This document shows, piece by piece, positions 1 through 32,134 of a stretch of 32,134 nt of DNA. The translations under genes and the position numbers were made by a program. Source of the DNA: Verrucomicrobiota bacterium (GTDB lineage Bacteria > Verrucomicrobiota > Kiritimatiellia > SS1-B-03-39 > UBA6053); contig JAFIGC010000052.1 in NCBI GenBank assembly GCA_020831635.1, positions 1-32,134 of the forward strand, in the 5' to 3' direction. The notes beneath the pieces are model-generated. The model had not been told where the DNA came from. It made no database searches and worked only from the letters and a program-made list of their open reading frames with translations. Positions within the stretch are counted from its first letter, which is position 1; every line of letters begins with the position of its first letter.

Positions 1-92
1 TGACCCCAACGGGGTCCAACTCGTCAGACCGGGGCAACGCCCCGGTATTTTGCCCTCCCAACACCGACCCCAACGGGGTCGCACTCCTTCCA
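1..92. repeat. Triloop-hairpin repeat, copy 1 (truncated by window edge)
   Basis: Three perfect hairpins follow one another. GACCCC-AAC-GGGGTC lies at 2-16, CCGGGGC-AAC-GCCCCGG at 29-45, and GACCCC-AAC-GGGGTC again at 66-80. All three have the triloop AAC. The linker CAACTCGTCAGA joins the first two, and ACTCCTTCC follows the third. The same arrangement recurs at 5646-5727, 9043-9124, 11765-11847 and 12612-12693. The repeat sits just upstream of the next gene and could also fold in RNA. The sequence to its left is outside the window. Confidence 0.9.
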
Positions 93-120
93 AGAAGTCA
101 CAAGGCGTAATTCAAACCAA

Positions 121-1749
121 ATGAACGAGTCCAACCCATACGTAGTAGAGCCAAGTGATTTTCTCGAATTATGTCTTTTATCAATGTGGAAACCGCCTAT
201 AAGTCCGGGTATGTCCTCCATTTTTTCCCAATGTGAATCTTTGCCTGCTGTCGACTTGGCCCAACCGGAATCCAAGTGGATTCACAGTTGTGGGTTTCGC
301 GGCCCCTTTGGCATTACCGCCTCCGTCGAATCGTTTGACGAGGTGTTGGATTGGCAGGAAAAGCGGCGGGCCTTGGTTCAGGGGTACTATCGCCTGATTC
401 ACCCCCCGCGCATGCAGCATTTCCAGGCCCGTTTGGAAAAGAAATACCCCGGATACAAAGCGGTTTTTCTGACCTCGGCGGCTCTGGCCCGCAAAGAAAT
501 TTCCGATCTGATGAAAATCCGAGGGATTTCGTCCGAAATCCATTCTTTTACCGGAATACCGGAACAGCTCTCCGGCGATTTCTGCATTTTGGATCTCCAA
601 GATGCGGATGCCGACGTTCAGGTGGGCGTGGCCTTGTGCAAAAAGCTCGATTTCGCGGCGGAATTGCATGAACGCAACCGCAGACGCGGTGGAGCCTTGT
701 CGGCCCGGAACGTGGCCTGGATCTTACGGGAATCGGATCGTACGGGAACTGATCCTGAAGCCGAAAAGCGCGCCGGAGAGATTTTATTGGAACTGGAACA
801 AGCCGATTACGCGTTGTTTTATCCCTCCGGCATGGCGGCGGTGACCTCCGTGTTGGAAGCGGCCATTCAACCGGGACGAAACCGGTTTTTGGTGATGGGC
901 AATGTCTATCGGGACACCCATATGCTGCTGGAGGAAATGCCTTGGGCCGGACGAGACGTGAAAGCGGATTTTCTGGATACGCATGATCTTGACGCCTTGT
1001 CCGAAAACATCAGGGACAAGGACGTGGCGGCTGTCTTTTTGGAAACCATCACCAATCCGCTGATTGAAGTGCCGGAATTACCCACGATCATACAAATTGC
1101 CAAACGTGCCGGAGTTCCGGTATTGGTGGACAGCACCATGGCCACCCCTTTTAACTGCCGTCCTTTGGAATGGGGCGCGGACGTGGTCATGCACAGCACC
1201 AGCAAATATTTGAGCGGAAACAATGCCCACGGGGGCGGGGTGGTGCTCACGAATACCAAGGGTTGGGCCGAACTGCTGAAACGTGACCAAGAGCAAATTC
1301 AAAATCGGCTCTCTCCCCTGGAGTTCCCCGGTTTAGTCGAGGGATTGAATACGTTTCCGGAGAGAATGGAGCGTTTCAATCGAAACGGAGAAGCCTTGGC
1401 GAAGATGTTGCGCCAACATCCGGCTGTAAAAAAGGTGTATTTTGGCAACGGGGCCCTCCCCGTGTGGATCACGGGACTGGGCAGCGTGGTCAGTTGCGAA
1501 CTCAAGGATGAAAGCCAGGAGGCGCTGTCCTGTGTTTTCGAAGCCCCCATGCCGGGGGTGGTGAAAGCGCCTTCATTGGGCAGCGACGTGACCTTGTTTT
1601 GCCCGTATGTCTTCCTGACCTATTACGACAAATCCCCGGAATATCTGGAACACTGTCATCTCCCCAGGCATCTGTTGCGCTTTGCGGTCGGTTCCGAGTT
1701 GGATTTTGAGCCCGTGTTAAGGGGCATTTCGAAAGCCTTGATCCAGTAA
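121..1749 (+). CDS. PLP-dependent Cys/Met-metabolism enzyme (cystathionine gamma-synthase-like)
   Basis: The C-terminal two thirds is a fold-type I PLP enzyme of the Cys/Met metabolism family. Visible are the cofactor-pocket motif YPSGMAAV (about 234-241), LETITNPLIEVP (about 308-319), the VDSTMATP segment and the Schiff-base lysine in HSTSKYLSG (K362 counting from the first ATG). Such enzymes perform gamma-replacement or gamma-elimination on homoserine esters, cysteine or methionine, but the substrate cannot be read from the sequence. The N-terminal 200 residues, with LPAVDLAQPES near 41-51, match the extended architecture of large cystathionine gamma-synthase-like proteins (YLL058w type) rather than the 380-400 aa MetB/MetC. 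The start is uncertain. ATGs at 121, 184 and 211 are in frame and none has a strong Shine-Dalgarno. The one at 211 (MSSIFSQ) best fits the conserved part. No neighbour suggests an operon. Confidence 0.85.
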   Translation: MNESNPYVVEPSDFLELCLLSMWKPPISPGMSSIFSQCESLPAVDLAQPESKWIHSCGFRGPFGITASVESFDEVLDWQEKRRALVQGYYRLIHPPRMQHFQARLEKKYPGYKAVFLTSAALARKEISDLMKIRGISSEIHSFTGIPEQLSGDFCILDLQDADADVQVGVALCKKLDFAAELHERNRRRGGALSARNVAWILRESDRTGTDPEAEKRAGEILLELEQADYALFYPSGMAAVTSVLEAAIQPGRNRFLVMGNVYRDTHMLLEEMPWAGRDVKADFLDTHDLDALSENIRDKDVAAVFLETITNPLIEVPELPTIIQIAKRAGVPVLVDSTMATPFNCRPLEWGADVVMHSTSKYLSGNNAHGGGVVLTNTKGWAELLKRDQEQIQNRLSPLEFPGLVEGLNTFPERMERFNRNGEALAKMLRQHPAVKKVYFGNGALPVWITGLGSVVSCELKDESQEALSCVFEAPMPGVVKAPSLGSDVTLFCPYVFLTYYDKSPEYLEHCHLPRHLLRFAVGSELDFEPVLRGISKALIQ

Positions 1750-1759
1750 AGGAAACGGA

Positions 1760-1782
1760 GCGCGGACACTCCTGTCCGCATC
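1760..1782. repeat. Short palindrome GCGGACA-CTCC-TGTCCGC, copy 1
   Basis: A perfect 7-bp stem with a CTCC loop lies at 1762-1779, just after the stop codon of the PLP enzyme. The 23-bp sequence 1760-1782 recurs identically and in the same orientation at 2463-2485. It could act as a transcript-end hairpin, but no T-run follows, so it is not a classical intrinsic terminator. Confidence 0.8.
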
Positions 1783-1785
1783 ATT

Positions 1786-2016
1786 CTAGATTCAACTGGG
1801 TATCCCGCCCGGGGGGGCGGGTGTAACTGGGAAAAGCCTTCGGGCTCTTTCTCCTCATTCCATCAGGCTTCTGGGAGACCGGCCTCTTCAGCTTGCGTCG
1901 GATTTTGCGATTTCGGGGGGCTAACGCATCTTCTGATGGTGACGTCCCCCCGAAAGCGCGAAAGGCGGCGTGAGATCAAGAGTCCGGTCTCCCCCGAAGG
2001 CTTTTCCCCATTTTCT
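1786..2016. repeat. Nested inverted-repeat block
   Basis: The outer arms TGGGAAAAGCCTTCGGG (1828-1844) and CCCGAAGGCTTTTCCCA (1993-2009) are exact reverse complements. Inside them GGGAGACCGG (about 1872-1881) pairs with CCGGTCTCCC (about 1984-1993), CCATCAG (about 1860) with CTGATGG (about 1932), and TTTCGGGGGG (about 1911) with CCCCCCGAAA (about 1946). TCTAGA occurs on both outer sides. I see no convincing ORF. It may be a degenerate mobile element or a structured RNA. The function is unknown. Confidence 0.65.
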
Positions 2017-2058
2017 AGATCCATAATCACCTTCTGACTCCAGCCACAAGCCAAGCCA

Positions 2059-2395
2059 CTAGTGTCATGTCATGCGTGAAACGTTGTATGTGACCGTGAG
2101 ATTCCGAGTGCCATCGAGTTCCGAAAATTGTAAGGCGATCCCTCTGATCGTTGTCAATTTTCGGGACACGAGGGTGCCGGAAGATTACGGCCCGGAGGGT
2201 TGGTTGCCATACGATATTCATTTAAAAAAAATTGAGTCACTTGTAAACCATTCCACGAACTTTGGCCTCTTTTGACGCTGGAAACGAGATCCGATTCATG
2301 CACAACCCATTCAGGTTGCACAAGAATCCGATCCCGCTCCCAGCATTCAAAATAGACCAATCACATACAACGTTTCACGCATGACATGACACTAG
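2059..2395. mobile_element. 337-bp MITE-like element with perfect 35-bp terminal inverted repeats
   Basis: The left end 2059-2093 (beginning CTAGTGTCATGTCATGCG) is the exact reverse complement of the right end 2361-2395. Both ends terminate in CTAG, which could be the target site or part of the inverted repeat. Because CTAG is itself palindromic the two cannot be told apart. Between the ends are about 267 bp with only short ORFs and no transposase motif, so this is probably a non-autonomous element moved in trans. The perfect arms suggest a recent insertion or recent activity. I cannot assign an IS family. Confidence 0.8.
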
Positions 2396-2462
2396 CATAA
2401 ACCCTTATCCACAAAGCTTTCTTACACAAAAGGGCTTTTCGAACGGGCTTTATCCAGAAAAT

Positions 2463-2485
2463 GCGCGGACACTCCTGTCCGCATC
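2463..2485. repeat. Short palindrome GCGGACA-CTCC-TGTCCGC, copy 2
   Basis: This is identical over 23 bp to 1760-1782, with its stem-loop at 2465-2482. It directly abuts the stop codon of the minus-strand agmatine deiminase gene. The two copies therefore bracket the nested inverted-repeat block and the MITE-like element as direct repeats. Confidence 0.8.
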
Positions 2486-3544
2486 TCAAACCGGCTCCTG
2501 CATGGTCAAACAGTGAATCGCTCCACCCTCCCAAATAAAATCCGAACAATCCAACCCCACCATCTGCCGTCCGGGGAAAACGTCGTGCAGAATTTGTAAG
2601 GTATCTTCATCTCGACCCGCTTGACCATATGAAGGCACCAACACTACCTCATTGAGAATGAGAAAATTCGCATACGTGGCCGGCAACACTTCCTCCCGGA
2701 ATCCCTCCACCGCCAAGGTGCGCGGATGGGGCAAAGCCACCACCTTGAATCGTTCCGCAATGCGGTCGTGATTCTCCCGGAGGACCTCGTAATTGGGATC
2801 GCTCGTTTCCGGTATGACTGTCACCACCGTGTTGTCGTCCACAAACCGGCTGATGGTATCGATATGCCCGTCGGTATCATCCCCGATCAGCCCCTCCCGC
2901 AGCCAGAGGGTTTCTTTGACGCCGAAATACTCGGCGAAAACGGCTTCCGCATCTTTTTTCGTTAAACCCGGATTGCGATTCGCATTCAGCCACACGCTTT
3001 CCGTCGTGATCATGACACCCTGGCGATTGACCTCGATGGCCCCGCCTTCTCCGAAGATCGGAAGCCTTGTCCGGGGAAGGTTCCGAAGTTCGGAAACCCG
3101 TTTGGCGATCTCATCGTCATCTTCCCAAGGCGGAAATTTACCCCCCCAGGCATTGTACGGGATGTCGGCGATTTTCTTTTCTCCCTGATCATCCACCAAA
3201 AACAAAGGCCCATGGTCCCGGCACCAGGCGTCATTCGCGGGCCAATCATGAAAGGTGATCCGGTCGAAATCCGCCCTCACCTTCTTTAAATTCCGTTTCG
3301 CACCCGCCTGCCAGGCTTTTTGACAGATCAAATCCACGTTTTGGACCTGCGAAATTTCCGACACAAGTCTTGCGTGGGCCATTTCCGCCGCTTCGCGACA
3401 GTGCCGCCAGGTTTCCGGATTGCCGGGCCAGGTCAGCCAAACACCGGATTGCGGTTCATACTCGGCCGGTAGTCTGAACGCGGTCATAAAAGGGGACGAC
3501 TCCGTTTGGAGATTTTGTTGTTTAACATGCGCGAATCCTATCAT
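2486..3544 (-). CDS. aguA: Agmatine deiminase / peptidyl-arginine deiminase family protein
   Basis: This is a cytosolic guanidine-modifying enzyme of the PPAD/agmatine deiminase family. It would convert agmatine to N-carbamoylputrescine and ammonia in the arginine-decarboxylase route to putrescine. Visible are the N-terminal PAEYEPQSGVWLTWP segment, the DAWCRDHGP motif, GEGGAIEVN, the DTDGHID segment containing the general-base His, and the C-terminal EGGAIHCLT containing the nucleophilic Cys. The length of about 333-352 aa fits the family. Two starts are possible: ATG at 3544 with AGGA about 11 nt upstream, or ATG at 3487 (MTAFRLP), which fits the usual family N-terminus better. No speA or carbamoylputrescine amidase gene is adjacent. 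An arginine-derivative deiminase with another substrate cannot be excluded. Confidence 0.88.
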   Translation of the reverse strand: MIGFAHVKQQNLQTESSPFMTAFRLPAEYEPQSGVWLTWPGNPETWRHCREAAEMAHARLVSEISQVQNVDLICQKAWQAGAKRNLKKVRADFDRITFHDWPANDAWCRDHGPLFLVDDQGEKKIADIPYNAWGGKFPPWEDDDEIAKRVSELRNLPRTRLPIFGEGGAIEVNRQGVMITTESVWLNANRNPGLTKKDAEAVFAEYFGVKETLWLREGLIGDDTDGHIDTISRFVDDNTVVTVIPETSDPNYEVLRENHDRIAERFKVVALPHPRTLAVEGFREEVLPATYANFLILNEVVLVPSYGQAGRDEDTLQILHDVFPGRQMVGLDCSDFIWEGGAIHCLTMQEPV

Positions 3545-3579
3545 AGAGAAAGTTTTCCTGCAATGTTATACGTTCGAGA

Positions 3580-3615
3580 TTGACACCCGTAAAAATGTAT
3601 GTACTGTGTATACAT
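3580..3615 (+). promoter_or_regulatory. Candidate vapBC promoter/operator
   Basis: A TTGACA hexamer lies at 3580-3585. Just upstream of and overlapping the vapB start is an imperfect palindrome, ATGTAT-9 nt-ATACAT (3595-3615), whose 6-bp arms are exact. VapB antitoxins commonly autoregulate by binding such palindromes at their own start, so an operator is plausible. I cannot fix a -10 element at standard spacing. Confidence 0.35.
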
Positions 3616-3838
3616 GATTGCAAAAGTGTTTAAATCTGGAAATTCATTGGCCTTGCGTCTTCCGCGTGAACTGAATCCCGTGGAAGGGGAGATGCACATT
3701 GAGCCTCAGGGGGAAAGATGGGTTGTCACCCCGGGCAAACCTCGCGAATGGCCGGAGAATTTTTTTGAAACCATTCGGATTGAGGACAAAACTTTTTGCC
3801 GGCCCGAACAGGGCGCACACCGGGAGTTTTCCCTGTGA
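3614..3838 (+). CDS. vapB: VapB-type antitoxin (SpoVT/AbrB-like)
   Basis: This is a small antitoxin of 74 aa. Its N-terminal swapped-hairpin AbrB-like DNA-binding domain shows the diagnostic start MIAKVFKSGNSLALRLP. The C-terminal half, rich in charged and aromatic residues (WPENFFETIRIED), would wrap around and inhibit the toxin. The start at 3614 is chosen because the domain begins there. An in-frame ATG at 3599 would add MYCVY. There is no clear Shine-Dalgarno before either, so leaderless translation is possible. The stop overlaps the GTG of vapC by four bases (GTGA), which implies translational coupling. Confidence 0.87.
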   Translation: MIAKVFKSGNSLALRLPRELNPVEGEMHIEPQGERWVVTPGKPREWPENFFETIRIEDKTFCRPEQGAHREFSL

Positions 3839-4236
3839 CGCGTCTTCTGGACACGGATACCTGTATCGATATTCTCCGCGGAGTTTCCGCCGCAGTGGAC
3901 ACGGTGTCCCGTTATTCCCCCGATGACTTGGCCATCTCGTCCGTCACCCGCTACGAATTGTTGTACGGTGTCGCCCGTTGTCCGGATAAACGTCGGGAAA
4001 AGGAAACCGCCAAAGTTCACGCATTCCTGCGAATCCTTCACGAAATCCCTTTCGATTCCGAAGCGGCAGACCTTGCCGCCCTACTCCGGGCGGAACTTAC
4101 TTCGAAAGGAACGCCAATTGGTCCCATGGATCTCCTCATCGCGGCAACCGCCAAGGCCAACCGCCTCATTCTCGTCACCGGAAAACTTAGGGATTTCGAA
4201 CGAATAGAAGCGCTGCAACTCGAGTCCTGGTTGTAA
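3835..4236 (+). CDS. vapC: VapC-type PIN-domain ribonuclease toxin
   Basis: This 133-aa PIN-domain endoribonuclease is the toxin partner of the preceding antitoxin. VapC family members cleave tRNA or rRNA in a metal-dependent way. The acidic catalytic set is visible: D6 in RLLDTDTCID, E41 in VTRYELLYGVAR and D99 in IGPMDLLIAATA, followed by the C-terminal LILVTGKLRDFERI block. The GTG start at 3835 is preferred over an upstream ATG at 3796 because the PIN domain starts with VTRLLDTDTC and GTG overlaps the vapB stop. All catalytic residues are present, so the toxin looks functional. Confidence 0.88.
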   Translation: MTRLLDTDTCIDILRGVSAAVDTVSRYSPDDLAISSVTRYELLYGVARCPDKRREKETAKVHAFLRILHEIPFDSEAADLAALLRAELTSKGTPIGPMDLLIAATAKANRLILVTGKLRDFERIEALQLESWL

Positions 4237-4456
4237 CAAAAAGGAGGTTAGGAGCAAAAGGACCTACGGATGCCGAGACACGGCCTGCGGATCTTCCGAG
4301 ATGGAAGGTGATTTTCATGTGAGGCAAAAGACTGGTTTTATTGGTTGAATGGTCTGTGGTGAATGGCCTGTTGGTTTCAGAGTATCCGCAGGCAGTGTCT
4401 TGGCATCCGCAGGTTTAATTCTACAAACCCTTCCCCAATTAAGAGATGCGCCTCCA

Positions 4457-5449
4457 ATGGAGTTGCCTGCCCAGCTTGAATTTGCTACCCTCCCCCTCAT
4501 GAATCTCCGCACCTCCGTTTGGTCTTTTGAGGATGGCTTGCGCCATCAAGCCGCGTTCCGTCCCCCCCATGTCCGCAAGTTCCTGGCCATGTACACATCG
4601 GAATGGGATGCCATTGTCACGGATCCCCGCCTGATGCGGGTTCCGGTGGACGATCATTTGGTGCATCGCGGCGACGGCGTCTTTGAAACGATTCTCTTTG
4701 ACGGGGGGCGCATTTTTCTGTTGGAACCCCACCTGACGCGCCTCCGTCATTCCGCCGCCCAAATTGGCCTCGACTTTCAGGCATCTGATGAGCACCTGAA
4801 GACCGTGCTACAAGATCTTTTTTCGGTGGCATCGGTGGATCGTGCCCTCGCACGGGTGTTGGTGGGTCGGGGTCCGGGCGGATTTTCCGTGGATCCCGCC
4901 GAAAGTCTCTCCCCTTCCCTTTATATCGTGGTCTATCAGGCCGCGCCCCCATTCATGGAATCCCATCCGGGGGGGGCAAAAGTCGTTTTCAGTCAAGTTC
5001 CCCCCAAATCCGGCATTTTGGCCACGGTGAAAACCTGCAATTATCTGCCCAATGCCCTCATGAAAGCCGAGGCCAGCCGCGCGGGGGCGCATTTTGCCGT
5101 GGGCGTGGACGAAACCGGTCATGTGACCGAAAGCTTTACCGAAAACATTGCTGCCGTGGATGAATCCGGCGCATTGGTCATCCCCCCACCGGACCGACAT
5201 TTGCCGGGAACCACCCTGCAACGGGTATCCGAACTCGCGGACGCGGCCGGAATTCCCGTACACATCCGCAAATTGACCCCGGATGAAGTGCGCGGCATGA
5301 AAGAACTCCTCGTCATCGGCACCACCGCCCGCGTCACCTCGGTCACGGATCTGGAGGGACAGCCCTTCCCCATAGGCCCTGTCGGCAAACAATTGGCGAG
5401 GATGTTGGACGAAGATATTTTGAATGCGGACAGCAAGTCAACCCACTGA
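4457..5449 (+). CDS. Class IV (branched-chain/ADC-lyase type) PLP aminotransferase
   Basis: This is a cytosolic fold-type IV PLP enzyme of 330 aa, a family that includes branched-chain aminotransferase, D-amino-acid transaminase and aminodeoxychorismate lyase. Numbering from 4457, the N-terminal block VPVDDHLVHRGDGVFETI (about 62-79) is followed by ARVLVGRGPGG, the Schiff-base lysine K192 in VKTCNYLPNALMKAE, the cofactor-contact glutamate E225 in GHVTESFTENIA, and LPGTTLQRV. The lack of distinctive IlvE motifs and the isolated position leave the substrate open. The start could lie upstream at 4349 (36 more residues without domain similarity). Several repeats lie in the roughly 400 bp downstream. 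Confidence 0.82.
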   Translation: MELPAQLEFATLPLMNLRTSVWSFEDGLRHQAAFRPPHVRKFLAMYTSEWDAIVTDPRLMRVPVDDHLVHRGDGVFETILFDGGRIFLLEPHLTRLRHSAAQIGLDFQASDEHLKTVLQDLFSVASVDRALARVLVGRGPGGFSVDPAESLSPSLYIVVYQAAPPFMESHPGGAKVVFSQVPPKSGILATVKTCNYLPNALMKAEASRAGAHFAVGVDETGHVTESFTENIAAVDESGALVIPPPDRHLPGTTLQRVSELADAAGIPVHIRKLTPDEVRGMKELLVIGTTARVTSVTDLEGQPFPIGPVGKQLARMLDEDILNADSKSTH

Positions 5450-5858
5450 GGGACACGGATGTAAATGACCCCAACGGTTTCGCACGTCTTCCTGGAGAGT
5501 TGCATCCCGTTGGGATGCTCATTCATGTGGGGTTTGGCGGTCCAGGGGCGTTGCCCCTGGCTGACGGGTTGCATCCCGTTGGGATGCGATGCCGGAATAA
5601 AACTCCTGTTCAAAAACGAATAGGCGGTTTGTAACGGATGAATTTGACCCCAACGGGGTCCAACCCGTCAGACCGGGGCAACGCCCCGGTAATCGTCCCA
5701 CACCCCCACAACGACCCCAACGGGGTCGCACTCCTTTCTGAGGAATGGCATCCCGTTGGGTTACCTCACATGGCCATGGTCTTTCGATTGAAGTCTTCAG
5801 TGATTGAATTCCCCGTCAGGATTTTCTATCGCATACGAGAAACTCCCAACTCCTTTTC
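5450..5858. repeat. Triloop-hairpin repeat cluster 2 (two units, opposite orientations)
   Basis: This intergenic stretch holds a degenerate GACCCCAACGGTTTC (5467-5481). A reversed unit follows with stems GCATCCC-GTT-GGGATGC (5502-5518), CCAGGGGC-GTT-GCCCCTGG (5542-5560) and GCATCCC-GTT-GGGATGC (5571-5587). A forward unit follows with GACCCC-AAC-GGGGTC (5646-5660), CCGGGGC-AAC-GCCCCGG (5673-5689) and GACCCC-AAC-GGGGTC (5713-5727). A broken GCATCCCGTTGGG lies at 5748-5760. There is no gene in the interval. Confidence 0.9.
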
Positions 5859-6665
5859 ATGAAACCCCAAAATTCAATCTCGCTCCCAAAATCGGACCAA
5901 ACTTTTGGCCTCGACCCGATGTACCGGCGTTGTCTGATTCTGGCAATGTCCGGTATGAGTGCAATTCCGGTGGTTTTTTATTTGGTCGTGCGATGGTTGG
6001 ATTTGACTGATGAGGTGAATACGCATCCTGTATGGATCCTCATGCTTTTCATCATCCCATTGGGCTTTTTCCGGAGATACCGGATACGCTTGAATGAAGT
6101 CGGCCTTTCCCAAAATCGTTTGTGGGGATGGCAAACTTTTTCCTGGCAGGATTTTGAGGAGGGAAAAATCCTGAAACGTGACGAAGACAAATTACTCCAC
6201 ACGGAAAAACCGATTGGGTTTCGTACGATCTGTATAGGATATCTTTCTCCGGAAGATGCCAAAGCCGTGCGGATGAAAATCAACGACTATTTTGAACTCC
6301 AGAAAATGGATGATTTGCCGGAAACCATTTTCATACCCATCAAATCCAATGCACCCGGTTCCAAGATCAAACGTTGGTCATGCAATGCCGAAGGGATCAA
6401 AGACCCCGTCAATGACATCTTGTGTCCTTGGGATGAAATACAAGCCGCTTGGTTTCTGCGTACCGACCCCAAACAACTTCCTTCCAGGAAAATTCTGATT
6501 CAAACTCCAGACAATGTTTTCTCAGTGGTGAATCCACAAAACCCCCTTGTGAATGCTTTTTTGCAAAGACATATTCCCCGAAACCGTATTGAGTTGACCT
6601 GGCCGGATGAATATTCGAAACATCCCACATTTCTGGATTTTGAACACAGGCACTTACAACATTAA
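5859..6665 (+). CDS. Membrane protein of unknown function
   Basis: I do not recognise this 268-aa protein. Residues about 25-46 (LILAMSGMSAIPVVFYLVVRW) and about 57-70 (PVWILMLFIIPLGFF) look like two transmembrane segments. They are followed by a soluble part of about 190 residues with the pattern of a beta-rich, PH-like domain (RIRLNEVGLSQNRLWGWQTFSWQDF, and a second similar half near 190-250 with CPWDEIQAAWF). The two halves may be a tandem of PH-like folds, but this is only inferred from the hydrophobic/aromatic spacing. The stop TAA overlaps the Shine-Dalgarno of the next gene, so it is probably cotranscribed with the alpha-xylosidase. Its codon use looks less GC-rich than that of the neighbours. 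Confidence 0.65.
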   Translation: MKPQNSISLPKSDQTFGLDPMYRRCLILAMSGMSAIPVVFYLVVRWLDLTDEVNTHPVWILMLFIIPLGFFRRYRIRLNEVGLSQNRLWGWQTFSWQDFEEGKILKRDEDKLLHTEKPIGFRTICIGYLSPEDAKAVRMKINDYFELQKMDDLPETIFIPIKSNAPGSKIKRWSCNAEGIKDPVNDILCPWDEIQAAWFLRTDPKQLPSRKILIQTPDNVFSVVNPQNPLVNAFLQRHIPRNRIELTWPDEYSKHPTFLDFEHRHLQH

Positions 6666-6672
6666 GGAAACC

Positions 6673-9009
6673 ATGAGACTTCCCACACGTATTTTGGAAG
6701 ACAAAACCTATTTGCGGGCCTGTGTGCGCCGCGCGGAGGTATTGGAAGCGTCCCCACGGGCGCTGCTCTTGAAAACCTTTGCGCCGCGAAAACGGAAATC
6801 CCGGGTTTCTTCGGCGGATTCGGAGATGTTCAGTCAAGCGCAACTCGCGGGAGAAGGGGAAATTGCGGAAGGATTGCTTCGGCTGGATGTATGCGGGGAC
6901 GCGGCCATCCGCATCCGCTTTTCCGAGGGAACGGACCCCGGTTGGCGAGATGCGGGGCTGATCTGCGGGGAGATCCCCGAACCGGGAACGTGCTCTTGGG
7001 CGTCGGGGGAAAATACCCTTACCCTCATCACCGAGTTGATGAGTCTTCAAGTGAATCTGGAACCCTTTTCGCTGCACATCCGTGACCGGAACGGTCGAAC
7101 GATCACCCGCATCGGCGGGGATGAGAAAAACGGTTTCAATGATTGGGATGCCGCCAACACCGGGATTCACGATGTGCCGGGAGGCGAACGGTTGGCCACC
7201 GAAACTTTCCGCCTCGCCCATGACGAGGCGGTCTACGGTTTCGGTGAAACTTTCGTCAAACTCAACAAGGTCGGGCAAACCTTGGATCTCCTCAACACCG
7301 ACGGCAAGGGCGTGACCAGTCCGCGCACCTATAAAAGCGTCCCATTTTATTTGAGTACGCGGGGCTACGGCGTGTTTTTCCATCACACCGCCCCCCTCAC
7401 CTGCTGGGTCGGCAGCCTTTCGGCCTGCGATGTGCAAGTGGCGGTCGCTGAGAACTATTTGGACTATTTCGTGTTCACCGGAAGCCCCAAGGAGGTGCTG
7501 AATGACTACACCGCCCTCACCGGAAAAAGCCCGGTGCCGCCCAAATGGAGCTTTGGCTTTTGGCAAAGCAAGATCAGCTACCGCTCCGCCGCCGAGGCGC
7601 TGGAGGTGGTCGGCAATCTGCGGAAACATCAACTGCCCTGCGATGTCTTTCATTTCGACACCCACTGGTTCCGCACCGACTGGCTTTGCGATCTTGAATT
7701 CGATCCCGACCGGTTTCCCGATCCCGCCGGTTTTTGTAAACAGATGGCGGATCTGGGCGTGAAAATTTCCCTCTGGCAGTTGCCCTACCTGCCCGAGGGC
7801 ACCGCACTGTTCGAAAAAATCAAGGCGGTGGATGGCTTTGTGAAGAATCGGGACGGCGGGATTTACGACTGCGGCATTTGCTTTGTGGCAGGATTCAAAG
7901 GCATCGTCGGCGTGGTCGATTACACCTGCCCCGCCGCGGTTCGGATACACACCGAGGCGATCCACGCCCTGTTCCGGCTCGGGATTCGGGCCATCAAAAC
8001 CGATTTTGGTGAGGATGCGCCCCTCGACGGCGTGTATCACGACGGCACCCCCGGATACCTCATGCGCAACCGATATCCTCTGCTCTACAACCAGGCCATC
8101 GCCCGGGTCACCGAAGCGGAAACCGGCAACCCCATGGTCTGGGCCCGTTCCGCTTGGGCCGGCGGACAGCGTTTCCCGGTACACTGGGGCGGAGACAGCA
8201 CCCCCAATCCGGAAAATCTTCCTCCTCAAATGGACGGCGGCCTGTCGTTGGGCCTGTCGGGCTTTACCTTCTGGAGTCAGGATATCGGCGGTTTTCTGGG
8301 ACACACCACTGACGCGTTGCTCCGCCGCTGGATTCAGGTCGGCGTTTTCCTCTCCCACTGCCGCATCCACGGATTGGGCACACGGGAAATTTACGCCTTT
8401 GACCCCGAAACCATCCGCATCTGCAAAAAATATTTGGACCTGCGCTACCGTTTGCTGCCCTACATTTATGCGGAAGCCTTTCGCTGTGCCGACGCGGGTT
8501 TGCCCATGGCCCGGGCCCTGGTGCTCGAATTTCCCGATGATCCGACCGTGTGGAATCTGTCCGACCAATACCTCTTCGGCGAATCGCTGATGCTCGCCCC
8601 GATGTACGGGGAGGAGAATCACCGCAAGGTGTATTTTCCGGAAGGCATCTGGACCGACTGGTGGACCGGCATCCATATTCAGGGCCCACAGTGGCGAACC
8701 GTCGAAGCGGACGAAGAAACCCTCCCCTTGTACCTCCGCGAAGGGGCGATCATCCCCATGGGGCCGCCCATGTTGCATGTCGATGAGGTCAAAACCGAAA
8801 CCTTGGAGATCCGAATCGGAGCCTTTGGCCGGGACGGCGAAACCCGCTTCGATGCCAGGGTCAACGACACCGTGCTTCCTCTGCATTACACCTGCAAGGA
8901 AGGCAAGCACACCCTGAGCGCCGGGACTCCGGATACCGGAATGCAAATTATTCATGCTTGGACGGGCGATGAATGCAAACCCCTCTTTCAGTGCTCGGTT
9001 CCTTTTTAA
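6673..9009 (+). CDS. yicI: Glycoside hydrolase family 31, probable alpha-xylosidase
   Basis: This 778-aa GH31 enzyme is close in length to E. coli YicI (772 aa). Family 31 enzymes hydrolyse alpha-xylosidic or alpha-glucosidic bonds with retention. Visible are the N-terminal beta-sandwich, EAVYGFGETF (about 185-194), the barrel start PPKWSFGFWQSK, FHFDTHWFR (about 326-334), the nucleophile D444 in IKTDFGEDAP, and the acid/base region ARSAWAGGQRFPVHWGGDS with D508. The KTDFGE and FDTHW motifs favour alpha-xylosidase over alpha-glucosidase. There is no signal peptide, so it is probably cytosolic and acts on imported xyloglucan-type oligosaccharides. The start at 6673 is set by AAGGA six bases upstream. 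The regulator downstream is convergent and plausibly controls sugar use. No transporter is adjacent. Confidence 0.92.
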   Translation: MRLPTRILEDKTYLRACVRRAEVLEASPRALLLKTFAPRKRKSRVSSADSEMFSQAQLAGEGEIAEGLLRLDVCGDAAIRIRFSEGTDPGWRDAGLICGEIPEPGTCSWASGENTLTLITELMSLQVNLEPFSLHIRDRNGRTITRIGGDEKNGFNDWDAANTGIHDVPGGERLATETFRLAHDEAVYGFGETFVKLNKVGQTLDLLNTDGKGVTSPRTYKSVPFYLSTRGYGVFFHHTAPLTCWVGSLSACDVQVAVAENYLDYFVFTGSPKEVLNDYTALTGKSPVPPKWSFGFWQSKISYRSAAEALEVVGNLRKHQLPCDVFHFDTHWFRTDWLCDLEFDPDRFPDPAGFCKQMADLGVKISLWQLPYLPEGTALFEKIKAVDGFVKNRDGGIYDCGICFVAGFKGIVGVVDYTCPAAVRIHTEAIHALFRLGIRAIKTDFGEDAPLDGVYHDGTPGYLMRNRYPLLYNQAIARVTEAETGNPMVWARSAWAGGQRFPVHWGGDSTPNPENLPPQMDGGLSLGLSGFTFWSQDIGGFLGHTTDALLRRWIQVGVFLSHCRIHGLGTREIYAFDPETIRICKKYLDLRYRLLPYIYAEAFRCADAGLPMARALVLEFPDDPTVWNLSDQYLFGESLMLAPMYGEENHRKVYFPEGIWTDWWTGIHIQGPQWRTVEADEETLPLYLREGAIIPMGPPMLHVDEVKTETLEIRIGAFGRDGETRFDARVNDTVLPLHYTCKEGKHTLSAGTPDTGMQIIHAWTGDECKPLFQCSVPF

Positions 9010-9042
9010 CAGAAGGTCGCGAAGGAAGCGAAGGATGAATTT

Positions 9043-9160
9043 GACCCCAACGGGGTCCAACTCGTCAGACCGGGGCAACGCCCCGGTAATTGCCCCCCCC
9101 TCAAATGCCGACCCCAACGGGGTCGTACTCCTTCCTGAGGAATGGCATCCCATTTGGATC
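9043..9160. repeat. Triloop-hairpin repeat, copy 3
   Basis: The forward unit has hairpins at 9043-9057, 9070-9086 and 9110-9124, followed by a broken reverse hairpin near 9145-9158. It lies exactly between two convergent genes, the alpha-xylosidase and the XylR-like regulator. There it could serve as the shared transcript-end structure. The trailer CTCCTTCCTGAGGAATGGCATCCC closely matches the one after copy 2. Confidence 0.9.
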
Positions 9161-9176
9161 CGATGCCTCCTTTCTC

Positions 9177-10319
9177 TCAAACGGGAACACCGCCCGTATT
9201 TTCGCGCCATTGTTTGGGGGTCATGCCGGTTTCGCGGCGGAAGGCGGTATTGAAGGTGCGGATCTCCTCAAAGCCGGCTTCTTCTGCAATGCGCCCAATG
9301 GGCCAGTCTGTGCGGAGCAATAGTTCCCGGGCGTGATCCATTCGCAGACGCAGAATTTCTTGATAGGGGGATCGCCCGAGGATTTCCTTGAAGCGAAGTT
9401 CGAGAAGCCGTCGTGAGACCCCGGCATGGGCCGCCACCTGATCCACGTCCATGTCCTTGCCCTTGTGTTCCCGGATCCAGGAGAGCGCCTTGGCCAGGCG
9501 CGGGTCGTCCAAGGCGGTGATGTCGGTGGAACGGCGGCTCACCACCCCCAAGGGCGGCATTTCGATGCGCAGCGGTGATGGCGCGGGACTTTGGCTCAGT
9601 TCGGTCAGTAACTCCCCCACCCGCTGACCGAGGGCAAAACCGTTGAGTTCGATGCTGGAAAGGCGGGGACGGGAAAACTGACAGAGCAAAAGCGAGTTGT
9701 CCGTGCCCAACAACGCGGCCTCCTCGGGAATGCGCAGGCCCAGGGCCATGGCCGCCATGGCGATGCGGACGGCGGGCATGTCCGTGACACAGTATATGGC
9801 GAACGGCGGCGTGATACCGGCTTGCAGATGTCGGACAAGGCCTTCATACCCGCCATAATCCCAAGGGTTGAAGGTTTGAGCCGTAGTTCCCGGGGTGTTG
9901 TCCACAATCTCCTGTAAGCCCGCAAATCGTGCCTGTTGAAAATAAAAATACGGATTCTCGCTGATCGTGACCAAACGGCGGAACCCGAGTCCGCAAAGAT
10001 AACGGCCCGCGAGCCGACCCACCTCCCGGTCATCCACCACCACGCTGTGCAGGCGTGTCTCCCGGGCCCGGTTGCTCACACAGATGACCTCTCCCCTGAA
10101 TTTTTTCACCGATTCCCGTTCGCTTTCCTGGATCACGCCGCAAACCACCGCATCCGCTCCACAGTTCCAGACCTGGGGCGAATTCCAAAACAAATTCTGA
10201 TCCTGCCATTGCAACTCCCATTCCGGATGATGCTGTAAAAACTCTCCCAATCCATCGACAATATTCCGATAATGGACAATGTTTCCGCTGAGAGAAAGGG
10301 CCAGTTTTTTAGGTTTCAT
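9177..10319 (-). CDS. XylR-like transcriptional regulator (LacI-type sensor + AraC HTH)
   Basis: This 380-aa cytosolic regulator combines a periplasmic-binding-protein-like sugar sensor with two AraC helix-turn-helix units. Residues about 1-270 include VVVDDREVGRLAGRYL (compare VxxDxxxxGxxAaxhL of LacI/XylR), FAIYCVTDMPAVRIAMAA and LGTDNSLLLCQFSRPRLSSIELN. Residues about 280-375 carry MDVDQVAAHAGVSRRLLELRFKEILGRSPYQEI and PIGRIAEEAGFEEIRTFNTAFRRETGMTPKQWR. E. coli XylR has the same order. The ligand is presumably a sugar, and xylose would fit the neighbouring alpha-xylosidase, but this is inferred. It is convergent with the xylosidase and divergent from the PEP-CTERM gene, sharing the 124-bp intergenic region with it. 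Confidence 0.92.
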   Translation of the reverse strand: MKPKKLALSLSGNIVHYRNIVDGLGEFLQHHPEWELQWQDQNLFWNSPQVWNCGADAVVCGVIQESERESVKKFRGEVICVSNRARETRLHSVVVDDREVGRLAGRYLCGLGFRRLVTISENPYFYFQQARFAGLQEIVDNTPGTTAQTFNPWDYGGYEGLVRHLQAGITPPFAIYCVTDMPAVRIAMAAMALGLRIPEEAALLGTDNSLLLCQFSRPRLSSIELNGFALGQRVGELLTELSQSPAPSPLRIEMPPLGVVSRRSTDITALDDPRLAKALSWIREHKGKDMDVDQVAAHAGVSRRLLELRFKEILGRSPYQEILRLRMDHARELLLRTDWPIGRIAEEAGFEEIRTFNTAFRRETGMTPKQWRENTGGVPV

Positions 10320-10357
10320 GACCGGAGCATAGCAGAATTGCGGATTCTTTCCAGTTT

Positions 10358-10375
10358 TATACGCAAAGACGTATA
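10358..10375. promoter_or_regulatory. Candidate operator TATACG-6 nt-CGTATA
   Basis: This perfect 6-bp inverted repeat with a CAAAGA spacer lies in the divergent intergenic region between the XylR-like regulator and the PEP-CTERM gene. Its position suggests an operator for the adjacent regulator, or autoregulation. No binding data can be read from the sequence, and -35/-10 elements are not clear on either strand. Confidence 0.4.
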
Positions 10376-10443
10376 TCTTTTTGGGTCCGGGTGTGGTAAG
10401 CTTTAAACATGGTCATTAACCCATCACTCAGGAGATCCTTTCA

Positions 10444-11490
10444 ATGAAAAATATTCGGAAACCTTTATCCATGCTGACAACAGCCCTCCTCCTCGGCAGT
10501 GTGCCAATCGGAAGTGCGCAAGCTCAGGAGATTATCATCAATCAATTGGATGCCACCCGTACAGGAGACTGGAACTTTCGTGCCGAAGGTTCCAGCAACA
10601 TTACAGGCACGTATAATGGAGATGGCACGCATTTCGCCTTCAGCGGAGTTGCAGCCACGGCAACTTCAACCGCCAATTTGCCGAATGCGGGTTATTGGAG
10701 TGTGGAGATGTGGATGCCCTCGCGCTCAGCGACAAACAATGCGTTATTAACCGTACAGCAGGGTACGGCCTCCACAGCGTATCGACTCAATCAAAATGAT
10801 AGCAATGCTCGATGGTCAGGGCAATGGGTATCTTTGGGGGTGTATAATTTTGATGCCGGCAATGCCGATGTCATTCTTGACAATGCCGGTGCTTCAGGCG
10901 GGTCTGACAATGTTGCCTCCATGACGGGTGCGATGCGGTTTGCCCAGATCGGAGACGGAATCACATCGTTCGTTGCGGACAGCGTCTTCGGTCCGGTGGG
11001 AAGTGAAGGCGAGTTCTACACGGAAACGGCGGGATCCTGGATTACTTCGGGTTCCGTACCCTCAGGCACGGATGGCATTCACTCGGGATCGCACCGACTC
11101 AGCAACACCCCGGGAGCGGAAGCCGTCTTTTCCGGTTTGCCCCTTGCGGCAGGGTTATATCAACTCGACCTTACCTGGGGTGCCGGTGGTAATCGTACCG
11201 AAAATGCACTGCTCACCATCATTGATGCCGGCAATGTGACCCATCAGTTTACCATCGACCAAACTCAGGATCCTTCGGATATCAACATCAATGGGTTGAT
11301 GTGGAACCAGTATGGAACGTTCGACTTTGATTTCGCCGGAGGAGCAAGCGAAATTCGACTGTCGAGTGCTGATGGAAGTTTTCTCAGCGCCGATGCCGTC
11401 CAGTTGACCCTCATTCCCGAGCCCAGCACCTTGGTGTTGCTCGGAGTCGCCTTGGGCTCCTTGGCCCTTTTCCGACGCCGAAAATCCTGA
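10444..11490 (+). CDS. PEP-CTERM sorting-domain surface protein with two golvesin-like domains
   Basis: This 348-aa exported protein has a signal peptide (MKNIRKPLSMLTTALLLGS...AQAQ, cleavage near residue 28). Its C-terminal PEP-CTERM tail has the motif IPEPSTLVLLG, a hydrophobic stretch and a final RRRKS. Family knowledge says this tail is recognised by exosortase and that such proteins reach the outer surface or extracellular matrix. The body seems to hold two related domains, about 80-170 and 230-325. Both show the pattern ...NNALLTV..., ...QWVSLGVYNF(D)AGN..V.L... and ...(F/A)DAVQL, resembling golvesin/Xly carbohydrate-associated domains. The start has AGGAG nine bases upstream. A strong terminator follows. 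No exosortase gene is in the window. Confidence 0.85.
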   Translation: MKNIRKPLSMLTTALLLGSVPIGSAQAQEIIINQLDATRTGDWNFRAEGSSNITGTYNGDGTHFAFSGVAATATSTANLPNAGYWSVEMWMPSRSATNNALLTVQQGTASTAYRLNQNDSNARWSGQWVSLGVYNFDAGNADVILDNAGASGGSDNVASMTGAMRFAQIGDGITSFVADSVFGPVGSEGEFYTETAGSWITSGSVPSGTDGIHSGSHRLSNTPGAEAVFSGLPLAAGLYQLDLTWGAGGNRTENALLTIIDAGNVTHQFTIDQTQDPSDININGLMWNQYGTFDFDFAGGASEIRLSSADGSFLSADAVQLTLIPEPSTLVLLGVALGSLALFRRRKS

Positions 11491-11515
11491 TTTCCGACGT
11501 TCGGAAGACCTTTCC

Positions 11516-11549
11516 ACGCCGTTTCCGAGTCTCGGAAACGGCGTTTTTT
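11516..11549 (+). terminator. Intrinsic terminator after the PEP-CTERM gene
   Basis: ACGCCGTTTCCGAG (11516-11529) pairs with CTCGGAAACGGCGT (11531-11544), leaving a very small apical loop, and a run of T residues follows directly. The stem is perfect, and the site is 26 bases after the stop codon. Confidence 0.9.
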
Positions 11550-11621
11550 GGTCTGAATTGGGGGGGGGCTCGTCATCGACATCACCGCCCGGGTCCTCTT
11601 GGACAGGGCTACGGGAGAGTG

Positions 11622-11847
11622 GCATCCCGTTGGGATGCTCAATCAGGTGGGGACGGCCATTCAGGGGCGTTGCCCCTGGCTGACGAGTGGCATCCCGTTG
11701 GGATGCGATGCCTGAATCTACTCCTGATAATCAATCCAATCGGACATTTGGAATGCATATCATTGACCCCAACGGTGTCCAACCCGTCAGACCGGGGCAA
11801 CGCCCCGGTAATTGTCCACCCCCACCAACACCGACCCCAACGGGGTC
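11622..11847. repeat. Triloop-hairpin repeat cluster 4 (left flank of the transposase gene)
   Basis: The reverse unit has stems GCATCCC-GTT-GGGATGC at 11622-11638, CAGGGGC-GTT-GCCCCTG at 11662-11678 and GCATCCC-GTT-GGGATGC at 11690-11706. A 58-bp linker follows, then a forward unit at 11765-11779 (one stem mismatch), 11792-11808 and 11833-11847. The linker and the start of the forward unit are repeated on the other side of the transposase gene at about 12557-12625. Confidence 0.9.
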
Positions 11848-11856
11848 GTACCCTTC

Positions 11857-12327
11857 CTAATCCCAAATATACCGCTCGTCATAAGGAATTTGATGTTTTT
11901 CCAAAAACGCGCGGTATTCCTCTTGAAACGTCTTTTTCCGATGATGTTCCTCTTGTTGTTCAATATAACGGATCACCTTGGAGATGTTGGATTCACTCAC
12001 CGAGAACGCACCGTATCCGGTTTGCCAGGCAAACTTCCTCAGCATGGAGTCGCTCCATTCCACCGCGTGTTCTTTGACCCAGGCGGATGAGTCTTTTTTG
12101 ACGTTCTTCACCACGTCCGCCACACTTTGGGTGCGGCCCAGCAAAAACAAACTGTGCACATGATCGGGCATGACCTTGGTGCGAATGGAGGGACAATCAA
12201 GTTGCTTGAAGATCCCCACTTGGTAAGCGACCACACGGACCCTCATCTCCTCACTCGTCAGGAAAGGATGGCGGTTTTTTGTGCTGTAGATCAAATGAAT
12301 GGCGATTTTGGATATGGATTGCGGCAT
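11857..12327 (-). CDS. IS200-like / REP-associated tyrosine transposase (RAYT)
   Basis: This 156-aa Y1-type single-strand DNA transposase has the HUH metal motif as PDHVHSLFLL (HVH at 56-58) and the catalytic tyrosine Y121 in SKVIRYIEQQEEHH. The segment FAWQTGYGAFSVSES and the C-terminal EEYRAFLEKHQIPYDERYIWD are typical of the stand-alone IS200-like proteins found with REP palindromes. No TnpB partner is present. Hairpin repeats flank it on both sides, beginning 10 bp after its stop codon and about 70 bp before its start. That is the context expected of a transposase that acts on those repeats. Both catalytic motifs look intact. Confidence 0.9.
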   Translation of the reverse strand: MPQSISKIAIHLIYSTKNRHPFLTSEEMRVRVVAYQVGIFKQLDCPSIRTKVMPDHVHSLFLLGRTQSVADVVKNVKKDSSAWVKEHAVEWSDSMLRKFAWQTGYGAFSVSESNISKVIRYIEQQEEHHRKKTFQEEYRAFLEKHQIPYDERYIWD

Positions 12328-12399
12328 GAGAACATAAAAGGGTATGTATGTATATCATTCAAGATGAAATTTGATTTTTTTCCGATTGGGGGAGGAGTG

Positions 12400-12693
12400 G
12401 CATCCCGTTGGGATGCTCGATTGGGTGGGGTTTGGCGGTCCAGGGGTGTTGCCCCTGGCTGACGGGTTTCATCCCGTTGGGATGCGATGCGGGGATCTAC
12501 CCACGACCGCAATACGGCGGAATTGACGATCCGTTCCGTAGCATCCCGTTGGCATACGATGCCTGAATCTACTCCTGATAATTCAATCGGACATTTGGAA
12601 TGCATATCATTGACCCCAACGGGGTCCAACTCGTCAGACCGGGGCAACGCCCCGGGAATCGTCCCCGCCTCAAATGCCGACCCCAACGGGGTC
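12400..12693. repeat. Triloop-hairpin repeat cluster 5 (right flank of the transposase gene)
   Basis: The reverse unit has stems at 12400-12416, 12440-12458 (one mismatch) and 12470-12484, then a broken GCATCCCGTTGGCAT at 12541. The forward unit lies at 12612-12626, 12639-12655 and 12679-12693. Bases about 12557-12625 closely duplicate 11702-11778 (CGATGCCTGAATCTACTCCT and onwards), so the transposase gene sits between long direct repeats. Confidence 0.9.
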
Positions 12694-12755
12694 GCACTCT
12701 TTTTACCCTGTGAAGAACACAAAAAAACCGGCAAATATAGCCAAGGCTCTGCAAA

Positions 12756-12806
12756 GCGGTAGCTTCGTTGCACTCGCTACCGCACTCCAAAGACGCTGCG
12801 CGTCGC
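12756..12806. repeat. Two short hairpins downstream of the macro-domain gene
   Basis: GCGGTAGC (12756-12763) pairs with GCTACCGC (12776-12783), and GACGC-TGC-GCGTC follows near 12794-12806. They lie in the 3' flank of the long minus-strand operon and may help end its transcript. A T-run on the minus strand is not obvious, so this is weak as a terminator. Confidence 0.4.
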
Positions 12807-12829
12807 AAAACCATTCGCGGGTCTAAACT

Positions 12830-13465
12830 TTAGCAAAGAATCCGCCGATACCATTCCGCATCCGCGTCGGAAAAACAGCAAAAGGTCACGTCGAGTTGTT
12901 TTCCATGCCGTTGCAAAAACTCGATGACGGTTTTCACGGCGATTTCCGCGGCCTCTTCTTTGGGAAAATGATACACGCCGGTACTGATGCAGGGAAAGGC
13001 GATGCTTTGTATCTCGTCATGGTCCCTGGCGATTTCCAGACAGCGTTTGTAACAGGAGGCGAGGAGGTCGGCTTCGCTTTTGCCGCCCCCTTTCCATACG
13101 GGTCCCACGGTATGAATGACGTATTTCGCGGGAAGTCGAAAGCCGGGCGTGAGTTTGGCTTCACCGGTTTTGCATCCGCCCAGCGGCACGCAGGCGGCCA
13201 ACAGTCGGGGTCCGGCGGCGCGGTGAATGGCGCCATCCACGCCCCCGCCCCCCAAGAGGGTCCGGTTGGCGGCATTCACTATCGCATCGACCTCCTGGCG
13301 GGTGATGTCCCCATGGACGACTTGGATGGGCAGACTCCGGTCATTTCCGCCAAACTCCCCGCAGCAGGAATTTCCCTCGAAATAGCAGTCGGCACAAAGC
13401 CACTGCTCGCCCAGACGTTTGGCACCCGGTTTTCCGCAGCGGTCGCATGTTTCTGGTTTCATCAT
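12830..13465 (-). CDS. Macro-domain protein with N-terminal Cys-rich module
   Basis: This protein of about 211 aa has two parts. The first 40 residues have CDRC, LCADC and SCCGEFGG (paired cysteines C-x2-C, C-x2-C, CC), a likely zinc-binding knuckle. The rest is a macro domain of the YmdB/MacroD type: VHGDITRQEVDAIVNAAN, LLGGGGVDGAIHRAAGP, GCKTGEAKLTPGFRLPAKYVIHTVGPVW and FPCISTGVYHFPKEEAAEIA. Macro domains of this class bind ADP-ribose and often deacetylate O-acetyl-ADP-ribose or remove ADP-ribose. The NAAN and GGGGVDGAIH loops are intact. The start is ATG at 13465 or 13462. A TTG at 13471 touches the stop of the SecA-like gene. It is the last gene of the export operon, and its role there is unknown. 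Confidence 0.85.
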   Translation of the reverse strand: MMKPETCDRCGKPGAKRLGEQWLCADCYFEGNSCCGEFGGNDRSLPIQVVHGDITRQEVDAIVNAANRTLLGGGGVDGAIHRAAGPRLLAACVPLGGCKTGEAKLTPGFRLPAKYVIHTVGPVWKGGGKSEADLLASCYKRCLEIARDHDEIQSIAFPCISTGVYHFPKEEAAEIAVKTVIEFLQRHGKQLDVTFCCFSDADAEWYRRILC

Positions 13466-13471
13466 AGCCAA

Positions 13472-15454
13472 TTAAGCCCCGCCAATATCCTGGGCGAAGG
13501 AGAGGGATTCGTCGAGCCAGGTGTCGGTGGCGAGCACGGAGCGGAGGCCGCGGAAGGCGTGGCGTTCGGCGGCGCGTTGGGCGGCGTTGAGGGCCGTGAG
13601 GAAGGGCTTTCGGGCAATGCCGCCGGAAACCCCGGCCAGGGAATTGCGTACGGTTTCGGGAACAAAACGGCGGAAAAGTTCGTCTTCCAGGCAGACAAAG
13701 GATTGGGCGCTGCCGGGATCGCCTTGGCGGGCGGCGCGTCCGAACAACTGACGGTCGATGCGCCGGGATTCGTGTCGTTCGGTGGCGATGACATGCAGGC
13801 CCCCGGCGTCGGCCACTTCGCGGCTGAGCTTGATGTCGGTCCCCCGCCCTGCCATGTTGGTGGCGATGGTGATTTTGGCGGCAAGCCCGGCTTCGGCGAC
13901 AATGCGGGCCTCTTCTTCGTGACGCACCGCGTTGAGCAGGTTGAAATGAAGCCCCAGGGCCTCCAATCGCACGGCGAGTTTTTCGCTGGCCTCGACGCTC
14001 CGGGTGCCGATCAACACCGGACGTCCTTGTTGATGGATTTCGTTCACGGAAGCGGCGACCGCAGTCCATTTTTCCTCGGACGTGGCGAAAACACTTTCGC
14101 GCATGACCTCGCGGATGCAGGGTTTGTGGGTGGGAACCCGCACTACGGGCAGGCTGTAGATGCGCCAGAAGGGATTGCGGGCCTCCCAAGCGGTGCCGGT
14201 CATGCCGCAGATCTTTGGAAACAGACGGAAAAAGCGTTGGAAACTCATGCGGGCCACGGTTTCGTTGGGTTCGGTGACGGGCAGTCCTTCTTTGGCTTCG
14301 ATGGCCTGATGCAAGCCTTCGCTCCAGGATCGGTTAGGCATGATACGTCCGGTGAATTCGTCCACGATCATGACTTTTTCATCCTGCACCACGTATTGCC
14401 GTCCCTTGAGAAACAATTCGCGGGCGCTGATGGCCTGTTCGACCAGCTCTTGGCTTCGTCCGGGACCGCGCCAGACGGGGGGCAGGTCATTGGCCAAGGT
14501 TTCGATGCGTTCTTTGCCGGCGTCGGTGAGTTTGATTTCGCGGTACCGGAGGTCCACGGTGTAATCGCGTCCGGATTCGAGTTTGCCGGCAACGTGCCGG
14601 GCGGCTTCGCAGGCCTCGACGAGCATGGGATTGGCCCGGGGCTGGGCGATGATGAGCGGGGTCACGGCTTCGTCGATGAGAATGCTGTCGGCTTCATCGA
14701 CAATGGCCGCATGCAAACCGCGCAAAACCAGGGATTCGCGGGCCGCGAGGGTGGGACGGAGGATATGGCGGATGAGCCGGCGCTGGGGGTCACTGACCCG
14801 CTGGAGTTGCAGCCGATCCCGCAGAAAATCCGCGAGCAGTTCTTTGCTGGTGGTGTAGGTGATGTGGGCGCCATAGGCGCGGCGGCGGTGCTGGGGCTCC
14901 AAATCGGCGGTGACGCAATCGGCTTCCAGTCCGCAGAAACGGTACAAGGGCTTGAAGTTGTTGGCGTCCCGCTTGGCGAGGTAGTCGTTGACGGTGAGCA
15001 CGTGACAGGGTTGGTGGCTCCAGCCCGCAAGCACGGCCGTGAGCGCGGCGGTCAGGGTTTTGCCTTCCCCGGTGGCCATTTCCGCGAGACATCCCTCGTG
15101 CATGGCCAGGGCGCCGAGCAATTGCACCGGATAGGGACGCAGGCCGATGGTGCGGAACGCGGCTTCTTGGATCAGGGCCAGGGCCTGCGGGACGCGTTCG
15201 GGCACGTCGCCGCGGCTGCGCCGGAAGGCATCGTGATGTTCCTGCAGGCGTTCCCGCAAATGACGGTCGGACAGATTCTCCAGCCCTTCGGCCTCTTTTT
15301 GGATCTCATCGACCTGCGCCCAAAGCCGTTTGGTCCGTCCCGAATGCCGGTCCACGCTGCCGGTCAGGCTTTGCGCAAGGGCATCCAGACCCTTCGGCAA
15401 TTGTTTGGGTCGCCGGACGGTGAGGCGATGATACTCCGCTGAAGGGACGTCCAC
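13472..15454 (-). CDS. SecA-like ATPase lacking the C-terminal domains
   Basis: The 660-aa protein is related to the preprotein translocase motor SecA. It has Walker A MATGEGKT (126-133), VLTVNDYLAKRD, the DEAD-type VDEADSILIDEA (252-263), VDEFTGRIMP, MTGTA (418-422), IGTRSVEASEKLA, TNMAGRGTDIKL (532-543) and ATERHESRRIDRQLFGRAARQGDPG. The ATPase core is therefore intact. It ends soon after FVCLEDELFRRFVPE with about 60 residues of helical scaffold. The helical wing and the metal-binding C-tail of housekeeping SecA (about 840-900 aa) are missing, and the preprotein-binding region (about 230-370) is present but short. The GTG start lies three bases after the upstream stop. It is probably an accessory SecA serving the HlyD/M50/TolC genes of the same operon rather than general secretion. 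Confidence 0.88.
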   Translation of the reverse strand: MDVPSAEYHRLTVRRPKQLPKGLDALAQSLTGSVDRHSGRTKRLWAQVDEIQKEAEGLENLSDRHLRERLQEHHDAFRRSRGDVPERVPQALALIQEAAFRTIGLRPYPVQLLGALAMHEGCLAEMATGEGKTLTAALTAVLAGWSHQPCHVLTVNDYLAKRDANNFKPLYRFCGLEADCVTADLEPQHRRRAYGAHITYTTSKELLADFLRDRLQLQRVSDPQRRLIRHILRPTLAARESLVLRGLHAAIVDEADSILIDEAVTPLIIAQPRANPMLVEACEAARHVAGKLESGRDYTVDLRYREIKLTDAGKERIETLANDLPPVWRGPGRSQELVEQAISARELFLKGRQYVVQDEKVMIVDEFTGRIMPNRSWSEGLHQAIEAKEGLPVTEPNETVARMSFQRFFRLFPKICGMTGTAWEARNPFWRIYSLPVVRVPTHKPCIREVMRESVFATSEEKWTAVAASVNEIHQQGRPVLIGTRSVEASEKLAVRLEALGLHFNLLNAVRHEEEARIVAEAGLAAKITIATNMAGRGTDIKLSREVADAGGLHVIATERHESRRIDRQLFGRAARQGDPGSAQSFVCLEDELFRRFVPETVRNSLAGVSGGIARKPFLTALNAAQRAAERHAFRGLRSVLATDTWLDESLSFAQDIGGA

Positions 15455-15457
15455 GGT

Positions 15458-17611
15458 TTAACGCTCCCTGCGCATGAGTTGGCGGATGCGGCGGGAGGCC
15501 TGGGTCCAAATGCTTTCCGGGGCGATGCGGATGCGCATGCGTCCGGTGCGTCCGTGCAGGACGCTGAGATCCTCGTTCTGATCAAAATCCACCCGCATTT
15601 CGAAGAAGGTTTGCGCGGCTTCGGTCCCCTCCCGTGCATCTTCGGCCACGGCGAGTTCGCCCCCGCCATACCATCCGAGGGCGGGCGAAGGCAGTTCCCG
15701 CTGTTCGGCGGGAATGACGCGCCATCCGGTGGCTTCCAGCGGCGCTTGCGCGGACCCCCGCAGGCGAATGCGGGCCCGCCGGATGCCGGCCTCGTCAAAG
15801 AGCCAGCGGGCTTCGTCCTGGGAAATGACGGCCACGAACTGATGCCGCTCGGGATTGAGCACATAGCCAAGTACACTGCCGCGGTCCACCCAGATCCCGT
15901 CGAGATCCTCCAGTGCGCCCGGCAACCACTGGCCCCCCGCGGGTACGCGGACCTGTAGGTTGTCCCGCCGCTCGCGCAAACGGTGCAACCGTTGTTGCAT
16001 GACGGCCCGATGTTCTTCGATGATGCTCAAATCGGCGGTGTCCCGGTGCAACGACCGACGGTACAGGGCATCGGTGTGGCGCAACATCGCCTCTTCGGCC
16101 CTGTATTCGAAATCCCATTCCGGATCCAAGAGGGACACCACCGTGGTTCCCGGTTGGACGGCGATGTTGGCCGGCGTTTCCAAGCCTTTCAAATAACCGG
16201 AAGCGCGCGCAGGCACCTCCACGAATGGCGTGGAAACGATGGTCCCGGGGGCGGTGAAGGACGAGGGAAAGGGCACAATCCCCACCAGGGCGACCACGCA
16301 GATGGCGGCGGCCAAACTGATGCCAATGGCCCGAAAGCGGTTGCGTTCCAGGGCCGGGTCGGTGAAAAGGTAATGCACGTATTTCACCGTCGGCATGATG
16401 ATCCAGGACACCACGCAGATGGTGGCCATGACGATCCCGGCCAACAAAAAGCGGCGGCTGACGAAGAGAATGATGCCCCCGAACACGATAATCCGGTACA
16501 GGCCGCTGAGCACCCCGTACACCGCCAGGGTGATCTGTTCGCCCCGGTACGGACTCGCGGGTTTGACGTTGGGCCGTCCGAGGATTTTTCCTTCGGCCAG
16601 GTAACGGAGCTGCTGTTGGCTGCGCTGGTAAAGGTTGGGAATGTCCAGCATGTCCGACAGCAAATAATAACCGTCATACCGCAGCAGGGGGTTGCCGTTG
16701 AACAACAGGGTGGACACCGAGGCGATGAACATCATGTTGTACATGACCGCATTGAGCACGCCCGGTCCGGTGGAGGCCCAGACGAAGGTGGCGATCGCGG
16801 CCACGAACAATTCGAAGATCATCCCCCCCGCCCCCACCAGCATGCGTTGGCTTCGTTTGCGGAACGCCCAGCTTGAGGTGGCATCCACATAGGGAATGGG
16901 CGTGAAGATCATCAGCATAATCCCCATGGTATGCACTTCCCCGCCATAGCGTTTGCAAGCGAGTCCATGCCCGAATTCGTGCAGGGCCTTGATGAACACC
17001 AAACTGCCATACAATAAAAAGAGGTTGCCGGGCGCGAGAATGCCCTGACTCTGGTCCACGAGCGCATCCGCGTTGTCCAAGGCTACTTTGATGGCAGAAA
17101 AAATGACCCCCAGCCACACCAGCATCCCGATTTTACTGTAGATGGCCTTGCCGTAGGGTTTCAGCACATTGAGCAGATCGTCCGGATCGAAGAGCGGAAA
17201 CCGGGCGAACATGATATAGGAGATGTAAGATTTCCGCTCTTTTGATTTCCTTTTCCGATAGCGTTCGAAAAACTGTTGCGCGTCCGGCGGCAGATCAAGC
17301 TGGAGCAGATTCGAAAGGTAGAGCTGGGCCAGAAGTTGGATGACTTCGCTTTGCCCGGGCGCCTCGTCGGGCATGATTTCCAGGCATTCTTTCCAGACCT
17401 CCTCCACGGTCCGTTTCGGACTCAGCCGCGAAACGAATTCGTAGGCGGCCGGGCGAAGACGAAAAAACTGGTTGCCGAAGGGATCGTACAACACCCGCCA
17501 GACTTCGCCGCGGTAGACCTGCCGACGGGTGCGCACTCCGGCACGAAGTGCCACCCGCTGATCGGACACGCGATACCAATGCTCGCTGAACATGCGCGCG
17601 TTGCCGGCCAT
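15458..17611 (-). CDS. PqqD-like / M50 site-2 metalloprotease / HlyD fusion, multi-pass membrane protein
   Basis: The 717-aa inner-membrane protein has three regions. Residues about 40-105 resemble a PqqD-like winged helix (VWRVLYDPFGNQFFRLRPAAYEFVSRL). Residues about 160-450 are a polytopic M50 core with the zinc motif HEFGH (211-215) and the distal NPLLRYDGYYLLSD (307-320), which carries the third ligand. The part after about 455 is a periplasmic barrel-sandwich/HlyD-like domain with a short coiled-coil stretch (IIEEHRAVMQQRLHRLRERRDNL). The architecture matches the 'putative peptide zinc metalloprotease' group of COG1994. ATG follows the upstream stop after one base (TAA-A-ATG). Its role could be processing or export of a leader-bearing peptide or protein. 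The catalytic residues look intact. Confidence 0.87.
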   Translation of the reverse strand: MAGNARMFSEHWYRVSDQRVALRAGVRTRRQVYRGEVWRVLYDPFGNQFFRLRPAAYEFVSRLSPKRTVEEVWKECLEIMPDEAPGQSEVIQLLAQLYLSNLLQLDLPPDAQQFFERYRKRKSKERKSYISYIMFARFPLFDPDDLLNVLKPYGKAIYSKIGMLVWLGVIFSAIKVALDNADALVDQSQGILAPGNLFLLYGSLVFIKALHEFGHGLACKRYGGEVHTMGIMLMIFTPIPYVDATSSWAFRKRSQRMLVGAGGMIFELFVAAIATFVWASTGPGVLNAVMYNMMFIASVSTLLFNGNPLLRYDGYYLLSDMLDIPNLYQRSQQQLRYLAEGKILGRPNVKPASPYRGEQITLAVYGVLSGLYRIIVFGGIILFVSRRFLLAGIVMATICVVSWIIMPTVKYVHYLFTDPALERNRFRAIGISLAAAICVVALVGIVPFPSSFTAPGTIVSTPFVEVPARASGYLKGLETPANIAVQPGTTVVSLLDPEWDFEYRAEEAMLRHTDALYRRSLHRDTADLSIIEEHRAVMQQRLHRLRERRDNLQVRVPAGGQWLPGALEDLDGIWVDRGSVLGYVLNPERHQFVAVISQDEARWLFDEAGIRRARIRLRGSAQAPLEATGWRVIPAEQRELPSPALGWYGGGELAVAEDAREGTEAAQTFFEMRVDFDQNEDLSVLHGRTGRMRIRIAPESIWTQASRRIRQLMRRER

Positions 17612-17612
17612 T

Positions 17613-19448
17613 TTACCACCCCCACCGAAGTCGGAAATAATCCAAAGTCCGCCGCGTCAGCAACCAAATGGGCCGCCGACGTCCCGCGTCCACCCGGGCG
17701 GTGCCGCTCATGCCCGGACGCCACCAGGGTTCCATTTCCTCGTCTACGACGCAGTGCACCACGAAAACATTGGCGCCGTCGCGGGTGACCGACATGGGAT
17801 CGATCCGCACCACCCGCGCCGGGGTGGGACTGTCGGGACGGCTGGCAAAGATCAGTTTCACCTCCGCGCCCTCTTCGATGTAATCGATGTCCCGCTCTTC
17901 GATGAACGCCTGCACCTTGAGCGCGTCCAATTTGGCCAGCCGGAACAACATTTCCCCCTGGCGCACGGGGGCGCCCGACCGTTCCCGGAGATCGCCGTCC
18001 ACCACCGCAGCGTCAAAGGGCGCGTGAATCGCGGATCTTTTCAAACGGTCTTCTATGCGTTCCAACCGGGCCCGGGTCTGATCCGCCATCGCTTCCGACA
18101 TGCGCATGTCCCCCAAGGCGCCTTCGGCCCGCGCTTTTTCGGTCTCGCGTATGTATCGGTTCAGGTCCCCCAAAACAGAGGCCTTTTCGATCAGCAGATC
18201 CCGCCGATCCAAAGACAACAGGAGATCGCCTTCGCGCACCAGATCGCCCTTTTCGACGGCAACTTCATCCAAAAATCCATCGAAAGGGGCGGGCAATACC
18301 CGGGACTGCAGGCTCTGCAATTCGAAACTGCCCCGCAGCCGGTGCGGCCAACTGCCAAAGAGCAAAAACGCCAATGCCGCCACCCCGAGAATGCCGATGA
18401 GCTTGGCACCGGTATGTTCCACGCCGATCAGTTTCGCAAGTTGTTTGCGGATGCCGCGCCAAATGCGCGCCCCAAACCAAGCGTCCTTGGCCTCCAAGGT
18501 CGCGAGCCGGGGCGCCACCTGGTCCGCGCAGAGCCGCAACCAGCGCACTTCGTTCTCATCAAAGGCACTCGATTTGCGCTCCAAAGTGATCACCGCCATC
18601 GCTTCCCCGTCCAGACGCAGGGGGACGGACACCGCGTGCCCCGAGGTTTGTTCGTCCACCAGCTTTTGGTGGTCCCGGGAAATGACGGTTGCATCCTCTT
18701 CGGCGGGCCAGAGAATCTCCGAATCCTGTTCCCAAGCCTCCTCCATGGCCGTTTCCAAAGACTGGACGCCGTCCATGTTTTTCTCGAATTTCTCCATGTG
18801 GCTGATGGTTCGCACCCGGATATAGCCCTTTTTTTCCCAACCCAGGCTCACCCGGTCCGCCCGCAGACGGGAGGCGAGTTCGTTGACCAGCATCATGCAG
18901 GCGCCAACGAACTTTTCTTGGGCGTTGACCAAGGCCATGAGGTCGAGCACATTGGAAAACTGCCCCACGTCGGTGCGGGCTTGCTTGAGCACGTGCTGCA
19001 CCTGAAAAATGGGCGCGGCCGAGGCGACCGCCACCAGACGATCCAAAAACGCTTCCTGTTTTTCTTCGTCGATGCTGGACCGTACCGCCGCCACTACCAA
19101 AGAACCCGTTCCCCCCGGGAGCGGCACTTTGACCGCCAACACCTGCATGGTTGCGTCCATGGCGCTGGCTTGGCTGAGTCGGCCGTCATTTTGATCACAG
19201 GCTTCGGCCACCGAAACCGGACAAAGCCGCAGTGCCTGTTGACGTTCGGAGACCGGTTCGTTGGGAGAGATGCCGATGCATTTCCACGCTTTGGTATTGG
19301 CCGGGGTCATGAACACCGCGCCCACGCGGGCTTCCACGGCGCCGGCGGCGGTTCCCGCGAGTTCCAGCCAAAATGCGTTGGGCGCCCCCGAATAATTTTG
19401 CAGGGACTCCAGGCGCTGTCCCAAATTCACGGAAATGAAATCACTCAT
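17613..19448 (-). CDS. GAF-domain HlyD-type membrane fusion protein
   Basis: This 611-aa protein has an unusual order. Two GAF-like sensory regions (about 20-150 and 180-320, the second with AMAVITLERKSSAFDENEVRWLRLCADQ) come first. One transmembrane segment (about 349-366, KLIGILGVAALAFLLFG) follows, and then a periplasmic adaptor part with lipoyl half-motifs (VLPAPFDGFLDEVAVEKGDLVREGDLLLSLD, SAIHAPFDAAVVDGDLRERSGAPVRQGEMLF) flanking a coiled coil. The GAF part would face the cytosol. The start is ATG at 19448, overlapping the previous stop by eight bases. A longer ORF to 19637 is possible, but it lies inside the upstream gene and lacks domain similarity. It may gate or sense the export system. 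Confidence 0.87.
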   Translation of the reverse strand: MSDFISVNLGQRLESLQNYSGAPNAFWLELAGTAAGAVEARVGAVFMTPANTKAWKCIGISPNEPVSERQQALRLCPVSVAEACDQNDGRLSQASAMDATMQVLAVKVPLPGGTGSLVVAAVRSSIDEEKQEAFLDRLVAVASAAPIFQVQHVLKQARTDVGQFSNVLDLMALVNAQEKFVGACMMLVNELASRLRADRVSLGWEKKGYIRVRTISHMEKFEKNMDGVQSLETAMEEAWEQDSEILWPAEEDATVISRDHQKLVDEQTSGHAVSVPLRLDGEAMAVITLERKSSAFDENEVRWLRLCADQVAPRLATLEAKDAWFGARIWRGIRKQLAKLIGVEHTGAKLIGILGVAALAFLLFGSWPHRLRGSFELQSLQSRVLPAPFDGFLDEVAVEKGDLVREGDLLLSLDRRDLLIEKASVLGDLNRYIRETEKARAEGALGDMRMSEAMADQTRARLERIEDRLKRSAIHAPFDAAVVDGDLRERSGAPVRQGEMLFRLAKLDALKVQAFIEERDIDYIEEGAEVKLIFASRPDSPTPARVVRIDPMSVTRDGANVFVVHCVVDEEMEPWWRPGMSGTARVDAGRRRPIWLLTRRTLDYFRLRWGW

Positions 19449-20271
19449 GCAAATCCCCCGACACAAGCCATTCGCCTGAAACCCCCGGTTCCACCCGCGG
19501 TTCCTCGCGGTTGTCGAAACGCAGTCGCACTTTCCGCAGGCCGCTGGCGGGATCCACCACCGGAGACACAAAATCCACTTTCCCGGTTTTCTCCACCTCA
19601 TCCTCCAAATGGAAGCGAAGCCGCACCGGGTCGCCAATCGTCAGCCTGCGGGCGATGCGGGCCGGAACGTTTACCATCAGGTTGGCCTCGTCATCCGCGA
19701 CCAGTCGCAACACGGGTTGATTGGGTTGCACGCTTTCCCCCTCGTCTTGCGGGAGCTGGGCAATGATCCCGTCGAACGGCGCCAGGATTTTTTGCAGGGC
19801 CAGCCGTTCCCGGGCGATGTTCAGTTCGATTTCCTCCCGGATTTTGGCTTGTTCCAATCGACTCACTTCCAGCCCCGCGAGCACCGCTTCCAACTCTTTC
19901 CGATTCAATTCTTCCCGGCTCACCGAGCCGGTTCGTTCCGCCAAGGCCCGGGTGGATTCCAATTCCTCTTTCAGCAGCGCTTCCCGTTGACGGGCCGCGT
20001 TGAGTTCGGTCTTGTCTTCCAACACGGTCTTGCGCCGTTCCACTTCCAGGATTTCCACCTTGGAATCCAATTCCATCAACAGGGTCCCCTCCTCCACACG
20101 GTCCCCTTCCCGGTGATGTAATTTCGCAATACGTCCGGCCACGGCGGGGCTGAGGAGCACATCCCGTTCCGGTTCGACCAAGCCATGGAACGAAACGGAT
20201 TCCGCTCCATGGGTCCATCCGCTCATCATAAAGAAAAACAGAGACAGAAAATGTATGGGGAGGCGCTTCAT
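19441..20271 (-). CDS. HlyD/RND-type periplasmic adaptor subunit
   Basis: This 276-aa exported adaptor has a hydrophobic signal segment (about 4-20, LPIHFLSLFFFMMSGWTHGAES). Lipoyl half-motifs (LLSPAVAGRIAKLHHREGDRVEEGTLLMELD and ILAPFDGIIAQLPQDEGESVQPNQPVLRLV) surround an alpha-hairpin rich in Glu/Arg/Leu (about 75-165), followed by a beta-barrel region. It would bridge the inner membrane component to the TolC channel. At 276 aa it is short for an RND adaptor and lacks much of the membrane-proximal domain. The next gene starts within its last codons, and the tolC gene ends 18 bp upstream. Confidence 0.87.
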   Translation of the reverse strand: MKRLPIHFLSLFFFMMSGWTHGAESVSFHGLVEPERDVLLSPAVAGRIAKLHHREGDRVEEGTLLMELDSKVEILEVERRKTVLEDKTELNAARQREALLKEELESTRALAERTGSVSREELNRKELEAVLAGLEVSRLEQAKIREEIELNIARERLALQKILAPFDGIIAQLPQDEGESVQPNQPVLRLVADDEANLMVNVPARIARRLTIGDPVRLRFHLEDEVEKTGKVDFVSPVVDPASGLRKVRLRFDNREEPRVEPGVSGEWLVSGDLHE

Positions 20272-20289
20272 GTTCGATTTTATCTTGGG

Positions 20290-21924
20290 TTAGCGGGAAA
20301 CGGGGCGGAATTGAATCGGGCGTTCCGGGGTGGTTTGAGGTTCGGCCTGATCGGGTAAGGTCTGGGGAACGGGTTCCGCTACATGTGCCTCGCGATCAGG
20401 TTCCACTCTAGTGGGCACGGTTTGGGTCATGGGATCCATCTCCCGGTTGGTAAGCAAAATGCCGGCCGAAAGCTCCAGTTCGATTTTCGCCACCACGAAA
20501 CGCACCAAACTGGACGCCGCACTCTCCAGGGCTTCGGTCAAACGCTCTTCCGTGTCCAACACTTTGCGGCTGTCACTCTGTCCCGCTTCCAAACGGGCCA
20601 ACTCGGTCTCCAGCAAGGTTTGGTTGAGTTCCGCCACTCTCCGGTAGTTCATGGCCTGGGCATGGTGATTGGATACCCGCCGCAGACTGGTGCTCAGCGC
20701 GTTCGACAATGCCACTTCCGAGGATTTCAACATCAGATCCCCCTGTTCGGCCCGCAATTTCGCGGATTCGTACTCGTTGCGCACCCGACGGCCCCCGCCC
20801 AACGGCATCCGCACCTGTACCCCCACGGACCACGAGACGAAATCCCCTTCCTCGACCTTGTCAAAAGCCTCCGAAGAAGATTCCCCCAAACCGTTGTACC
20901 CGTAGGTCGCCTGAAAATTCACGTCCGGCAAGGTTTGGTTTCTGGCATAATTCATGCGAATCCTTTCCTGTTCCACCCGATGTTTGCGTAGCAACATGTC
21001 AGGGTGCACGCTCAAGGCGGCTTCGAAAATCTCGGGACCGGATTCCGGCACTTCGGTCAGATCGGGTTCGTCCACGGCGCGAAGCGCGAAACCTCCATCC
21101 CGGACCGCTTCCGCGAAAAACGTTTTCAGTCGACTGGAGGCCTCATCCAAATTTTGCCTGGCTTCCAACAATTGGGTTTGTCGCAACGCCAACCCGGCCT
21201 CCGCCTGTTGCACTTCCGCCTCTCCTCCCCTGCCCGCTTCCAACCGGGCCCGGTTGTCTTCCAGAATTTTTTCAGCCACCTGCACCGAAGCCTCTCGGTA
21301 TTGAACCCGGCGCTGGGCAATGTTCAAATCCCAATAGGCCGCTTCGGCCGACCCCAAGGATTGCATGATTTGACGGCGCCATTCCTGGAACGCCACTTCC
21401 GATTCCGCACGGGCCATGCGAATCATGCTCATGGCCATGCCGTGGCCCGCGTTTTTCAGGAGCGGCTGCGTGAACACCAAACCCAGAAAGGCTTCGTAAT
21501 CGCGCTCCGGCCCCTCAAGCTCCCGCTGCTCCCGAAGATTGTTGTTCAGATCCCGAAGCGTATACCCCAACTGTACCTGCCCGCCCGTAATCAGCGGCTG
21601 CTCAATGGCGATGCGGTATATGTCGTTCCGCTCCGAAAAATCTTCCACCCCCTGACTGACAAAACGTTCGGAATTGTTTTCCCGCTCATTGCTCTCGCGG
21701 TCCGCACTCAATACCAGCATGGGCTCCCACAAGGCTTGTCGCTCGCCTGTATAAAGGGCCTTTGACGCTTTCCAGCCCAGCTTCGAGGCCTGGACTTCCA
21801 AGTTTTGCTGAATCACCAGTTGACGGCAATCTTCCAAAGTTAATTCCAAGATCGGCGTTTCGGCGTAAGACATCAGGGCAGCCATGGCACTGGCCCATAT
21901 GGCAATGCATTGTATTGTTTTCAT
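20290..21924 (-). CDS. TolC-family outer membrane efflux channel protein
   Basis: This 544-aa protein is an outer-membrane alpha/beta-barrel tunnel. Its signal peptide is MKTIQCIAIWASAMAALMSYA. LTLEDCRQLVIQQNLEVQ is the usual first helix of the family. There are two long Gln/Glu/Ala-rich coiled-coil repeats (about 30-230 and 290-480), with YRIAIEQPLITGGQVQLGYTL and VFTQPLLKNAG as barrel-type segments. The last 65 residues are Pro/Glu-rich and probably disordered (PTRVEPDREAHVAEPVPQ). As first gene of the operon it is preceded by a candidate promoter with an internal palindrome. There is no Shine-Dalgarno immediately before the ATG. Confidence 0.9.
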   Translation of the reverse strand: MKTIQCIAIWASAMAALMSYAETPILELTLEDCRQLVIQQNLEVQASKLGWKASKALYTGERQALWEPMLVLSADRESNERENNSERFVSQGVEDFSERNDIYRIAIEQPLITGGQVQLGYTLRDLNNNLREQRELEGPERDYEAFLGLVFTQPLLKNAGHGMAMSMIRMARAESEVAFQEWRRQIMQSLGSAEAAYWDLNIAQRRVQYREASVQVAEKILEDNRARLEAGRGGEAEVQQAEAGLALRQTQLLEARQNLDEASSRLKTFFAEAVRDGGFALRAVDEPDLTEVPESGPEIFEAALSVHPDMLLRKHRVEQERIRMNYARNQTLPDVNFQATYGYNGLGESSSEAFDKVEEGDFVSWSVGVQVRMPLGGGRRVRNEYESAKLRAEQGDLMLKSSEVALSNALSTSLRRVSNHHAQAMNYRRVAELNQTLLETELARLEAGQSDSRKVLDTEERLTEALESAASSLVRFVVAKIELELSAGILLTNREMDPMTQTVPTRVEPDREAHVAEPVPQTLPDQAEPQTTPERPIQFRPVSR

Positions 21925-21996
21925 ATCACACAGGGGATTTCAAGGTTGATTTTCGGGGTAGAGTGTTCGAGTTCCAACACCATGCATCGGAAATAC

Positions 21997-22025
21997 ATAT
22001 CAAACCTATCGATAGGCCGTTTCAA
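21997..22025 (-). promoter_or_regulatory. Candidate promoter of the export operon with internal palindrome
   Basis: On the minus strand TTGAAA (22025-22020) is followed by a 17-bp spacer and TGATAT (22002-21997), about 70 bp before the tolC ATG. The spacer contains the perfect 12-bp palindrome CCTATCGATAGG (22005-22016), a plausible operator. The -10 match is modest. Confidence 0.4.
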
Positions 22026-22190
22026 TGGCTGGTGCGGATTGCAATTCGTGGATTAGGTTGACATTCATTGCTCTCGGCTGGTTTTTTCGTTCTGTAGCTT
22101 CAACCTTAGAAGTGTTTGGATTTCAAGTCAAATCTCTCTTTTCCCTCCGAAGTTTTTTCTGGGTTTGAACGCCTGTTGCCCTTTTGTTTC

Positions 22191-22218
22191 TTGACCTTTC
22201 CTCAGTTTACGACATAGT
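22191..22218 (+). promoter_or_regulatory. Candidate promoter of the tRNA gene
   Basis: TTGACC at 22191-22196 is followed after 16 bp by CATAGT (22213-22218), about 16 bp before the tRNA 5' end. The -35 is good and the -10 is weak. Elsewhere in 21925-22233 I see only the promoter of the divergent operon. Confidence 0.3.
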
Positions 22219-22233
22219 CATTATCCTACGCTT

Positions 22234-22307
22234 TGCCGAATGGTGTAACGGTAGCACAACGGACTCTGACTCCGTTTGTCTAGGTTCGAATCCTAGTTCG
22301 GCAACCA
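22234..22307 (+). tRNA. tRNA-Gln (anticodon CTG)
   Basis: The 74-nt cloverleaf has acceptor TGCCGAA/TTCGGCA, a D arm with GGTAGC, anticodon stem ACGGA/TCCGT around loop CTCTGAC (anticodon CTG, reading CAG), and T arm CTAGG-TTCGAAT-CCTAG. It has discriminator A and an encoded CCA end. All stems are fully paired. It lies 35 bp upstream of the VOC protein gene and may share its transcript. Confidence 0.96.
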
Positions 22308-22342
22308 TTTTTAGTTTTCGCACGAACCCTGGGGCTTTTTAC

Positions 22343-22753
22343 ATGACCGGAACCAATCAAATTCTTGGCGGAGGTGGTTTTCATCACGTGGCGCTTCGCG
22401 TTGTGGATTTCGACACTTCGATTACTTTTTATCAAAAATTGGGTTTTGTCCCCGTGCGAAATTGGGGCGAAACCCCGAAACGCGCGGCCATGCTCGACGG
22501 TGGTGATGGAACCGTGATCGAGATTTTCGAGGGCGGTTCTCCGGATGTACCCTCAGAAGGCCGCATCATTCATTTCGCCCTGCGCGCGAAAAGCTGTGAT
22601 GCCGCCCATGCCCTCGCCCTCCAATCCGGCGCCGTCGAAACCATGGCCCCCAAAGACGTGGATATCCCCACCAAACCCGTACCCTACCCCGTCCGCATCT
22701 CCTTAGTGAAATACCCCTCCGGCGAACTCATCGAGTTATTCCAGGAGCGGTGA
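22343..22753 (+). CDS. VOC (glyoxalase/bleomycin-resistance/dioxygenase) family protein
   Basis: The 136-aa protein forms a pair of beta-alpha-beta-beta-beta units of the vicinal oxygen chelate fold. Metal-ligand type positions are visible: H in FHHVALRVVDFD (about 14), E in TVIEIFEGG, H in RIIHFALRAK and E in ELIELFQ near the end. DTSITFYQKLGF is the usual helix. The substrate cannot be deduced and glyoxalase activity is not implied. The ATG at 22343 is the first start after the tRNA, with a weak purine stretch (GGGG) upstream. It converges on mnmG. Confidence 0.87.
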   Translation: MTGTNQILGGGGFHHVALRVVDFDTSITFYQKLGFVPVRNWGETPKRAAMLDGGDGTVIEIFEGGSPDVPSEGRIIHFALRAKSCDAAHALALQSGAVETMAPKDVDIPTKPVPYPVRISLVKYPSGELIELFQER

Positions 22754-22820
22754 ACCGTACCTCTGAAAACTACACAAAAAAACCACAAATTGTAGGTTTT
22801 TCCAGGGGTTCTGAAAAATT

Positions 22821-22919
22821 CAACCACTGAGAACACTGATTTTCACTGATACTTGGCTTTTGTAATCACTGAAAACTACATCGTGCTGGATCAGTGAAAA
22901 TCAGTGTGATCAGTGGTTG
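22821..22919. repeat. CCACTGAT-type inverted repeat, copy 1
   Basis: The arm 22821-22850 (CAACCACTGAGAACACTGAT and ten more bases) and the arm 22890-22919 are reverse complements over about 28 of 30 bases. They lie between the convergent VOC and mnmG genes, so they may fold as a shared transcript end. Related sequences occur at 28836-28926 and 29202-29234. Confidence 0.85.
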
Positions 22920-22926
22920 GTTTCCG

Positions 22927-24852
22927 TTAGGCCTTTTGCTTCAACCATATCTGCAGGATGGAGATGTCCACCGGATTCACGCCACTGATCCGCGAGGCCT
23001 GCCCCAGGGTTTCCGGACGGATCTTCTCCAGCTTCTCCCTGGCTTCATATCGCAAGGCGGTAATCCCGTGATAATCCATGTCTCTGGGTAAAATACATTT
23101 GTCTAGTTTTGTGGCCTTGGACGCGTGGGCTTCTTCCCGGGCGATGTACCCGGCATATTTGATTCGAATTTGCACCTGTTCTTTGATTTCGTCATGAAAC
23201 GCTTCGGATTCCAAATCTTGATCCAATTGCTCTGCAACGACTTGCGGTAGATCACCGTACTGTAGCCCCGGACGACGAAGATGTTGCGCCAGCGAGGCTC
23301 CTTCCACAAAGGTTTTCTCCAGACGTGCAATCTCGCGTTCAATGGACGCATCCAATTGCTCGATTTCCCGGAAGTGATCCTCGCCGTGGATGCCCAATTC
23401 CTTGGCCCGTTCGAACAGGCGAAAGTCCACATTGTCCTGACGCAGCAACAAACGATGCTCGGCCCTGGAGGTGAACATCCGATACGGTTCCTCGGTTCCT
23501 TTGCTGATTAAATCATCAATCAACACCCCAATGTAGGCCTCGTCCCGACCCAAGGTAAAGGCGGGCAAACCCAAGGCCTTTCGGGCCGCATTCACCCCGG
23601 CGATCAGCCCCTGCCCCGCCGCCTCTTCATAGCCGGTGGTGCCATTGATCTGACCCGCCAAAAACAAACCCTCCACCGTTTTCGTCTCCAAGGTATGAAA
23701 CAGTTGTGTCGGATCACTGTAATCGTATTCTATCGCGTATCCCGGCAAAGTAAACACCGCGTTCTCCAACCCTGGAATGGAGGCAATCATTTCCTTCTGC
23801 ACGTCCTCCGGCAAACTGTTGGACGTCCCGTTGGGGTACACGGTGTTGGCGGTGCGGCCTTCCGGCTCGATAAACACATGGTGACTGTCTTTATCCCGGA
23901 ATTTTACGATTTTATCTTCGATGGACGGACAATACCGCACCCCGGTGGCATCGATGTGTCCCCCATACATGGCGCTGCGATTAAGGTTCGATTCAATGAT
24001 TTCATGGGTTTTCGCGGTGGTATGGGTCAACCAACAGGGAATTTGCGCCGTTCCAGGGGTCCACGGGCACAAAACGTTCCCTTTTGGTGCTACACCGGGT
24101 TGTTCCACACCGGATTGTTCCACGTGGAACAATTGATGTTCCTGCCATGCCTTCTTGGCCGTACGACTGAAAAAGGGAGGCGGATCCAAGCCAGGTTGAA
24201 TTTCCATGACCGAGGTGTCGATGCTGTCCTTGAGTAATCGCGGCGGGGTTCCCGTCTTCAAGCGACCCAATCGAAAGCCCAGGGAACGGAAAGAATCCGA
24301 CAATTGATACGCGGCGGGCTCGAAAACCCTGCCACCGGGACGATTTTGGTCCCCAATGTGGATTTTCCCGCCCAAAAAGGTCCCCGAGGCAATCACCACG
24401 GTTTTTCCCTGGATTTCGCTGCCATCTTCGGTGATGACGCCTCTCAATCGACCGTTTTCCGTCCAAATTTGACCCGCCGTACACTCCAGCACCTGCAAAT
24501 AGGCCTGTTTTTCAATCACAGCCTGAATTCGCAGTGGAAAAGCATCTTTATCGTTTTGAATCCGCGTGGCCTGAACTGCCGGACCCTTGCGAAGGTTCAA
24601 AGTCCGGTACTGAATCCCTGTAAAATCTGCATTTCTGCCCAATTCACCGCCCAAAGCGTCAATTTCACAGACAATATGTGATTTGGCCATGCCGCCAATG
24701 CTCGGATTGCAGCTCATACGCCCAATCGCACGCTTATCCATGGTCAAAAGCGCCGTTTTCGCCCCCAAACGTGCGCTCGCCAGCGCGGCTTCATACCCCG
24801 CATGACCCGCGCCCACAACAATCACATCATATTTTTTCGTTTGCATGCACAT
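22927..24852 (-). CDS. mnmG: tRNA uridine-5-carboxymethylaminomethyl modification enzyme MnmG (GidA)
   Basis: This FAD-dependent cytosolic enzyme works with MnmE to install cmnm5U34 on tRNAs. At 641 aa it fits the family. The Rossmann motif is [12 protein letters not shown] (G14, G16, G19). [64 protein letters not shown] and [17 protein letters not shown] are all present. Residues about 236-268 form an extra loop before IPCWLTHT, which is shorter in E. coli. This loop includes LFHVEQ, encoded by a parS-like palindrome (24114-24133). The start is 24852, or Met3 at 24846. No strong Shine-Dalgarno is seen. mnmE lies upstream on the same strand, 295 bp away. Confidence 0.97.
24114..24133. other. 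parS-like centromere site within mnmG
   Basis: This is a perfect 20-bp palindrome, ATTGTTCCACGTGGAACAAT, whose 16-bp core (24116-24131) matches the published parS form TGTTCCACGTGGAAC seen in Pseudomonas and is related to TGTTTCACGTGAAACA of Bacillus. It encodes LFHVEQ in MnmG. A half site TGTTCCAC lies at about 24101. ParB would bind and load here to organise chromosome segregation. Confidence 0.85.
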
Positions 24853-25147
24853 CTTATAGCCGTTTCCGGGGAAAAGACAAGTTTGGAGAGGTCAGAGGGC
24901 AGAGGGCAGAGGTCAGAGGTCAGCAATGCCACCGGGAAAACACCGGCATTTACAGGTGAGAGACCATGGGTCTCACATAAGAGGTCGGAGAGCAGGGGAC
25001 AGAAAGCAGGCATCAGAGTCCATTCGTCACTCTACGCTCAAAACTCGGCACTGTTCTGGCCGATCTCCATTTTTTCCCTATCTGACCTCTACCCTCTGAC
25101 CTCTAACCTCTTCCCCCCCCTGACCTCTGACCTCTACCCTCTGACCT
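24853..25147. repeat. Inverted heptamer arrays between mnmG and mnmE
   Basis: Five tandem AGAGGKC units (24887-24921) and eight RCCTCT-type heptamers (25084-25149, with a C-rich gap at about 25112-25121) are reverse complements of one another. The intervening 160 bp include the palindrome GAGACC-ATG-GGTCTC near 24960-24975. The right array reaches the mnmE stop codon. No convincing gene lies here. Confidence 0.85.
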
Positions 25148-26572
25148 CTATTTACCTATGCAAAACCTGGAAAACACCTGGTCGAGTAAATCCTCATGAT
25201 ATTCACGTCCCGTGACCTGTCCCAAGGCTTTCAGCGCATCACGAAGGGCCGGGATGGTGAGAACCAGGGTCTCTTCCATGTCTTCGGTTTGAATTAAGCC
25301 GGCGACTTCCTGGATCTCTTGTTCCACGCTCTCCAAAACCTTTCTGTGACGCTCGGAAATGACGGCATGGGGGCGTGCGGACAGGTCAATGGACTCAGAA
25401 AGCAGTGTTTTCAGGGCTTTTTTCAGCTCTTTGACCCCTTTTTCCTCGATTAAGGCCATTTCCACCCGTTGCACCTGCGGCCATTGTTCCACGTGGAACA
25501 ATCGGGGGAGATCTGTTTTGTTGCAGATCAGGATGCTTTTTTTAGGGTCCAAGGCTTTGAACGCCTCCAAACTCTCTGAATCCGCCGGTTGACTCATATC
25601 AATGAGGTGCAAATGCAAATCGGCTCGCTCCATGTACTTTCGGGTGCGGTTGATGCCTTCCCGTTCCACATAATCCTCGGATTCCCGTAATCCGGCCGTG
25701 TCCACCAGATACAGGGGCACCCCGTCCAACACAAACTCGGCTTCGATACTGTCCCGGGTCGTGCCGGGAATATCGGAGACAATGGCGCGATCATGTCCCA
25801 GAAGGGCATTGAGCAGGGTGCTCTTTCCCACGTTCGGTTTTCCGCTCAGCACCACCATGGCCCCGTCCCGTAAAAGATGTCCTTCATTCCATGTTGCCAG
25901 CAACTCTTGGATTTGTGTTTGGATGGAAGAGATTTCCGACCGAATTTTCTCCGGCACCGATTCCGGTAACTCGTCCTCGGGAAAGTCCAGGGTGGCTTCG
26001 ATCTGAGCGGCCACCAGCATGAGGGCATCGTACACGGCGTCGAATTTTCGACTTAATCCGCCTTCCAATTGTTGTTGTGCCGCTGCTTGCGCACGGGCGG
26101 AATGGGCGCGGACGATATCCATAATCGCTTCCGCCTGAAGAAGATCGATGCGTCCATTCAGAAAAGCCCTGCGGGTAAATTCTCCCGGATCCGCAGAACG
26201 GGCTCCCGCATCCAGACAGGCCCGCAGTACCCGAGTCGCGGTGGCCACGCCACCATGACACTGCAATTCCACCACATCTTCGCAGGTATAGCTCCTTGGC
26301 GCGCGCCACATCAACAAAATCCCTTCATCGATGTTTTCATTTCCCGAACGCACATGACCATATACAAATGTATTCTCTAGGCGTTGGGAGGGCAGGGGAG
26401 GGGCGCAGTGGAAACAACGGTCGGCGATGGAAAAGGCCATGGGGCCGCTGACGCGGACGATGGACACCCCCCCTTCGCCGGGCGGGGTAATCACGGCCGC
26501 GATGGTATCTTGGCCGATAGTGTCCTGACCAATGCTATTGCGAACGGTGGCCATGTGCTGATTTCCTGACAC
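25148..26572 (-). CDS. mnmE: tRNA modification GTPase MnmE (TrmE)
   Basis: This GTPase, a partner of MnmG, uses a formyl/methylene-THF domain (about 1-125) and a G domain within the helical domain. The motifs are GKPNVGKS (244-251), IPGTTRDS (268-275), DTAGLRES (291-298), NKTD (351-354) and the C-terminal FCIGK with the catalytic Cys472. The N-terminus carries a tandem IGQDT-IGQDT. The start is Met1 or Met7 (26554); the latter is closer to the conserved part. LFHVEQ in the G domain comes from a second parS-like palindrome (25483-25502). It lies seven bases downstream of hpt on the same strand, suggesting cotranscription. Confidence 0.97.
   Translation of the reverse strand: MSGNQHMATVRNSIGQDTIGQDTIAAVITPPGEGGVSIVRVSGPMAFSIADRCFHCAPPLPSQRLENTFVYGHVRSGNENIDEGILLMWRAPRSYTCEDVVELQCHGGVATATRVLRACLDAGARSADPGEFTRRAFLNGRIDLLQAEAIMDIVRAHSARAQAAAQQQLEGGLSRKFDAVYDALMLVAAQIEATLDFPEDELPESVPEKIRSEISSIQTQIQELLATWNEGHLLRDGAMVVLSGKPNVGKSTLLNALLGHDRAIVSDIPGTTRDSIEAEFVLDGVPLYLVDTAGLRESEDYVEREGINRTRKYMERADLHLHLIDMSQPADSESLEAFKALDPKKSILICNKTDLPRLFHVEQWPQVQRVEMALIEEKGVKELKKALKTLLSESIDLSARPHAVISERHRKVLESVEQEIQEVAGLIQTEDMEETLVLTIPALRDALKALGQVTGREYHEDLLDQVFSRFCIGK
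25483..25502. other. parS-like centromere site within mnmE
   Basis: This perfect 20-bp palindrome is identical to that at 24114-24133 and lies about 1.37 kb away in the neighbouring gene. In MnmE it again encodes LFHVEQ. Two identical copies are very unlikely by chance and strongly support a ParB-binding function. Confidence 0.87.
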
Positions 26573-26578
26573 CGGAGT

Positions 26579-27193
26579 TCAGGATCCAGATGTCGTGGCC
26601 GCCTTTTCGTGGATCACATTGCCGATATACGGCAATTCCCGGTAATGGCTGTCGTAGTCGAGCCCGTAGCCCACCACAAAAACGTCGGGAATCTCAAATC
26701 CTCGGAAATCCGCCTGAATGTCAACGGCACGACGCGCCGGTTTGTCCAACAAACAGCAGGTCATCACCCGTCGGGCTCCTTTGTTTTCAATGTGGCGCAC
26801 GGCAAAACGCAGGGTGCGGCCCGAGTCGAGGATATCGTCGACCAACAGCACGTCGGCCCCCTCCAGATCCACGGATACATCCTTGAGGATGCGCACGTTA
26901 CCACTGCTTTGGGTGCCGCCGCCATAGCTGGACAAGGTCATGAAATCAATGCGGGGATGGAGCCGATGACGGTTCAGGGATCGGACCAAGTCCGCGAGAA
27001 ACATGAAACTTCCCCGTAAAACCCCGACGATGACCAGATTGTTTGACACAACGGTTTTTTCGGGATTCTCTCCGGTGTGCCCGGGGAGACATTTGGCATG
27101 AATTTCTTCCACCAATTCATCCACTCTGTTTTTAAGTTCTTGGGCGCTAATGGCTTCTACGATTTGATGTGGAGGCAAATTCATGGGGATCAC
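26579..27193 (-). CDS. hpt: Hypoxanthine phosphoribosyltransferase
   Basis: This cytosolic type I phosphoribosyltransferase would convert hypoxanthine or guanine plus PRPP to IMP or GMP in purine salvage. The PRPP-binding motif VLLVDDILDSGRTL (about 115-128) is preceded by VIVGVLRGSFMFLADLVR (about 54-71). SSYGGGTQSSG is the flexible loop, and FVVGYGLDYDSHYRELPYIG is the C-terminal purine-contact region. There are 204 aa from a GTG start that overlaps the upstream stop. The ATG at 27184 (MNLPPHQ) is the alternative. The upstream secreted-protein gene is immediately adjacent, suggesting an operon with mnmE. Confidence 0.94.
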   Translation of the reverse strand: MIPMNLPPHQIVEAISAQELKNRVDELVEEIHAKCLPGHTGENPEKTVVSNNLVIVGVLRGSFMFLADLVRSLNRHRLHPRIDFMTLSSYGGGTQSSGNVRILKDVSVDLEGADVLLVDDILDSGRTLRFAVRHIENKGARRVMTCCLLDKPARRAVDIQADFRGFEIPDVFVVGYGLDYDSHYRELPYIGNVIHEKAATTSGS

Positions 27194-27897
27194 TGGGGGG
27201 GAAGCACGCCTTCTCGAACCAATTCATCATCCATTTCATGGGTCAACGGAATTGGCAAAGGTGGTTTTCCGGTGCGGATGGCATCCATTTGCACGTTTTG
27301 AAGATGGGCTTCCAGTTCTTCGGGGGACTGGAAGCGACTCTGTTGGGGGGGCTCGTCTTGTTGTTCCCTTTGTGGAGGGGTAACGACTCTCCGAACCCTT
27401 GGCGGTTCCGCTTGGGTGGGCGCGTTGGGGCGGGCGCGACCGCCACGCGTCTGTGCGGGGCTCTCCTCCGTGGCCGCGGGGCCGGATTCAAGGCTGAACC
27501 GATGCTGCTGGCTTCCGAACGCGATGGTGGCCTGTCCGCGTTCGAAATCCCCGTCCACCAAGGTGAATCGATGACGGTCGGTTGCCTCCTCGCCTTTGAT
27601 CAGCAAATAGCCGCTGTGATCCCGGATGTTTTGCAATCCCACCCGCAGGGTTTTGCTGTGATCGTCAAAGGTGATCATGGTCATGCGGTATTCATTGGCC
27701 CAGCCCGGGGCTGTGGCCGCGGGTGGTTCGGGAGGCGGCGGATCCCGACGGGGCGGGGGAGGGGGCCTGCCGAGCAATTGGCGATCCAGAATGATCTGAT
27801 ACTCACCGAAGTCCGCGAAAATCGGCTGCACAACCGGGAATGCCCCCGTCATCAACAGGGTCAACAACATGGAAAAAGTGAATCCTTTTGTTTTCAT
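27190..27897 (-). CDS. Secreted Pro-rich protein, possible GspC/PilP-like
   Basis: The 235-aa protein starts with a signal-like sequence (MKTKGFTFSMLLTLLMTGAFPVVQPIFA). The segment FGEYQIILDRQLLGRPPPPP resembles the region just after the membrane anchor in GspC- or PilP-type secretion proteins. A compact beta-rich domain follows (about 68-140: YRMTMITFDDHSKTLRVGLQNI...GYLLIKG...FTLVDGDFERGQATIAFG). The C-terminus is Pro/Gln/Arg-rich and ends LVREGVLPPQ. The similarity to secretion proteins is weak and no T2SS or pilus genes are adjacent. The start at 27897 is chosen by the signal peptide. A longer ORF to 28863 is antisense to the methyltransferase. Its stop overlaps the start of hpt (GTGA). 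Confidence 0.6.
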   Translation of the reverse strand: MKTKGFTFSMLLTLLMTGAFPVVQPIFADFGEYQIILDRQLLGRPPPPPRRDPPPPEPPAATAPGWANEYRMTMITFDDHSKTLRVGLQNIRDHSGYLLIKGEEATDRHRFTLVDGDFERGQATIAFGSQQHRFSLESGPAATEESPAQTRGGRARPNAPTQAEPPRVRRVVTPPQREQQDEPPQQSRFQSPEELEAHLQNVQMDAIRTGKPPLPIPLTHEMDDELVREGVLPPQ

Positions 27898-27963
27898 CGT
27901 TTCCAAGATAACATAGAAGCGTGGAAAATCACATCTAAAAACGGTCCATGCACCAGGAGCGAC

Positions 27964-28797
27964 ATGAACGACGAAAATAACACGCTGAAAAATGTCTTGG
28001 AAATCACCAGTCTGCAAAACCCGAGAGTCAAACAACTGAACAAATTCCGCAAACGGTCCGTCCGCGAGGAGGATCAGGTGGTCCTGATCGAAGGCTATCG
28101 GGAACTGACCCGGGCCCTGGAGCAGGGCTGGCCGTTGACGGAAGTGTATTTTTGCACGGAACTCTTTTTGGGCGACAATGAAATGGAGGTCCTCCAAGCC
28201 GCCGAAACCGAAGGCGCCCAACTCCTGCAATGCAGCGAAGCCGTTTTCCGCAAAATCGCCTATCGCGACCGACCCGACGGCCTCTTGGCCGTTGCCCCCC
28301 AACATCATATGACTCTGGACGATCTCCCGGAAATGGACAATCCGTTCCTCTTGTTGATGGTCGGCATCGAAAAACCGGGCAATCTGGGGACCATGCTCCG
28401 GTCCGCCGATGGCGCCGGGGTCGACGCGGTGATCATCTGCGATCCGGTCACCGACATTTTCAATCCCAACACCGTGCGCGCCAGTGTCGGCACCCTCTTT
28501 TCCGTCCCCGTGGCCGAAAGCACTTACGAGGAATGCACCGCCTGGCTGAAAGAGCAGGGCATCCCCATGCTCGCAGCCACCCCCCACGCCGAACGTTCCC
28601 TCTATGAAACCGACCTCTCCGGCCCCGTCGCCCTCGCCGTCGGCTCGGAAATGCACGGATTGGATGACCGCTGGATGAATGCCGCCGATCTCCAAGTCTC
28701 CCTCCCCATGTGCGGCATCGCCGACTCCCTCAACGTCTCGACCGCCGCCGCCCTCATCCTCTACGAAACCCTCCGGCAAAGGATGAAAAGTGAGTGA
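27964..28797 (+). CDS. SpoU/TrmH-family RNA 2'-O-methyltransferase
   Basis: This 277-aa SPOUT methyltransferase would methylate a ribose 2'-OH in tRNA or rRNA using SAM. It has an N-terminal substrate-binding region (TSLQNPRVKQLNKFRKRSVREEDQVVLIEG, about 15-44), motif 1 GIEKPGNLGTMLRSADGAG, motif 2 NTVRASVGTLFSVPV, and the knot motif 3 LAVGSEMHGLDD followed by LPMCGIADSLNVSTAAALILYE. The exact target cannot be determined (RlmB- or TsnR-like). The start at 27964 has AGGAG four bases upstream. It is divergent from the secreted-protein gene with a 66-bp gap. The region 28798-29202 after it holds repeats only. Confidence 0.93.
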   Translation: MNDENNTLKNVLEITSLQNPRVKQLNKFRKRSVREEDQVVLIEGYRELTRALEQGWPLTEVYFCTELFLGDNEMEVLQAAETEGAQLLQCSEAVFRKIAYRDRPDGLLAVAPQHHMTLDDLPEMDNPFLLLMVGIEKPGNLGTMLRSADGAGVDAVIICDPVTDIFNPNTVRASVGTLFSVPVAESTYEECTAWLKEQGIPMLAATPHAERSLYETDLSGPVALAVGSEMHGLDDRWMNAADLQVSLPMCGIADSLNVSTAAALILYETLRQRMKSE

Positions 28798-28818
28798 AAA
28801 GTTAGGAGTCCCGGGTTT

Positions 28819-29070
28819 AGGGCCTGTCGATTTATTCAACCACTGATGGGCACTGATGGACACTGATGTATCGCTTTGAATTCAGATTAACTTAAATATA
28901 TTATTTATAAGTGTGTATCAGTGGTTAATTCTTATTCATTGCAGATATTTAGAAACCGCTAAAAAACGCTTAATATACACTTAAAATAATTTAAATAAGT
29001 TAATTTAAGCGTTCTTTTAGCGTCCTTAAGCGGTTAAAAACCTCTTCGTTTCTATAAATCGACAGGCCCT
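28819..29070. repeat. AT-rich nested inverted-repeat element
   Basis: The outer arms AGGGCCTGTCGATTTAT (28819-28835) and ATAAATCGACAGGCCCT (29054-29070) are exact reverse complements of 17 bp. Inside are CAACCACTGAT...ATCAGTGGTT arms (28838-28926) and a further imperfect pair (AACCGCTAAAAAACGCTTAA with TTAAGCGTTCTTTTAGCG near 28951-29022). The roughly 170 bp core is strikingly AT-rich compared with the surroundings. It has no ORF of note. It may be a non-autonomous transposable element or an AT-rich unwinding region. Confidence 0.8.
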
Positions 29071-29201
29071 TTATCCGGTTTTCCACAGCGAGGCTTTAGC
29101 CCCTGTGTTTCGGAAGAATTGCCCTCCCCCTTCGCCCCTGCCGGTGCGGAGACCGGCTCTCCTGTCCCCCTTCGCCCCCGAACCCCAACACACAAGCCAA
29201 G

Positions 29202-29234
29202 ATCAGTGAAAATCAGTGTGTTCAGTGGTTGAAT
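29202..29234. repeat. CCACTGAT-type repeat, copy 3, encoding the end of a gene
   Basis: ATCAGTGAAAATCAGTGTGT... (29202-29234) is nearly the same as the right arm at 22890-22919. On the minus strand it supplies the last codons and the stop of the cyclo-ligase gene. The bases just before it (29071-29200) include two CCCCCTTCGCCCC copies (about 29125 and 29165) and no gene. Confidence 0.8.
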
Positions 29235-29796
29235 TTCCCACCCCTCCAAAAACCACCGCCCCCAAACGGACATCATGCGCCTCCACCGGCAGCCATTCCG
29301 CCTGTTGACACGCAAACGCGACCCCGATCCCGCGTTCGCCGCAACCACTCAGCAGACGGTCATATATCCCTTTCCCCCTTCCCAGACGATGCCCCGCGTC
29401 CGTAAACGCCCGTCCGGGCACCAGCACCGCATCAAGTTCCTCCACCCCCGCCGCAACCCCTAGAGGGGGGAAGGGGAGGCCCAAAATCCCCGGACGAAGC
29501 GGACCCAAGGCCCGCACCGCCCTGAACCCCCACCCGGATGCCCCCTCCGGCACCGGCAAAAACAAACGGACCTCCCGCTCAAGCAAAACGCGCATCAAAG
29601 GCGCCAAATCCGGCTCGTCCGGCAACGCCAGATACACCCCCAGCCGTTTCGCCCGCCCGATTTTCGGATGATCCCCAAGCCGTTCGCATAGCGTACGACT
29701 CTGCCAGGCCCGCTCCGCAGGGGACATGGCCCTGATTTTGTCCCCAAAGGCCTTGCGAATCTCGGATTTGTCCGGTTTCTCACCCGTCATCATCAT
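29203..29796 (-). CDS. 5-formyltetrahydrofolate cyclo-ligase family protein
   Basis: This cytosolic enzyme would use ATP to convert 5-formyl-THF to 5,10-methenyl-THF in one-carbon metabolism. At 197 aa it fits the family. It has a KSEIRKAF N-terminal helix (about 10-17), LGVYLALPDEPDLAPLM, VPGRAFTDAGHRLGRGKGIYDRLL with the glycine-rich ATP/folate loop, and VEAHDVRLGAVVF near the end. The last ten residues (NSTTEHTDFH) come from the CCACTGAT repeat, so the original C-terminus was probably altered. It overlaps the rarA stop. ATGs at 29796, 29793 and 29790 follow GGAGG, and the second or third has better spacing. Confidence 0.88.
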   Translation of the reverse strand: MMMTGEKPDKSEIRKAFGDKIRAMSPAERAWQSRTLCERLGDHPKIGRAKRLGVYLALPDEPDLAPLMRVLLEREVRLFLPVPEGASGWGFRAVRALGPLRPGILGLPFPPLGVAAGVEELDAVLVPGRAFTDAGHRLGRGKGIYDRLLSGCGERGIGVAFACQQAEWLPVEAHDVRLGAVVFGGVGNSTTEHTDFH

Positions 29797-31118
29797 TTCC
29801 TCCGCGGATGTTTGCGCAGGGAATCCAGAAACGCCAAACGCTTGTCAATCGTCGCCTCGTATCCCTGGCCCGTGGGCTTGTAATACCGCTTGTCCGTGGG
29901 GGCGTATTCCTGATCCACGAAATGATGTTCGCCATCGTGCGCGTACTGATAACCGATATGCCCCAGTTTTTTCGCCCCCGCATAATGGGTATCGCGCAAA
30001 TGACGGGGCACCGGCAACACCTTGCCAGACTTCACGTCCCCCATGGCCTCGCCAATGGCCAGCGTGGCCGCATTGCTCTTGGGGGCGCTGGCCAAATACG
30101 TTGTCGCCTGGGACAGGGTCAACTGCGCTTCCGGCATGCCGATGAAATCCACCGCCTGCATCGCCGCCACTGCAATCGTCAGCCCCCGGGGGTCGGCATT
30201 GCCAATGTCCTCGCTGGCGAGAATGATTAGCCGACGCGCGATAAAGCGCGGATCCTCCCCCGCCACCAGCATTTTCGCCAGCCAGTAAATGGCCGCGTCC
30301 GGGTCCGAACCACGCACGCTCTTGATGAACGCCGAAATGGTGTCGTAATGCTCGTCCTCATCCTTGTCGTAGACCACCGCCTTTTTTTGAATGCTTTCCT
30401 CCGCGTCCTCGCGGCGAATGACAATGCTGCCGTCCGCTTGCGGGGGGGTGGTCAACACCGCCACCTCCAAAGCGTTGAGCGCCTTGCGCGCGTCGCCTTC
30501 GCAGACGCCCGCCAGATGGGCGAGCGCCTCCTCCTCCGCGCGGACCGTGTGCGCGGCCAAGCCGCGTTCGTCCGCGAGCGATCTGCGCAACAATTTGACA
30601 ATCTCCTCCGGCGGAATCGGTTCCAACTGAAAAACCCGGGAGCGGGAAACCAGGGGCGAGTTGATGAAAAAGAAAGGATTGTGGGTCGTCGCCCCGATCA
30701 AGGTCACGTCCCCTTCCTCCACATACGGCAGGAGAATATCCTGTTGCGCCTTGTTGAAACGGTGGATCTCATCGATGAACAACACCGTTTCCCGCCCCGC
30801 CCGCAGGCGCATGTCCCGGGCCTTTTCCAGAATTTTCCGCAATTCCGCCACATTGCCCAGAATGCCGCTGGCCCGCGCGAATTCCCGTTGGGTGACCCTC
30901 GCGATCACCTCCGCTAGCGATGTTTTCCCGCATCCCGGCGGCCCATAAAGAATCAGGCTGTCCAGCCGATCCGCCTCAATGGCCCGGCGCAACAGCTTGC
31001 CTTCGCCCAGAATATGCGCCTGCCCCGCGATTTCGTCCAATGAAATCGGACGCATCCGCGCCGCAAGCGGGCGTTTTTTATCGGCATCGGGATGATCGGG
31101 AAATAGGTCCATGGCCAT
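29793..31118 (-). CDS. rarA: Replication-associated recombination protein A (RarA/MgsA AAA+ ATPase)
   Basis: This 441-aa clamp-loader-like AAA+ ATPase acts at stalled forks. It has PLAARMRPISLDEIAGQAHILGEG (about 17-40), Walker A GPPGCGKT (59-66), Walker B VLFIDEIHRFNKAQQD (112-127), sensor 1 LIGATTHNPFF, arginine-finger region NSPLVSRSRVFQL, KSVRGSDPDAAIYWLAKM and the C-terminal GYQYAHDGEHHFVDQEYAP. All features of the family are present, and the length is normal. The start is ATG at 31118 or Met3. The downstream cyclo-ligase gene overlaps by four bases, so the two form an operon. Confidence 0.95.
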   Translation of the reverse strand: MAMDLFPDHPDADKKRPLAARMRPISLDEIAGQAHILGEGKLLRRAIEADRLDSLILYGPPGCGKTSLAEVIARVTQREFARASGILGNVAELRKILEKARDMRLRAGRETVLFIDEIHRFNKAQQDILLPYVEEGDVTLIGATTHNPFFFINSPLVSRSRVFQLEPIPPEEIVKLLRRSLADERGLAAHTVRAEEEALAHLAGVCEGDARKALNALEVAVLTTPPQADGSIVIRREDAEESIQKKAVVYDKDEDEHYDTISAFIKSVRGSDPDAAIYWLAKMLVAGEDPRFIARRLIILASEDIGNADPRGLTIAVAAMQAVDFIGMPEAQLTLSQATTYLASAPKSNAATLAIGEAMGDVKSGKVLPVPRHLRDTHYAGAKKLGHIGYQYAHDGEHHFVDQEYAPTDKRYYKPTGQGYEATIDKRLAFLDSLRKHPRRK

Positions 31119-31173
31119 CGCTTACATGCTCTTTCTCCCGCTTTGTCCAGATTTTTATCAGAACGGTCATCAG

Positions 31174-31325
31174 CCAGAATGATGGGAAATCAGGACAGAA
31201 TGATAAGAGGACAGAATGATGGGGATTGGGGATGGGACAGAATGATGAGGTGACAGAATGATGGGGAAGAGAAGGGAAGAGGTAAAGAAGGAGAGGGGAC
31301 AGAATGATGAGGTGACAAAATGATG
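31174..31325. repeat. GACAGAATGATG direct-repeat array
   Basis: Copies of GACAGAATGATR begin at 31194, 31210, 31236, 31252 and 31298, with variants at 31174 (CCAGAATGATG) and 31314 (GACAAAATGATG). They are separated by G-rich spacers of unequal length, often AGG or GGG. The array is in the 344-bp gap between rarA (minus) and the STN-domain gene (plus). There is no leader or cas gene, and spacing is irregular, so it is not CRISPR. Confidence 0.85.
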
Positions 31326-31462
31326 GGGTTCAGGGCGTTAGGGTTGAGAATTTGTTTGTCAGAGAACATCTCCTTGATATGCATCTCCTTGAAAACCGGG
31401 GTGAGCCTAGCCACGAAAAGGTAAGCCCCCCAAACCTAACCCAAACCCCAACACGGTATCCC

Positions 31463-31978
31463 ATGAAAGCGAAATGCGTCCTGATGATTGCGATGTTGAG
31501 TTTATTCTCGTTGCGCGACTCTGCCCACGCAGAATCCCCGCGTCCTTCGCCGGAAGATGACACGATTTCCATCACGGTGGATGATGTGCCGTTGATGGAT
31601 ATCGTGAGAATTTTTGCACGGTTTGCCCATACGGAGTTTTTCATAGATGCTCAGGACGCGCTTAGGGATAAACGTGTAACCTTTTCCGTGGACGACCAGC
31701 CCTGGCAACCGGTTTTACGGGGATTGTTGAGTTAGCACGGTTTTGTGTTGGTGGAAAACGAGCCGGTAGCGGGAGCGTTTACCGTCACCCTCGCCCAGAA
31801 CGAGACCGTGTCCGTAAGGGTTCGCTCCGCGCAGGAGGCAAACCAGGTGATCGAATCCGTGTTGGAGGAACTCAATGCCGGAAATACCGAAAAAGCGAAA
31901 GAGCTGTTGAATGAATTCAAACAGAACAACACCGCGTTGATTCAGTCTGTTGCCGCAGGCAAGCCCGAGGAAGAATAA
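31463..31978 (+). pseudogene. Secreted STN (secretin/TonB N-terminal)-domain protein, interrupted by an amber codon
   Basis: The reading frame opens with a signal peptide (MKAKCVLMIAMLSLFSLRDSAHAES). It continues through a STN-type domain (ITVDDVPLMDIVRIFARFAHTEFFIDAQDALRDKRVTFSVDDQPWQPVLRGLLS), reaches TAG at 31733-31735, and continues in the same frame as HGFVLVENEPVAGAFTV up to 31978. In STN domains the helix before the final strand normally runs through this position (typically L..hGfvyv), so the stop is in the middle of the fold. The C-terminal part, VRVRSAQEANQVIESVLEELNAGN, is Glu/Asn-rich. It is either a nonsense-mutated gene (a single C-to-T change from CAG would create the stop) or a sequencing error. 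The protein could otherwise be a small secretin-like periplasmic component. Confidence 0.7.
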
Positions 31979-32134
31979 GAAGTCGGTTTCCCTTGTGGGG
32001 AAAGGTTTTCCGAGTCGGAAACGAAAATGTCCGCTTCCGAACGTTATCGGAAACGGGCTTTTCCATGCCCGAACCCTGCGGGTGTATTCAAAGCAATATA
32101 GCAACAGGTATCTTCCACCGGTATCTTCCACCCA
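31979..32134. other. 3' flank with hairpins and short tandem repeat
   Basis: TTTTCCGA/TCGGAAAC near 32007-32025 could form a stem. GGTATCTTCCACC occurs twice in tandem at 32106-32134. No gene is visible before the window ends. Confidence 0.4.

Follow-up and report, generated by a model that had tools for sequence, protein, structure and literature searches.

Introduction

HUH-Y1 enzymes bind hairpins in single-stranded DNA and nick through a 5′-phosphotyrosine. The TnpA-REP enzymes of Escherichia coli and Stenotrophomonas maltophilia cut REPs at C|T with GTAG as the guide; the S. maltophilia REP has an 8-bp perfect stem and a 3-nt loop, and reversal of the loop severely lowers activity (PMC8266576). 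REPs without the enzyme are also known in E. coli (PMC3733652). TnpA-Y1 subclass 1.2 was described by its motifs (DH[IV]H, WQ and Y---Q--HH), a length of about 148 amino acids and a conserved C-terminal domain (Quentin et al. 2018, PMC6006769). It was reported mostly from Cyanobacteria and Bacteroidetes, without IS features, and was tabulated as REP 'no' and generally without terminal secondary structures (PMC6006769).

Here we analyzed a window of 32,134 nucleotides (the whole stretch of DNA considered), which is contig C121 in the 6.0-Mb draft genome of a Verrucomicrobiota bacterium (308 contigs, 96.5% complete). We consider it probable that the window holds a REPtron-like locus belonging to a lineage not assigned before. 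Its nuclease, a Y1 enzyme of subclass 1.2, is chromosomal and low in copy number and would come with a two-hairpin REP-like family of its own, which the enzyme or a recent ancestor would have recognized and spread.

Motifs of the transposase point to subclass 1.2

The initial annotation had named a RAYT transposase gene. The gene indeed encodes a Y1 (HUH) transposase of 156 amino acids (Pfam Y1_Tnp, E = 3e-24), but not a RAYT of class 2, as the catalytic motif Y---NP of that class is absent from the window protein and Y---Q--HH is found instead. The predicted catalytic residues are H56/H58 of the HUH motif, the catalytic Y121, Q125 and H128/H129. All of these, together with WQ at 101–102, are unchanged across relatives in alignments of 28 and 43 sequences. 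DHVH lies at 55–58, the Y motif reads YIEQQEEHH and fits Y---Q--HH, and the C-terminal tail (TFQEEYR..DERY.WD) is kept in relatives. On the strength of this motif set and the conserved tail, we assign the enzyme to TnpA-Y1 subclass 1.2 and not to the canonical RAYTs. Its size (about 150 amino acids in the subclass), specific C-terminal domain, low copy number, diverged paralogues and presence in Bacteroidota also agree with the published description.

Among NCBIfam models, the IS200 model scored above its cut-off, whereas REP_Tyr_transpos reached 36.6 bits against a cut-off of 80. The AlphaFold model of the protein (mean pLDDT 91) matches the hairpin-bound TnpA of ISDra2 and IS608; its match to the E. 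coli RAYT in complex with a REP (4er8) is weaker. In the genome collections searched, the closest named relative belongs to a 'PVC group bacterium' (locus L054, 74% protein identity), followed by assemblies of Verrucomicrobia and Kiritimatiellae. Within the literature collection searched, no later work on subclass 1.2 with repeats was found, and the best matches there for the repeat core sequences included none on bacterial repeats.

The repeat is a composite of two inverse halves

The transposase had been described as bracketed by triloop hairpins of a family that recurs elsewhere in the window, and both observations were confirmed. Perfect stems of at least 6 bp with the loop GTT, or AAC depending on the strand, lie on both sides of the gene, and the same family was found as whole or half composites at three further places (Table 1). 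A GTT/AAC loop is carried by 22 of the 44 triloop hairpins (stem at least 6 bp) in the window, and any other loop at most three times. The location given for the repeat stood; its description as single hairpins did not, since the unit is a composite in which H1-H2-H1 faces its inverse.

One half reads, in order, H1, about 24 nt, H2, CTGACGRGTKG and H1. H1 is GCATCCC-GTT-GGGATGC or GACCCC-GTT-GGGGTC, and H2 is CCAGGGGC-GTT-GCCCCTGG or ACCGGGGC-GTT-GCCCCGGT; the stems measure 7 bp in H1 and 8 bp in H2, both with a triloop. The two halves face each other, with GTT loops preceding AAC loops on one strand, and form a palindromic element of ~230 bp. As single-stranded DNA, the 251-nt composite at 5490–5740 folds with −72.9 kcal/mol (z = −7.9). 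Within it, 5502–5728 consists of two inverse halves whose 39-nt arms are 90% complementary. As in REPINs and BIMEs, two inverse REPs thus make one palindromic, mobile-looking unit; unlike these, each half here has three hairpins. The stretch at 5467–5482 and three others (11765–11779, 12541–12557 and 9145–9160) are degenerate copies of H1. An Rfam scan of the window matched nothing but a tRNA.

Table 1 Features of the transposase locus and its repeats in the window. Model units are covariance-model matches.
Feature	Position	Strand	Details
Y1 (HUH, single-tyrosine) transposase-like gene	11857–12327	−	Pfam, motifs, relatives, AlphaFold model
Left flanking composite	11616–11850	.	H1 11622–11638, H2 11661–11679, CT 11680–11681, H1 11690–11706; inverse half: degenerate H1 11765–11779, H2 11791–11809 with AG before it (CT on the opposite strand), H1 11832–11848; model units 11661–11704 (+), 11766–11809 (−)
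Right flanking composite	12394–12696	.	H1 12400–12416, H2 12440–12458, CT 12459–12460, H1 12470–12484, degenerate H1 about 12541–12557; inverse half: H1 12612–12626, H2 12639–12655, H1 12678–12694; model units 12440–12483 (+), 12613–12656 (−)
Perfect GTT/AAC hairpins left of gene	11622–11638, 11662–11678, 11690–11706, 11791–11809, 11832–11848		
Perfect GTT/AAC hairpins right of gene	12400–12416, 12470–12484, 12612–12626, 12639–12655, 12678–12694		
Half composite, contig start	2–81	−	H1 2–16, H2 28–46, H1 65–81; model unit 3–46 (−)
Gene-free full composite	5464–5728	.	H1 5502–5518, H2 5542–5560, H1 5571–5587, H1 5646–5660, H2 5672–5690, H1 5712–5728; degenerate H1 ~5467–5482; model units 5542–5585 (+), 5647–5690 (−)
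Half composite	9043–9125	−	H1 9043–9057, H2 9069–9087, H1 9109–9125; model unit 9044–9087 (−); 51 bp on the 3′ side of a gene for an AraC-type regulator; degenerate H1 next at about 9145–9160

Repeats outnumber the gene, and diverged paralogues appear to have different repeats

Copy numbers in the genome were estimated from pattern counts and from a blind 13% sample (807 kb). The full-length composite has ~30 matches genome-wide, at 75–92% identity to a reference copy, and the pattern CCCGTTGGG occurs 317 times compared with 74 for the reversed pattern. In the blind sample, the two commonest triloop hairpin cores are both H1 types of the GTT family (17 and 15 copies), and an independent two-hairpin model gave 25 matches at E ≤ 0.05 within 752 kb of it. 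Full-length copies have outer ends in common, with GAGTGS on both sides just outside H1; in this genome, the outer H1 is preceded by GAGTGG. REP-like repeats with copies across the genome thus lie on both sides of the window gene, as is typical of RAYT genes. In the count of repeats against transposase copies, proposed in the initial annotation, hairpin units were far more numerous than genes. Several copies (L012, L017 and L020) stop at one common point, ACCCGAATGGCA..AACTTAAGGGT, and L020 contains an inserted segment of which the two ends can be seen, as though the repeat had been targeted by another element.

Six paralogues in the genome are 38–45% identical to the window protein, and each gene sits among a different hairpin-rich repeat, as judged by eye. 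The window gene on C121 is accompanied by the GTT loop; the repeats near the other genes are GCATCCT-GAA-AGGATGC on C230, GCCCC-TCC-GGGGC on C147, GACCCC-GGA/GGCA-GGGGTC on C47, GGCCC-TTC/AAC-GGGCC on C166 and an imperfect GGACC-TTC-GGCCC type on C290. By these sequences, the repeat seems to differ from one of the six diverged paralogues to the next. Only the C121 and C230 families were seen as abundant in the blind sample; those of the other four paralogues were not. A further hairpin family, GTCGCGTAGCGAC, has 9 copies on 5 contigs of the own-genome sample (L134–L193); it flanks a subclass 1.2 gene (L051) in the congener G003 and none of the six own-genome paralogues. This repeat may have outlived or outrun its enzyme.

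These data bear on whether the locus is an ordinary IS200-type insertion sequence, with the flanking hairpins as its ends and the dispersed copies as remnants or MITEs of an element that moves as a whole. The superfamily, the fold and the catalytic Y---Q are those of ISDra2 and IS608 TnpA (IS200/IS605, subclass 1.1), which recognize hairpins at the element ends in solved complexes, and the IS200 model score points the same way. Against this, near-identical copies of the whole element, as expected of IS200, were not found in the genome, where the top paralogue identity is 45%. Each flank holds a whole gene-free composite instead of one end, the flanks are inverted, unlike the same-strand ends of IS200, and gene-free repeats outnumber the gene. 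Even distant matches are rare, with 9 among 72,556 plasmids and 2 among 50,697 phages, and IS features are absent from subclass 1.2 (PMC6006769). We regard an IS200-type element as very improbable.

Relatives are flanked by a conserved two-hairpin unit

Relatives were sought in genome contigs with a six-sequence alignment, and 80 loci from a species-genome collection were compared, in Verrucomicrobiota, Kiritimatiellota, Lentisphaerae, Planctomycetota and scattered other phyla. Across these loci, the density of triloop hairpins with stems of 7 bp or more falls from 4.98 per kb in the 300 bp next to the gene to 1.28 at 300–600 bp and 0.14–0.24 at 1.5–4 kb, so that the value near the gene is ~20–35 times that at 1.5–4 kb. 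Loops of 2, 4, 6, 7 or 8 nt showed little or no enrichment near the gene in the same loci; an apparent enrichment of 5-nt loops was rejected because long-stem triloop hairpins had been counted twice. In 77 of the 80 loci, the gene has one or more triloop hairpins (stems of 6 bp or longer) no more than 700 bp away.

After hairpins were oriented by their K-rich loop, a fixed spacing emerged, with 17–18 nt from H2 to the start of the H1 loop in ~89 of 154 strand-hits, compared with 16 of 7,700 shuffled tails. CT is found on exactly one side of H2, directly after it, in 152 of the 154 (98.7%). The linker of this H2-CT-H1 unit is 10–11 nt long and often RTRR-like. RTRR stands at a fixed linker position in 41 of 74 units (7.6 expected); GT[AG]G is mildly enriched (16 of 74, 10.1 expected) and GTAG alone occurs 13 times against 4.4 expected. 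Because the units were selected for intact stems, base-pair covariation does not count as independent evidence. Units upstream and downstream of the gene are opposite in direction, with the halves pointing outward and H2 proximal, usually 45–60 bp away.

Such a conserved position at both gene ends is also what one would expect if the flanking units were operator or attenuator sites for this gene only, acting through enzyme binding or as RNA hairpins and dispersed by recombination instead of by the enzyme. Mirror-image units, however, lie downstream of the gene as well, and others are hundreds of kilobases away. A T-tract is mostly missing after the repeat hairpins, and a terminator-like score was obtained for 1 of the 10 flanking hairpins, that at 12678–12694 only. 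The operator reading is, in our judgment, very improbable.

The two-hairpin unit of a REPtron-like locus was further examined with a covariance model (R1) trained on 56 units that came from 33 loci, the window excluded. In the window, R1 found 8 full-length units, all inside the four repeat regions and none elsewhere in the 32 kb. Units at E ≤ 0.01 were present in 46 of the 47 loci unused for building, and by our count ~104 of 117 matches in these held-out loci fall within 700 bp of the gene.

In Bacteroidota, a subclass 1.2 relative was found in 109 of 247 sampled genomes (44%). Among 30 loci, 14 have an R1 match at E ≤ 0.01, and triloop hairpins reach 2.21 per kb up to 300 bp from the gene, compared with 0.15–0.31 per kb beyond 600 bp. 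The layout H2 - (C/T)T - linker - H1 was seen by eye in these loci and also in a Bacteroidota plasmid copy (L194). Two cyanobacterial plasmid matches (L196 and L197) lack Y---Q--HH and were rejected as members of subclass 1.2.

The published account of subclass 1.2, without REPs or IS-type flanking hairpins and mostly in Cyanobacteria and Bacteroidetes, thus differs from what we see: nearly all of the members tested have REP-like units at their flanks, and many of these members come from Verrucomicrobiota, Kiritimatiellota and Planctomycetota. Since the missing REP was a negative observation and not a defining character, the membership of the window enzyme stands, and, judged by these flanking sequences, the entry 'no' for REP should be revised, if only for the tested clade.

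Repeats and transposase co-occur across genomes

The initial annotation had reasoned that a REP/RAYT relationship should show as co-occurrence in relatives, and that genomes with the repeat or the transposase alone would speak against it. The transposase is present in 57 of 241 genomes of the phylum (24%). These carry 7.4 H2 consensus sites on average, compared with 0.80 in the 184 genomes without it (Mann-Whitney p = 7e-8), and the reversed-pattern controls gave 0.32 and 0.41, respectively. At least 8 H2 sites were found in 15/57 genomes with the transposase and 4/184 without. The outcome of this check was mixed: exceptions exist both ways, yet the overall association is strong. Repeats without a detected gene were found in G221, G199, G165, G235 and G002, several of the five being incomplete drafts; in G002, of the same genus and 88% complete, the window-type element is present and the gene was not detected. 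Conversely, strict H2 sites are missing from 21 of the 57 transposase carriers, and a few of them are ordinary IS200 carriers admitted by the loose cut-off, for example G110. As REPs without the enzyme are established in E. coli (PMC3733652), the repeat-only genomes do not amount to a refutation.

Loci whose proteins are more alike also have more similar flanking hairpins (Mantel r = 0.40, 0/2,000 permutations). For pairs below 60% identity r is 0.23 (0/2,000), and below 50% the correlation fades (r = 0.07, 120/2,000). In the loci compared, hairpin type follows the protein tree, although part of the correlation could come from shared descent alone.

The same data weigh on the idea that the hairpins are host elements, such as mRNA 3′-end stabilizers or supercoiling/gyrase sites, and that the transposase merely inserted in or beside them, like REP-targeting insertion sequences. 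With a rough ORF caller, 34 of 63 GTT-family hairpins in the sample and window lie outside ORFs, compared with 11% non-coding sequence, and 0 of the 22 with callable neighbors lie between divergent genes. Some copies also appear to carry insertions of other elements. All this would suit host elements, which would leave unexplained that inverted units stand 45–60 bp off both gene sides in nearly all relatives across phyla, that hairpin type tracks protein type, and that genomes without the gene mostly lack the repeat. We therefore think a host-element origin very improbable; the hairpins may still have secondary host roles.

A probable REPtron-like locus with a distinct enzyme and a predicted substrate

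Taken as a REPtron-like locus, the window resembles the REPtrons of E. coli, Stenotrophomonas and Pseudomonas (RAYT class 2) in its inverted, dispersed palindromes around the gene, one repeat family per enzyme, the HUH-Y fold, CT beside the hairpin and, less clearly, a GT[AG]G-like purine-rich foot in some units. The S. maltophilia REP, too, combines a perfect stem with a 3-nt loop (PMC8266576). It differs in the protein motif (Y---Q--HH here, Y---NP there) and in the repeat, which is a two-hairpin H2-CT-linker-H1 unit with a degenerate foot in place of one GTAG-tagged hairpin. The REP/RAYT relationship proposed at the outset is thus supported in part: the dispersed repeats, the flanking pair, the geometry in relatives, the co-occurrence and the hairpin–protein correlation speak for it, but the enzyme lies outside the known RAYT class. 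The system is REP/RAYT-like in organization and probably also in mechanism.

That the repeats are acted on as single strands, as the initial annotation proposed, we infer from the protein family. An enzyme dimer would use the triloops to bind hairpins on a single strand that has folded on itself (the lagging-strand template, for instance), and its nick would fall at the invariant C|T directly 3′ to H2. As guide it may use the linker before H1, which is purine-rich and resembles RTRR or GT[AG]G. The hairpin composite would then be copied or moved as single-stranded DNA, while the gene of the enzyme would stay put, as suggested by the presence of diverged paralogues only and the near absence from plasmids and phages.

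A clean empty site, junction or target duplication was not found at the window or at two further element loci compared with congeners. At the orthologous AraC/PEP-CTERM locus of the congener G003, the flanking REPtron and the 9043–9125 repeat are both absent. Synteny breaks nearby, so this absence indicates turnover and not insertion.

For subclass 1.2, the cognate hairpin unit is a likely substrate, with a predicted cleavage site at C|T after H2. The spread of REP-type repeats would no longer be confined to one branch of the Y1 family, and an abundant intergenic hairpin class in genomes of Verrucomicrobiota, Planctomycetota and Bacteroidota would be accounted for. We lean slightly towards a wider reading, in which subclass 1.2 as a whole is a separate REP-dispersing lineage, with the substrate H2-CT-guide-H1 conserved across phyla and a hairpin code of its own for each enzyme. 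If this is true, REP-type repeats have arisen alongside Y1 enzymes of class 1 as well as class 2. For how such enzymes read hairpin loops, natural material is offered by genomes that combine several diverged enzymes with several hairpin families.

Other repeats in the window

Hairpins of the form TTCCGA-NNN-TCGGAA followed by T-runs lie at gene ends, at 11516–11544 and genome-wide. They look like standard terminators and, though also triloop hairpins, are unrelated to the REP family. A short repeat at 12752–12806 (the GGTAGCTTCGTTGCACTCGCTACC region) adjoins the right composite and has many copies in G003 and some in the congeners G001 and G002. The segment at 1791–2041 is a different dispersed repeat of ~250 bp with inverted arms at 1873–1920 and 1946–1993; ~15 copies at 83–99% identity occur in the genome, and it is also found in G001 and G002. 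Another repeat, at 4246–4418 (inverted arms 4262–4299 and 4377–4414), has ~8 genome copies at 80–91% identity. Between these two, 2059–2395 contains a perfect 35-nt inverted repeat (2059–2093 and 2361–2395); its inner segment 2092–2362 is ~70–74% conserved in several family members and has no Rfam match. Imperfect direct repeats of short units occupy intergenic sequence at 31159–31328 and 24887–25150 (ACAGAATGATGRGG; TCTGACCTCTA and its inverse). Finally, the perfect palindrome TGTTCCACGTGGAACA occurs at 24116–24131 and 25485–25500, inside ORFs resembling mnmG and mnmE; with up to one mismatch allowed, the 6-Mb assembly contains no further copy. It resembles a parS centromere site, which would put the contig near the replication origin.
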